64,000 nucleotides of DNA from Spiroplasma monobiae MQ-1. Lineage in GTDB: Bacteria > Bacillota_I > Bacilli_A > Mycoplasmatales > Mycoplasmataceae. The stretch is from contig NZ_CP025543.1 in the NCBI RefSeq assembly GCF_002865545.1, forward strand, positions 558,001 to 622,000. The letters are read 5' to 3'. The notes below the pieces were generated by a model. That model was not told the origin of the DNA. It did not search any database and was given only the letters and a program-made list of their open reading frames with translations. The position numbers and the translations under genes were made by a program. Positions 1-64,000 of this stretch are shown piece after piece (the stretch's first letter is position 1; each line of letters begins with the position of its first letter).

Positions 1-656
1 TGAAATACGTTATTTTTCGTAAGTTGAATAACAACATCTTACATTTTTATTATCAATTATTTTTAAAAACTATCAACAAAAACACTCCATTATAAAAGGT
101 TTTTTATCTTTTTATATTTATTTTATTTTTGATGATTCTTGTATTTATTTAAATAATTTGATATATTTATATTGTCTATTAATTCATTAATAGACACGTT
201 GTTGTAAGCCCTCCCAAAGTTTATAATAACTTACAGGGATTTATTCTTTATTATCTATTTCGTTAATCTATTGGTTAGAAATGTATATAATACTTCAAAC
301 AAACAATAGTGAATCTGATAATATAATAGTTTCCCTTTTGAAATTCAACCCATTTTTAATGGGTTTTTTTTATTTTCAATAAGAAATTATTTAATTTTGA
401 AGTAACTCAAATAAGCTTTTTAATTAAAAACCTATTCTTAAACAACGCTTTAAACTATATTTTTTTATTCCCGAATTGTACAAATGATTACATGTCTTAG
501 TAAAATATGTAATACCTTTGACACGATTATTTTAATACTTTAAATTTAAAATGCAAAGTTTTGGTAAAAACTTCTCTTTTATAACCCCTTAACAAAGGGG
601 TTATAAAGAATTTTAAAAAAGTTTAAAAAAAATTGATCTTGAATTTGATCAATTTT
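1..656. other. Intergenic region with possible untranslated RNA
   Basis: No open frame with a plausible start and ribosome binding site was found on either strand. The plus strand shows a small palindrome (TCTATTAATTCATTAATAGA, about 175-194), then a GTAAG/CTTAC pairing about 214-232, and a strong intrinsic terminator at 345-371. That arrangement would fit the 3' part of a small RNA, or the tail of a transcript entering from the left. A second hairpin with a 10-bp stem (581-604) has no good T-run. I could not match it to tmRNA, RNase P, SRP RNA or a known riboswitch by eye. Confidence 0.35.
345..371 (+). terminator. Intrinsic terminator, plus strand
   Basis: Stem AACCCATT/AATGGGTT with a TTT loop followed by a run of T. 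No plus-strand gene inside the window precedes it, so it ends either an untranslated RNA in 1-345 or a transcript from outside the window. Confidence 0.7.
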
Positions 657-658
657 TT
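625..658 (-). terminator. Intrinsic terminator of the phosphatase operon
   Basis: Read on the minus strand the hairpin AATTGATC/GATCAATT is followed by eight T. It starts at the stop codon of the phosphatase gene (657-659), so stop and stem overlap. Confidence 0.75.
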
Positions 659-1103
659 AAAAATCATAAGGAAAGTTTAACTTCAAGAATTTAGCTCATC
701 CAGGATTTGGTGAGTGATTTGGATATATTTCTAAAAACTGTTGTTGAGCTGTTTCATAAGTCGGTGCAATTATTCTTTTGTTTCTTACCATATACATAAA
801 GACAATACTTGCACTTCTGTTAATACCTCAAACACAGTGAACATATATTTTTTTATCTTCAATGTTGTTTTCTATTTGTTTAATTGCATCAAGTATTAAA
901 TCTTCATCCATATCGTCAATAAACGGATAATCTTCAAAGTCATAATAAATAGTTTTTTTATCTTCTGAAATAACTTTGTTTTCCCCTTCTGGAGCATTTA
1001 ATTCAAAAAAGATTTCTTTTGCACAACTTATTATCAAATCTGAATCAGTTGGAGCTGAATATCTATCTCCTAAATATAAATTTGCAGCAATTTTTTTACT
1101 CAT
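657..1103 (-). CDS. Dual-specificity protein phosphatase family protein
   Basis: A 148-residue protein of the cysteine-based phosphatase superfamily, which hydrolyses phosphoester bonds through a cysteinyl-phosphate intermediate. The P-loop signature HCVWGINRS has the required Cys and Arg five residues apart (C90, R96); its Trp is encoded by TGA. The C-terminal half after the P-loop is helical and ends a few residues past PNPGWAKF. The start is placed at the ATG of MSKKIAANLYLG because AAGGAGAAAAAT precedes it; an upstream alternative start lacks a comparable site. It follows the 171-residue gene at 1124 after 20 nt, so the two are probably co-transcribed. The substrate (protein, nucleotide or lipid) cannot be told from sequence. 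Confidence 0.8.
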
Positions 1104-1123
1104 ATTTTTCTCCTTTATTTTGT

Positions 1124-1639
1124 TTACACTCAAAGTGGTAAGAATTTAGATATAAATTCTTCTCTTGTATCTATAAATAAACAATCATAGTTTGTAATAC
1201 TTTGGTTTAATAAATTTTTATGTTCTAGGATATGAACAAATATGTTTATTTGTTCATCTGCTATTTGGTCTAGAAATACTATTGGTCAATGTTGTATGCT
1301 TGGAAATAATTGTGTTAATCCAAGATTGCTTGGTTGATCAAGATAACTCTCAATTAACCTTGCTTTGTCTTCTTTTTCCTTACCAACCAAATTCAAATAA
1401 AAGCTTAAGTTATTTTGATTATTTGCTTTTACTAATCGATCAATTCCATCAAAAGTAAAGAATAGATTTACAAACTTATAGTTTCCGTTCAAATAATGCA
1501 CTTTGTACACATCTTTTAAATTATAAGATTGACTTCCATCAGTTACTAGCACATCTTGAGGTGCATAGAACTCTATTTGGCTACAGCTTTTTTCATTTAA
1601 AATTGTATTTAAGTGTTTTAAAAAATTATTAATTTCCAT
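1124..1639 (-). CDS. Hypothetical protein, 171 aa, upstream of the phosphatase
   Basis: Not recognised. The frame runs through two TGA(Trp) codons and ends at TAA 1124-1126. The protein is soluble in appearance, without signal peptide or membrane segment, and ends in FLPLWV. Start at ATG 1639 is supported by TGAGGTAAATACAG upstream, and a TATAAT lies between that site and a terminator-like hairpin at 1665-1690. It is the first gene of a two-gene unit with the dual-specificity phosphatase, so it may regulate or be served by that enzyme; this is inference only. Confidence 0.7.
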
Positions 1640-1664
1640 CTGTATTTACCTCAAAATTATTATA

Positions 1665-1690
1665 ATAAAAAACTAGCCTAGAGCTAGTTA
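1665..1690 (-). terminator. Terminator or attenuator upstream of the 1639 gene
   Basis: AACTAGC/GCTAGTT hairpin followed on the minus strand by TTTTTTATT. No coding gene lies to its right on the minus strand, so it either ends an untranslated RNA from 1690-2150 or attenuates transcription into the gene starting at 1639. Confidence 0.55.
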
Positions 1691-2157
1691 AATATTATAT
1701 AAATATTACTTTTAATTGGTTGGCTAATACCAATTTAAATAAATACTAAGTAAAAATGTAATCTGTCTGCTATAAACTTTTTTAAAGCTTATATATTTAT
1801 TTAGAAATTACCTTATATTTCATAAAGGTCAAAACAAAAAAACCCTTATGAACCACAGTTAAATCTTAATACTTTAAAATTATTGGCTATCTGATTTCAA
1901 ATCCTAAGTACCTTGAAAAATTAAGGTTTGTTTAAATTAGATTATTAAATCCCTACCTTTGATTTAAAGGCTCTTTTATTTTAACAATTTAAAACAAAAA
2001 GTATGTAGCTTTGAGCTATGTTGAAAAATTTTTAACAAACAAAAATTAATTTTATTAAAAAAAACTTTTATTCAAGCATTTAAAAGTAGTTTTAGAATTT
2101 TAAAGAATGGAATTTTACCTTACTTTTGTTTAAAATAAAATAGAAGGATTAATAGAA
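1691..2157. other. Intergenic region, 467 nt
   Basis: Very AT-rich divergent spacer. I see no open frame with start and ribosome binding site and no recognised RNA. A motif AACCACAGTTAA near 1852 recurs in inverted form near 4050 (TTAACTGTGGTTAA). The final 20 nt carry the AAGGA ribosome binding site of the hydrolase at 2158. Confidence 0.4.
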
Positions 2158-3153
2158 ATGAATTATAAAAAAAGTTTAAGAAAATTAAAAAATTACCATT
2201 ACAATTGGTTGAATATAACACTTATGATAATTTTATTTCCAATAGTAGTGCTTTTGTCTATGTTTTGTGCAGTTGTATTTGTGCCCTACTTATTTAAATA
2301 TCCCAGAAAAGGTAAATATAAGGGTTTTGAATTTAATAGTTATGAACATTTAGAATATGATTTGAAAGAAAAGGATATTAAAAACTTTAATATTAAAAAA
2401 GAACAAATAAAAGAATTTAATATTGGAGTTTTAAAAGAACAAATAAGTTCTTTAATGGTTCGAAATAAGGATAGTAAAAAATGAGTAATTGGATTGCATG
2501 GTTTTAAAAGAAATAAATACATGGGTTTAAGACAAATCTATCATTTTTATGATCAAGGATACAACTTACTTACATTCGATGGTTTTGCACATGGTTCAAC
2601 TTATGGAAAGTATTCAGATTTTGGTCTTACAAATTCTAAAGTATTAAATGATGTTATTAAGTGAGTAAAAGAATCTTTTGAAGTTGAAGAAATTGGAGTG
2701 ATTGGAACAAGTATGGGTGCAACAACTGCTCTATACTTTGCAAAAAAATATTACCAAGAAAATAAAGTTGATTGATTAATTGCAGATTGCCCATTTTCTC
2801 AAGCTGTTCCACAAATCAGATTTTTCTTACAAAAATATATGGTATTGCCTTGATGATTTATGTCATTAGGAATTAACTATAACTTTAGAAGATATGCAAA
2901 AGCAAGTATTGGTCAAGTTGATCTACTTGATGGTCAAGAAAAAATAGATGATTTAAAAGTATTGTTTATTCATGGTAAAAAAGATGATTTTATAATGTAT
3001 CACAATACAGTTGTGTTACATCACTTAAAACATGTTTCAGAAACAATTAAAAACAGTGAAATCAAATTATATGATAATGCATCTCATTCAAGCAGTATGC
3101 ACAAAAACATGGATGACTATATACAAACAACTATTAGCTTTGCTCAAAAATAA
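2158..3153 (+). CDS. Membrane-anchored alpha/beta hydrolase
   Basis: A 331-residue alpha/beta-hydrolase fold protein. Residues about 17-41 form one hydrophobic membrane segment, placing the catalytic domain probably outside the cell. The oxyanion-loop motif LHGF is at 113-116, the nucleophile elbow GTSMG has Ser185, and candidate Asp and His are in HGKKDD and NASHSS near the C-terminus, so the triad appears complete. Related Firmicutes proteins are annotated as esterases or peptidases of unknown substrate. Four TGA(Trp) codons lie inside. Start has AGAAGGATTAATAGAA upstream. It is monocistronic: a strong terminator follows directly. Confidence 0.85.
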
Positions 3154-3154
3154 A

Positions 3155-3184
3155 AAAAACTTCTCAATTGAGAAGTTTTTTTTA
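3155..3184 (+). terminator. Intrinsic terminator of the hydrolase gene
   Basis: AAACTTCTC/GAGAAGTTT stem, AATT loop and eight T immediately after the TAA stop. Confidence 0.85.
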
Positions 3185-3314
3185 TTTTATCCTTAAATCA
3201 TTTTATAAATAACATCTTAATAAAAATTTAGAAATTTAACATAAAGACAAGTTGTATTGTACTATTACTAATAATACTAGAACTAAAACTTAATTATTAA
3301 ATGACGCTAAGTAA

Positions 3315-3551
3315 TTATTTTGATACTCTTTTTAATGATAATTTAGCTTGATCTTTACTGTCATCGATTGAGATAACGTATCCATCCATTTGTTGTCCTA
3401 CAGTAACGTAGTCAGCAACATTTGTTACATATGCATCAGCGATTTCTGAAATGTGGATTAAACCTTTGTAGATTTTTCCATCAATTTCAGCATCACAGAA
3501 TGCACCAAAATCAACTAATTTAGTAATAGTAATACTTACAATTTTTCCCAT
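3315..3551 (-). CDS. S1-domain RNA-binding protein (YabR/CvfD-like)
   Basis: A 78-residue protein that is little more than one S1 OB-fold. Family hallmarks are KLVDFGAF, GLIHISEI, VGQQMDGYV and KLSLKRV. Such small proteins bind RNA and, in Firmicutes, associate with 30S ribosomal subunits or modulate translation; that role is family knowledge, not visible here. AAGGAGAAATAAAC precedes the ATG. Stands alone between the terminator of the hydrolase and the 43-residue Cys gene. Confidence 0.85.
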   Translation of the reverse strand: MGKIVSITITKLVDFGAFCDAEIDGKIYKGLIHISEIADAYVTNVADYVTVGQQMDGYVISIDDSKDQAKLSLKRVSK

Positions 3552-3748
3552 GTTTATTTCTCCTTACCTACATAACTATAAACTATTTTTGTACTTTATT
3601 TTGCTTTTTCTATAAAAAAAATAAAATATTTTCAAAATAAGGATATTTAGAAAATATTAAAGTTTAACTATGCTTTTAAATTTTTAAATATTAAAACTTT
3701 TCTTCTTTATTTGATATAAGGGTATATAAAGAATTTATAAATCCAATT

Positions 3749-3880
3749 TTAAACTCATCTTTTTTTATTACGAGCTTTCTTTTTCAAAAATTTATAATGT
3801 TTTTTACACATCATTCCTGTAGAAAAAGATTTGTAGCCCTTGTTTAAGCATCCACTAACTGGACAAGTACTAATTTTCAT
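3749..3880 (-). CDS. Small Cys/His protein, 43 aa, possible zinc binder
   Basis: Encodes a 43-residue basic protein beginning MKISTCPVSGC with C6, C11, C25 and H28 (C-x4-C ... C-x2-H) and a Lys/Arg-rich tail, read through one TGA(Trp) two codons before the stop. AGGAATAATTAT precedes the ATG. The spacing suggests one small zinc site and the tail suggests nucleic-acid or ribosome contact; neither is proven. Too short for routine gene callers. Confidence 0.55.
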
Positions 3881-4055
3881 ATAATTATTCCTATCTATTT
3901 AAAATCATTAGATTTTCAAATTTTGATATAATTCATATGTATAAAAGCTTTTTATTCCTAGAAAGTTGTTAAATTTTTTTCAGATTAATATTACATAGAT
4001 ACTTTTTTTGATTTGTAATTTTATTTTTGCAATACTATTCTTAACTGTGGTTAAT

Positions 4056-4097
4056 TAAAACCTATCTTTATTATATGTTGCAAAGATAGGTTTTAAT
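4056..4097 (-). terminator. Terminator-like hairpin
   Basis: AACCTATCTTT/AAAGATAGGTT 11-bp stem with a 12-nt loop; downstream of the minus-strand gene ending at 4146, whose transcript it probably ends. Confidence 0.55.
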
Positions 4098-4145
4098 ATA
4101 GTTAAAATGGAAGTCAAAAATTTTTTAGTTACAAATAAAATATTT

Positions 4146-4970
4146 TTACTTATTTAAAGGTAAAAGAAAGTCTTTATTCTTTTTATAATAGTCATCATCT
4201 TGAACATAGTAAAGATCGATTCAATCATCTGTTCTTTGAACATCTATTGATTTAAAAGAAGATTCTAAAGCATTTAAAAGTGGGTCCATATTACTTGCAA
4301 GAACCATTGCACTTATTGAAGTTTGTTCGATAATTTCATACATATCTGCAAATTTAGGGTGGAATAAGTAAGCTTGAGGATTATAGTGAACAAAAGGTAA
4401 AAATAAGATATTGCTAATCTTAATAGTGTCTATAATATGGTTTTCTGCAATATATTGACTTAACCTTTCACCAAGTGGTTTGAAGTAGTCTAAAACATGC
4501 TTAGAGCCATTTTTAGGCATAACTTCGTGTCAATAAATGTCATCATCTTCTTTATCAATTATGCTAAGTGAAATTATGTTTATATAATCTTCTTTTCCAT
4601 ATGCTAAAAAAATGAAGTCAAATGATATATTTATATAATCTTGAATTGGATATAGCATTATTAAAGTATTTTTATTCAAACCCATAGTTGATTTAATAAC
4701 TTCTCTCATTAATTTTACCCTTAAGATCATATCTGTTATTTTGTTTTCATCAGTTTCATAACCAAGTAATATAAAAAACCTTGAACTAAATAAGGTTTTT
4801 AATTCTTTATCAGCTATTTGCATAAAATAATCAAGTTTAAATATACAAATAGAGTGAATTAAAGCATTATCACTAAATCAAACATTTTGATTCTTAAAAA
4901 TTAAAAGCTTTTCTTTTTCTATTTTTACAAGTTTTAAGAATTTTTTTGAAGTTGATCTTCTTTTATTCAT
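4146..4970 (-). CDS. Hypothetical protein, 274 aa
   Basis: Not recognised. The frame is continuous only when four TGA codons are read as Trp; the true start is the ATG at 4968-4970 (MNKRRSTSKKFLK), well upstream of the first internal Met. Soluble, mixed composition, basic N-terminus, no signal peptide or clear motif. A single gene between a hairpin terminator on its 3' side and an AT-rich promoter region on its 5' side. Confidence 0.65.
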
Positions 4971-5037
4971 ATAAAAACCTTACTTTCATTGTCTTTATTA
5001 TACCATTTTTAAAACTTGCTTTAAATATGGTCAAATA

Positions 5038-5066
5038 AAAAGTACTTATTAATTAATAAGTACTTA
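5038..5066 (-). terminator. Intrinsic terminator of the secreted-protein gene
   Basis: A perfect 26-bp palindrome (half-site AAGTACTTATTAA) followed on the minus strand by TTTTTATTT. Confidence 0.8.
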
Positions 5067-5083
5067 TAGTAAAATATTTTTAT

Positions 5084-5857
5084 TTAATCATTTAAATGGT
5101 TGTAAAAATTAAGTACAACTTCTATGTTTCCATGGATACCTTTACTAATTCCATATTCACTTGCTCTAACTCTTAAAATTAAATTGATGCTTTCTCCTGG
5201 CTTTAAACTAATTTCTTTTAACTGTTCATCATAAAGTTTTTCTCCTGTTTCACTTATTAAATAATTAGTATATTCAAATGCTCCAAATCTAAATACAGAT
5301 AGAGGATTTTCAAGAGCTCCATTATAGGCTTCGCTAATGTATTTTTCAAATACAAATTCAGCTATTTTCATATCTAAAGTCGCTTCATTAAGTCTGTCAT
5401 ATATTTTTACATTATCATCAATTTTTAAATCATGATCTAAATGTTTTAAAATAAATGTAACATTAGCAGAACCTTTAAATCCATTTGCATTTCCTAACTC
5501 ATTTGTAGATATTCTAACTGTAGAGTAAGTAGTTTTAGCTCCATTTGCTCCAGATGCATCTGCATCTGTAAGCAATTCTCCTGTAAAGTCATTTATAATA
5601 TAATCAACATTAAAGAATTGATAATCAGCATTTTCATAACCAGAAAATTTTAATGCACTTGCATAAGTTCTTAAAATTAAAATATTATAAGTGCTTGCAT
5701 CTGCAATATAAAGCCCATTTTGACTATGAGTAACTGGTCTAAAGTCACCAATATCAAATGACTCTTCTAAATTTTGATTGTTTGAAATTAAAGCTAAAGG
5801 AGTTAAACTTGTAGCACTTAAAGACAAACTCCCTATTAAACTTAATAATTTTATCAC
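5084..5857 (-). CDS. Secreted protein with N-terminal signal peptide
   Basis: 257 residues with a classic signal peptide (positive MIK, hydrophobic core to about residue 25) but no lipobox Cys, so predicted exported or anchored by the uncleaved segment. The start is GTG: AAAGGTAATAATC lies upstream and an in-frame TAA closes the frame before it. Near the C-terminus the motif LKPGESIN also occurs in the secreted protein at 14645 (PKPGESIN), so the two appear to be distant members of one spiroplasma surface family. Mature domain rich in beta-type residues. Function unknown. Confidence 0.7.
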   Translation of the reverse strand: MIKLLSLIGSLSLSATSLTPLALISNNQNLEESFDIGDFRPVTHSQNGLYIADASTYNILILRTYASALKFSGYENADYQFFNVDYIINDFTGELLTDADASGANGAKTTYSTVRISTNELGNANGFKGSANVTFILKHLDHDLKIDDNVKIYDRLNEATLDMKIAEFVFEKYISEAYNGALENPLSVFRFGAFEYTNYLISETGEKLYDEQLKEISLKPGESINLILRVRASEYGISKGIHGNIEVVLNFYNHLND

Positions 5858-5973
5858 TTTTGATTATTACCTTTCTTTCTCAACCCACCCAACACCCTAA
5901 ATTATTTGTTAGTTGTTATTTTCATTAATATTCAATTTTACTTTTTGATTTTATAATAAACTAAAAATATTTA

Positions 5974-6000
5974 AAAGCCAACACAAAAGTGTTGGTTCAT
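5974..6000 (-). terminator. Intrinsic terminator of the aldo/keto reductase gene
   Basis: ACCAACAC/GTGTTGGC stem with TTTT loop and T-run on the minus strand, ending next to the stop at 6003. Confidence 0.8.
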
Positions 6001-6002
6001 TT

Positions 6003-6827
6003 TTAAAAATCGAAGTTATCTGGATCTGGACCATCTCTGTATTCTTCAATTGTTGAAAGCAATTGCATATCTTCGTTTGTTAATTCAAAGTCTTCTATTT
6101 GAATATTTTCAATTACTCTTGAAGGTTTTGAAGATTTAGGAATTATTACATAATCTAATTGAAATGCTCATCTTAAACAAATTTGAGCTTCACTTTTTTT
6201 GTATTTTTTAGCCAATTGCTTTATTTGATCAATTTCAAAACATTTTCCTCTAATCATTGTTCCTCATGATTCAACAAGTATATCATTTTGTTTACACATA
6301 TTTACAACTTCTAAGTTTTGTAAAGCTGGGTGTAATTCAAATTGATTAATAACTGGTTTTATTTTACAAATTTCTAAAAGTTCTTTTAAGTGATGTGCTT
6401 GAAAATTACTTACTCCAATTGATTTTACTTTACCTTGTTCAACAGCTTCTTCTAATGCTTTTCAACATTCAAGTCTATTTTCTGTTGGTCAATGTATTAA
6501 AAGTAAATCAATATAATCTAACTCAAGTTCTTCTAAAATTTCATCAATCGCTTGTTTTGCAAGAAGATAAGAATGATGAGAGTTTCATATTTTAGAAGTA
6601 ATAAAAACCTCTTCTCTTTTTACATTACTTTCTTTTAAAGCTCTTGCAACTACTTTGTGATTATTATAAACAGTTGCTGTGTCAATGTGTCTATAACCAC
6701 TTTCAAGAGCTGCTTTTATAGAATTTAAAGTTTCATTCTCATCTGTTAATTTATAGGTTCCTAAACCTATTTGAGGGATTGTTAATCCATTATTTAATTT
6801 TAAATTTTTTTCTAATACTTTATTCAT
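6003..6827 (-). CDS. Aldo/keto reductase
   Basis: 274 residues of the aldo/keto reductase superfamily, NAD(P)H-dependent carbonyl reductases with a TIM-barrel fold. Family signatures are GLGTYKL near the N-terminus, GYRHIDTATVYNNH carrying the catalytic Asp and Tyr, FITSKIW with the Lys, LLLIHWP with the His, and SIGVSNF; IPKSS binds cofactor phosphate. Similar in length to the 2,5-diketo-gluconate/glyoxal reductase group. AAAGGAGACAAGAAC precedes the ATG. Monocistronic with its own terminator. Substrate not predictable. Confidence 0.92.
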
Positions 6828-6887
6828 GTTCTTGTCTCCTTTTATAAAGTATCTTTATTATAAGTCTTTAATGATGTAAAAATGATT

Positions 6888-7706
6888 TTAAAAATTTTTA
6901 ATTAAAACCTCATTTATTTTACCTCTATTTTCACTTTTTGAATTAATCATTCTTGACGCCTTTACTATTTTAATATTATATTCTTTATATATTTCTTTTA
7001 TGAAGTCGGTGTCGTGATTGGAAACTATAAAGTAAGCCCCAACACCATCTATATAATTGCAAAAATCCCTTAAAGCAATTTGCCCTTCTTTTCCAAAAGA
7101 ATCCTTATTATAACTTTCAAAAGTATTTTTATTTATTTTGTCATATGGAGGGTCCAAATAAACTAAATCATCTTTTTTAATTTTATTTTTAAAATATTCA
7201 AAAGATTCATTTGTTATTTCTATTTTATTTAAATATTCAGAAACTTTTTTTATATTTTCAATGTCATAAATTTGTGGTGCAATTTCAGATTTGTTTCAAG
7301 GAACATTAAACTTATTATTAGCATTTTTTCTGTAAAGACCATTAAAACAGGTTTTATTTAAAAACAAAGTTCTAGCAGCATTCAAGAAAATATCTTTAGA
7401 AAAATCTTCATCTGAGTATTCTCTCAATTTATAATAAAAAGCTTTTGGATTTTTATTATACTCAATTCTGAACAACTCAATATTATCAATAATTTTTGCA
7501 TAATTTTCTCTAACACATTTATATAAATTAATAATTTCCTCATCAATGTCATTAATTAATGCATTTTCATTTTCATTGTATAAAACCAATGCACCCCCAC
7601 CTAAAAAGAGCTCAAAATATTTATTATATCCCTTAGGAAATTCATTATTAATAACTTTGATTAATTGCGTTTTACCGCCCGCCCACTTTAATATAGGTTT
7701 AGCCAT
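6888..7706 (-). CDS. dam: DNA adenine methyltransferase, Dam/M.DpnII type
   Basis: 272-residue D12-class N6-adenine methyltransferase that transfers a methyl group from SAM to adenine, very probably in GATC. N-terminal PILKWAGGKTQL and the SAM-binding FLGGG (residues 35-38) precede the catalytic DPPY at 185-188. The ATG overlaps the last base of the DpnII-type nuclease stop (TAATG), and the GGAGGT site lies inside the end of that gene, so translation is coupled. In this operon the nuclease is encoded first and the methylase second. It protects host GATC sites and may also decide what the second GATC-type nuclease at 18578 can cut. Confidence 0.92.
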
Positions 7707-8557
7707 TAATTACCTCCAATTAGTTTTTTAAAATCATTTTTTTCAAACTCTTTTAAATTAAATAAAAAATCAATTCTTTCATAAGCTTCTTTAATTTGAT
7801 TTTTTGTATTTTTTCACCCTAGACCGTCAGTTATTCAAATAAATTTTACATTTTTAAACTTGTTAATTTTTTCACTAAGGTATATATAAGACTTGCATGT
7901 CTCATTTAATTTACTTCCACTTGAACCGTAGAAATTTACCTCCATAAGGTAATAAAAACCTTCAAATTCTATTGCAAAGTCAAGAATTTTATCGGCTACT
8001 TTATCATCGAAAACTTCTAAAAATTCTTTAAAGACATCTTCAGAAAAAACTTTAGCAAGATTTTTCAATCTTACTTGTGTGTGAAATTTAACATTTTTTT
8101 TATCAAGGATTTCTTTACATTTTGCCTCCATCAAGGAACCTACTCTATTTTTTCTAGCATTTGTATCCATGCCCACTTCCAAACCAATAAGATAATCAAT
8201 TATACTTTTTACTTTATTTTCTTGAAAAAATCTAATTATTCCACTTCTATCAATAATTCTTATAACTTCATCTATTGAAGTATTTTCAGAAATTTTTATT
8301 TCCTCATTAATTGTTTGTATAATACTTTTTCTTATAGCTATTAAATTAGGTATTAACGTTTTTATTGATGGATTTTGTTTAAAAATTAATTCCAATCTTT
8401 TAGTTGGTTCAGGATCATTTAAAACGGTATTTAAAATCTCTAATTCTTCATACCTCTTATTTACATTTGATACAACTTTTTTATAATCAACATAATCTTC
8501 GACATCCATTATAGTTGGTTTTAGATTTTTAAAAAATAATTCAAAGTTTTTTATCAT
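7706..8557 (-). CDS. Type II restriction endonuclease, DpnII/MboI family (GATC)
   Basis: 283 residues. The C-terminal half contains the family hallmark LMEVNFYGSSGSKLNE preceded by ADKILDFAIE, which together give the Asp and Glu of a PD-(D/E)XK-like centre (about D203 and E206) and the conserved NFYG loop. Length equals that of known DpnII/MboI enzymes. The start is taken at MIKNFEL because AAAGGTGG lies 6-7 nt before it; three codons upstream a GTG is possible. First gene of a two-gene restriction-modification unit with Dam. Expected to cut unmethylated GATC. Confidence 0.9.
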
Positions 8558-8710
8558 ATTAACCACCTTTATTTATAATAAATAATACACAAAAAAAATA
8601 TAAATTTTAAAAAATCTTGATTATATAAATAATTATTTAACTACAATAGAATTTAAAAATAATTCGTAATTATTAACTATAATATAAAAACAAATCAATA
8701 TTCATATGTG
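8558..8710. other. Promoter spacer upstream of the DpnII-Dam unit
   Basis: AT-rich, without an open frame; several TATA-like hexamers on the minus strand could serve as the promoter for the nuclease-methylase operon, but no single one stands out. Confidence 0.35.
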
Positions 8711-8866
8711 TTAAAAAATTTTAGCAATCTCTAAATTAATTTTCACAAAATTTTTTATTATCCATGGATTCAAGTTATCTTTGCATATTTTATGCATTTT
8801 TTTTAGATGTAATTGATTATATAAAATATTTTTTATTTGTTTTATATGCCCTCATCCTTTAATGTT
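8711..8866 (-). pseudogene. In-frame continuation of the HamA-like gene beyond a TAG
   Basis: Directly after the TAG at 8867-8869 the same reading frame stays open for 51 codons to TAA 8711-8713, with protein-like composition (NIKGWGHIKQIKNILYNQL as its first residues) and one TGA(Trp). No start codon with ribosome binding site serves it separately. In such AT-rich DNA an open frame of this length is possible by chance but not common. It looks like the former C-terminus of the nuclease, cut off by a nonsense mutation. Confidence 0.45.
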
Positions 8867-9685
8867 CTATGTAGTTCTAGTTCAAAGTTTTGTGAAATAA
8901 TTTTCTAATATTTCTAATAATTCACTGTCATTAATTACGCTTGTCGCTATAAAACTATGAAACTTTTTTTCTATTATTTGCGAGTTTTCTATGTATTCAT
9001 TTAACTCCTCAATTTCTTCATCAGATATTTTTCCATCAAATTCAATAAATAGGCACCCAAATAAAAAACAATTATCTATTTTATCAAATTCAATATTTAA
9101 ACCTTTTCTTTCTCACATATTATAAATAATATCATTACATACTTTCGTAAAATTCTTTTGAACTTCTTCAGTTATTGCTATGTCGTTTAAATCAGCATAC
9201 TTAAAATTTCTAACATCAGCGTTACTCATCCTATTAATTTCCTGCCCCCTTACAGAAACTCTTTTATTATCTGTATTTGAACTATTGGCTCTTCAAATTA
9301 ATTCTTTTAAGTCAGAAACAATATTTTTGGTTTCTTTTTTTGATTTTGATTCACAAATAATAAGTTCTCCATTATTTAAATTTAAAAAAAGGATGTCATG
9401 ACCATTTCTATTCAACTTATCATAAGATAAATCAGAGATAGGAATGCAATTCATATTTTCTCCAATACATTCAAATAGTGAATTATTTTCTTTAAAATGT
9501 TGATAAAAAAATATTTCAGCATTGAAACCTCTAATTTTTTTCATATTTCCTTCTTCTTCAAAGTTAATATTCCAAAGATCTCTCGGTAGATAAGCATTAT
9601 TTTTAGTTTTATCTTTTAAAACTTTTTCATATATATCCATCATTTCTTTTTTTTCTAATTTTTCCTTTATAATACAGATTCTCAT
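8867..9685 (-). CDS. HamA-like (DUF1837-type) nuclease subunit
   Basis: 272 residues as annotated to TAG. Centre motif GFNAEIFFYQHFK followed by NGHDILFL and LIICESKSKK gives a D...E-x-K constellation typical of PD-(D/E)XK nucleases and resembles the DUF1837 family, the HamA subunit of Hachiman anti-phage systems. The ATG at 9685 overlaps the helicase gene by 19 nt and has AGGGTGATTAAGAG upstream, so expression is coupled to the helicase. Assigned by motif and by partnership with the helicase, not by full-length match. The frame continues past the TAG for another 51 codons, suggesting a C-terminal truncation, so activity is uncertain. Confidence 0.6.
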
Positions 9686-12138
9686 CTCTTAATCACCCTT
9701 TCAACATTAAGTTTTATGAATTTATCTTTTTCTTCAAAATTATAATTTTTAAAGTTATTAATTATTTCATTTTCATTCAAAAAAATTTCATTTTTGTAAA
9801 AAATTTTTTTGAACTTTTCTTTAGATAAAGTTATGGCAATATTTTTATAAAAACCATTTTTAACTAGTCAACGAATTAAGTCGTTATTTGTTAATATCTC
9901 AACCTTATCATAAATATCGTTTTTTTCATTTTCATCAAACTTGCAATCCATGAAATGAAGCATTGAGTTTTTCAAATTATATTCAATATCACTTTTAATA
10001 ATTTTCAATGTTTCTCCAGTTAATATATTCATATGCTTCTCATTTTTAGAACTAAAAATATCTCCTTCATTAGTTTTTGTAATGAACTTACCTGTGAATC
10101 TATATTTTCTTTCTTCTAAAGTTTCTCTATTAAATTTTTCATAATATTTAGCCATATTTAAAACCATGTTCTTAACAGTTAAACCTTTTAAATATCAAGA
10201 AAAAATCAATGCAATTTTTTCTATTGTATTACCTTTTCATTTTTCTTTTAAAAAATAATAAATTATCATTAAATTGCTTAATAGTTTTTTGCAATACAAA
10301 AAATCTAGCTTATTCTCATTTTCTTTAATAAAAATAGATTGTAAAGTCTGTTTTATTTCTAAAGAAATTGTATCAGAAAACAGAATTTTTTTATTTATAT
10401 TACCTTCAATAAAATAATCAGATTTTAGAGTTTTATCAGATTTTGAATTGTTATTACTGATAAGTTTTTTATCTAATTTAATATTTTTATCATTATTTAT
10501 TTTTTTTATAAATTCATCTATCTTAGTTTGATTTTTCGGATTTTTATTTACAATGACTAAATTTTCTTGGAATTTTTTTGCAATACTATTTTTTACAGTG
10601 GTTTCCTTGCTTGAGTTTATATAAAATCCAAATCCATGAGGTGATTGATCGTATCTACCTATTCTTCCAACTAAGTTTTTAGGGTCTATATTTTTATCAG
10701 GGAAACGATTATTAGTAATAAATAAATAGTTTGTATTTAAATTAACACCTTTCATTAAGGTGGGTGAACAAATTAAATATTTTATGTTTTTCTTTCTAAA
10801 TTGACTTTCTATAATTTCTCTTGTAAATTCATCTATTTCTCCAAAATGAACAGCTATTCCTCTTTCCAACATTTTAATTACAGAATAGTGATCTCCATAA
10901 TATTCTTTTAAATACTCAATTAAAAACTTAATTTCTTCTGGTTTTTCATAACCTATTTCTTTAGACATTTCCAATAAAGCATCACAATATGTTGTAAAAG
11001 ATGTAAAAGGGGGATAAATCAAAAAAGTTTCATTCTTTTCTGCTTTATTAATTTTCTTTATTATTTCAATCATAATTTGAAGATTATCTTTGCCAAGAAG
11101 ACTTGGAGGAAATTCATCAATGAAGGAAAACTTATCATTTTTATTTAAAATTTGAGTTGCAATATATTTATCTTTAACATTTTCTTTATTTACTAAATAT
11201 ATCATATCTCTGCTAACTAAATTTTGCTCTACATATTCTTCAAATGTTTCTTCAAAAAATATACCATCTAAAAAACTTAATATTCCCTCTTTTAAATTTT
11301 TAGAGTTTGGAGATAAAAAAGTCATTTTAATATCTTTAAAATTTTTTAAATATAATAGAATAGAAAATAAAATTTGATTCCTAATATTTATTAAATCAAG
11401 AGAATAAAACTCATCAAATATTACTCAATCATAATTTATTCCTGAGTTTTCTTCCTTATTAAAAAATGATCAGAATTTTTCTTGAGTCATTATAATAAGA
11501 TTTCTTTTCTTAAGGTCTTGATTTATATTAGTAATTACTGAGAATAATTTCTTTTGATTATCCATAAATCAATCACAATACTCACTAACAAGTGCGTTTG
11601 TAGGTAATATTATGACACAATTATTTCAATTTCTTTTTAAAACAGAATATTTAATTAAAAAACTTTTTCCAAAAGAAGTCGGTGCAGAAATTACAAGTTT
11701 ATTTTTCTTATCAATAAGTTCAAAAACTTCTATCTGTTTTTTTGTTAAAAAGAATTTATTGTCATATTTTAAACTCTCATATTCAGAAAGTTCATAGTCA
11801 TTAATTTTAGAATTCTCTATAAGATATGGAAAATTTCTTGTTCTAATTAAAATCTCTTGTTCTAATTCTTCAGAAATATTGACTTCTTCAAAAATATATT
11901 TATATTTTGTAATATAAAAAATGATTTTATTAATTTTTTCAAAAGTTTCTTCATCTCTATTGTTGGTGGCATTACTTAAAAAAAGCTCACTCCTCATTAC
12001 AAAAATAACAATATCAAGTTCATAATTGTATATTTTTTCTCTTGTCGAATTAATCAAACCAAAGAAACAAAGAATATTATTTTCAATTTTTGTAAATATT
12101 TTTTCTACAATATCATTTAAAATTATTTTGTCATTCAT
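9667..12138 (-). CDS. Superfamily 2 DExH-type helicase, Hachiman HamB-like
   Basis: 823 residues in one frame. Walker A SAPTSFGKS is at 151-159, a Walker B variant VIFDEFYS at about 239-246, and an SF2 motif VI LVGRIGRYDQSPHGFG in the second RecA lobe, with CSPTLMKGVNL before it. This is the layout of Ski2-like helicases such as HamB. An unusual low-complexity Asn/Lys segment follows the helicase core, then a roughly 250-residue helical C-terminus. It lies between a DUF2130 gene (1 nt before its ATG) and the HamA-like nuclease (19-nt overlap), so all three are one operon. Role inferred: ATP-driven DNA scanning that releases the nuclease on phage DNA. Confidence 0.8.
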
Positions 12139-12139
12139 C

Positions 12140-13204
12140 TTAAAAATTAAACCCCTCTAAGAAATCCAACATTATTTTTTGCCAATTTCTTCATAACTTT
12201 TCTCTATTTTTTTTAATATTTTCTACCTTGTTTATAATTGTTCTTTCATCCGATTCTATTAATTCTACACTTTTTTGAATAATTCCTTTAAAATTTTCTA
12301 AAGAATTTAATTTTCAATTGTTAAATTTATCAGAAATATCATTTTTTTCACTCTTATATCTTATCCCTAATTCAATTATAATCAATTTTCTAATCATAGA
12401 ACAAACAAAAACAAAACTTTCGGGATTAGCTATTAAAATATTTTTATTTTTATTCGATACCAAAAAGGGAACTTTAAATTTTTCACTAGTACTTGTTGCT
12501 ACAAGAATTGCATAATTAGCACCTTCTTTTGCCATGTCTTCTGTCAATTTTGGTTCTCATGTATCTTTTCAATCACCATTTTTACATTCAAAAACAATTT
12601 TTCCTAATTCTTTTTCTTTTTCTTTTACTATTTGTAAGAAGTCTGCTTTAGTTCCTGTTCTTGTAATTTTGCTAACTTCATCACCGGTTGCAGATGCCAA
12701 TTTTCTAAGTTCTAATTCAACTTCATTTTCTCAGTTTTCACCTTTTGTTTTATTGTTTAAAATTCTGTTTGTAGCATTGGCTACTTTTAGGTCTGTTATT
12801 TCAGCTTCCTTTGTTGAAATAACGGATTCATATTTACTCTTAAGTTCTAATTCTAATTTATTTAAAAGTAATTTGTTATTACTTTCTAATTGATTTTTAA
12901 GAGATTCCAACTTTTGATTGTTAATTAAATCGCTATTTGCAATATCACTTTTTAATTTAACAATAATATTATTTAATTCTGAAATTTCACTTTGTTTATT
13001 TAATTCTATTTGTTTCTTTTCAGAATCCATTCTCAATTCAAATTCTTTTTTAAGATTTGAAGTTAATTTTTGTTCAATACCTTTTTCTATTTCTTTTTTT
13101 AAATGTTCTTTGTATTTAATAACACTCTCTGTGTCTCTATTGCCCAACATTAAAAGGTCTATATCTTTTTTACATTCAGGACAATTAATAATTAGTTTTT
13201 CCAT
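12140..13204 (-). CDS. DUF2130 domain protein, coiled coil plus nuclease-like fold
   Basis: 354 residues. N-terminal MEKLIINCPECKKD carries one CxxC knuckle; about residues 30-150 are a long charged coiled coil; the C-terminal domain has ELRKLA, GTKADFLQI, KIVFECKNGDW and PKLTEDMAKEGANYAILVAT, the DUF2130 pattern. D...E-x-K in TKADF and FECK resembles the RmuC/PD-(D/E)XK nuclease fold. GAGGAATAAAT precedes the ATG. First gene of the DUF2130-helicase-nuclease operon; such a protein is not a standard component of Hachiman as I know it, so it may be a sensor or extra effector. Confidence 0.75.
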
Positions 13205-13349
13205 ATTTATTCCTCTTTTTTTCTATATTTAAAAAGGAATTAGAACTTAATAAGATTAAGCATTTACGTATCAAGAACTATTTTTCTATCAACTATAAGA
13301 TAATCTTTGTGGCTAGATAATTTATCTTTCCAAATTCATATTATCTAAA

Positions 13350-13381
13350 AAAAAGAAAAAAACAACCACTAAAGGTTGTTA
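13350..13381 (-). terminator. Intrinsic terminator of the lipoprotein gene at 13369
   Basis: AACAACC/GGTTGTT stem followed on the minus strand by TTTTTTTC; the TAG stop lies within the loop. Confidence 0.8.
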
Positions 13382-14550
13382 TATCTGACTTGTTCATATT
13401 TTATTTTAACAGTTCCATGTATCATTGGATTTGTGTTATTCGAACTCACTATTAGTAAAATGGTTAAATCAATATCTTCTGAATTTGCATTAGAAAAGTA
13501 CTCTTCGATTTCAGCTTTTTCTCCAAAAAATTGCTCATCACTTTTCCCATCATTTGCTATATATAAGAAGGTGTTATTACCCTCTAAATCCCATTTTATT
13601 ATATTTCCATTTGTTTGCTTTTGTTCAAGCAAAGCATTGTTGAAATTTTTCAAAGCTTGATACTCAGGTCTATTATCATCAAAACTTTTTAAAACTTCAT
13701 TTCTTGTAGTGAAGGGTACTGAATTTACTTGCAAATCATCTATATTAACATCTCCAACTTCTATTTCTCCAGGGAATTCAGAGATATTTCAATCAGCAAT
13801 TAAAGTATCACTATTTATATTTATGGTTTTTAAATAAATGAAATCCAAGTCTTGAACATTTAATACTTGTTCGCCTTTTTTATTATCATATTTCTTTGCC
13901 GATTTGTCTCAAAATTCTAAATTATTAATTGTGTTTTGAGTAAAATCTATCTCATATTTTCCTGCTTGATTAAATTCATTTTCAAAAATACTTATGATAT
14001 GTGGTTCAAATTTTTCAAATAATTCTTTTTCAGTTATTTGTTCGATTCCACTTTCTATAAAATCTGTTAAGTATATTTTTTTTGCTTTAAAAATATGATC
14101 CAAACTCTCATCCCTTAAATCCAAACCCATCTTTAATTGAAATTGCTCTTCTTCAACTAAATCATATTTTTTTTCACTATCTGAATAATATGTTCTTATA
14201 TTAAATCTATATATTTCACTTCCATCATAAGGCAGCAAATCAATTCATACTTTTGAAGTTCCAGGCATTACTTTTTTTCCATTGTTTGGATCTTTAAAAG
14301 TTAAATCATTTGAAAGACCAAACGGTCATCTTATTTCAAAACCTTTATTTCTATTTGATCACAACAAAAAATCATAAAAATTATCTTTATCTGAAGGATC
14401 TCCAAATAGATTTATAGGATAAGATGTAAATTTAACCTTATCTAAACTTTCGGGTCTAGTTCCGGTTATTCCTGTTCTACAAGAAATTACAGTTAACAAT
14501 GGAGTTGAAGTTATAATTAATCCAGATAATAATGTTAATATTTTTTTCAT
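13369..14550 (-). CDS. Lipoprotein, 393 aa
   Basis: Signal peptide MKKILTLLSGLI ending in a lipobox VISC with the lipid-modified Cys at residue 24, so anchored on the outer face of the membrane. The mature part is hydrophilic with no recognised domain. ATG start at 14550 rather than further upstream because GGAGGT sits 8-9 nt before it. Follows the secreted-protein gene at 14645 after a terminator, so transcribed separately. Mollicute surface lipoproteins of this kind are often lineage-specific. Confidence 0.8.
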
Positions 14551-14600
14551 ATATATTACCTCCAAATATCTAATATTATTTTTGCTTAAAAAGATAAAAT

Positions 14601-14632
14601 AAAAGTGAGAAAGAAATTACTCAATCACTTTT
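14601..14632 (-). terminator. Intrinsic terminator of the 14645 gene
   Basis: AAAAGTGA/TCACTTTT stem with a 16-nt loop followed by ATTTTATTTT on the minus strand. Confidence 0.6.
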
Positions 14633-14644
14633 AAGATTTTATTA

Positions 14645-15724
14645 TTACTCAATAATAACGTTATCTATATTTAATTGACCTTCAGCTCTAGAATAATACG
14701 CATTTATTCAACTTGCATAGGCTCTAACTTCAACATCAAAAACTATTTCTAATTTGTTATCATTTGTTCATTTACTTTGTACATGAGCCATTGATTCATT
14801 TCAATTAACTGTTCCAGAGTATTTCCTATTTCAAATTTCTTGTTTACCAGAACCAATGTTGTGTGCTAAAGTACCTTTATGATTTAATGGTAACAATGAT
14901 GATTGATTTTCTATTGCAGATTTTCCAGTATAGTCAAATCTAATTGTTGAAAAATAATTTGTAAAATTATTTTTACCAAAAACAGGATTGTGAGTTAAAA
15001 CAAAGCTATCTCTTTGATACTGAGTTGAGTTATATGCTTTTACAGATAAATCTTTTGACTTAAATGAATTTTCAAATTTAATTTGTGATTTAAAATAAAT
15101 TTCAGCTGTTTGACTTTTAAATTGTTCCTTACCTTCCAACACTACTTTATCGTAAGTGTACTCTTTGATTTCAAACATATTTAATTTTAAATCTGGATTT
15201 TTGTCTAAAACTAATTTGTAAATCAAATCCTCATTAGGATTTACTATCGTTCCTAAATTTGTAGTTGTAATATAATCTTTTAAATTTTCTTCAATAACTT
15301 CATCACCATTTTTTATTGTAAGTTCTGTTGCAATAACACCTTTATAAATTGGGTGCCCTCCAAGAGGTCTATAATATAGTTTTGTATTTATAGATTCTCC
15401 TGGTTTAGGAAGAACAAAGTTATATCCAGATAAACTTCAAAGTTTTGGGTTATCTAAATAGTCAAATAATGCATCTACAATTATTTCATCATTTGAAGCA
15501 AATAAAATTTCTAAAGTTATATACTCTATAATTTCTTCTTCTGATTTTGCACTAATTCCTTCTACATTTATAGTAATCGGATCTAATTTAATTTTTGTTA
15601 AATCTACTTTTTCATACTCATTGATATTTTCTATTATCGCATTGTTAAGGTTAATATTATTTATTACGTTTGCAGCAGGAGAAGTTAATCCCACACTGGC
15701 AATTAATCCCAATAATAAATTCAT
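14645..15724 (-). CDS. Secreted protein, 359 aa
   Basis: N-terminal signal peptide (MNLLLGLIASVGLTSPAANV) without lipobox Cys. The mature part is rich in aromatic and polar residues, with PKPGESINTKLYY resembling the PGESIN motif of the protein at 5084. GAAAGGAAAAAAAT precedes the ATG. It contains several TGA(Trp) codons near the end. Likely a surface-exposed protein; no enzymatic motif seen. Confidence 0.7.
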
Positions 15725-15807
15725 ATTTTTTTCCTTTCAAGCACTAACAATTAGTACTCATCATTATATTATTATTAAAGTTAATTAAAATAATTTATTA
15801 AACAAAA

Positions 15808-15838
15808 TAAAAACTCAAATATATTTTGAGTTTAAAAT
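15808..15838 (-). terminator. Intrinsic terminator of the alaX operon
   Basis: AAACTCAAA/TTTGAGTTT stem with TTATTTTG following on the minus strand, just after the stop at 15846. Confidence 0.75.
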
Positions 15839-15845
15839 ATTTTTA

Positions 15846-17126
15846 TTAATTTAATTCATCTCTTCAAATAATTTTACCTTGAGCTGTTTTGGCGTTACCC
15901 CCACCCTCAACATTAAATTTATCATGATTTTTCATTCTTTCAATTGCAATAATTGAACAATTTGATTTGCAAAAGAATTTTGTTTCGAATTTATCGATAA
16001 CTTCAACATATGAATTTGAATTATTTTTTAAAATAAGATCACAAATGAAATTCATTTCCTTCGTTTCTAAATCTCCATCTTTAATTATAAATATATTATT
16101 TTCTCCAGCAATATCTGGTTTGATATCTATATATTTTTTATATAATTCATCTTTTCTCTTTGATTCGACCATTAACATGTATCTCTCCATGTTTTTTCTT
16201 AAATCACTTATTAGTATTTTTAATTTAAAAAATGTATCTCTATTTGATCCTTCTAAATCTTTTTTTAATGCAAAGAAATTATCAAAAACACTTTCTAACA
16301 TTTCATCTCTTCCATATTTGTTTTTATAAGTTTCATATCTTGCATCAACAACAAGCATTTCAGCTCATTCATCTGTTTGCAAACTATCTAAGTATTTATA
16401 TAAATATGGAGTTTCTGTTATTGCATAAAATCTATAAATGTTTTTTCCTTTTGTTTCAAAGTTAACAATTACAAATTCAGGAATTTCAAGTAAATTATCT
16501 ACATGAGTTCCACTACAAAGTTGCATTGAAACATCTCCAAATTTTACAATTCTTAAATCACCTTCAATTTCTTTGTTATTAAATTCTATTGAAAGATTGT
16601 ATTGTTCTTTTGCAGTTTTTGCATCAACAATTATTTCTTCTTTGTAAGATACAGTTCTTCTTTTTTCTGTAACTCTTTTGTTAATTATATACGCTGTTCC
16701 CCAATCAATTTTTTCTTCAATTTGCATATCAATTCTTAAACCATATTCATCATTGAAGTAACCTTTTCCTACACTTGTAGGAAACATTTCTCTTAATGTA
16801 TCAAACAATAAGTGTGCAGCACTGTGGTTTTTGCTAACTGCATATCTTTTTTCGCTATCAATTTTAGCTTTTATAGGTGATCCAACTTTAATATTGTTTA
16901 TTTTTTCTACTTTATGAACAACTTTATTATCACTTATTGCTAATCCTATAATTTTATATTCTATTTCATCAAAAATAATTATTCCTGAATCTCCAATTTG
17001 TCCTGCTGATTCAGGAAAAAAAACAGTTTCTTTTAAGTAAAGTAAAGTAAAATCTTCCTTTTGTAGAAATTCTGTAACTTCGGTTACAATTTCTTTTAAT
17101 CCATATCCTTTAAAATCTTTTAACAT
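15846..17126 (-). CDS. Alanyl-tRNA editing protein, AlaX-L type with DHHA1 domain
   Basis: 426 residues homologous to the editing half of alanyl-tRNA synthetase. Such free-standing proteins hydrolyse Ser-tRNA(Ala) or Gly-tRNA(Ala) in trans. The N-terminal barrel has ESAGQIGDSG; the zinc/editing site is H101-x3-H105 (NHSAAHLLF) with C204 and H208 (CSGTH). The C-terminus is a DHHA1 domain with GGGNAKTAQG. The long form, fused to DHHA1, is the AlaX-L class. It lies 23 nt after the gene at 17150, with TGGAGATGTAAT before its ATG, so both form an operon. Confidence 0.9.
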
Positions 17127-17149
17127 ATTACATCTCCATTTTTATTTTA

Positions 17150-17800
17150 CTAAATTTCTTTAGCTTCTTTAAACTTTAGTAACTTTTTTTCCATTGATTT
17201 GGCCCTACTGTTGTATTCATCAATTTCATTTTTAAAATAATTTTCTATTTTAATAAAACTTTCTGTATACTCTCAGCCATCTACTTTTTTAACTTTGTCT
17301 ATTCCCGGATTTCCATTATGTTTAGAAACAATATATCCATTAACAAAATTATCTTTTTCCATTTGTTTTCTTAAATTGGATATAACCGAATATACATATG
17401 TTCTTGTTCTCAAATTGTAATAATCTTTATGGACCAGATTTTTTTGTTTTTTTAATTCTTCAACTATTGTAGTTGTTTTAAGTCTTAAATCCTTATTTTT
17501 GATTAAAAATTGAATCACAAACTCTCCTATTTTAGCTTCTTCAATTTTTTTAATATAAGCATTATTTTTTAATTTAATTGTTTTACTAGTTAAATTATCA
17601 AATTGCATTATCGATAAGGGAACATTATTTTTTAATCCGACCAATTTTTTTCTTTTATGTTTATCTATAAAGTTTTTCTTTAACAATTCCGATCTAACTA
17701 AGTCCACTAATTTTGAAACTTCAGTTTCTGTTAATTTTTTATCAAAATCATAATTTGCCTCTCTTAAAATATTTTCAATATCTTTTTCGAATACTTTCAT
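17150..17800 (-). CDS. Hypothetical protein, 216 aa, upstream of alaX
   Basis: Not recognised. Very basic, Lys-rich and helical, with a central segment (about 85-150) whose pattern of short helices plus NLRTRTYVYSVISNLRK looks like a winged-helix or other nucleic-acid binding fold; that is a guess. Starts at ATG 17800 with AAAGGAGGAT close upstream, and shares an operon with the AlaX protein. A strong hairpin with self-complementary AAAGCGCTT arms lies at its 5' side. Confidence 0.65.
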
Positions 17801-17819
17801 GTATCCTCCTTTTTATATA

Positions 17820-17848
17820 TTTAAAAAGCGCTTAAAAGCGCTTTAAAA
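17820..17848 (-). terminator. Hairpin between the HNH gene and the alaX operon
   Basis: AAAGCGCTT/AAGCGCTTT stem with T-rich flanks on both strands; terminates the HNH transcript on the minus strand. Confidence 0.65.
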
Positions 17849-17867
17849 TTTTTCATAATTAAAATAT

Positions 17868-17936
17868 CTATCTTAGATGACCATAAATTTTTAATAAAGA
17901 TCTTCTACTTTTGCTATTTTTAATTAATGTTTTCAT
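17868..17936 (-). CDS. Possible 22-aa basic peptide coupled to the HNH gene
   Basis: ATG 17936 is preceded by AAAGGTGGATAAAAAA, a ribosome binding site formed by the last codons of the HNH gene, and the frame MKTLIKNSKSRRSLL... ends at TAG after 22 codons. It could be a real basic peptide or a chance frame downstream of a good binding site. No homologue is known to me. Confidence 0.25.
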   Translation of the reverse strand: MKTLIKNSKSRRSLLKIYGHLR

Positions 17937-17940
17937 TTTT

Positions 17941-18189
17941 TTATCCACCTTTTTTTGAATTACATTCTATATGTGTAATTTGTAAGTTATTTATTTGATT
18001 TGTTCCGCCTCTGCTTTTAGGTATCTTGTGATCTATATTTCAAGCATAAGTTGAGTTTGGTTGTTCACTTTGATGTGCAGCTTTTAAAAGTTTTCCATTG
18101 CATATCGCACAAAGCCTGTGATTATTTAAACAATTATCTTCAGAACAATAACATTTTCTTGCTAGTTCTCATACTTTATATACATCCAT
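17941..18189 (-). CDS. Small HNH endonuclease
   Basis: 82 residues. CAIC knuckle, then WNIDHKIPKSRGG (first catalytic His in DH), NQINNLQITH (Asn and His), and a final ECNSKKGG matching the HNH consensus of McrA-type and homing nucleases; the zinc-binding second Cys pair is only partly present. AAAGGAGACAAAAAT precedes the ATG. It stands alone, immediately downstream of a 16-bp inverted-repeat region, a typical setting for a selfish or restriction-type mini-nuclease. Confidence 0.75.
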
Positions 18190-18276
18190 ATTTTTGTCTC
18201 CTTTCTTTTTTGAAATGAAGCAAACCCACTATATCTAATTTTTCTATAAAAATCTCCTCTTTATATCGTTTAAATC

Positions 18277-18457
18277 AAAATTCAACCGACCAAAGTATTA
18301 TTTTGATTTAATATTAATTAATGTAGTAGGCAATTGCCTCCATTTTTGATTTTATTATTTTTTTAGCACTTAGTCAAGTAGTTTGCTAATTTTTTTAAAA
18401 ATATCTTTATATATAAAAAAAACCGCTATTATGCGGTTTTATGGTCGGTTGAATTTT
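18277..18457. repeat. 16-bp inverted repeat pair with 149-bp centre
   Basis: AAAATTCAACCGACCA at 18277-18292 is the exact reverse complement of 18442-18457. No obvious target-site duplication flanks it. The centre carries two hairpins and no gene. Confidence 0.75.
18416..18441 (-). terminator. Hairpin AAACCGC/GCGGTTT with T-run on the minus strand
   Basis: Seven-bp GC-containing stem, TATTAT loop, then eight T on the minus strand. No coding gene on that strand lies to its right, so it would end a short antisense or leader transcript. Confidence 0.6.
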
Positions 18458-18577
18458 TAATTCTCAAATATAATATCACAGCGTGATTAGAGTTACAACT
18501 TTTTTATATAAATTTTTTAATGTATATAAACCTCTTTTACTCTATAATCAATAAGTAAAGAGGAAAACGTAAATATC

Positions 18578-19909
18578 ATGGATGACAAACAATATAAACA
18601 AGACTTATTAGAAGTCTTTAAAATAGCCCAAAAAGCTAAAGGAAAAACTTTAAGACAATTATCAGGAAATAATTTAGATAGAGTCAGATACTTTGATAAT
18701 AAAGAAAAAATAAAGCATGTTCTTCAACAAGCGGTATTTGACATACCACTATTAAGTAAAGTTGAACATACTTTTGAAGATCTTCAATTAGAGTTAAAAC
18801 CAGTTGCTTTAAAAAGAAATAAATATGATGAATTAATAGTAAAAGAGCGTTTAGTTTTAAATGATATTTACTATGATGAAATAGTAAATGAAACTTTTAA
18901 AGATTCAAAATTTATCAATAAAAACCAATTACTTTTAATCATGACCTATATTCATGATTATGAAAAAGACTTTTTAGATTATGAAATTCGCGATGCTTTT
19001 ATAATAGATATTTCAAGACAAAAAGAATTCTTTTTAATAGTAAGTGATTGACTTGCAATACAAGAAAAAGTAAAACGTGGAAAAGCTGAAGAATTAAATG
19101 AAGGATTTACAAAAGTTCTTTCTGCATGCACTAAAAGCCAAAGTAGAATTGATGTAAAAAAACAACCCTACTCTAATGTTTTGGCAAGATTTAGAAGTTA
19201 TTCGTTTAACACTAACTTCTTAAAAGAAATAATAACAAGACATAAAAACAAAGTAGAATACATTAATGAAATATTTGATGAAGTTGAAGTAAAAGACAAT
19301 ATAGACTTCAAAAACGAACAAATTGAAGAATATATGAAAAGTATCATAGGAACAGATATTACATCCTATACAGAGTCTAAAGCTAACCAAAAACACCAAA
19401 TGGCATTTGAAAAATTCTTAAAAGAAAATAATTCAGATTTATATGATTTCTTAAAAGTTACAAACTTTAAATTAATGCATAAATTAACTGATAATTCTAA
19501 CTTACAAGAACAAATAACTACAAACTACGAAATAGATCCATTTGAAATACTAAATGATGAATTTGAAGATAGTACCTTTTATCAAAACATCATTATCAAA
19601 AACTACTTGGTAATAATGATAGAAAAAGAAACTAATAAAATATTAAACTACAAGTTATTTAGTTTAAGTGATCAAGATATAAAAAATTCTCAATTAGTTT
19701 ATTACAATACAAAAAAAGAAATTGAAAGATTAATTAAAGAAAACAAAGTAGGAAAAGAAGAACCTAACTTTACAAAAACAAAAGATAATCTTTCAATTAG
19801 TTTAAGAAAAAGTAAAAAAAATGAGTTTGCAACATATAAAGTTGAAGGAAAAGAATATACACTCCCAGCTTATGAATTTGTAATCAACAAAAATGTTATA
19901 TTTAAATAA
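18578..19909 (+). CDS. Sau3AI/MutH-family DNA endonuclease
   Basis: 443 residues. N-terminal MutH-like domain with FEDLQLELKPV giving D68, E72 and K74 of the D/E-x-K active site, followed by VKERLVLNDI and a segment GKAEELNEGFTKVL-SACTKS...QPYS, which are Sau3AI family signatures. The C-terminal half is a second, catalytically silent domain as in Sau3AI (allosteric DNA binding). Family members cut GATC; Sau3AI is insensitive to m6A whereas MutH is blocked by it. No cognate cytosine methylase adjoins it. AGAGGAAAACG lies upstream of the ATG, somewhat distant. Plus-strand singleton with its own terminator. Confidence 0.88.
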
Positions 19910-19910
19910 T

Positions 19911-19938
19911 AAAAAAATCTCTTTAAGAGATTTTTTTA
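19911..19938 (+). terminator. Bidirectional hairpin terminator
   Basis: AAATCTCTT/AAGAGATTT stem with T-run on both strands, ending the Sau3AI-like gene and serving the convergent lipoprotein gene at 19956. Confidence 0.8.
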
Positions 19939-19955
19939 TTATAAATTAGCAAATA

Positions 19956-20840
19956 CTATTCTGTTAATTGTGCAATTGCTAAAACTATAGTACCTTCTAC
20001 TAGAGTAGAACCACTTTTTGCTGTAATTGTAATACTTCCAGCTTCTGTTATTGTTGCATCTTTTTTAGTAATAGTTACATCATTTTCTTCTGTTAAAGTT
20101 AAGTCACTAGCTGTATTTAAAGCAGTAAGCACTTCTTCATTAGTTGAATTGTTTGTTGCAGTAAAACTTGACATATCAACAGTTGATAAATCTTTTTTAG
20201 CTTCTGCTTCTAACTTTGCAATAACTAAACTCATTTCACCTTTTACTAATTTAGAGTCTTTTGAAGCTGTGATTTTAATTGAACCTGCATTTTCACTAGT
20301 TGCATTAGTTTTAGTAATAACAACATCAGCTGCCACTAATTTTTCTAAACCTTCAACTTTAATTAATTCAGCAATAACTTGTTCATCTGTAGTATCGTTA
20401 GTTGCAGTAAATCCTTCTAAAGTAACTCCTGACAAGTCAACTAAAGTAATTTTTTTAGCTTCTACTTTAACACTTACTGAAGCAATTTGTGATGGTTCAA
20501 CTTCTGCTTCAGCATCTTTTGCTTTGTACATAACTTGAACTGTTTCTGTTACATCTTTTTCTGTAATTTTTTCTTCAGTTGTAGAAATTTTAATTTTAAC
20601 TTCTCCATCTTTTTGAGTTCCCTCAACAACTGTAGCAGTTAAAATTGAATTTTCTTCTAATTTTAAAGTTATAACACCATCTGATTTAATTGTTGCTGAT
20701 GAAACAAGAAATTCTTGTTCAAGTGCTCCTGATTTTAAAGTAACATCTGAAACCTCTGTTTTTGGCCCACAAGCAACAACAGTTGCACTTGTAGTTGCAA
20801 CTAATCCAGCTGCTCCTAATAATCCTAATAATTTCTTCAT
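19956..20840 (-). CDS. Lipoprotein with repeated domains
   Basis: 294 residues. Signal peptide MKKLLGLLGAAG with lipobox VVAC (Cys24). Mature part contains two copies of a roughly 75-residue unit (GFTATNDTTDEQ... and SFTATNNSTNEE..., each ending in an LVxGxxxLxIA motif) after a first beta-rich region. This is the common repeat lipoprotein type of the Spiroplasma/Mesoplasma group. AAGGAGATAGT precedes the ATG. Surface-exposed; function unknown. Confidence 0.85.
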   Translation of the reverse strand: MKKLLGLLGAAGLVATTSATVVACGPKTEVSDVTLKSGALEQEFLVSSATIKSDGVITLKLEENSILTATVVEGTQKDGEVKIKISTTEEKITEKDVTETVQVMYKAKDAEAEVEPSQIASVSVKVEAKKITLVDLSGVTLEGFTATNDTTDEQVIAELIKVEGLEKLVAADVVITKTNATSENAGSIKITASKDSKLVKGEMSLVIAKLEAEAKKDLSTVDMSSFTATNNSTNEEVLTALNTASDLTLTEENDVTITKKDATITEAGSITITAKSGSTLVEGTIVLAIAQLTE

Positions 20841-20976
20841 ACTATCTCCTTCATATTTTTTATGAAGTACCCAACTCACATAATTCAAGCTTGTATATAT
20901 TATAATTTTTAAAATTCTTTTTTATTAACTTTTATAAATACTAAAAACTTTTTCTAAACAGTAAAGAAGGTTGAAT

Positions 20977-21024
20977 TTTAAAAAAAAAAAAAAAAATTAT
21001 ATTTTATATGTTAAAATATAATTT
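20977..21024 (-). terminator. Hairpin plus long T-run terminator of the 21037 gene
   Basis: ATTATATTTTA/TAAAATATAAT 11-bp stem with 5-nt loop followed on the minus strand by about sixteen T. Confidence 0.8.
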
Positions 21025-21036
21025 AGTTTTTTTAAA

Positions 21037-21450
21037 TTATAAAAATATAATTTGACTGTTAAGCTTTTTACTACTCAATTTCATATTTTCTCCACAACCT
21101 TTTACACACAACTTAACTAAGTTTAATTTAACTCAATTCTTATTAGTTTGTGCGTTTATAGTAAAACAAACTATGTTATTAGAACCTATTCTAATATCTT
21201 TAGTTTCTTCAAATAAAACTTTTATTTTATCAAAATCTTGAATACCTAATTTATTAGTTACTAGCCATGATGGATCACTTTTAAGTATTTCTTGATCATT
21301 GCTTTTCTTTATGACTTTATTTTTTGAAATAAATCCCTTTTTTATTAGAGAATAAAAGTCTTTTACAGTTTTGGAATATACAAAAGTTAATCTTCCCCTT
21401 TTAAATCTTATCTTTTTAAAATCTAAAGGAGCAAACTTAGATACAGTCAT
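21037..21450 (-). CDS. Hypothetical basic protein, 137 aa
   Basis: Not recognised. Basic, Lys-rich, starts MTVSKFAPLDFKKI after AAAGGAAGTG; continues through a TGA(Trp) to TAA at 21037. The C-terminal extension includes two closely spaced Cys (CVKGC). No signal peptide, no membrane segment. Single gene ending in a long T-run terminator. Confidence 0.55.
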
Positions 21451-21605
21451 GTATCATCACTTCCTTTAGTTAATCTAGAACAACAAAATTAGTTTTAAAA
21501 AAATTTACCTATATTTATTATAATTTCTTAAATAAAAATATTTTTAAATAAGAAAAATTGTAAAATGTCTTTTATAAACTAAAATAAGTTTAAAAAAATA
21601 GAAGA

Positions 21606-22097
21606 TTAATCTTCTATTTTCTCTTCAAGAATTTCTACTTGTTCTTCTAGAACTTCAACATTCTCTTCTAATTTTTCAATTTCTTTTTGCATATTTATTA
21701 TTTCTTCACTTAAAAGTTCATTTTCATTTTTAATTTCAACTACAGACATTTCATCTAAGCTTTCATTAAGTTTTTTATCTTTTTTAAGTCTATTTAAAGT
21801 AATTTTATCTTTTACTTTATTTACTATAATAAATATTAATATAAACAATGAAGCTACCATAGCAGCTAAGTTAGCACAACCAACTTGTCAATCCTTTTCA
21901 CTTTTTGCAAGCAATGCATAACTTGTTCAAATACATGCATTTAAAAAAGTTAAGAAAAACATGATCGGAGAAAGTGCTTTTGTGTTTTTTGTGATACATA
22001 CCTTAATAACTTGAGGTAGTAACATTGAGAAACTTGTTGCAAATCCAATTCACCCAAGAATTGTTTCTGCTAAGTTTACTTCTGATGCCATAAACAT
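21606..22097 (-). CDS. PQ-loop/SemiSWEET-like membrane protein with coiled-coil tail
   Basis: 163 residues. The N-terminal 90 residues form three membrane helices with the PQ-loop signature MLLPQVIKV in helix 1, as in SemiSWEET sugar transporters, which work as dimers. The C-terminal 60 residues are a strongly charged heptad-repeat coiled coil (LEENVEVLEEQVEILEE), which is not usual for bacterial SemiSWEETs. AGGGGGTTTTATT precedes the first ATG; MASEV two codons later is an alternative. Monocistronic. Confidence 0.8.
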
Positions 22098-22210
22098 AAT
22101 AAAACCCCCTAACTTTTTTATATTAACAAATAAGTTTTAGAGGGTCAAATGTATAACTAAATTCAAAAAAAATAATTTAGAGTTATAATATTAAAAATAA
22201 GGAAACCAAC

Positions 22211-22828
22211 ATGAATAATAAGAGCAATAAAATTGAAGAGAAATTAGAATTATTAAATTCAGAATTGGAAAATTTCAGAAATGATGTAAATATTTGAGCA
22301 ATAAATATGGAAACCACATTAAAAAAAGTTGCATTCGCTGTGGACGACCAAGATAATAAAATTATAAAATTTGTAGAGGAAACAGATAAAAGGAATAGAA
22401 ATGATACCAATATAGCTTTTCAAAAATTTTCAGAAAATCAAAATTTTAATATTAATAAATATTTATTCAATAATGAAAATAAGCAAAATTTTAAATTTTC
22501 AAAATTGGAAAATGATTTAAATTTGTTTAAAGAAAATCCTAATATAAGTCTAATATATCATGATGATCTTTATAAAGAAGTTGAGAATTTTATATTTAAA
22601 AAATTTAGTGATGAAAAATTAAATACCAAACATATAGATGATATTTTTTGTGAAGAATATCAAATACCTAAAAATAAAACAAGAATAATAAATGGCAAAA
22701 AAATAGATACTACTTTGCCTACTTACATAAGACATCATTTTCATCATATAAATGAATTTGATAACAAACCACCTTCTAAAATGGAAATTAAAGAATCTAT
22801 TATTTTATTGTCTAAAATTAAAATATAA
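22211..22828 (+). CDS. Hypothetical protein, 205 aa, with RxxxxH motif
   Basis: Not recognised. The N-terminal 70 residues are coiled-coil-like, the centre hydrophilic, and the C-terminus contains TYIRHHFHHINEFDNKPPS, an R-x4-H arrangement like that of HEPN ribonucleases but also possible by chance. ATG 22211 is preceded by AAGGAAACCAAC. Convergent with the HNH nuclease next to M.SssI, sharing one bidirectional terminator. Position in a defence-rich segment makes an immunity role conceivable; this is inference only. Confidence 0.55.
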
Positions 22829-22851
22829 GTTCAAATGAACTTATATTTTAA
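22816..22851. terminator. Bidirectional terminator between convergent genes
   Basis: AAATATAAGTTC/GAACTTATATTT 12-bp stem with AAAT loop. Both stop codons (plus gene 22826-22828, minus gene 22841-22843) lie in the stem. Confidence 0.85.
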
Positions 22852-23971
22852 TTTGTTCTTTTCTTTTTTCTATATATCATGTCTTTCTTTTTGTGAGAAA
22901 TTCTTTGTTAATATGATTAAATTTCAAATTTTCTTCTCTATTTAAGAAATATTTACCTTCCTCTCCCAAAGGAATAGCTACTCCATTTGTATCATAATAA
23001 AAAATATTGCTATCAAACTTTCTGTGAATTTCTTCTGGTAATGGTATGAAATTTTCCGGATCAGAAATCATATCTAAATAATCTTCTATATTAGCTTTAT
23101 TATCAGAGAATAACAATTTAATAATATTATCTTTTATTATGTGATATTCAAGAATATGACATTTTTGATATTTAGAATTATCATTTATATCAAATCCGAA
23201 AGGTAGAGAGATTTTATTTTTTTTATAGTAAGTATCGACATTCATACTAAACCTTTTTCTTGCTCTTTTTGCTAATTCTTCTCCTTTTTTGGCAATACCA
23301 TTATATTTATTGTAGTATTTTTTCATTTGTACTAAATAAACAAGAAAATCAGTATATTGTTTCTCTTTTTGCATAAATTCAAAGACACCTTTTAGTGCAT
23401 CATTTAAGTTAACAAACTTTTCTAATGTTATTTCTTCAGCATTTATTTTATATAAATCAAAATAATCTAATTTATACAAACAAAGGTCATCAAATAGTAT
23501 TATAAAGTTTCTAATACCAATATCTTCAAAGCCATCAATAATCATTTCTGCAGATGAAGGTTTGGCAGCTTCACCACCAGGATTGTTACCCTTAATAACT
23601 CCCACAATATTTTTTAATGTAGAACCATACTTTTCCTTACTATTTAAAAAATTATTAAATATTATTAATTCATTATCACTTAATTTATACAAATTAGAAG
23701 ATCTTTTTGAAGGTCTGTGCTCCTGAATTAAATTTAATTCTTCAAAAAGCCTTTCCCTATATTTAAATAAGCTAGGCTTATCACTAAATCACCTTGGGGT
23801 TGTAAATATATCTATTCAAACTTCTTTGAATTCAATTTTTCAATCTTTTATTATTCCAAAATCATTTGAAATAATTTGCAAATTTCCCTTAAACTTAGCT
23901 GAATTAGTAGAAAAAAAATTTTTTCTTATTATAGGAACATTTACTAAATATGTTTTATCTTTTATTGACAT
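22841..23971 (-). CDS. HNH restriction endonuclease, candidate partner of M.SssI
   Basis: 376 residues. The C-terminal third has an HNH core: KCHILEYH (C271, H272, H277), then ENFIPLPEEIHRKFD (N307, H316), the form seen in many Type II HNH nucleases. The N-terminal 170 residues are unassigned and could recognise DNA. The ATG lies 4 nt after the M.SssI stop, with GGAGGT formed by the last methylase codons, so both are translated in order, methylase first. Three TGA(Trp) codons occur before the first in-frame internal Met-like start, so routine calls would truncate it. If active it would need the CpG methylase for self-protection. Confidence 0.75.
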
Positions 23972-23974
23972 GTA

Positions 23975-25135
23975 TTAACCTCCAATTTTATCTATAATCG
24001 CTTCCAAAACTTCTACTGATATTGAATTTCCACAAACAAATATTTTTTGATTTTCAGTTAAAAATTCAATTTCATTTACTCTTTTTCCATCTTGTGAATC
24101 AAACCCCATATATAAGAAAGTTTCGTCTGAATTCATTTTTCTAATATTAGATCCATCTTTGATTTTTATTCTTGAATTTGCACCGCTTGCAGTTAAGGTT
24201 GGTCCTGTAAATTCAGGATCATAAACATAACCTTCTGAATTAAATTTACTGTAACCAATCAGTGAAGCTTTATTTATATTTGATTTTGTTTTTTTAAATT
24301 CAGTTAAATTATATTTCAATAAATTATTTAAAATATCTTTTTCAGAAACTATTTTATTTAAAACTTTTTTGATACTTTTAGGTTTTTTATCTCCCTTTGG
24401 TAGTTCAACAAATTCATTTAAAGTAGATATCATAAAAACTCTTCTTCTTGCTTGTGAGGAACCGAAGTCAGCGGCATTCAAAACTTCAATTGAGTTTTGA
24501 TAGCCAAGACTTTCTAATTTTTGCTTTCATTGATTTAGTTCTTCTTCATTCTTCTTGTGAAGAAGAGCTCCTACATTTTCCATTAACAAGTATTTTGGTA
24601 AGTCATTTTTTTCAGTTGAATCCAAAGCTCTTTCAATTTCTCATAAGAGACCTGATCTAGTACCAGAACCTCTTTTCATACCCTTTTGAATACCCTGTTG
24701 AGATAAGTCTTGACAAGGAAATGAATATGTTAATAAATCTATATTTTTCAAAGTTCTTTTGTAAAGGTCTCTAATATCAAAAATATTACCCTCTTTTTCA
24801 GATAACTTAATTGCATTATATATAATTTTAAGTTCATCATCTTTTTTTCTCTTCCAATAACCATTAGATACTGGATTTTTTGAGTTTCAAGATAGTGTTT
24901 TATTTTCCAAATAGTCAATCATTTCTTCTCTAGAAACTGATTTATACTCCAACTTTGTATGAAAATTGTTGTGTATAGCTTGATACATAACAATTGCAGG
25001 AACATATCATTCAGCAAGCCCTACTATTTCATATTCATCTTTTCTGACTTTCTCCAAGGCTTTTCTTTGAGCACCAATTCCAGCAAAAGCTTCAAATACT
25101 CTAAGTTTTTTTGTTTTATTTTCTACTTTGCTCAT
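23975..25135 (-). CDS. sssIM: CpG DNA cytosine-C5 methyltransferase (M.SssI)
   Basis: 386 residues, identical as far as I can recall to M.SssI, the CpG methylase of Spiroplasma sp. MQ1. It methylates C5 of cytosine in CG. Motif I is EAFAGIGAQ, motif IV FPCQDLSQQG with catalytic Cys141, motif VI MENVGAL, motif VIII SSQARRRVF, motif X CGNSISVEV, with a 100-residue target region between VIII and X. Length equals the known enzyme. Start MSKVENKTKK at 25135 has AGAGGAGCTAAAA upstream. Directly followed by an HNH nuclease gene, an arrangement typical of a Type II restriction-modification system. Confidence 0.96.
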
Positions 25136-25179
25136 TTTTAGCTCCTCTAAAAAAACAATCTAATAAGATTTTACAATAA

Positions 25180-25205
25180 AAAATGTAGATTTATCTACAT
25201 TTCAC
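25180..25205 (-). terminator. Intrinsic terminator of the ROK kinase operon
   Basis: AAATGTAGAT/ATCTACATTT stem followed by TTTT on the minus strand; the TAG of the kinase lies in the stem. Confidence 0.8.
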
Positions 25206-26049
25206 AACATCCAAATAAAGTTGAATTATCAAGATCTCTTGCAAATTCAAACTTTGTTTTATAACCAATATCTTCGGTTGTTATTCAAACTCTTTCCATA
25301 ATAGAATTTATAAAATCTTGATTATGCATTGCAACACTTCCACCAATTACAATTATTTCTGGATTTAAGAAACATATTGAAGTTGATATTAAACTAATCA
25401 ATTTTTCTTCAATATCTTTAAAGAAGTTTTTTACAACCTCATTTTCTTTGGTTTTATATAATTCAAATGCTTGAGCAGTATCATTTACTTCAACTCCAAG
25501 TTTATTTAAATTTAAATAAATGTTCTTTCCGCTTGCTTGAAACTCTATTCCACTTCTTTTAACATTTTCACTATTTCATACTGGTAATGCATTTGCTATT
25601 TCAAATGCAGTTCCTGAAAATCCAGTAAATATTTTTCCCTCATTTATAAAACCCCCACCAATTCCTGTTGAAATTGTGAAATATAAAAGTGAGTGAACAT
25701 TTTTTCTTATTGTGTATTGCCCTAAAGCAGCTACATTTCCATCATTGTTTATTTTTACATTATCCATATTAAACAGATCCTTAAAAGCTTGTAAGATACT
25801 TTTTTGGTTTCAATCAGGTAAATTATAAGTTATAAGTATTTTTCCTGTTTTTAAGTCTAAAGGACCAGGACAACAAATACCAATATAGTCAAAACTTTGA
25901 TTTCAACTATCTACTTTTTCTTTTATTTCAAGTAAGTTTTTGTTCATATCATTTCCATTTGTATCAATAACATGCTTTTTAATTATTTTATTGTTTTCAA
26001 TAAGAGCAAATCTTATTGAGGTTCCTCCGATATCAACTGCTAATTTCAT
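25195..26049 (-). CDS. ROK family sugar kinase
   Basis: 284 residues, ROK/ASKHA fold. MKLAVDIGGTS is the ATP-binding phosphate 1 motif, ICCPGPLD and NDGNVAALGQ (catalytic Asp) follow, and TISTGIGGGFI is the glycine-rich ROK motif. The usual zinc-binding CxCG cluster of ROK sugar kinases is absent; in its place is GFSGTAFEIANAL. Substrate (glucose, N-acetylmannosamine or other) cannot be deduced. Second gene of an operon with the SAM methyltransferase at 26068; AAGGGATAAAAAGATT precedes the ATG. Confidence 0.85.
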
Positions 26050-26067
26050 AATCTTTTTATCCCTTCT

Positions 26068-26802
26068 TTATTTTTTAAAAATAAATGTAATTGTTTTAAC
26101 ATTTAAGTTAGTTTTATTTCCATAGTTTATTAGAAATAATCCATCTTTAAATCCCTTTGAAGATAATATATCACAAAACTCTTGTGTTCCATATCACGAT
26201 AGCTTAAATTCTTGAGTTTCTTTTAATTCATAATTAATAAAGTAATCTATTTGATTAATAGTGTATTGTTCAACTCAATTAATTTCTTTAGATAAGTTTT
26301 TAACAACTATTTGTTGATCTTCAATAGTGTGAGTAAACTCATGAAAACTTCCTGCCTTAAATTCTATTGGAAGTATTAAATCAATTATAAGAGTTCCATT
26401 TTCTTTTAAAGATAAGTAAAAGTTATCTAATACTTTTAAAGCTTTTTCTCTTGATTCTAAAAGATTAAAACTTGCATTTGGCATTATTATGTATTCATAA
26501 GTATCTTTGCTTACATAATTTTCTAAATCATCACATATTAAGTTTGCAAGTAAGTTTTCTTTTTCTAGATTTTCTTTACAAATATCTATCATATCTTGAG
26601 ATTTATCTATTCCAGTTATGTCAACTTTATATTTTAATAAAGGAATAAATAATCTTCCATTTCCAACCCCAGCTTCAAGAACTTTTCCTTCAATTTGAAG
26701 TAATTGAGATTTATAAAATTCTAAATCTTTATCAATACTGGTTCCTGGTGGTTTTGTAGAGTTGTATACTAAGCTACTTATCTTTTTATAATGATTTTCC
26801 AT
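26068..26802 (-). CDS. Class I SAM-dependent methyltransferase
   Basis: 244 residues. Motif I VLEAGVGNGRLF binds SAM, then DITGIDKSQDMI with the acidic ribose contact and ICDDLENY. The C-terminal part is beta-rich with EFTHTIED, similar to small-molecule methyltransferases. Substrate unknown. GGAG site precedes the ATG at 26802; it is followed after 18 nt by the ROK kinase gene and is preceded by the terminator of the 26889 gene. Confidence 0.8.
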
Positions 26803-26860
26803 TTATTATTTCTCCATATTATTAATTATATTCTATACAAGATATAAAGTTTAAACTAAT

Positions 26861-26890
26861 AATAAAACCACCTTAAAAGGTGGTTTTATT
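26861..26890 (-). terminator. Intrinsic terminator of the C5-methylase-like gene
   Basis: AATAAAACCACCTT/AAGGTGGTTTTATT 14-bp stem, stop codon in the stem, T-rich on the minus strand. Confidence 0.85.
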
Positions 26891-28049
26891 ATTTATATTC
26901 AAATAATTTTTCTAATATTTTTTCAACAACTGTAACATTAACTGTTTGATTAAATTGTTTATAAGCTTGTTTAATATTTTTGTTAATTTCAAATTCTTCA
27001 GGAAGACTTAATAATCTTGCGCATTCTCTTAAAGTTAATCTTCTTTTTTCAGGACCATATATTGGAACTTCTGATATTGAAGAAATTGATTGAACAACTG
27101 TTGGCTCTTGTATTTTAATTCCAGATGCTTTAATTTGAATTAAACCACCATAAATATCTTTGATACCAGATTCATCTTTTCAATCTAATTTTCTATAAGA
27201 TGATTTTGCTCTTAAAACATCATAGTTTTTTTGCAATCATGAATCAATAAACTTAACATTGTTAATATAAAGTTCTTTGTTTTTATTAACAACACTTTGC
27301 ATTCATTCAGACATTTGATCTACAATTCTATTTGCAGTTTTAAAGTGATCAGTTCATATTGGAAAATCAAGATTTTCTACTTTAACATTTTTTCTAAACT
27401 CATTTCAAGCATCTAATATTCTTTTTTCTGTTGGTGTTATTTCATATATATTTGAATCAAATTTATCTTTTTTATTAAATATAGTTTCAATGTTATTTGA
27501 TGATTTTTTAACTTTACCTCTAAAGTTTAATTCTAAATAATCTTCGTTAATAAATTCTTTTTTTATAGCAGTAACAAATGATCTTGTTTTAAAATGAGGA
27601 ATACCAAATTGGTGTGGACTTAATAGAATTGGTTTTTTTGTTGTAACATAACCTAATCTTTTAAAAATCTCTTTTAGTTTTTTTCAAGTTTTACCCTTTT
27701 CATTTGTTCCAAGATTTTTAATGTTTTCAAATAAAACATATTTTGGATTTTTACTTTCAATAACTTTTGTCATTTCAAATACTAAATCAGTATCACTAAA
27801 CTCATATCAACTTCTTTGTTCTGCTTTTGCAAAAGCTTTTTCTGGAAGAGAACATAAAAGAACTTCGTGATCTGGAATTTCTTTAACACTGATATTTCTA
27901 ATATCTTTGCTAGCATTTAAATTAAAATTTACTTTGTATGTTTCTAAGCTGTAACTGTTTTTTTCACAACTTCATACACATTCACCATCAAATTTTTTCA
28001 TAGCTTGGTTGTATGCACCAATACCTGAAAATAAATTTACATATTTCAT
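26889..28049 (-). CDS. Cytosine-C5 methyltransferase homologue lacking the catalytic Cys
   Basis: 386 residues. Motif I VNLFSGIGAYNQAM and motif VI VLFENIKNLG are intact, but motif IV reads LLCSLPEKAFAKAE where active enzymes have a Pro-Cys pair: residue 70 is Glu instead of Cys. Motif VIII (IPHFKTRSF) is only partly conserved, and motif X reads NQTVNVTVV instead of GNS. The frame is otherwise unbroken across its length with several TGA(Trp) codons, so it is kept under selection rather than decaying. Catalysis on DNA is unlikely; it may bind DNA or SAM as a regulator or decoy. AGTGAGGTACTTT precedes the ATG. Confidence 0.8.
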
Positions 28050-28115
28050 AAAGTACCTCACTTGTATTTTTACATCTTTATTATTAAAACATTAAAATGC
28101 ATTATTTTATTAAAA

Positions 28116-28145
28116 AAATAAAAAACCTAACACTTATTAGGTTCA
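28116..28145 (-). terminator. Intrinsic terminator of the 28168 gene
   Basis: AACCTAAT/GTTAGGTT stem with TTTTTTATT on the minus strand. Confidence 0.75.
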
Positions 28146-28167
28146 TATGTATTTCTCTTTTTAATCT

Positions 28168-28431
28168 CTATTTTTCAATGATTTTATTTTTTGACATTAA
28201 AATTAAAGTTTCGTTTTGTTCATCCAATTTTTTATAAAAAATTGGACCTGCAACTTTAATTTTCATCCCTAATCTGTCTGTTAACTCTTCAACATCCATT
28301 TCATCAAAGTTAGCAAAACTTTCATCAATATTTTCTACCAATAAGTAAGGATCTTGAAAAGCATCCAGCATTTTAATATCAACTATAACATCATTTTTAA
28401 TTTTAATTTCAATTCTTTGGTATATATACAT
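28168..28431 (-). CDS. Hypothetical protein, 87 aa
   Basis: Not recognised. Small acidic protein beginning MYIYQRIEIKIK; a Met six codons upstream (MKEGMS...) is in frame but GAAGGA sits at the right distance only for the later ATG. Contains an Asp/Glu-rich middle (NFDEMDVEELTDRLG) and no membrane segment. Single gene with its own terminator. Confidence 0.55.
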   Translation of the reverse strand: MYIYQRIEIKIKNDVIVDIKMLDAFQDPYLLVENIDESFANFDEMDVEELTDRLGMKIKVAGPIFYKKLDEQNETLILMSKNKIIEK

Positions 28432-28463
28432 ACTCATTCCTTCTTTCATAAATATTTTACTAA

Positions 28464-28490
28464 AAAATCCAACTTATGGTTGGATTTTAT
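28464..28490 (-). terminator. Intrinsic terminator of the HAD gene
   Basis: AAATCCAAC/GTTGGATTT stem, stop codon in the stem, T-run on the minus strand. Confidence 0.8.
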
Positions 28491-29281
28491 TTTATATATA
28501 AACTTATTTCACTTACATTGCTAATTAAATTTTTACCAGTATTTTTTGCTAGCTTTGTTCCAGATTTCATAGCAAATGAGTTTTCAACATTATTTAGCAT
28601 TTCAAAGTCGTTGTCTCCATCACCACTTGCAATTATATCCCTAGGATCAATGTTGTATTTATCCATTAAATACTTAATACCACTATATTTAGAAACATCT
28701 TTGTGCATTATTTCTAAAACAAATGGAGCTGTATGCAATACCTTTATATCATTTAATTGTTCTAATAAACCCCTTATATAATCAAAGTCTTGAGGATGTG
28801 CATAAAGAGCTACATTGTTAAGTTTTTCATTTGTTAAAACAGAGTTTATATGTTCTTCAAATTTATCTTCTTTATTAAATCAATTATCCATAACTATTGT
28901 AGAGTCATATCTTGGAGTTTCTTCTTTTATTCCTGAAATTTCAATAGCATTGTAAGTATCAGATAATTTAATTCCACAAAAATTATGTAAAGTATTTAAT
29001 ATATCAAATATCTTTTCTCTTTCACCCATAGGAATTGAAAGTTCATATAAATTTTCTTTTCCCTTAAACATAGCAGCTCCATTGTTTGTTATTTTATAAT
29101 CAACATCAAAACCATATGTTTCTATAATTTCATTTACATGATCGATATCCCTTCCAGTAGCTATAATGAACTTATTTTCTTTAGTTCATTCTTTTACAAA
29201 GTTAATATCTCTTTCTATCATTTGTCAGTTATTTTCTTTTAAAGTTAAAGTTCCATCAAAATCACTAATTCATCACTTCAT
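28487..29281 (-). CDS. Cof-type HAD-superfamily phosphatase
   Basis: 264 residues. Starts with MKWWISDFDGTLT, the HAD motif I with nucleophile Asp; two consecutive TGA(Trp) codons at positions 3-4 hide this start from standard gene calling. Motif II TGRD, motif IV ASGDGDNDFEML. Cap of the Cof/YidA type, which dephosphorylates sugar phosphates or nucleotides. Transcribed alone. Confidence 0.88.
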
Positions 29282-29379
29282 TCTTTTTATCCTTTCTAGA
29301 TAAATCATATTTAATAAATATGATATAAAGATTATATTTCATTAAAGTAACTTTAAGGCAACACTTTTCATACAAAAAA

Positions 29380-29407
29380 ATAAAAAACCAACATAAGTTG
29401 GTTTATT
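29380..29407 (-). terminator. Intrinsic terminator of the Cys-rich peptide gene
   Basis: AAACCAAC/GTTGGTTT hairpin followed by TTTATTTTTTT on the minus strand. Confidence 0.7.
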
Positions 29408-29408
29408 A

Positions 29409-29510
29409 TTAGCCATGATTTTTGTCGTTTGCACACATTTGACATTCACTACAATTATCGTCAAATGCACATCCACAGCCGCAATCTTTACAATCTTTAT
29501 TACATTCCAT
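29409..29510 (-). CDS. Cys-rich 33-aa protein, metallothionein-like
   Basis: MECNKDCKDCGCGCAFDD begins a 33-residue peptide with eight Cys in CxxC and CxC spacing plus a His near the C-terminus. AGGAAGTACTTTTC precedes the ATG and a terminator follows. No membrane or signal sequence. Metal or iron-sulfur binding is suggested by the spacing; no family recognised. Confidence 0.55.
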   Translation of the reverse strand: MECNKDCKDCGCGCAFDDNCSECQMCANDKNHG

Positions 29511-29564
29511 GAAAAGTACTTCCTTTCATATTTATATTTTATATGAGTAATAGGTAAAATAATT

Positions 29565-30218
29565 TTATTTTAAGTGTTCCAATAAAATTTCACTTATTTT
29601 TAAACTTCCTTGTGAAAGTATTAAGTTAAATTGTTCTTCATTTGAACCATTATCAATATGATCACTTATAATCTTTAAAGATATTATAGGCTTTTTAAAG
29701 ATATAAGCTGATTGAAAGAACCCAAAACATTCCATATCAAAAATTTTGATTGTTTCACTAATTGGGTTAATTATTTTATCAACTTTTTCATTTGAGTTAA
29801 TAAACACATCACTAGAACAAATATCTACTTGTTCAAATTCTTTAAAACTTTCTAAAAGTTCTTTTTCACTACTATAAAATGAAGGCATTCCAGGAACTTG
29901 TCCTAAAGTATAACCAAATCCAGTAGCATCAGCATTACCCAAATAACTGTTTTTTACAACAACTGGTTGAAGTGGTTGTAATTCATTTGAAAAAGTTCCT
30001 ACAAGTCCTGCATTTATAAATAAATCTATATTGAACTTTTGATTAACATATGCAAAACAACTTGATGCATTTATTATTCCTACTTTTGAAATGGCTATAT
30101 AAATATTTTCTTTTTGATATATTTCAAAATAATCATTTTCAATTAATTGAGCATCTAACTCTTCAATTAAACTTTGAGCTTCTTGCTTCATAGCAAATAA
30201 TATAGCGTATTTTTTCAT
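29565..30218 (-). CDS. mtnN: 5'-methylthioadenosine/S-adenosylhomocysteine nucleosidase
   Basis: 217 residues. FAMKQEA carries the catalytic Glu near position 12, INAGLVG is the purine-binding strand, and DMECFGFFQSAYIF plus ISDHID give the substrate-binding Glu and the catalytic Asp. The enzyme removes adenine from MTA and SAH, which arise from SAM use, so it recycles the by-product of the methylases in this window. Fourth-to-last base of the NadD-YqeK gene is 4 nt upstream of the ATG, so the two are co-transcribed. Confidence 0.92.
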   Translation of the reverse strand: MKKYAILFAMKQEAQSLIEELDAQLIENDYFEIYQKENIYIAISKVGIINASSCFAYVNQKFNIDLFINAGLVGTFSNELQPLQPVVVKNSYLGNADATGFGYTLGQVPGMPSFYSSEKELLESFKEFEQVDICSSDVFINSNEKVDKIINPISETIKIFDMECFGFFQSAYIFKKPIISLKIISDHIDNGSNEEQFNLILSQGSLKISEILLEHLK

Positions 30219-30222
30219 TTTC

Positions 30223-31323
30223 TTATTTATCTCCTTTTATTCAAAAATTATAAGTTTCAATAAGAGACTTCCCTATTGAATCAATTGAGTGCTTTTGTAT
30301 TGCAACTTCATATTGATTTTTTAATAGTTCTTTAAAACCAAGTTCTAAATCAGATTTTACTAGTGCTCTTAAGTTTTCTACACCTTCATAATTTCTTTCT
30401 GCTGAAATTTTATCAGCACAAAAAACTATCATATCAAGAGTTGTCATATCAGTTGAACCAACTGTGTGTTTGAATATTGAATCAATTATTTCTTTGTCAG
30501 AAAATAATCAATCATTTTTTAAATGATATGCTCCAACAAATGAATGTCACACAGGAGTTGGTTCATTTAATAAATCCTTATTATTTAGTTCTAAACATTT
30601 TCTCATATCTTGTTCGCTTCAATGCTTAGCAACATCATGAAGTGTTCCTGCAATTTGTGCTTTGTTTAAATCAACATTGTTTAATCTGGCAAGTTCCATT
30701 GCCATTTGTCCAACATTTAAAGAATGAAAATATCTTTTCTCATCCATTTTACTTTCAACTCTTTCAAGTAAATACATCAGATTATTATTTACATAATCAT
30801 TAACTTCTTTTATTTGTAAATTTAAATTTTCTAAGTTTCTAATTTTTGTAGAACTTAAATGATTATTTTCAAATTCAAAAGTTTCTAAATTATATTTGTC
30901 AACAATAGTTTGATTGAAATCTTTTGTTCTTAAAAAAACTTTAAAATTAATTTCCTTAATTAACTGTTGAAAATTATCTCACTTTTCAAAATTATCTAAC
31001 TGATCAGATCCCATAATAAATGAGAATTCAAATTCTGGATACTTTGATTTAAAGTACTTAACACTATCGTAAGTAAAACTTGATGTTTGTTTTGATATTT
31101 CATAAGTATCTATTTTTGCAAAGTCTAGATCTTTTAAAGCCAATTTGAGCATTTCTAATCTTTGAGTTACACTTGAAGTTGATAAGTTCTTAAAAGGATT
31201 AACGTAAGCTGGGACAACTCAAACTTCGTCGAAGTGAAGTTTGTCTTTACAACTTTTAATTATGTTTACATGATCTGTGTGAACAGGATCAAAACTTCCC
31301 CCAAACAAAGCTATTCTTTTCAT
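30223..31323 (-). CDS. nadD: NadD-YqeK fusion, nicotinate-nucleotide adenylyltransferase
   Basis: 366 residues in two domains. Residues 1-190: nucleotidyltransferase with GGSFDPVHTDH and SSTKIRN (final ISSTxIR-like motif), making deamido-NAD from NaMN and ATP. Residues about 190-366: HD-domain YqeK with RYFHSLNVG, LHDVAKH; known YqeK proteins hydrolyse diadenosine tetraphosphate. Fusion of the two is a feature of mollicutes. Overlaps neighbouring genes closely (stop to mtnN ATG 4 nt; ATG 1 nt after the HAD stop), forming an operon of HAD, nadD-yqeK and mtnN. Confidence 0.92.
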
Positions 31324-31324
31324 T

Positions 31325-32185
31325 TTATTGTTCCTTACTAATTAGTTCTTTTAAATATTTTCCTACACCATTGTTATCAATGTGGTCAATTACTTTTCAA
31401 GCAATTTCTTTTAAATTTTCTACAGCATTACCAACAGCAATACCATATGGCAATTCACCTACCATTTCCATATCATTATTGTTATCCCCAATAACATGAA
31501 TGTCATTTAAATCCACATTCATAATCTCAGCTCATTTTTTAATACCACTTGCTTTATTAACACCTTTTGGCATTGCATCAACTAAAATTCTTGATTGAAT
31601 TATTGTTGAAGGATTATATAAACCTTTTTCTTCTAAATATAGTTTTAGTTTTTCCGCTTTTTCAACTTCTAATTCACTGTCAAGTGAATACATTAATTTA
31701 ACTGTTCTGTGAATATCGTTTCTAACTTCTTCAATTAATTCATTATAGTCGTTATATAAAATAAATTGTGGTTGATCTTCATCTGCATAGTGTCCATAAA
31801 GTTCTTTATAAGCTTTAACTCTTTCTGCATTTTTCAAAGCACACAAAGTTGTTGCTGTATATAAAGAAACATCTAAGTCATTGTCAATTGAATATTGTAA
31901 TAAATCTAATACAACTTCTTTATCCATTAATGCTTCATAATAGACTTCTCAAGTCACTGGGTCGGTAATAGCTCCCCCATTTGAACTAATAACAGGTAAA
32001 GTAACATTTAATTGTTTAACGTAGTACTTCATGTTTTGAAAAGCTCTTCCTGTAACAATAAAAAAATTATTGCTTGTTTGTTTTTGATAATCATTTATAT
32101 CTTTAATTGTTTCATCTAATATTTTAAAGTCACTGTTTTTTACAACAGTACCATCTAAGTCACTTCCAATATAAGGTAATTTCAT
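31325..32185 (-). CDS. Cof-type HAD-superfamily phosphatase
   Basis: 286 residues. IGSDLDGTVV is motif I, TGR motif II, GDNNNDMEMV motif IV. Cof-type cap. Distinct from the HAD gene at 28487. The start MKLPYIGSDLDG has GGAGGATATAAGACT upstream; longer frames exist but lack a site. First gene of the operon with nadD-yqeK and mtnN. Substrate unknown, most likely a phosphosugar or nucleotide. Confidence 0.88.
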
Positions 32186-32223
32186 AGTCTTATATCCTCC
32201 AAAATTAATTTTACAAGATAATA

Positions 32224-32266
32224 TAAAAAATAACCACCTCATAAGTGAAAATGGTTATTTTTTATA
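32224..32266 (-). terminator. Intrinsic terminator of the 32255 gene
   Basis: AAAATAACCA/TGGTTATTTT stem with a 20-nt loop and T-run on the minus strand. Confidence 0.7.
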
Positions 32267-33991
32267 TATATAACTTGTTGTAAAGTATTCCATTGTTGAA
32301 ACACTTACAATATGAACTGGATATTTATCAACTTTCATTACAGGAATAGCATTTAAGATATCATTTATAAATAAAATACCTTCAATTTTTATTTCTGATT
32401 CATCACCATTTAATTCAATTCCAAGTTTTTTAATTTGTTTTTTTAGTTTCTTTAAATCTTTTGCAACTGTATTGAATGTTCTTGAAAACATCATTGATAC
32501 AATTCTTGAGTTTAAACCATAAGTATCGATTGTTCTTTTAGCATTTATTCAATCAATATTTTCTGCTGAATAAAAGTTTGTAAGGACAAAAAATAATCTA
32601 TTTAGTGCTTTATCATATAAAATACAATCTACCAAAGAACTATTTACTCCATTATTTTTTTCATCTATAAAGAACGGAAGCGTTTTAGGATCAATTGCTT
32701 TCATAACACCAAATCTTTTTTCAATTTTTTTAAGTTGTTCATTTATTGTAGGATTGTAATCTTTTCTCAACATTACATTAAATGTTTTTGAAAGTTTTTT
32801 GTCAAAGAAGTGATATTCTCTTTGCATATGATAGGCCATTCAAATAAATTCAGGAAAAGCTAATAAAATAGGATTTCCATTTGAATCTCTAAATTCTAAA
32901 ATTGGTTTTTTATATATTAAATCATAGAAATTATCTAGCTTATAATTTCTATATTCTTCTGACTTTTTATCAAAAGTAACATATTTAATAATAAATTCTA
33001 TTTCTTCCATTGTATATAATTTTTGACTTGCAGCAGAAGCTTCTGTGAAAAGAGTTTGTTCTAATTCAACTACACTATAGTATGGTTTGTTTAAATATAT
33101 TTTTTTAATTTCATCAGCTACAACAAAGTAATCATTAAGATTAACATTTCCAACCAACATTAATTGTTTGTAATAATCTCTTACTTGATTTTCTATTGTT
33201 ATATAGTAAGGTTCTAAACTTCAACCTCTAAAATCATTTACAATAGTTTTTCTCTTTTCGTTTTCTTCTTCAAATCCTTCTTCATCAAAAAAACGATCAT
33301 AGTTCATTGGAACAAGTACATTACTATTTATTTTTGGATAACTTCTTTTTGAATCATTTATTTTAAAAGCATAGTCACTTAAATCACATGAGTATTTTAT
33401 GTAAGTATACATTCACATAAATAAAAAAATATCTTTATAAGCTTTTAAAGAATATAAATCCTTTTCTATATACTCATCCATTCTTTGAAAAATATTAAAT
33501 GTATCTATGTCAGTATCTAAATAACTCAATCCAAAAGTTGTTAAGGTCTCATAATATTCTTTTAAGCTTTTTTTGTAAATATTGTAATTAAATTTCTCGT
33601 TAAAAAATTTAAATACTCTCAAATCAACATTGTATATAAGTTTATTAATTGTTGATAGTAAAACATATTCTTGAGAAACTAGTCTTGCTCCTAAAAAAAC
33701 TAAACTTGTAAAAAGAGATTTTACAATTTTTCTTTCCCCATCATTTTTTACTTTTACAAATTCCTTTTTTTCTTTTTTATAAGAATGTGTTATATAAAAT
33801 TCATATCTTTCTTTTATTCTTTGTTCAATATTAACTTTTAATTCATGCATATTATTTTCATACTTTTTAAATAGTAAAAAAGCATTTTCCAAATCTTCAC
33901 CTTTTATGTCAAAGTAGTCAAAATAATTTAATTTATCTTCAAAATCATAAAAGCCATTTTTACCAGCTATTTTATTAAAGTGTTTTTCCAT
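32255..33991 (-). CDS. Hypothetical protein, 578 aa
   Basis: Not recognised. The frame needs four TGA(Trp) readthroughs (near 33413, 33221, 32840 and 32549) and would be split into fragments by standard annotation. Start at ATG 33991 (MEKHFNKIAGKNGFY) has GAGGTGCCTT upstream. Soluble, rich in Lys, Tyr and Phe, no signal peptide or recognisable domain. Single gene flanked by terminators on both sides. Confidence 0.65.
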
Positions 33992-34057
33992 AAGGCACCT
34001 CTTCAAAATGTTAAGTATATTATACCTTTTTTTCGCTTGCTTTAATAGAGGTCAAAA

Positions 34058-34086
34058 AGAAAAACACACTTGAGTGTGTTTTTTAT
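34058..34086 (-). terminator. Intrinsic terminator of the zinc-ribbon gene
   Basis: AAACACACT/AGTGTGTTT stem with TTTTTC on the minus strand. Confidence 0.8.
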
Positions 34087-34328
34087 ATTTCCTTATAATC
34101 TTTTAATAAGCAATTTTCACATAAGTTCTTAATCCTATTTAATTGAGAAACTGTCATGTATTGAGAAGGCTTTCTGCAAGAATCACATTCAATATTATTA
34201 TTTTCTGTGTGTTGTGCATTAAATTCTTTTATTGCACAATCTTTACAAAATACAATTATAGTATTTAATTGATTTATTTTTTTAAGTTCTGCTGGTTTAG
34301 AACAATTTGAACAAATATATTCTTTCAT
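34083..34328 (-). CDS. Double zinc-ribbon protein, 81 aa
   Basis: Two tandem copies of a CxxC...CxxC unit: CSNC...CKDC (residues 6-31) and CDSC...CENC (48-74), separated by a short linker. The halves align (KxxQLNxI spacing), indicating an internal duplication. No nuclease or polymerase domain. Could be a ribosome or RNA-polymerase associated zinc protein; not known. Preceded by 378 nt of untranslated leader. Confidence 0.75.
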   Translation of the reverse strand: MKEYICSNCSKPAELKKINQLNTIIVFCKDCAIKEFNAQHTENNNIECDSCRKPSQYMTVSQLNRIKNLCENCLLKDYKEI

Positions 34329-34706
34329 AATATCCTCTTTTTCTTATAATAATCTAATTATATTTAAAAATAAGGCGTTTATTTTTAAAAAAATAAATAT
34401 TTTTTTAAAAAAATTGATTTTTTGATTAAATTTTGATATATTTAATTTGTCCTTTTGGACAACTATGACGATTAAACTATGTGGGCGCAGTTACATCACT
34501 TATCTGACGCATTCATTCTTTAATTCAATATAACATCCTTTCTTTCGATGAGGTCACTTGTATTGGTCATAGTTATAAGTGACCTTTCATTACTCATTCA
34601 TATCTTTTTAATTATTAGCAAATCAATTACATATGCGAAAGCATGATTAATAATATAAAAAAAATACGCTGACCCTAAGGCGTATTTTTTTCGTTTATTT
34701 TGTTTT
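34329..34706. other. Structured 378-nt spacer or leader
   Basis: Shows TTGTCC/GGACAA at 34447-34462 with a TTTT loop, AGGTCACTT/AAGTGACCT at 34551-34585, and a local GCGAAAGC near 34636, unlike the plain AT-rich spacers elsewhere. It lies upstream of the zinc-ribbon gene on its strand and could be a long leader or a separate RNA. I could not match it to a known RNA class. Confidence 0.4.
34661..34692 (-). terminator. Intrinsic terminator of the 34707 gene
   Basis: AAAATACGC/GCGTATTTT stem, 10-nt loop, T-run on the minus strand and also on the plus strand. Confidence 0.8.
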
Positions 34707-35321
34707 TTACTTGTTTCTTTTTCTGTAAAGCGGTGCTGTCATTCAAATATGAATGAACATAAACAATATTGGCATAATAATTTGCCCTATTATATAAATT
34801 CAAGCTTTTTGACCATCAGGATATAATAAAATATTTCCAGTTTTAGTTAAATACATCCCTTGTGCATAAACAGATCAACTTATTGCTAAAGAAACGAATG
34901 TAACTATTAATATTTTAGAAAGAATATCAATTGTTTTAGCCTTTTTAAAGCCTCTTCATATAAATAGGTTGATAAAACTTAAAAATATTAATAAGCATTG
35001 TATAGATAACATTGAAATTATAAATATATCTAAATTACCAGCTATGTAAGTGCTATTTGGAAAGTTTGTTGTTCCATTGCTTATTTCATTATTTAATAAT
35101 TCAAAAAATCTAACCATTTGTCCGAAAGGAACAACTATATATGATCCAGTAATTGATAATTCATAATCACTTGAAAAGTTTAATCCTTTAAAAATAACTG
35201 TTAAACTGCCATCTTGTGTTTTATATTCAAAACCTAATAAACAAAAATATAAAAAGAAGTAAAGTATAACTAAAACATTTATTATGAGTAATGCATATTT
35301 TGCTGGTAACCTAAAATTCAT
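34707..35321 (-). CDS. Hypothetical four-helix membrane protein
   Basis: 204 residues. Hydrophobic segments at about 10-30, 90-120, 135-150 and 170-190, separated by polar loops of 60 residues (first) and short loops. Continues past TGA(Trp) at 34956 to TAA. AGAGGTAAATTAT before the ATG. No transporter or enzyme motif seen. Located between the zinc-ribbon gene and the large repeat protein. Confidence 0.7.
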
Positions 35322-35367
35322 ATAATTTACCTCTTATTCTTAATATATTTTACTAAAAAAATAAACA

Positions 35368-35393
35368 AAAAACCAACTATTTAGTTGGTTTAT
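35368..35393 (-). terminator. Intrinsic terminator of the repeat-protein gene
   Basis: AACCAACTA/TAGTTGGTT stem with TTTTTTG on the minus strand; the TAG stop is in the stem. Confidence 0.8.
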
Positions 35394-38082
35394 AAGTATT
35401 AATAATATAGTTTATGAATATAGAGTCTTCCCCGCCTTCAGGAGCAGTTTCCTCTTCACCAACTTGAGTTTTTACACTAAATGATGAGTCATCACCTTCT
35501 TGTATTTTATAACCTTCTTTAGCTTTTACAGTAACTGTAAAAGTAACATCAGCAATTTCATATTCACTTGAAGTTGCTTCTTTAACAGAATCAATTTCTA
35601 ATCCTTCAGTAAGTTCGGCTGCTTTTAGAGCATCAATTGCTTCATTATTTGTTTTAAAAGTTGTCTTTGCAATTTCATCAAGAACAGCTTGAACTCCAGA
35701 AGTTGAAACTTCTTTATCTTCAGGAGCAGTTTCCTCTTCAACAACTTGAGTTTTTACACTAAATGATGAGTCATCGCCTTCTTTAATTACATATCCTGTT
35801 TTAGCTTTTACAGTTACTGTAAAAGTAACATCAGCAATTTCATATTCACTTGAAGTTGCTTCTTTAACAGAATCAATTTCTAATCCTTCAGTAAGTTCGA
35901 CCGCTTTTAGAGCATCAATTGCTTCATTATTTGTTTTAAAAGTTGTTTTTGCAATTTCATCAAGAACAGCTTGAACTCCAGAAGTTGAAACTTCTTTATC
36001 CTCGGGAGTTGTTTCTTCTTCACCCACTTTAGTTTTTACACTAAATGATGAGTCGTCACCTTCTTTAATTACATATCCTGTTTTAGCTTTTACAGTTACT
36101 GTAAAAGTAACATCAGCAAATTCATATTCACTTGAAGTTGCTTCTTCAACAGAATCAATTTCTAATCCTTCAGTAAGTTCGACCGCTTTTAGAGCATCAA
36201 TTGCTTCATTATTTGTTTTAAAAGTTGTTTTTGCAATCTCATTAAGAGCAACTTGAACTCCAGAAGTTGAAACTTCTTTATCCTTAGGAGTTCCAGTACC
36301 CTTAACAATTAAAGTTATTTCAAAATCCATTGAATCTCCAGGAGCTAATTGGAATCCATTTTTTAATTTAAATTCTACTTTTACAGTTAATGGATAATTT
36401 TCACTTATATCTTCAGGAACTTGAGATACTATGGTTGCATTTTGACTTAAGATACCATATTTTTCTCCAGATACACCTAATAAATTATTTATAGCTTCTT
36501 TTTGATAGTATTGCCCAGCAAAAGCAGTTGCATGTTTTTCTAATTCATCTTTATACCCTTCAATATCTGCATAATTAACTGTTACCTTTATTTTGGCAAT
36601 AACTCCAAATGATGTTTTATCATTTTCCTTAATTTTATAACCATTATCTGCTTTTACAGTAACTGTGAATTGTTTGTTTTCAGTTTCATCATCTCTAGTT
36701 GATTTTACTTCTACTTTATCTATAATCAAACCTTTATCTAACTCAATTTTTTTAATGAAATTAATTGCTGAAGAATTATCATCAAATGGATCTACATTTC
36801 CAGCCAAAGCTTCATCCAAAGTTTTTTGCACATTTTCTGTAGAAACAACTTCCAATCCTTTTGTGACAGTTACTTTAAATGTAACTTCTTTAGCATCTCC
36901 GTAAGTTAGTTTAATATTTGCAGTTCCCTCAGCAACAGCAACTACTGTTAATGTATCTTTACTTGTGTCTACAGTTACAGTTGCAACCGAGACTTTATCT
37001 GATTCCGCTTTTAAAACAGAATCATTTTTATTTTGAATAGTGACTTTTTGATCTTGTGTTTGACCTATTTCCAAACTCATATCTGAAACAGAACCGATAA
37101 TTGGTGTGGGAACCGATACTTTTAATGCAACTTCATGAGGACCTTTTTGAGAATCTGTTAAACTATATCCACTTTTTGCCTTTAAATTAATTGAATAAGT
37201 AACATCGTAAGTATCTGCAGCTCTGAAAGAAACCTTAGTAACATTATTTACAGAGGCTTGATCATTAAAGTTCAATTTTTTAATTGCATCTTCTGCGGCT
37301 TTTTCATTAGCATAAGGTTCATTTTCTTTTAAACCATTTAAAACGGATTGAATATCAGAATCAGATAAAGTTGATGGTGTTTTTTCTCCAAAAAAATACT
37401 TGTAACCAAAGTAACCACCAACAGCAGCTCCACCAATCAATGTTATAGTTAACAATGCAATCATTAATTTCTTAAAACCTTTACCTTTTGGTTTTTCGCT
37501 AACTATCCTAACATTGTGATTTGAATTTTTATCTTCTCTTCTATTTCTTCTTTCATCTATATAGTCATCATCATATCTATCATCTCTTTTTGATCTTTTG
37601 TCTTCTCTGTGATTTTCATCTCTTCTATCATCATAGCTATCTTCGTATCTTGAATTTCTTCTTGATTCTTCTCTTCTTGAAGTTATGTTTCTACTATTTG
37701 TAAGGATTGACTTTAAAATGCCAATTTCTTCCATAACTTCTTTTTTATCCTCTAAAACTCAATCGATTTTTTTACTTAATTCTCTAATTTGTTTTTCTAT
37801 AGATGAACTGTCAAAATTTGAAGAACCATTAAAATTATTACTATTTTGATTATTTGAGTAATCACGGTTGTGATTGTGATCATGACCACCACATGAACCA
37901 CTGGCATTAGTTAATGGTAAACCAAAAAATTGCCCGTAGTTTTGAGGTGTTTGTGTAGGTATTCCTTGTGCTGTTTGAATATAATTTGTTGCATCAACTA
38001 AACGCGAGAATTTTGCAACAATAAGATTTGAAAATGTATTAACAACACAATACATTCCATCAACAATGTTTATAAAATACAT
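35377..38082 (-). CDS. Large membrane-anchored repeat protein, 901 aa
   Basis: Five parts: (1) about residues 1-110, MYFINIVDGMYCVV... domain also found alone in the protein at 38227, with a CGGHDHNH His-rich stretch; (2) about 135-195, very Arg/Asp/Glu-rich low complexity; (3) one transmembrane helix about 204-228; (4) about 230-600, several diverged beta-rich repeats, each with a GYxIKExDxxSF-type end; (5) 601-882, three near-identical 94-residue repeats. Orientation is presumably N-in, repeats outside. An adhesin or surface spacer is likely. TGA(Trp) at 37759 joins parts 1 and 2, so a shorter start at 37734 would miss the N-terminal domain. Confidence 0.8.
35437..36282 (-). repeat. Three tandem 282-nt coding repeats
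   Basis: Units start at 36282, 36000 and 35718 (each begins DKEVSTSGVQ) with an exact 282-nt period and few substitutions, the first being the most diverged. High similarity suggests recent duplication or gene conversion. Confidence 0.9.
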
Positions 38083-38204
38083 TTGTTAGCCCTCCAGTAA
38101 ATTAGCCTTTTTTACTTTAATTAGATAAATTATACCATAATATGATATTTTCTTAAAGACATATATTATAGACCAACAAAATAATAATTGCTAGTTTTTT
38201 TAAA

Positions 38205-38252
38205 AAAAATAAAGTTCAAAAACACTTTAAATAGTGACTTTTGAACCTTTTC
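38205..38252 (-). terminator. Intrinsic terminator of the 38227 gene
   Basis: GTTCAAAA/TTTTGAAC arms around the stop codon with further pairing and a T-run on the minus strand. Confidence 0.65.
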
Positions 38253-38568
38253 TATTTTTTTTGCTATTTTTCATGATTAAAGATTTTTCTTGAGTTTCAA
38301 TTTCTTCTATAAATTCTACAGGAGTATCATTTACATTTTCTATTTCAGGAACAATGTCTATAACTTCAATATTTAACCTTCTTTTTTCTTCGATTAAAAA
38401 TTCTTCTTTATTAAACTTTGTTTTATCATTTTCATTAAGTATAACTATCCCATTTATTGAAGTTACATATGATCTTGCATCTTCAAAGCTATTAAATTTA
38501 GCTATTAAAAAACTATCTTCGAAATTATATACACAGTAAAGATCATCTAATAAATTTATATAGTACAA
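38227..38568 (-). CDS. Small paralogue of the repeat protein's N-terminal domain
   Basis: 113 residues starting at TTG: GGAGG lies 6 nt before it and YYINLLDDLYCVY then aligns with the start of the 901-residue protein (YFINIVDGMYCVV). AKF and A-x-Y-x2-x-NG/QG positions also match. The C-terminus is Lys/Ser-rich. It has no transmembrane helix or repeats. Adjacent to its long paralogue on the same strand, 144 nt upstream. Probable interaction module; function unknown. Confidence 0.7.
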   Translation of the reverse strand: MYYINLLDDLYCVYNFEDSFLIAKFNSFEDARSYVTSINGIVILNENDKTKFNKEEFLIEEKRRLNIEVIDIVPEIENVNDTPVEFIEEIETQEKSLIMKNSKKNRKGSKVTI

Positions 38569-38644
38569 GTTATACCTCCAAAATTTCAAGAACGATTTAT
38601 TTAAAATAATTATATCATAATTTGGCTATATTTTAATTCAAAGA

Positions 38645-38674
38645 AAAAACCCTTTAAATGAGGGTTTTTTTATC
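38645..38674 (-). terminator. Intrinsic terminator of the 38670 gene
   Basis: AACCCT/AGGGTT stem followed by TTTTTTC on the minus strand. Confidence 0.75.
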
Positions 38675-40925
38675 AAATATTAGCATTATAATCTGGATTA
38701 TTTTTATTGTCTGAAACATGTTTTTTTCAATATTCTTCAATAAGTGGTTTTCATTCATCGCTTATTGCTAAACCATATGGGAAAGTACCCATAAATCTAG
38801 AACTGTCATTTCATCATTGACCAATATTGTTTAAATCCTCATCACTATCCAAACGTTTTCCGTATATGTTTACTTTTCCAACATACATTCTTTGACTTTG
38901 ATCTTCTTTATCTCAAAGCTTTTTTAAACCTCTATCATATATATCGGTTCTAAGTTTATCCATATTTCTTGTAGTCATATTTATTTGACCTTCTTGAAGT
39001 AACTGAGCAAAAGCAATATCATCATCTGCTTTTGAATAATCTACATTTGAAGAAGTACTTTCTGAATAGTCTAAACTTACTTTCTTATTGTGTATTTCTA
39101 GATTATTTGAAGAGTCATAACCAAATATTTCAATTAGTTTTTCAGTTGCATACTTATTAAATAGTGCAATTACATGATAAATTCTTCATGAATCATGATC
39201 AACACCAGATATTTCTTGTTCACCATCAAGAGAAATAGCTTCATTTAATTTCTCTAGCATAATAGTTTCTAAATTACTTACACTTGCAGGCAATGAATGA
39301 TTTTGTAAACCAAATATATCTAAATCAAGTCTTTTTTCTGGTAATTGATTAATATATTGAATAAGAGCATTATAACTTCCATTTTGAGGTGATAATCTTT
39401 GACCTAAAAACACATTTCTAAAGCCTTTATCAGAAATATATTCTTCTTGACTTCTATTTTCATCAGGTTTATATCATTGTTCTTCTTTTCCAGTGATTGG
39501 AGTAGAACCTGATCAATAATATATTTCAAATTTATATGATGAGTCATATCCAAAATCAAAGTATGAACTTTGATTTGTAAGTGTCATAGAGCTTCTACCA
39601 TTATTTTTGTAAAGTATTGCATTTAATTGCCCTGAATAAAATGCAAATTGATTTGAATTTACATCAAATTTATTTCTCGAATCTTCAATAACTTCTTGAA
39701 ATTTATTTGCAAATTGAGTTTTATTAATAGAACCAAACTCATTTCCATTATTTCTAATTGTGTTAATCATTGAACTAAATTCATCTAATAGAGTTTTGTT
39801 TGTTCATTCTTTACTTTTTAAATTATTCACAGCATTTGTTAAACTTCCCATCATTCCAGTAACAATTGCATCTGCATCAGCTTTTTCTGTTTCATCAAAT
39901 AAAGGTCTTCCTTCTTTATCTTTTAAATTATGTCTATCGATTGCTTCACAAATCATTACAACATAGATTTGATTTTTAATTATGTTATCTATTTGTTTTG
40001 CATCCATGCCTTCAGAAATATAGAATGGATTTGCCAATATATATTCGTTTAAAGCTTGCTCTATTTTTTCTTTAGAGTTTTGTAATATCATATTTCCAAA
40101 ATCTAAATTAATAATTTTATTATTTATAAAATCAGCAGCACTTGGAGAAAAGTTAAAAATACCTGATGGAACTTTTGCAGTTTTACCAGTTTGCATTCTG
40201 TTTAACTCAAATAATTTAGAAGATGTTGAATAACCTTGATATATAACACCTTTTGTATCCTGTTGGTCATTTATAACAGGATCTACAACATTTATTTCAT
40301 CTGAACCTTGTTTGTGCACACCTTCTGGGTGTGATTCATCTAAAACAACAATTCCACTATTGTCTGCTACAAGTTTTCTATTTATATTAATTCTTGCATA
40401 AACAGGTTCTCTTACACCATTTCAACCAAGCAAATCTTCATCTAAAAAAGTAACTGAAAGAGATCAGTCATTTTTGTTTTTCATTCATCCACTAACATTA
40501 TTAAATAATCCAGCTGATGTATTTCCACTAACTAAATCTTTAATTGTTCATTGTGATTGTCAAGTTAATTTATTTGCAATTCACCCATAACCAGGAACTT
40601 TTGAAGAAATTTCACTTAAAAATTGATTAGCCATTATATAAACACCTAAACTTTTTTTAATCATTCCTCCCATTGGATTATTTTGAATAGCTTCTGATAA
40701 ACCAAGGCTTTCTAAAACTTTGTCGATATCTTCATTAGACATTAAAGAATTAACTTTAACTCCACTTTTCACTAATTGGTCTTCAGTCAAATTATAAATA
40801 GATAGTATCTTTTCTTGGTCAGTATAGTTCAAAGAAGTGTCAAGACCACCGTTACATGCAACAACTGTTGTCGAAGCAACAACAGTTAAAGTTAATGAAC
40901 CTAAAATTGAACAAATTTTTTTCAT
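38670..40925 (-). CDS. Large lipoprotein, 751 aa
   Basis: Signal peptide MKKICSILGSLTLT with lipobox VVAC (Cys24). The frame needs at least a dozen TGA(Trp) codons and runs continuously to a TGA(Trp)-TAA end at 38670. The mature protein is rich in Asn, Ser and aromatic residues, without a recognised domain; long lipoproteins of this type are common in spiroplasmas and surface-exposed. AAAGGATGTTAAGAT precedes the ATG. Confidence 0.75.
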
Positions 40926-40958
40926 ATCTTAACATCCTTTCAATTCTAATTAATTATA

Positions 40959-41696
40959 CTACTCATCTTCGTTTTTATTTTTTCTTTGAGCTTTTGCTTC
41001 AAGTTTTTGAAGTTTAGCTTCCCTTTTTGCTTCTTTCACTTGATCTCTTCAAGCTGTATACATATCAATAACTTTTTGAATTTGTCTTCCAACTCAAGCC
41101 AAAAACATACCGATTGTTCAAAAAATAATTATAGTTGCAAATACACATCCAACTCCATAGTATAAAAAGGCACTAACACCAGCAACTCTTTCGCCAAAAT
41201 CATCAGAAAAAGCTCCTCCGATCGCATTAAATGCTTGATTTGGAAGAAGTCCACCTCCATCCATATAAGTTAATATTCCTGGAATAAAAATAAACACTAC
41301 AGCAATACCTGAAAAATGTATAAATTTTGTTCAGTATAAATACTTTTCTTTTGGAACTTCTATATATTTATCACTTAGTTTTTCTTGAATAAATCAATTT
41401 GCAAAAGTAAAGTAAAGTACAGGTATTATTGGGATAATTGGGATATATCCAATAATTGTGGCTGCAAATATAAAACCTTGAGCAGAATTAGGTTCTTGTC
41501 TAGATTCTGCCAATAAAAATGATAAACCCTTAAATCAGTAGTAAAAACCACCTTGATTATGTGGAACTACATACGAAAAAGTTAGCATTACCATTTGAAA
41601 TGCAAATAAACAAGTTATGATAAACACCATTCAAAACATTTTATAAAGTCTTCTGTATGGTTTTAATCTTATTAAAAACTTACTAAATCTTTTCAT
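40959..41696 (-). CDS. Hypothetical membrane protein, 245 aa
   Basis: Four or five hydrophobic helices (about 20-45, 75-105, 125-150, 170-200) and a basic, coiled-coil-like C-terminus (EAKREAKLQKLEAKAQRK). AGCGATAAA upstream of ATG 41696. Immediately upstream of the large lipoprotein gene and on the same strand, so possibly one operon. No motif seen. Confidence 0.65.
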
Positions 41697-41814
41697 TTTA
41701 TCGCTCCATAGTAATATTTTAAATGAAAATAAGCTTTATAAATTACTAAAAAGTAAAAAATAGATTCTTTATTTTATTAAATTAAATAGTATTATTAATA
41801 AAGCGAGGTGTTTT

Positions 41815-42699
41815 ATGAATGTTTTGAAAGTAACTCCAAGGGGTTTTTGTCTTGGGGTTGTTAAATCTATTAAAATGGCAAAAGATGCAGTAAAAATGTA
41901 TCCAGATAAAAAGATATTTATGATTGGTCTTTTAGTTCATAACAAAATAATTGTAAATGAACTTGAAGAGTTGGGAATAACTGCAATTGACGATTGAAAG
42001 AAATCTCGTTTAGATATCATTACAACAATTCCTAAAGGAAGTGTTGTAATATTTTCAGCTCACGGAACTGATCCAAAGGTCATTAAAAAAGCTGAAGAAT
42101 TAGAATTAATTGTTGTTGATACTAAATGTGAATGAGTATTAGAAACAGAAGAAGTTATTGAAAAATATTTAAAATTAAGTTTTGATGTGATATTTATAGG
42201 TAAACACGATCACCCTGAAACTATTGCTCTAACTAGCTTGGATAAAAATAGAATTCACTTGGTAACAAATTTAGAAGAAGTAGATAATTTAAGTATAAAT
42301 AATTCAGATGTATTTATAACAAACCAAACAACTCTTTCAATAATAGATACAGAAGAAATTTATAAAAAAGTTAAGGAAAAATATCCTAATGTAGTTTATA
42401 AAAATGATATTTGTGAAGCAACATTAGTAAGACAGCAAGCGGTTTTAGCACTAGACCCTAATGAAGTAGATTTACTTTATGTTGTTGGTGATGAGAGAAG
42501 CAATAACACATTGAAACTAGTGGAATTAGCACAAAACAAGGGAATTAAATCTATTAGAATAAATAGGAAAGAAGAAATTGACTTAAAAGATTTGGAAAAT
42601 GTAAATACTGTTGCAGTTACAGCAGGAGCTTCAACATCAAGTATAATTCAAAATCAATTTATAAAATATTTAGAGGAATTAAAAAACGAAACTAAATAG
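41815..42699 (+). CDS. ispH: 4-hydroxy-3-methylbut-2-enyl diphosphate reductase (IspH/LytB)
   Basis: 294 residues. The three cluster-binding Cys are C12 (RGFCLGV), C105 (DTKCEW) and C200 (NDICEAT), with the conserved HGTDP and VTAGAST. Catalyses the last step of the non-mevalonate isoprenoid pathway, making IPP and DMAPP, using a [4Fe-4S] cluster. Other pathway genes are not in this window. ATG preceded by AGCGAGGTGTTTT. Plus-strand singleton, convergent with the next gene over a shared terminator. Confidence 0.9.
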
Positions 42700-42714
42700 T
42701 TTCGTTTTCTTTTT
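42687..42714. terminator. Bidirectional terminator between ispH and 42692 gene
   Basis: AACGAAACT/AGTTTCGTT stem with T-run on both sides; both stop codons lie within the stem-loop. Confidence 0.85.
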
Positions 42715-43024
42715 CTTTATTTTTTTTATAAATTGTTTTTGATATTAGAAATAAAACTCCAGAAGGAATATTCAATGTAACAAAAGACGCCACTATTGAT
42801 AAATTAGAAACACATTTATTATTTAAAAATCTTGAAATAGAAATAATAAGTCCAATTATTTCTACCGATAATACATAAACAGTTGTATTACTTACAGATG
42901 TAAGGGTTATCACCTCTACATTATGCTCATTTATAAAAATAGTTACCAAACCAGATATAGCAAAAACTATATAAATTGCTTTGATGATTATTCCTGCTAA
43001 AAAATATTTCTTGTATTTTTGCAT
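42692..43024 (-). CDS. Hypothetical membrane protein, 110 aa
   Basis: Three predicted helices (about 8-30, 40-65, 75-98), with Lys-rich N- and C-termini. Overlaps the end of ispH convergently by a shared hairpin. 17 nt downstream of the Nif3-like gene, so probably last gene of the unit from rpoD onward. Function unknown. Confidence 0.6.
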   Translation of the reverse strand: MQKYKKYFLAGIIIKAIYIVFAISGLVTIFINEHNVEVITLTSVSNTTVYVLSVEIIGLIISISRFLNNKCVSNLSIVASFVTLNIPSGVLFLISKTIYKKNKEKENETI

Positions 43025-43041
43025 AAAATAAACTTAACCCA

Positions 43042-43836
43042 TTAAAGAATTACAAAAGTATTTTTAATATCATATGCACTAACTTTTAATTCGTTTCCAA
43101 AAGTTTTTAATAATTTATTTTCTAAATCATCTATAAAATGGTTCTCCATGTAATGACCCAAAGTTAACATATCAACATTATTCTGATCAGCATATAATCA
43201 TTCATTTCATTTAGCTTCTCCTGTTACAAAAAAAGTATTTTGTAACTGCAAATCCATCATTGTTGATGCTCCACTTCCGGGAGTTAAATAAAATCTATCT
43301 ATTGCTTTTTCTAAATCAGAGTTTCTAGTCAATAGTGATTGTTGCTTTCCAAAAATAAATTTAAGTTTGTCAACAGCTTCTCTTAAAGTTACAGATCTCA
43401 ACAATTTAATTTTATACCCTTCATTAAAGCTACCAACCTTATCAACACTTTTAACATTTAATTGCATTTCAATTAAATCAATAATATTTTGCTTTTCACT
43501 GTTGTCATAGTTTGTGTGTATGGAAAATATTTGTATTTCATTTTCAATACATAAATCATAAATTTCTTTTTTTGCCAAGTTTTTCATCTCTTCTTCTAAA
43601 TCAGAAAAAAGAAATGGGTGTCTACTTATAATAAAGTTAGACTTATTTTCAATTGCATAGTGTACAACTTCTCTAGTTACATCAAGACAGACAACAACGT
43701 GTTCTACCTCATCTTGACTTTCTAAGTTGTAAACTTCTTCAATTTGTAAACCAACTTTATCTCATTCAGCTGCATTTTTTTGTGGAAATACATCATTTAG
43801 ATAGTTGATTAAAGCGTTAGCTTTTATTTTATTCAT
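43042..43836 (-). CDS. Nif3-like dinuclear metal centre protein
   Basis: 264 residues. AAEWDKVGLQIE at the N-terminus, VVCLDVTREV and ISRHPFLF (metal His), then C-terminal FVTGEAKW and LGHYMENH, the second metal-binding group of the YqfO/Nif3 family, in which two metals are held by His, Asp and Glu. The biochemical role is unknown; in Firmicutes the gene habitually follows trmK, as here, with an 8-nt overlap. Confidence 0.88.
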
Positions 43837-44524
43837 TAATTAGATTTCTCCTTTTTAAAAGTTTACTAATTTCTTTTTTTCTTTTCAAAGTTTGCTTATA
43901 GTTTTTATCCTTTTTAGGAATTTGTTGTAGCAATTTGAAAAGTTTCTCTTCTTCTTCTAGTCACTTTTGTAAGAATAGTTTATTTTTTTCATCTTTAATT
44001 AGTAATGGCCCAAATAAAATATCATTTCTGTTTTTTATTTTGGTTCCTGCAAATTTATTTATTTTGATGATTTCATAAATAATTTTGTTGTCTTCTACGA
44101 TAATTTCTTTTTCTACAAAGTATTTTTTGTCCTTTGTTCATTTTCTGATTGGTTCTAAACTTGTATTTGAAGCTATTATATAAGAATAAATATTTTCATT
44201 ATCTTTCTTTAATATGTCTAAAATAGAAGTTGATCCCATTCCTGCAATGATACAAGAATCAAGTTTAATTTTATTCGGTATCGTTCATTCAATACCATCT
44301 GCCAATATTGTTTCAACTTTATCTGCAACACCAAATGATGCAAGATTATTTTTTGCAACATTAAGTGGTCCTAATGCCACATCAGTTGCATATATTTTTT
44401 TTGCTTTTCCGTCTTTAGCTAAATAAATTGGAAGGTAAGCATGATCTGTTCCAATATCTGCAACAACTTCACCTTCTGTTATTAAACTTGCTAAAGAAAA
44501 TAAGCGCGGGGTTAAAAAACTCAA
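43829..44524 (-). CDS. trmK: tRNA (adenine(22)-N(1))-methyltransferase TrmK
   Basis: 231 residues. VADIGTDHAYLPIYL is the SAM-binding motif and IAGMGSTSI the conserved catalytic-side loop typical of TrmK/YqfN. Start is the TTG at 44524 because AAAGG lies 5 nt upstream inside the end of rpoD. Methylates A22 of tRNA. Translation is coupled to rpoD (1-nt gap) and to the Nif3-like gene (8-nt overlap). Confidence 0.88.
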
Positions 44525-44525
44525 A

Positions 44526-45920
44526 TTAACCTTTAAAGAAATCTCTTAAAGCTTTTGCTTTAGGATTTGATGCAGATGGCTTGAATTTTCTAATTGTCTT
44601 AGCCTCAATTTGTCTAATTCTTTCTCTTGTAACTTTTAATTCTTTACCAACTTCTTCTAAAGTTTTTGGTGAATCATATTTAGAAAGATGTAATTGAATC
44701 ATAGGGTTTTTATATTTTTGAATTTTTTCAATTGATGTATCATAGTGAATATCTAAATCAGCAACTGCTTGTTTTAATTCTTCATAACTATCATCATCAC
44801 ACTCTTGTGCAAGTCTTACTAAAGTTCTTAGTTTAGTTGGTAAGATACCAAATCTCATTCTAACAACTTTTTCTTCTCTTGGAGCAAGTATGTCAGAGAA
44901 AACTTCATCGATAACTTCTCTTAAAGCCTCTTTTTCAGCATATTCATCTGGAGATGAAATATCTTTATCTTCAACAAAATCTCCGAAATGAGTATCATCT
45001 TCATCACCAAATGGTTTTTCTAAACTAACTGGTTCAATTGACAATTTTTTGATTTCAATAACTTTTTGTGGAGTAATTCCTTTTCCAAAAGTTTTTGCAA
45101 TTTCTTTTGAAGTAGGTTCTCTACCCAACTCTTGAGTTAATTGTCTTTCAATTCTTGTAAGTTTGTTAATTGTTTCAACCATATGAACCGGAATACGAAT
45201 TGTTCTTGCTTGGTCAGCAATAGCTCTTGTTATAGCTTGGCGAATTCATCATGTAGCATAAGTTGAAAATTTAAATCCTTTTTTGTAATCAAATTTATCA
45301 ACAGCTTTCATTAAACCAATGTTTCCTTCTTCAATTAAATCTGCAAAATCCAATCCCCTGTTTAAATGCTTTCTAGCAACAGAAATAACAAGTTTTAAGT
45401 TAGAAGTAATTAATTTATCTCTACCTTCTTTTGCAATTTCTGGATCTGAATCTTCTAACATTTTTGCATATTCAACTTCTTCATCTTTAGTTAAGATTTT
45501 TGATGAACCAATTTGGTTAAAGTAAGATTTAATAATATCTTGAATTTTTGTTTCATTACTAATTCCACCAACTCTATATTTAACTGGTGTGTTGTTTTCG
45601 TTAGCTTTTTTTAAATCTTTTCTTTCTTTATCTCTTTTTCTGAATTCACCTTCAAGTTCATCAGCATCATCATCGTTTTCTTCATCTTCATCTTCGTCTT
45701 CATCTTCATCTTCGATAAAGTCATCAGTAAAGTTAACTTCTCTTTTTGCAAGTTCATCAAATAGTATGTTAATTTCTTCCTCATCAATATCTTGGAATTT
45801 CTTGAAAATAACTTCTTGAATTTCTTCTTGAGCTATTTCGTTATCGTTTTTATCTAAATAATTTCAAAGGTATTCTTTGAATTCTTCCATTGTTTCAAAT
45901 TTTTTTAAATTTAATGCCAT
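44526..45920 (-). CDS. rpoD: RNA polymerase sigma factor RpoD
   Basis: 464 residues. Region 1.1-like N-terminus with an Asp/Glu-run, then regions 2 to 4: [20 protein letters not shown]-type region 2, [20 protein letters not shown] with -10 recognition, and [16 protein letters not shown] for -35 recognition. The acidic run of about 20 residues near position 70-90 is encoded by GATGAA-type trinucleotides. ATG preceded by AAAGGAGAAAAC inside dnaG; the two overlap by 1 nt (TAATG). Primary sigma factor. Confidence 0.95.
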
Positions 45921-47866
45921 TATTGTTTTCTCCTTTTTTCGTAAATTTTGTTTCTATCTTTTAATAGTTCTTCGATTTGTTCAGCATAATGAATTTTTAA
46001 TTCATTATCTTCAATAGAATTCATTTTCTCGTTATAAGTTCTAATTTCATCTTCTATTTTATAAAGTTCAATTATATTGAAGCAGTCTTCCATACCTTTT
46101 GAAGTTAATCTATTTTCTATAGAAGAAAAATGTCTATTGTTTATATCAAATATATATTCACAGTAAGCTTCATTTATTTCTCTAATATCATTTGCAATTT
46201 GTTCTCAATTGTTACCAACATATTTTTTTGTTTCATATTGTTCTATAACAAAATTAATTATTCTTTTTACTCCAACACTTTCAACTTGATTTATTCTTTT
46301 TTTCATTTCTTCTAATAAAGAATCATTTTCTAATATTGTTCATACAAGTGCTGCTTCTGCAAAATGTCTTGCACCTTCTATTTTATATTTTGGTTTTGGT
46401 GCTATAGTATTTTTATTAACTGTTTCAAAAATTTCTTCTGGAAAATCCATATCCTGATTTTCTGGTTCAACAAACGAATTCATCATTCTATTAATATAAT
46501 CTTCGCTCATTTCATAATCTGGATTATTATTTTGAACTACACTTTTTTCTTGATGATTAACTTCAATAATTTTTACATTGCTTTTTGAGCTATTAAAATT
46601 ATTTTTAATTGTTGCTCTTTCGAGTTTTGTAATTTCAGATAAGTTCATAATTATTGAATCAATTATGCTTTCGTTTCTTTCATATTTCAAAATTGAAATA
46701 ACTTTTTCAACAAACTCACTTACCTTAATTGAATTTTTTGCATCTAGCTCTTTTGAAAAATATCTAACTGCAAAATCTGCTGGGTGAATTGAATTTTCAA
46801 TCATTTGATTAATTAAATTCTTTTCACCCGCTTTTACTAATTCATCAGGATCTTTTCCAGATTGGTTCTCAATAATTGTTACATCAATATTCTTTCCTAA
46901 TAGAAATTGAGAAATCTTTAATGCAGCATTAACTCCCGCTTTATCTCCATCAAGAAATAATTTATATCTTTTAGCAACTCTTGAGAAAAGTTTTGTATGA
47001 TAATCACTCATACTTGTTCCCATGATAGCTACAGTATTCTTTATATCAATTGATTCTAAACTTATTACATCCATAAAGCCTTCTAGAATTATAATTTCAT
47101 TTTTAATTCTAGCTTCTTTTTTTGCATGATCAAAGTTATATGCAAGTTGAGATTTTTTAAATATTAAATTCTCACTACTATTTTTATATTTAGGGGAATC
47201 TTTCTCATCAATAATTCTTCCTGAAAATCCAATTATATTTCCTTCTTCATCAGTTATTGGAAATATTAATCTATTTTCAAATGCACAATTGTAATCAACA
47301 CCGCTTTTATAAACTATACCTGACTCAAAAATATTTTCTTTTGAAAAACCAAGTTTTGTTAGATAATCAAACACTTTTACTTTATTTGGACAAAAACCAA
47401 TTTTAAATCTTTTGATTTCGTTTTCACTTATTTTTCTTGTTTTCAGATATTCTCTTGCCTTAACAGAAAGAGAAGATATTAATAGACCATTAAAAAATTC
47501 TGCACAAGCTTTATTTATTTCAAACAAAATACTTTCTTTAGAATTATATTTTGGTTTTTCTTCAAAGTTCTTTAAACCATCAATTTCAATTTTTAAATCT
47601 TTTGCAATTAGCGATAGCGCTTTAAAGAAAGTAATATTGTTAAACTCTTGTACAAATGTAATAACATTTCCACCTGTTCCACAAACAAAACATTTAAATA
47701 TTTTTTTGTCTGGAGAAACATTCATCGAAGGGTCTGAATCATCATGGAAAGGACAAACAGAAACGTAGTTTCTACCTTTTTTTTGAAGATCAATATACTT
47801 GCCAATAACATCAACGATGTTGGCTTTACTTAAAACTAAATCAATTTGTTGTTGTGAGATTGCCAA
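45920..47866 (-). CDS. dnaG: DNA primase
   Basis: 648 residues. CPFHDDSDPS...KCFVCG is the CHC2 zinc finger at about 39-64; the TOPRIM core includes EGFMDVISL and DGDKAGVNAA; a C-terminal helicase-interaction region follows. Makes RNA primers for replication. Several TGA(Trp) codons lie in the last 140 residues and the stop (TAA) overlaps the rpoD start. Classic order glyS-dnaG-rpoD. Confidence 0.95.
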
Positions 47867-47882
47867 GTTTATACCTCCTTAC

Positions 47883-49250
47883 TTAAATTAGTTTTGTTAA
47901 TAAATATTCTCTAAGTTTTGATATTTCAATTCTTTCTTGATCCATTGTATCTCTATTTCTTACAGTTACACATCTATCACTTTCAGTATCAAAATCAACA
48001 GTAACGCAGAAAGGTGTTCCAATTGCATCTTGTCTTCTGTAACGTTTACCAATATTTCCTGTTTCATCAAAAGTTGCATCAAAGTCTAACAACAATTCTT
48101 TGTAAAGTTCATTAGCCTTTTCTTTTTGTTGTTTTTGTAATGGCATAACAGCAACTGAATAAGGTGCAAGTTTGTAAGGTAACTTCATTACAACTCTTTC
48201 ACCATTATCTAATTGTTCTTCTACATAACTTTGACAGAATATTGCCAACAACAATCTTTCAACTCCAACACTTGGTTCAATAACGTGAGCTAAGTATTTT
48301 TCATTTGTTTCAGGATCTAAATAAGTTAGGTCCTGACCTGAGTGATTTTGATGCTGAGTTAAATCAAAATCACTTCTATGAGCAATTCCTCACAATTCTC
48401 CTCTTCCAAATGGGAATTCAAATTCTATATCCACAGTTCTTTTCGCATAATGTGCAAGTTCATCTGCTTCATGCTCTCTTATTGAATAATTTTTTGTATC
48501 AATAAGTGCAATTTTTTCCAAAAAGAATTTAACTTTATCTAATCAGTATTCAAATCAATCATTTGAATCATTTGGAGAAAAGAAGAACTCTAATTCCATT
48601 TGTTCAAACTCTCTTGTTCTAAAAATGAAGTTACCTGGAGTAATTTCATTTCTAAATGATTTCCCAATTTGACCAATTCCGAAAGGTAGTTTTTTTCTTA
48701 AAGCTCTTTGTGAATTTTTATATTGAACAAAAATACCTTGAGCTGTTTCTGGTCTTAAATAAACAGTTGAAGCTTCATCTTCAACAACACCTTGATTTGT
48801 TTTGAACATTAAAGTAAATTGTCTAATGTTTGTAAAGTCATTTGCATCACATTTAGGACAATTGATGGCATTTTCCTTAATAAATTTTTCAATTTCTTCA
48901 TTAGATCAACCACCAACATTCATGTCAGCAAATTTTTCTTCAACTAATTTATCAGCTCTAAAGCGTGATTTACACTTTTTACAGTCAATTAAAGGATCAT
49001 TAAAGTTTCCTAAATGACCAGAAGCTTGTCACACTTTTGGATTTAATATAATTGATGAGTCCAATCCAATGTTATATTCATTTCTTCTAACAAAGAAGTC
49101 TCATCATAATTTTTTTAATTTGTTTTTAACTTCAGCACCTAATGGACCATAATCTCACGAATTAGCAAGTCCACCATATATTTCTGAACCTTGAAATACA
49201 AATCCTTGTGATTTCAAGTGAGAAATTAGTTTTTCTATTTCTACTTTCAT
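47883..49250 (-). CDS. glyS: Glycyl-tRNA synthetase, alpha2 type
   Basis: 455 residues. [11 protein letters not shown] and [25 protein letters not shown] are class II motif 2-type sequences; a CKKC...CPKC insertion near residues 91-135 looks like a zinc ribbon. Charges tRNA(Gly). Found in Firmicutes of this type in eukaryote-like homodimeric form. ATG 49250 preceded by CTAGGAGAAAACT. A terminator-like hairpin lies only 14-43 nt upstream, between recO and glyS. Confidence 0.95.
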
Positions 49251-49263
49251 AGTTTTCTCCTAG

Positions 49264-49293
49264 CAATAAAAAATGCAAACTTTTAGTTTGCAT
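49264..49293 (-). terminator. Terminator or attenuator just upstream of glyS
   Basis: ATGCAAAC/GTTTGCAT stem, TTTTA loop, then TTTTTTATT on the minus strand. It ends 13 nt before the glyS ATG region, so it could end the recO transcript with glyS having its own promoter, or attenuate glyS. No T-box sequence is visible. Confidence 0.6.
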
Positions 49294-49353
49294 ATATCGA
49301 GATACTTAGCGATTTTCCTACATTAGTTGGGTGTTGTCAATACACTATAAGTG

Positions 49354-50136
49354 TTATTTATATTTTTCAGATTCTTTTTCGTTTACACTTAGAGCTACTG
49401 TGTCTTTTAAGAGATTGATCGGGCCCATATAAAAACCTAATGTGTTTTCAAAGTGGTCCACAACAATGTTGTGTAGCACTATTAAATCAGTATAATGGTA
49501 TTTTTGCTCAACACTAAAATAAATTGTCTTTCTATTAATGTTAGTAAAAACTTTAATAAAAGACTCTGGTTGAGGCTTTTCTCCTGGTCATAAACATCTT
49601 GCACATAATAATCCGTTTTCTGTATACTCAAATCTAACAATAGGAAATGTTGATTTTTTGCACCTTACACAACCCTTTATTCTAAAAGGTTGAATTGTTT
49701 CTTGAATTAAATAAACCAAGAAAAACAAATAATTAAGAAATGCATTTCTATTGTCATTTATATTTTCTAGACAGAATGTAAGCATTTTAAAAATTTTGTA
49801 ATTATTACTACTAATTTGTTCTATTTGATCTAAAACCTTAAACATTATTGAGCCATAAACATAGTTGTTGTAGTTTTGAGCTATTTTAAAGTATTCTTTT
49901 TTAATAACTCCTGTTTTCAACTTGCTTAACTTATCTTCTCTTCTTGCTTTAAAAATTTCAAAGTCACTTAAAGTGAATGTTTGAATTGAATACTTATTTT
50001 TTGAATTTGATTTATTAACCCCAGGAGCTATAAAAGATGTTTTACCAAATTGTTTGCTAAATACTTTGACGATTTTTGCATAATCGTCAAAATCAGTTGA
50101 TTCCATAACTACAGCATTTATTTTTGTTGCTCCCAT
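49354..50136 (-). CDS. recO: DNA repair protein RecO
   Basis: 260 residues. N-terminal OB fold (MGATKINAVVMES, TDFDDYAKIV) and C-terminal zinc finger CVRC...CARC at about 155-183. Loads RecA in the RecF pathway. AGGTGAAATAA precedes the ATG, which lies 10 nt after the era stop. Confidence 0.9.
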
Positions 50137-50145
50137 TTATTTCAC

Positions 50146-51048
50146 CTAATAACTATCTTTATCGTATCCTAATTGTTTAATTAATGAAGCAGATTGTCTT
50201 CATTTTTCTTTTGTTTTTACAAATAATTCTAAGTAGAATTTTTTGTCAAATAAAGCTTCTAATTTTTCTCTTGAATGAATTCCAATAGATTTAATTTTAG
50301 CTCCTTTATTTCCAATAATAATACCTTTTTGGCTTTGTCTTTCACAAATAATTGAAGCTATAACTTTAATAATATCTTTTTTCTCTTCAAATTTATCAAT
50401 TAAGATTGCAACTGAGTGAGGTATTTCTTGTTCTGTTTGTAGAAGTATTTCTTCACGAATAACTTCTCTTATCAAGAAGCGTTCAGGTTGATCTGTAAAA
50501 GTGTCATCTGGATAAAACTTAATACCAGTTTCTGGCAATTTTCCTTTGATCTCATCTAAAAGTTCTTGAAGATTATTTCCCATCGTAGAAGAAATGGTTA
50601 AGACTTTTTCAAACTTAAAGTCTTGTTGTTTTCATTCTTTTATTTTTGTTTCAAGTCTATCTGTTTTTACCAAATCACTTTTAGTAATAACCAAAAATAC
50701 AGGTACATCCCTTTCTTTTAAAGCATTTAAGATAAATTTATCGTTATCTCCAATGAACTCATCTGCTGGGGCTAAGAATAATATTATATCGACACCTTTT
50801 GTAGATGATAATGCAACTTTATTCATGAATCTTCCTAATTCATGTTGCGCTTTGTGAACTCCGGGAGTATCAACAAAAATATATTGAGCATCATCTTGAG
50901 TCAATATTCCATTTATTCTGTTTCTAGTTGTTTGTGCTTTATCAGTTACAATAGAAACTTTCTTTTTAAGTAAGGTATTTAATAATGTAGATTTACCTAC
51001 ATTAGGTCTTCCAATAATACTTACAAATCCTGATCTAATTTTTTCCAA
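50146..51048 (-). CDS. era: GTPase Era
   Basis: 300 residues. GRPNVGKSTLLN (G1), DTPGVH (G3), TKSDL (G4), ISSTMG (G5) and a C-terminal KH domain with GIIIGNKGAKIKSIG, which binds 16S rRNA. Assists 30S subunit assembly. AGGAGAAAAG precedes the ATG; overlaps none of the neighbours. Confidence 0.95.
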
Positions 51049-51060
51049 TTTTCTTTTCTC

Positions 51061-52209
51061 CTAAATAGTATCTTCTGATTCTTTTATTTTTTCTTCACTA
51101 TCTCTATCTTCTAGATATTGTTCAAATTCGTCATTTGATTCAAACATATTTAATACAACAGCTTTTATTTCCTCTTTATCTTTTATTGTTCAAGTATAGC
51201 GAATTGCCGAATTTAAAGACAGTATTCAAGGTATTAGCATAATTACATATAAGTAAAAGTATCAAAGTTTTGGTTGTCATGCTACATTTTGTACCATATA
51301 AAGTCCATAAGCAATGAAACCAAATAAAAATGCTTGGTTTACTCAATAAAAGATTAAGCTTCAATTGTTATAAGGAACAACATATGCAGATAAAAATATT
51401 ATATATCCCGCAACAAGTATTACATATTTTGCTGCATTAAAATCTGTTCTTGCAAATATATCCATAATATGAAACACACTTGCAGTTAATATTAAAAATC
51501 ATCCCGTTGAAATCATTAATTTTCTTGCTTTAATTTCGCCAGTTGTAACTCAAGTTTTAAAAATAAATCCATTTTCTCTATCTTCTGTTTTTCTATAACG
51601 ATCAACTCTCATCCATTCTCTATTTCACATATTAACATCATAAAAAATTGATTTTAATGGTAAGTAAGAAAATACTGCAACAACAATTGCAAATATTCAT
51701 ATTCATTGAGTTCTTAGAACCTCTAACATTTGACCAATATTTTCAAATTTATGTAATAATCCAACTCAATCTAAGACAAACAAGAAACTACCATAGAGTA
51801 ACGCCTCTGATATATATAAAGTATTAAAGATTGCCGTGAATATTGTTGTGCCCTTGGACATTGTCATGTTTAACATAACAATTAAAACCGCAGACATTAT
51901 AAATACGTGGTAGATTTGGATTGAAAGAAATGTATTCAAAACATTTATTTGATCTTGATACAATCAAATCCACTCTTCTCCAACCCAACCTGAACCACTG
52001 TTCATATGATTTTGAACCATAATTCTTGCATAAAGAAAAAATGCTATTCAAATAGCTTGGATTGGCATTGTGTAAACAACTTTACAACAAGCTCTTAATC
52101 TTGAAAGATAATCTCCTTCTGATACCATTTTTACATGTTGAGATTTTAAAAATCTTCTTGTAAAAATTTCTCCAAGTTTACCTTTTATAAGTAAATTTGT
52201 CTTCCTCAT
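51061..52209 (-). CDS. Polytopic membrane protein, 382 aa
   Basis: Not recognised. About eight hydrophobic segments rich in Trp, many encoded by TGA; cytoplasmic ends are charged (KEIKAVVLNMFESNDEFEQYLEDRD at the C-terminus as parts of 20 or fewer). AGAGGTGGTGAAAACA precedes the ATG. First of four accessory genes between era and cdd; the second is also a membrane protein on the same strand 28 nt away. Confidence 0.65.
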
Positions 52210-52237
52210 TGTTTTCACCACCTCTTTTTTAAATAAA

Positions 52238-52933
52238 TTAAGCTCTAAAGAATATATTTATAAGTATTAAAAAAAATCCAGATACTTGCACAGCACAAGA
52301 TATTCAATAGATTATTTTATAATCTTTTCAAACCTTCTCTTTTTTTGTTAAATTAATTTGCCTAACTTCATCATTAATAACAACTTTTACCTTTTTAAAT
52401 TCCATTCATTTAGTTAGAACAGAAATTCCAGCTGCACAAATGAATAAAACTCAAATAGACACGAACCCGCTATCTGGTTTTGATGCAGAAGCTTGCATAT
52501 CAAATAATCAAACCAAAAAGTCTGCATATGACCCACCAAATATTACAATTAAAGTTAAAATTCAAACTCACATTTGTAATCAAGCCTTTTTTAAAACAGC
52601 TGAATGAATGTGCTTTTTTGCAAATAATTCATTAAAATACCAAACAACTTCTCTAGAATTATATTCCATAGCACCTCTAAATATAGTTTTTGCATAATCT
52701 ATATCTGAATAAAGTTTTCTTTTGTTAACACCAGTTAATTTTGATAATTTCAAATCGTATTTAAGTTTTTCAAACAACTTCTCTCCATCAACTCTAGTAT
52801 GTAATCTTTGATTTAAAACTTTTCTTTGAATACTTGAAAATATCAAAGGAGAGAATATGATAATTGCTAAACCGATAGCTGCAAGAACATCAGTTACAAT
52901 AGTTTTTACACTTATTATTTCACTGTAAAGCAT
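52238..52933 (-). CDS. Membrane protein, 231 aa
   Basis: About four hydrophobic helices (near 15-35, 115-135, 150-170, 205-225) with an Arg/Lys-rich cytosolic region between the first and the second. GAGGAGAATAAAG precedes the ATG. Encoded with the 382-residue membrane protein; a terminator on the other side separates the two from the next pair. Function unknown. Confidence 0.6.
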
Positions 52934-52967
52934 CTTTATTCTCCTCTTAATCTATAAAATTATATAA

Positions 52968-52998
52968 AAAAACTAGGCAAAAACCTAGTTTTGTTACA
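52968..52998 (-). terminator. Intrinsic terminator of the 52994 gene
   Basis: AAACTAGG/CCTAGTTT stem, T-run on the minus strand. Confidence 0.8.
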
Positions 52999-53725
52999 TA
53001 TAATTTTCTTCTATAAATTCATAATAAGCTTTTGATTTGGTTATTCAAAAACTTGTTAAAATTTTAAAACTTTCTCCTTGGACTCACTCTTCATACTGTT
53101 TAATTTTAATTTCATCATGTAGTGAATCAGTTATTGGTTCCATTTCCAAAATTTCAAAATGTCTATTTGGGAAAGAAACTATTGGTGAGAAACCTTTATA
53201 AATAAGTGTAGTTTGTAAAAAGAATCAACAAAACAGTAGAGAATTTTCTCCAAAAGTAGATTCAACATGACTTTTGTGTAAGAAAATAGAAATTTCCGTT
53301 ATTATTTCATCTACTGTATTTAATTCTTCCGATCTTTTTATCATTTTACCTAATTTTTCATAAACCAAATTATTTTCATCTTCATTTGTAAATTGATCGT
53401 ATAAATTACCATCTTTATTTAGCAATAAGTAAATATCTTTAAAATCAGAAACTTTAAGTCCGGGATGGTTTCCATTATTTTCTTCAATAAATTTACCTTT
53501 TTCTAAAATAACCCTTCTCATTTCCATTCAAGTATCAGCTAACATTTCAGCATATTTATCAGGTAGTTTTGATACATGATCAAAATCAGAACCAACAATT
53601 CTTGTTTCAAGCGAATTAAAAATTTCTGCAAGAGAACATTTCCCATCTAACATCTTCATATAATTAAAAGTATGGTCAGCTCCAGCACAAATTCAAAACT
53701 CGTCATTTTTATAGTACTCTTTCAT
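52994..53725 (-). CDS. Hypothetical protein, 243 aa, paralogue of 53749
   Basis: Not recognised. Aligns with the next gene: KEYYKNDEFWICAGAD versus VFYRNDDFWNDKGAD, then NYMKMLDGKCSLAEIFNSLE versus SYLNMLKIKASRDEIFELIA, so they derive from one duplication. Soluble, helical, acidic. AAGGGGTTTAAA before the ATG. Accessory pair inserted between era and cdd. Confidence 0.65.
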
Positions 53726-53748
53726 TTTAAACCCCTTATTTTTTATTT

Positions 53749-54465
53749 TTACTCATATTTTTTTCTATCATTAAAATTAAAATTTTCTACCTTATCCTTA
53801 AACATTGTAACTAAAGTTCTAAATTCTGGACATAAAGAGAAATTTTTAGCATTATTTTGTTTTGCAAATTTTAAAATCTCAAAATGTAATTTTCATATCT
53901 CTTCAAGTTCTATACCTTCTTGGAATATAGCTGGTCCAAAACCTCTTGATATTAGCGCTGTTTCGACTAATCAAAAGAAAAATCTAAAAGTTATATCCCC
54001 TAAACAATTATCCAAAGTTAAATCATAGGCCGCTGCTAATAGATACTCTAAAAGAGAATCAAAAGTTTCTACAATTGTCATTTTTGATATTATTCTTTCA
54101 ATTTTTGACAAGAATTGCAAACTTTCTTGAGTTTCACCTTCAAACATATAAAGATATTTTTTACTTGGATCCATACAAGAATAAATACCTATAAACTCTT
54201 CTAATATTAATGTATCCATCCTACGTGCATATTTTTTTTCAAATGCTTTAATTTTTATTATTATTTCTCTTACAAAATTTCACGCTTTAATATAATTTAT
54301 TACCACTTCTCCGAAATCATTTGCAATTTCTGGATCTAGATATTCCTTTTCTGCTATTAATTCAAAAATTTCATCCCTAGAAGCTTTGATTTTTAACATA
54401 TTAAGATACGAACTTATAAAATCCGCACCCTTATCGTTTCAAAAGTCATCATTTCGATAAAACAC
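53749..54465 (-). CDS. Hypothetical protein, 238 aa, paralogue of 52994
   Basis: Begins with GTG (VFYRNDDFW), with AAGGGGTGTCATA upstream; alignment with its paralogue supports that start. Helical, with LDNCLGDITFRFFFW and ILKFAKQNNAKNF in the C-terminal half. No known family. Immediately downstream of cdd by 15 nt, so it may be co-transcribed with cdd. Confidence 0.65.
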
Positions 54466-54480
54466 TATGACACCCCTTAA

Positions 54481-54891
54481 CTAGTTATCTATATTTTTCA
54501 CTGTAAACGCATAGGGTAAAAAATCTTTTACCTCATATGAACCTACAAATTCATTTATATTGTAAACTCAAATATTTTGATTTTCTAAAAGTAATTCAAA
54601 AAGAGTTTGTCTACATGTACCACACGGAGAACCAAAACCACTTGAATCTGTATATAGAGCCACAGTTTCAACATCATTTTTGTTGAACCCCTGTGCTATC
54701 AATTGAGTTAACGCACTTCTTTCAGCGCAGATTGTTGGGCTATATGTTGCATTTTCAACATTTACACCCTTAATTTTTTGTCCATCTTTTAAATAAATTA
54801 TGCAAGAAACTCTGAAATTTGAGTATGGAGCATAAGCTCTTTCTCTCAATTCTTTCAATTCCTCATAAACTTTGTTTTTATCTAAATTCAT
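54481..54891 (-). CDS. cdd: Cytidine deaminase
   Basis: 136 residues. CAERSA (zinc Cys and catalytic Glu) and PCGTCRQ (two zinc Cys) define the tetrameric cytidine deaminase. RAYAPYSNF is the family start motif. It converts cytidine or deoxycytidine to uridine. AAGGTGCAAATT precedes the ATG at 54891; an upstream TTG in frame is less likely. Order dgkA-cdd is conserved. Confidence 0.93.
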
Positions 54892-54915
54892 AATTTGCAC
54901 CTTATCCAATTCTTA

Positions 54916-55326
54916 TTATTGAGCAACTAACCCAAAATAGGCTAATATTGCTGGAATATATATCAAGAATCCAATCACAACAGACAGCAGCGCATTAATT
55001 ATGCTTGCGGCTGCACAAATATCTTTGATTTTCTTGGCCTGAATGTTATATTCAAAACTTAATAAATCAACAAAGTTTTCAACTGAAGTATTAACAAATT
55101 CAAAACCAGTTAAAACCCCAATAGTCAGAATAACTATGGCTCATTCAGTTGTGGATAAACCTACCCATATACCCAAACCAATTGCTAATATAACAACAAT
55201 TAAGTAGACAATTAAAGTTGATTCTTCTTTAAATGCTGTAAAAATACCTCTTGCTGCATTAGCAAATTTATTTTTTACACGAATACCAACCTTATTTTTC
55301 TTCTTAACGTCGCTTTTTTTCGCCAT
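54916..55326 (-). CDS. dgkA: Undecaprenol/diacylglycerol kinase family protein
   Basis: 136 residues. Basic N-terminus (MAKKSDVKKKNK), then helices 1-4 with FEFVNTSVENFVDLL, the DGK active-site motif. Phosphorylates undecaprenol or diacylglycerol at the membrane. AAGGTGCAAGAAA precedes the ATG. Undecaprenol has no peptidoglycan role here, so the lipid substrate is uncertain. Confidence 0.88.
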
Positions 55327-55401
55327 TTTCTTGCACCTTATTTCTGCTCTTTTATTATATTTAATAAAAGTTAAAATTGCAATACATAAAAAAATACCTT
55401 A

Positions 55402-55872
55402 TTAAGGCATTGTGTAAAATATGTTTTGTTTTTCTAAAATCAAATCTGTTAAACCAAACATTTCATCAGCTTCTTTTTGATTATTTTCATGATCATAGCC
55501 AAGTATATGAAGCAATCCATGAATAAATAATCAAGCCATTTCTTCTTTGATTGAATGATTATATTTTTCAGCTTTATTTTTAGCTTCTTCAAAAGTTATA
55601 AAAATATCTCCGATTTCTTTAAACTCTAATTGACTATATATCCCAAAATCATCATCTATAGGAAAAGAAATAACATCTCCAACATAGTCTTTTTTTCTAT
55701 ATTCATTGTTTATTTCTCTTGATCTTTTTGAGTCAATAAAATTAACCGATAGACTTAATGATTGTTCTATTTTCATCACCTCTTTTGCAGAATTTAATAA
55801 AATAGAATAAAGCTCTTCATATTCTTTTAAGTTTTCATTTGTTTCATAATTAAATTCTAAAGAATCTTTCAT
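55402..55872 (-). CDS. ybeY: Endoribonuclease YbeY
   Basis: 156 residues. HGLLHILGYDH gives the three zinc His, preceded by the DVISFP motif of the UPF0054 family. It matures 16S rRNA and takes part in ribosome quality control. AGGAGAATTTCT precedes the ATG. First gene of the ybeY-dgkA-cdd run after an accessory exporter. Confidence 0.92.
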
Positions 55873-55889
55873 AGAAATTCTCCTATTAT

Positions 55890-56267
55890 CTAAAAAATAT
55901 TTGATAGTAAATAAGATAATAAAGATATCTTTTCACCATATATTAGAACATTATTTGAAGGATACTTAACACTTCCAATATTATTAACTTTAATTTTTAT
56001 TAAAGAGTTTGAATATTCAAGTTTTGAAGAATCAACAAACATATTTCCTTGATTTGTTTCTAAAATTATATAATCAATTAGACTTATATTCAAATTTTTA
56101 TTGCTTAATAGATACAAATCTCTAATGATATCACCTTGACCATCAATATACTCTTGAATATAAATTGAACCAGAAAATATTTGTTGCTTTTGAATTAATA
56201 GAAGAATAATAAGAACAAAAACAATTATAAATAACATTAAATATAATGTTCTAATATCTTTTTTCAT
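55890..56267 (-). CDS. Single-pass accessory protein of the C39 ABC exporter
   Basis: 125 residues: one N-terminal transmembrane helix (about 8-27), then an extracellular-type beta-rich domain. Start overlaps the exporter's stop by 1 nt (TAATG), so expression is coupled. Not a full HlyD, but its place and topology resemble the short accessory proteins of bacteriocin exporters. Downstream is ybeY. Confidence 0.55.
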   Translation of the reverse strand: MKKDIRTLYLMLFIIVFVLIILLLIQKQQIFSGSIYIQEYIDGQGDIIRDLYLLSNKNLNISLIDYIILETNQGNMFVDSSKLEYSNSLIKIKVNNIGSVKYPSNNVLIYGEKISLLSYLLSNIF

Positions 56268-58291
56268 TAAAGTACCTCAACTTTCTTTTCAAAAAAGTTA
56301 GCATATGCTATATCATGATCACACATTATGATTAATGAGTTTTTTTTATAATTTATAAAAGCTTTAAACAAAAAATATGCAGTATGTTTATCAACATTAC
56401 TTAATGGTTCATCTATTAAATATAATTCTTTATTTGTAAAAAACAAACTAATAAAGTTAACTATTTGTCTTTGCCCTTTACTTAGGTTTGAAGCATTATC
56501 AAATATTTCCTTGTCCAAACTTATATTGTTTCTATCTAAAATTTCTAATAAATGAAGTTTCTTTAAAATATCCAGATCAACTTTATTTTTGAACTGTTGA
56601 ATATTTTTTCAAACACTTCCATTGAACAAATAATCGTATTGTCCTAAGTAAATTGATTTCTCTAAATAACTTTTATTTTCTACTTCTTTTAAATTATGCT
56701 TTTCATTTATAATTATTTCTCCCTCATATGATTTGAAGTTTCCTGAAAGTAATTTTAATAAAGTTGTTTTTCCACTACCACTTTTACCATGTACAAAGGT
56801 ACTTTTATTAAAAGTAAAACTAAAATCTTTCAACAAGCAATTATCACTTTTATATTTATAAATGTTTTTAGCTTCTATTTTATCTATTGAACTTATTGAT
56901 ACAACACTATCATTTTTTCTATCTTCAAAAATAAATTTTAATGATCTATCTGCTATAAAAATCTCTTGTAGCTCTAATATAAAATTGGTTATGTTAGAAA
57001 AGAAATTGTTTATATAGTTGCTAAGTGATGTATAAAATAATAAATCTGCAACACTAAATTTATTATCATTTATATAGATAACAGATATATAAAAAATTAG
57101 GTAAAAAAATAATTTACTTACTAAATCGAAAGTCATTTCACTTTTGTTATTTAAATTAAATAAATTGTTATTGACTTCAATGTTTTCTTTATATGTTTTA
57201 TGATTTGAATATTTAGTTTCCTCTTCTATACCCTTATATTTTATTTCTTCAAAGCCATCAATGATTTGTCTGTAATTTAATGAGAATTCTAAAATCTTTC
57301 TTTCTTTTCTCATCTTAAGCTCTTTCATCAAATAAAATAAACCAACAGATATAGTTATAGAAATAAGATTTTGAACCAAAACCAAAGAAAGAATAAATGG
57401 AGATATCAGTAATAAAAATATTGAAGACATTAAAAATAATATTGTACCCAAAGGAATGCTTATTGTAGTTTGCGTTATAAATTCACTCATGATATTTATA
57501 TAAGTTAACTTTTTAATTCATTCTTCCTTTGAGAAAGAATTAAATTTTTCAATGTCTAATTTTAATAACTTATTTTTATAAAGATTATATATATTTTGAC
57601 TAATTTTACTTTTTATTCTATAAATAATTTTATTCATAGAATAATTTATAGAAATTTGAATAGCAAATATTGATATAAAGGTTATGAAAATAATTTTCAT
57701 TAATCTGCTATCTTTTATATTTATGTTATCCATATATATTTTTATAAAGTTATTACTTATTAGAAATAATATATTTAGTAAAAATGAAATTGAAAATATT
57801 AGTAAAACTTCTTTTTTAAATATTTTAATAAATGTAAACCAATTAAAAATACCTTTAGTTTTAAATTCTAGTTTTTGAATAGATTTAGTTGTTGAAAGAT
57901 ATCCTTGATATATCTTTTCCAAATTATTTAAAGAAATTCATTTTAAGTCATCGCAATTTGGATCTGCAATTAAAAACATATCCTTATTTCTTTTGTAAGC
58001 TACTATAAAGTGTTCTTGATTATTTTTATTTACCACATTTAAAACTATTGGGTTAGTAATTTCAATTTGGCACAATTCCTTAAAATTACAAGAATAAGAA
58101 ACGAACTCAACTTTATATTTAAATAGCAATGACTCAATATCATATAAACTAAGCATTTCATCTCCCAAAGAGTTATCAAATTTTATTTCTTCAATACCAA
58201 AATTTTTATTTTGATAATAATTAATCAACATAGTTGAAACCGCTATGCCACAATCATTTTCTTCTCTTTGTTTTAAAAATTTATAACTCAT
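56267..58291 (-). CDS. C39-peptidase ABC transporter
   Basis: 674 residues in three domains. Residues 1-125: C39 peptidase with Cys14 (ENDCGIA), His94 (EHFIVAY) and Asp110 (ADPN). Residues about 140-420: six transmembrane helices. Residues about 470-674: ABC domain with Walker A GKSGSGKTT (K508), signature LSKGQRQ at 602-608 and Walker B LYLIDEP. Exports and trims double-glycine leader peptides. No leader-peptide gene was found nearby. Frame needs three TGA(Trp) readthroughs. GGTGATCAA precedes the ATG. Confidence 0.9.
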
Positions 58292-58321
58292 TTGATCACC
58301 ATTTAACTAATCGACACAAAA

Positions 58322-58344
58322 AAAAGTTAAATTAAAATTTAACT
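58322..58344 (-). terminator. Intrinsic terminator of rimP
   Basis: GTTAAATT/AATTTAAC stem with eight T on the minus strand; overlaps the stop of rimP. Confidence 0.8.
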
Positions 58345-58817
58345 GCAAATCTTATAAAATCGATTTCGTCTCATTTCAATTTAACTTTTTTAGGTCTACC
58401 TTTGATAAAGAAATTGAATAAAAATTCTTCATCTTTAAATTCGCTTAAATTTCCTGAAAATTCATTAAATGTTTCAATTGGTTCTTTTACTTTTAAGAAG
58501 AAATAACTACCAACATTGTTTTTTAGAACTTCTTTAGTTTTAACAATCCTTTCGGCTCCAGCACTTGCAACTTCAAGAATGTATGGTTCTTTTAATTCTG
58601 AAATATCATCTAAGAATTCTGAAAGATTTTCATTTGCTTTAATTAATAAATCAAAGTCCATATTTTTTTTAGTTTCATCTTTATTTTCAACCAAAACTTG
58701 TAGGACAGTTGATTCGAAGTCATTTACTATATTTAATTCATATAGCAAAAAATCACACTTATTAAGAATATCTTTTATATTATCTAAATATTTACTTTTT
58801 ACAATTTCTAATGACAT
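58332..58817 (-). CDS. rimP: Ribosome maturation factor RimP
   Basis: 161 residues. SYFFLKVKEPIE and the LEVASAGAERIVKT core (LEVSSPGxxRPL in other species) identify it; the C-terminus is shorter than in Gram-negatives. Assists 30S assembly. AGAGGTAACT precedes the ATG. After polC in the usual order, but nusA does not follow here. Confidence 0.85.
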
Positions 58818-58867
58818 AGTTACCTCTTTTATATAATTATTTTATATCATTTTAGCCTATAAATAAA

Positions 58868-58886
58868 AAAGATAATGATTTTCATT
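58868..58886 (-). terminator. Possible terminator of polC
   Basis: Short AATGA/TCATT hairpin followed by TTTTTTATTT on the minus strand; weak stem. Confidence 0.35.
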
Positions 58887-61800
58887 TTAGAAATTAAATG
58901 AAAGCTGTTCATCATCTTTTAAGTTATCTGTAATTTTCAATTTTGCAAAAATTTCAATTTGTGTTTGAGTAACTTGAGTTCTTTGCTTTAGATCATTTAC
59001 ACTATTGATTTGTCTCTCTTGACGAGCGTTAACAATAGAATTTGCCACCGCTTCTCCAAGTGAGTCAATAACGTTGAATGGAGGTATTAAAACTTTTTTA
59101 TCTTCTTCTTTGAAGATAACAAATTTATTTCCTTCAGAGATATTAAAGTTAATATTTCTGATTTCAACTCCCCTTGCAAACATCTCCAATAAAACCTCAT
59201 AAACAGTAATTAAACCATTTTCCTTTGCAGTAACTGGTAACTTATTATTTTGTCTATGTTTAATATCATCAATAGCTGCTTTAACTGCTTCTTTTCCTTT
59301 TAGAGCAGTTTCTAAATCAAAGAAGTCAGCTCTAGTTGAAAATCAAGTTGCATAATATTCTTCTGGATAATAAATTTTGTATCAAGCAACTCTATATGCC
59401 ATTAAAACATACGCTGTTGCATGCGCTTTTGGAAACATATATTTTATTTTCAAACAACTGTTAATGTATCATTCAGGGACATTATTTTCCTTCATAAGAG
59501 CAATTCACTCTTTTGATAACCCTTTTCCTTTTCTTACACTTTCCATAATGTTGAAAGCATTTGAAGGATCCATTCCCATAGACATTAAGTAAACCATAAT
59601 ATCATCACGACAACCAATAACTGATGAAATATTTGCAATACCATCTTTAATTAAAGATTGTGCATTACCAACATATACGTCAGTACCATGACTTAATCCA
59701 GAAATTTGAACTAAGTCTGCAAATGTTTTTGGTTGTGTTTCTTTTAACATGTTTCGAACAAATTGAGTTCCAAATTCTGGAAGACCAATTGCTCCAGTTG
59801 TTTCTCCTAGAATTTCTTGTGAATCAATTTTTAATGCAGAAAGTTCTGAGAACAACGAATAAACTGCTTTATCATCTGTAGGAACTTTAATTGGATCAAA
59901 TCCTGTCAAATCATAAAGCATTCTTAAAGCGGTTGGATCTACGTGGCCCAATATATCCATCTTTAATAAGTTATCGTGAATTGAATGGAAATCGAAGTGA
60001 GTTGTTTTTCAATCACTTGTTTCATCATCTGCAGGATAGTTAACTGGGGTAAAGTCTTCTATGTCGTATTCTTTTGGAAGAATGATAATTCCCCCTGGGT
60101 GTTGTCCAGTTGTTCTTTTAACTCCCGTAGAAAGAGATGATAATCTTTCAACTTCAGCTTTTCTTATTAAATCTAAATTCATATTTTGTTTTTCAAAATA
60201 TCCCATTGTAAATCCATAAGCTGTTTTTTCAGCAACTGTTGAAATTGTTCCAGCTCTAAATACATTGTTCTCTCCAAATATTTCTTTTGTAAAGTTGTGA
60301 GCTATTGGTTGATATTCTCCTGAGAAATTTAAATCTATATCAGGAACTTTATCCCCATCAAAACCTAAAAATGTTTCAAAGGGAATATCATGTCCATCAC
60401 CTATTAACTTTGTATTACAATTTGGACAATTTTTCTCTGGTAAGTCATAGCCACATTTATATTCTTCTGGCGTTTCAAAATCAGAATATTTACACTCAGC
60501 ACATCTATAGTGAGCCTTAAGTGGATTAACTTCTGTAATTAAAGAAGTTGTTGCCACAAATGAACTTCCAACAGATCCACGACTTCCAACTAGATAACCA
60601 TCATCATTTGATTTTTTAACTAACAAGTGACTAATTCAATAAACAACTGCAAAACCATGTTTTATAATTGAAGCTAATTCTTTTTCTAAACGAGCTTCAA
60701 CTATTTGTGGAAGTTTTTCTCCATAAAGAAGTTTTGCATTTTTATAACATTCATCTGTTAAAAGTTTATCAACATTATCAATGTTGGGAGGATACGAACC
60801 TGACTTAATTGGTGTTACATCTAAATCAATCATGTCAGAAATTAATTTTGGATTTTCTATTACAATTTCATTTATTAATTCACTATCTTCCAACCACTTA
60901 AATTCTTCTAACATTTCATTTGTAGTTCTTAAATGTTGATCTGGATTATCTTTTACTCTTTGTTTGAAGTCGTAAAGTGGATGGTATGCTCCACCAAGTC
61001 CTTTTGTGTTTATATAAATATCTCTAATTTTTTTAATTTCTGGTTCAACATAGTGGGCATCACTTGTTGCTACAATTTTTTTACCAAATTTATTTGCAAC
61101 TTCAATTATTTTTCTAATTAAATTTTTTAGTTCGTCCATTGTTAAATCTTCTGTTTGAATTAATTTCTTATATACACTTAGAGGTTGAATTTCTATGTAG
61201 TCAAATTTAAGAATAGCTTCTTCTAACATTTCAAAAGTTCCAGTTCTTGCATATTCAAAAACCATACCATTAACACAACCACTACCAATTAAAATATTAT
61301 TCTTTTCTCTCATTTCTAAAAGTTTAGATTCAAATATTTTTGGAGATCCTAAAAAGTTTTCTGTGTGAGAATAAGAAATTAGTTTGTAAAGATCTTTTAG
61401 TCCTTGTTGATTTTTTGCAAGAACATTTACATGAAAACCTCTAGATCTTCTAAAGTTTTCATTTTCATATTTATCTTTATTAAATTTATTTCAATCAGAA
61501 TCAACATCAATAGGAATAATTTTTTTAGCTTCACTTCACATATGTTCATACATGTTTGTAAGTACTTCAGCATCATAATCAGCACGGTGAGCAATTTTTT
61601 CATCATATAAAATTTGATATGCTTTAGCAACAGTTCCTAATCTGTGATTCTTTAATTTAGGTTGCAACACCCTTCCAAGAGATAAAGTATCAATTACAGT
61701 GTTTGTTAATTCACCATAACCAAGTTTCTTTGCATAAGACTGTAAAAAGTTAAAGTCGAAGTTTGCGTTGTGAGCAATTAAAATACCGTCTTGAATTATT

Positions 61801-63335
61801 TCCATTATTTGTTTAAATTCAATTTCAATTGAATTTTTATCTTCTAACATCTCATTTGTAATATGAGTAAGTTCTGTTGTAAATTTTTTTAGAGGTTTAG
61901 ATGGTTTGATAAGAATATCATATTTCTTTGAAGTACCTTTTGCATAATCATATACATTCGCACCAAATTCAATTATTTCATCATGCTCTGGAGATAAACC
62001 AGTTGTTTCTAAGTCAAAAACTACAAATTTAGCTTCTCTAAGTTTTTGTTCTTTTGGATTTTTTACAAGTCAAACTTCATCTTGCAACATTACAAGTTCA
62101 CTACCATAAATTAATTTAAGTTTATTTTCTGGTTCAACACCTTTGTTTACATTTGAAATCGCATAGTAAGCTTCAGGGAAAGCTTGTACATTTAAGTGAT
62201 CTGTAATTGCAATTGAGTCTCAACCAAATCTTTTTGCAGCTTCAATATATTCTTTTGCAGTACTTACACCATCCATTACAGACATTTTTGTGTGAGTATG
62301 TAGTTCAATCCTCTTAACTTTTGCTTCATCTTTTCTATAAACTTTTTTAGATTCAATTTTCTTGTATTTATTTATATAAAAAATATAACTCTTATCAAAT
62401 GCAGAAAAATTAAAGTTACCATTAAAAGAAACTCAATCACCTTTTCTTATTATTTGATTTTCAAAACCAACAAAACTTTCTTTTGTTTCTTCTGTTATTT
62501 CATCAAAGAAAGTGGGATCATTATTTCTTTGAAAGAAAATACAACTTACAGATGATGTTCCATCTGAAATTGCAATATTATAAATATTTCTTCCAGTTTT
62601 TGATTGACGAATGCTTTTTGAAATAACTTCACCATGTATTGTTACATTTTGTGCATCTTCTTCTAAGTCTAAGATTTTTTCATAAGTTGGATTATTTAAT
62701 AGATCATCATTTGATCTATATTTAGGTTTCATTGTTGGAGACTTTACTTTATCTTCTACAAATTCTTTTTGAGCAGTTGGCACATATTGAGAAGCTTTTT
62801 GATATTGTTCTCTGATTGATTCTAAAACATCAGTTTCAAGATTTTCTTTTACTCTAATTTCTAAATCAACATTTCTAAAACCGTATTTTAATAACTTGTT
62901 TTTATAATAATCTTTATGATCTTCTAAAAGAATTTTTTCAGTTTCATTTGAAACATTAAAGAAAACCATTCTGTGGTCATTAAAGTAATCAACAGTTGAA
63001 GGTGAAAGTATTTTAATAGTTCCTGTTTTAACTTCAGCCTTTTGATCTTTCACATATTCAATATGTTCTCAAATTAATTCTTTTGAATAATTTTCATTTT
63101 CAACTTCCAAGTTTAACTTTGTAGGAACAAGTGTGTTTGTAGTTAAACTAGTTTCTACTTTATGTAATAAATGAATGGGTAAGAAGTCCTTAATTTTAAT
63201 AAATACTCTTAATTTATTTGTGCTTTCACTAAATTCAGCTTCTTTATAAAAGTGAGCTTGATCAAAATAAACTTCTTCTGATTCTTCTAAAAAAACATTA
63301 AGTTTTTCAAACATTTCTTTAACTTCTCTGTTCAT
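58887..63335 (-). CDS. polC: DNA polymerase III subunit alpha, PolC type
   Basis: 1482 residues, Gram-positive type with built-in 3'-5' exonuclease. Order: N-terminal domain and OB fold (1-300), PHP domain ([16 protein letters not shown]), DEDD exonuclease inserted in PHP ([26 protein letters not shown]), zinc finger (CAEC, CPNC), polymerase palm and fingers ([18 protein letters not shown]) and tail. A dozen TGA(Trp) codons restore the frame. AAAGGGGTAGACAAA before the ATG. Located between rseP and rimP as in other Firmicutes. Confidence 0.95.
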
Positions 63336-63362
63336 TTTGTCTACCCCTTTTTTTATTTCCTA

Positions 63363-64000
63363 TTAGATTATAAAATCTTTTAATGTAATTATTACAAATA
63401 ATAATAAAAATAAAATAGCACCAGCAGTATTTACAATTACTTTGTATTTTGTTGGTAATTCTTTTCTTATTATCATTTCTATAAAGTTTTCCAATAATCT
63501 ATACCCATCTAATGGTGGTATAAATATTAGATTTAATATGAATAAGTTAGCACTAATTGTAGCAACATAAATAAAGAATTGATCTGCACTTTCTAGTAAG
63601 TTAGCAGTTTGTTTTGCAACACCAACTGGACCAACCAAGTTTGACAAATTACCAGTAAAAACATTGCCAATGGCTTCAAGAATTGATAATGATGCTTTGA
63701 AAGTTTCTCCTCAACCAGCACCATAAGCTTTTAATGTGGTTTCATATAATCTATTTGGTGAAGAAATACCAATTGATTGTCCATATTCTATATCGTGTTT
63801 TTCTGTAATTTTTGCATCTGTCAAAGCATATCCACTATACTTATCGACTTGTTTGTATGCAAATTGTATTTTTACATTTTCTTCATTTTTCGATAATCCC
63901 AAATTATCTATAAAACTATATACTGTTGTTTTGTAATCAACTGCTTTTTGATTATTTAAATCATTTATTTTTGGATCACATTTTGTTTCTTCTAATGAGT
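63363..64000 (-). CDS. rseP: Site-2 protease RseP, C-terminal part (window edge)
   Basis: Partial gene running off the right edge; 212 residues to the stop at 63363. FTGNLSNLVGPVGVAKQ and the metal-binding IFIPPLDGYRLLE (LDG, with the third zinc ligand) are RseP hallmarks, followed by a final transmembrane helix. The N-terminal HExxH part lies outside. Metalloprotease cleaving within the membrane. Adjacent to polC. Confidence 0.88.

Follow-up and report, generated by a model that had tools for sequence, protein, structure and literature searches.

There is very probably a nuclease partner to the CpG methylase M.SssI. In the window (the whole 64,000-nucleotide stretch of Spiroplasma monobiae MQ-1 DNA that we analyzed), the gene for this methylase is followed directly by an intact gene for an HNH nuclease on the same strand. 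Because the same arrangement recurs in about 80 Mycoplasmatales genomes from more than 20 genera, it is not a product of chance. Together, the two proteins probably constitute a restriction system whose target is the two-letter sequence CG. We assign a probability of roughly 0.6 to the reading in which the genes form a two-gene restriction–modification operon, with a methylase that marks CG and an HNH enzyme that would cut unmarked DNA only in dependence on that methylase. A more specific version, in which restriction is directed at the two bases CG, the nuclease works only through its C5 partner and the varied repeats of the methylase genes switch both activities off harmlessly, is put forward more tentatively, at a little short of even odds.

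Epigenetic research uses M.SssI and M.MpeI as standard tools, and the CpG methylation of mycoplasmas has so far been ascribed to orphan enzymes. A conserved nuclease partner, if confirmed, would explain why CpG methylases exist in mycoplasmas, and to our knowledge CG would then be the shortest restriction target known. It would also predict that CG methylation guards the cell against self-cleavage and is switched together with the defense. We envision that a nuclease reading unmethylated CG would serve as a tool for mapping methylation.

The methylase–nuclease operon and its conservation

Read with genetic code 4, the window holds the two adjoining frames listed in Table 1. Three bases separate the methylase stop codon (TAA, 23975-23977) from the nuclease start codon (ATG, 23969-23971), and the ribosome binding site of the nuclease, GGAGGT, consists of the final two glycine codons of the methylase, with an SD–anti-SD duplex energy of about -10.5 kcal/mol. 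The sequence-only reading had described an intact 376-residue HNH gene directly 3' of M.SssI, a spacing of 4 nt and a ribosome site made of methylase codons; all three descriptions hold, the spacing to within how the bases are counted. The methylase is M.SssI by its 386 residues, its L191-L-H-K-K motif and its KIGG C-terminus, each as published for that enzyme (PMC3404938), and it matches Pfam PF00145 (E 2e-71) and the M.MpeI structures 8c56 and 4dkj (E ~1e-81).

Table 1. Positions in the window of the two genes and their associated signals
Feature	Position	Strand	Remark
C5 DNA methyltransferase, M.SssI-type, CG-specific, 386 aa	23975..25135	-	genetic code 4 ORF
HNH nuclease, MAG4270 family, 376 aa	22841..23971	-	genetic code 4 ORF
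HNH catalytic core, residues ~270 to 320 (H272, N307, H316)	23010..23164	-	
Nuclease ribosome binding site GGAGGT	23978..23983	-	inside last two methylase codons
Perfect 18-bp hairpin, overlaps nuclease stop codon	22814..22854	.	fold -17.6 kcal/mol

Several other features of the region deserve mention. The hairpin is probably a two-way terminator, common to the nuclease operon and a convergent gene at 22211-22828 (+); a simple terminator scan of the region did not list it because its stem has few G-C pairs. The convergent gene encodes a 205-residue protein without a known family and has no homologue near other pairs, and a search of the window region for RNA families found none. A second C5-methylase-like protein of 390 residues (26889-28061, -; PF00145, E 1e-48) is probably catalytically dead because LPEK stands at the position of the catalytic Pro-Cys motif. 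Across window positions 1-64000, CG is strongly depleted (observed/expected 0.36), unlike GC (1.18), a pattern to be expected where the genome is methylated at CpG.

The nuclease belongs over its whole length to NCBIfam family NF045952.1 (E 9.4e-97; 324 bits against a curated cut-off of 53; profile positions 1-366 of 366), an entry of the hypothetical equivalog type named 'MAG4270 family putative restriction endonuclease', a name also borne by the nuclease of the M. hyorhinis pair. Pfam HNH_2 is sub-threshold for the window protein (E 0.0049) and matches 32 of 42 family members. The HNH core that had been picked out from the letters is confirmed: all 84 full-length homologues share H272, N307 and H316, with no loss of a catalytic residue in any relative. 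Because this triad is invariant despite a median nuclease divergence of about 79% among paired loci, the active site must be under selection. An AlphaFold2 model built from 42 sequences is of high confidence (mean pLDDT 90.6) and resolves an alpha/beta N-terminal part (~1-200), a 46-residue helix (206-251) and a C-terminal HNH domain (~252-376), in which the triad sits on a beta-beta-alpha element (strands 269-271 and 309-311, helix 313-320). The sole PDB match of note, also reached by a profile search, is to VcaM4I through its HNH part (E 0.0059); triad, modeled fold and this match place the protein among the HNH/beta-beta-alpha-Me nucleases. PADLOC, PHROGs and direct PDB sequence searches with the nuclease gave no matches, and profile and fold searches with its N-terminal domain returned nothing known, including no known DNA-reading fold.

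We surveyed 320 genomes of Mycoplasmatales, choosing loci through nuclease and methylase matches, and the pairing rates given here hold for that sample. Matches to the MAG4270 family occur in 125 of these genomes and M.SssI-type methylases (E below 1e-40) in 110. Nearly all full-length nucleases sit directly 3' of an M.SssI-type methylase on the same strand, and carriers include M. hyorhinis, M. agalactiae, M. bovis and M. ovipneumoniae. In 65 of 73 pairs, the nuclease starts at -25 to +5 nt relative to the methylase stop. Start and stop codons overlap or abut in 43 genomes and lie within 5 nt of each other in 27. One complete genome (G007) has both proteins fused in a single 803-residue frame (locus L119, 3188-5600, reverse strand). 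The distances of paired methylases and nucleases are correlated (Mantel rho 0.56; 0 of 999 permutations). The genes are both adjacent and co-inherited, as in Type II systems. One locus (L101, genome G011) has a single CG methylase followed by two tandem, divergent nuclease copies.

Full-length relatives of the nuclease were found only in the order of the window, three other Bacillota matching weakly in the HNH half, and nuclease remnants persist in four genomes where the methylase is gone. No nuclease was found in phages, the viral_contigs scan gave no relative, and the only match in the plasmid collection was a chromosome-sized M. hyorhinis record. M.SssI-like enzymes of other bacteria lack the nuclease and, by motif search, the CG signature.

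Frameshifted methylases beside intact nucleases

Frameshifts split the methylase between frames in 40 of 78 scored pairs, almost invariably at a slippable tract, and 39 of these 40 carry a repeat. The coding-region tracts, found in 46 methylases when six full-length genes and one partial gene are included, are of AG/GA, G, TC, C, CA or AT type and usually lie near residue 105-120. Six tract-bearing methylases are in frame and 39 are out, an in-frame share below one third (p 0.004). No repeat tract was found over 90 kb of nuclease genes, and the M.SssI gene itself has none. At nine loci, a tract immediately precedes the methylase. In lineages whose coding region has no tract, promoter-type switching is suggested by TA, AT or homopolymer repeats that lie some 50-80 bases before the methylase start (L032, L047, L064, L075, L098 and others). 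Phase variation through a poly-G tract has been described for the CpG methylase of M. agalactiae (PMC9465063).

NCBIfam (NF045953) names the N part of the split methylase a subunit, and we considered whether the two parts form a two-subunit enzyme. This was rejected for most cases because 39 of the 40 split genes bear a tract, because the C part mostly has no start codon with a ribosome site and because CG is not methylated in M. agalactiae strains whose gene is truncated (PMC9465063).

The nuclease stays intact when the methylase is off. Among the 40 split loci, 37 have an intact nuclease, and the three exceptions are a contig end, a stop codon and an interruption; M. agalactiae 14628 (L168) is one genome with an off methylase beside an intact nuclease gene. 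In M. agalactiae, CG methylation is present in strain 13377 only; strains PG2 and 5632, in which the CpG methylase is broken, have none by bisulfite sequencing (PMC9465063). Where the methylase is full length, an intact nuclease is kept at 31 of 31 loci. An enzyme that cut methylated CG would be lethal to cells whose methylase is on and, therefore, does not fit these 31 loci.

The sequence-only reading had taken the pair for a Type II system in which every unmethylated CG would be a target of the nuclease. Part of this stands, in that the nuclease is a conserved operon partner of CG methylases, with an invariant triad and one fusion. Gene order, separate polypeptides and strict co-occurrence all fit a classical Type II pair, as do the intact, tract-free methylase of the window and the strong ribosome site of its nuclease. 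What finds no support is a nuclease that recognizes and cuts unmethylated CG alone, a reading that we consider unlikely: such an enzyme would kill cells whose methylase is off, yet 37 reference genomes hold it intact beside a frameshifted methylase, and two M. agalactiae strains, PG2 and 5632, survive with no CG methylation (PMC9465063). Nor does a lack of sites offer an escape, because sites are plentiful, with all ten CG tetramers present and none strongly avoided. From the survival of methylase-off strains, we infer that nuclease activity requires production of the methylase, although absent or weak expression of the nuclease would give the same survival. Because the M.SssI gene is free of repeats, the pair in the window may be a classical one, and its methylase copy may always be on.

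Dependence on the methylase could arise by two routes, through a protein complex or through translation of the nuclease only after the methylase. In the second, a methylase frameshift would silence the nuclease as well, with the same restriction function. Start and stop codons that overlap or nearly touch in most genomes speak for this route, as does a reading frame that breaks far upstream of the nuclease, mostly in the region of the methylase where the tracts lie. As the sole safety device, however, coupled translation seems quite unlikely. In 20 of 38 off genomes, the ribosome site of the nuclease remains good (-5 kcal/mol or lower), which would make coupling alone a weak safeguard; the strength of this site shows no difference between loci with and without repeats (p 0.72), and nuclease that outlasts a switch would still be lethal if it acted alone. 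We favor the complex because of these 20 genomes and because a fusion exists.

Partner specificity and a proposed mechanism

In M.MpeI, CG is read by Q141, F302, E305 and A323, with S325 and R326 (PMC10899764). M.SssI has all of these residues, including those in the motifs FNSE and SGANSR, and is thus a CG-specific C5 methylase of the M.MpeI type; each residue is kept in 73-80 of 81 paired methylases. A comparison of the neighborhoods of M.SssI homologues, proposed on the basis of the window alone, recovered the same pair: a nuclease adjoins 79 of 82 methylases with the CG signature versus 2 of 11 without it (Fisher p 1e-8; shared ancestry inflates this value and that of the Mantel test, although the pattern still covers many genera). 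Six further methylases that we checked added one more unpaired CG enzyme, in a genome (G296) that also has a paired locus.

Some relatives have other partners. Five nucleases (L074, L079, L080, L081, L093) have no M.SssI-type neighbor, and directly upstream of each lies a shared protein of 310-350 residues with the C5-methylase-like motifs CQSFS and WYIENP, for which there is no Pfam or NCBIfam match and a weak PADLOC methylase match. One nuclease relative stands beside a DpnII-like gene (G155), and another forms a reversed pair with a non-CG methylase (G183). A locus from the same genus (L034, genome G180) has, in a row, an M.SssI-like methylase, then the nuclease and then another C5 methylase that is not of the CG type. 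Judging by gene neighborhoods, intact MAG4270-family nucleases seem to travel with a methylase, and their partners seem exchangeable. These exceptions would suit a nuclease that reads a longer or different sequence including CG, or one whose specificity was altered by a change of partner. We regard this as very unlikely, given that a CG-type partner is kept in 79 pairs across large divergence and that the tetramer counts, which served as a test for a longer target, revealed no strong avoidance.

In the mechanism that we propose, the methylase-dependent operon, the methylase would mark each CG of the host and the HNH protein would cut DNA that lacks the mark, so that CG methylation would protect the cell's own DNA. 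The nuclease would be inactive alone and would need the methylase, most likely through physical association, with the methylase locating or licensing the target site. Joint translation from a single message may help to make the nuclease dependent on the methylase. By analogy with VcaM4I, the long helix that precedes the HNH domain might restrain the nuclease, whose activity would be released upon engagement of the N-terminal domain.

Comparison with known systems

Some elements of this picture are already known, namely the NCBI family label and the repeats in the CpG methylases of a few species (PMC9465063). The sequence-only reading knew of no described nuclease partner for M.SssI; a family label does exist, and our literature search found no paper naming NF045952 or giving its specificity or function. 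Nor, in a search of mostly open-access literature that leaves a prior mention possible, did we find a paper that joins this nuclease family with the repeats of CpG methylases, describes its pairing with CG methylases throughout the order or spells out what this means for the mode of the nuclease. The methylome study of M. agalactiae called the CpG methylase MAG4250/MAG4260 an orphan, and its Table 2 has no restriction enzyme for it (PMC9465063); by number, MAG4270 is the next locus tag.

Among characterized proteins, the window methylase is of the same kind as M.MpeI, with the same CG-reading residues, and the nuclease is closest in its HNH part to VcaM4I (PDB 6yex), an EVE-HNH cutter of modified DNA (PMC7897488). 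The two nucleases have a common layout of N-terminal domain, long linker helix and C-terminal HNH, which might suggest a methylation-dependent, Type IV-like enzyme that cuts 5mCG DNA. This we consider extremely improbable. The N-terminal domain is not recognizable as the EVE domain of VcaM4I, and neither profile nor fold searches found an EVE, SRA or other PUA-type domain that would place the protein among EVE-HNH or SRA-HNH enzymes. Cutting of modified DNA in the manner of VcaM4I also does not fit a nuclease that is kept beside an active CG methylase, where cells would destroy themselves.

The closest parallel in switching is MmyCI of M. mycoides, a phase-variable Type III system with AG-type repeats in its methylase gene (PMC3498834). 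The on/off principle is similar, yet the proteins differ: Type III systems combine an N6-adenine Mod with a helicase/ATPase Res, whereas here a C5 CG methylase is joined by a small nuclease consisting only of an HNH and an N-terminal domain, without a helicase. More broadly, the logic that we propose for M.SssI and its putative partner is that of the phase-variable Type I, Type III and Type IIG systems, carried out by proteins of other families.
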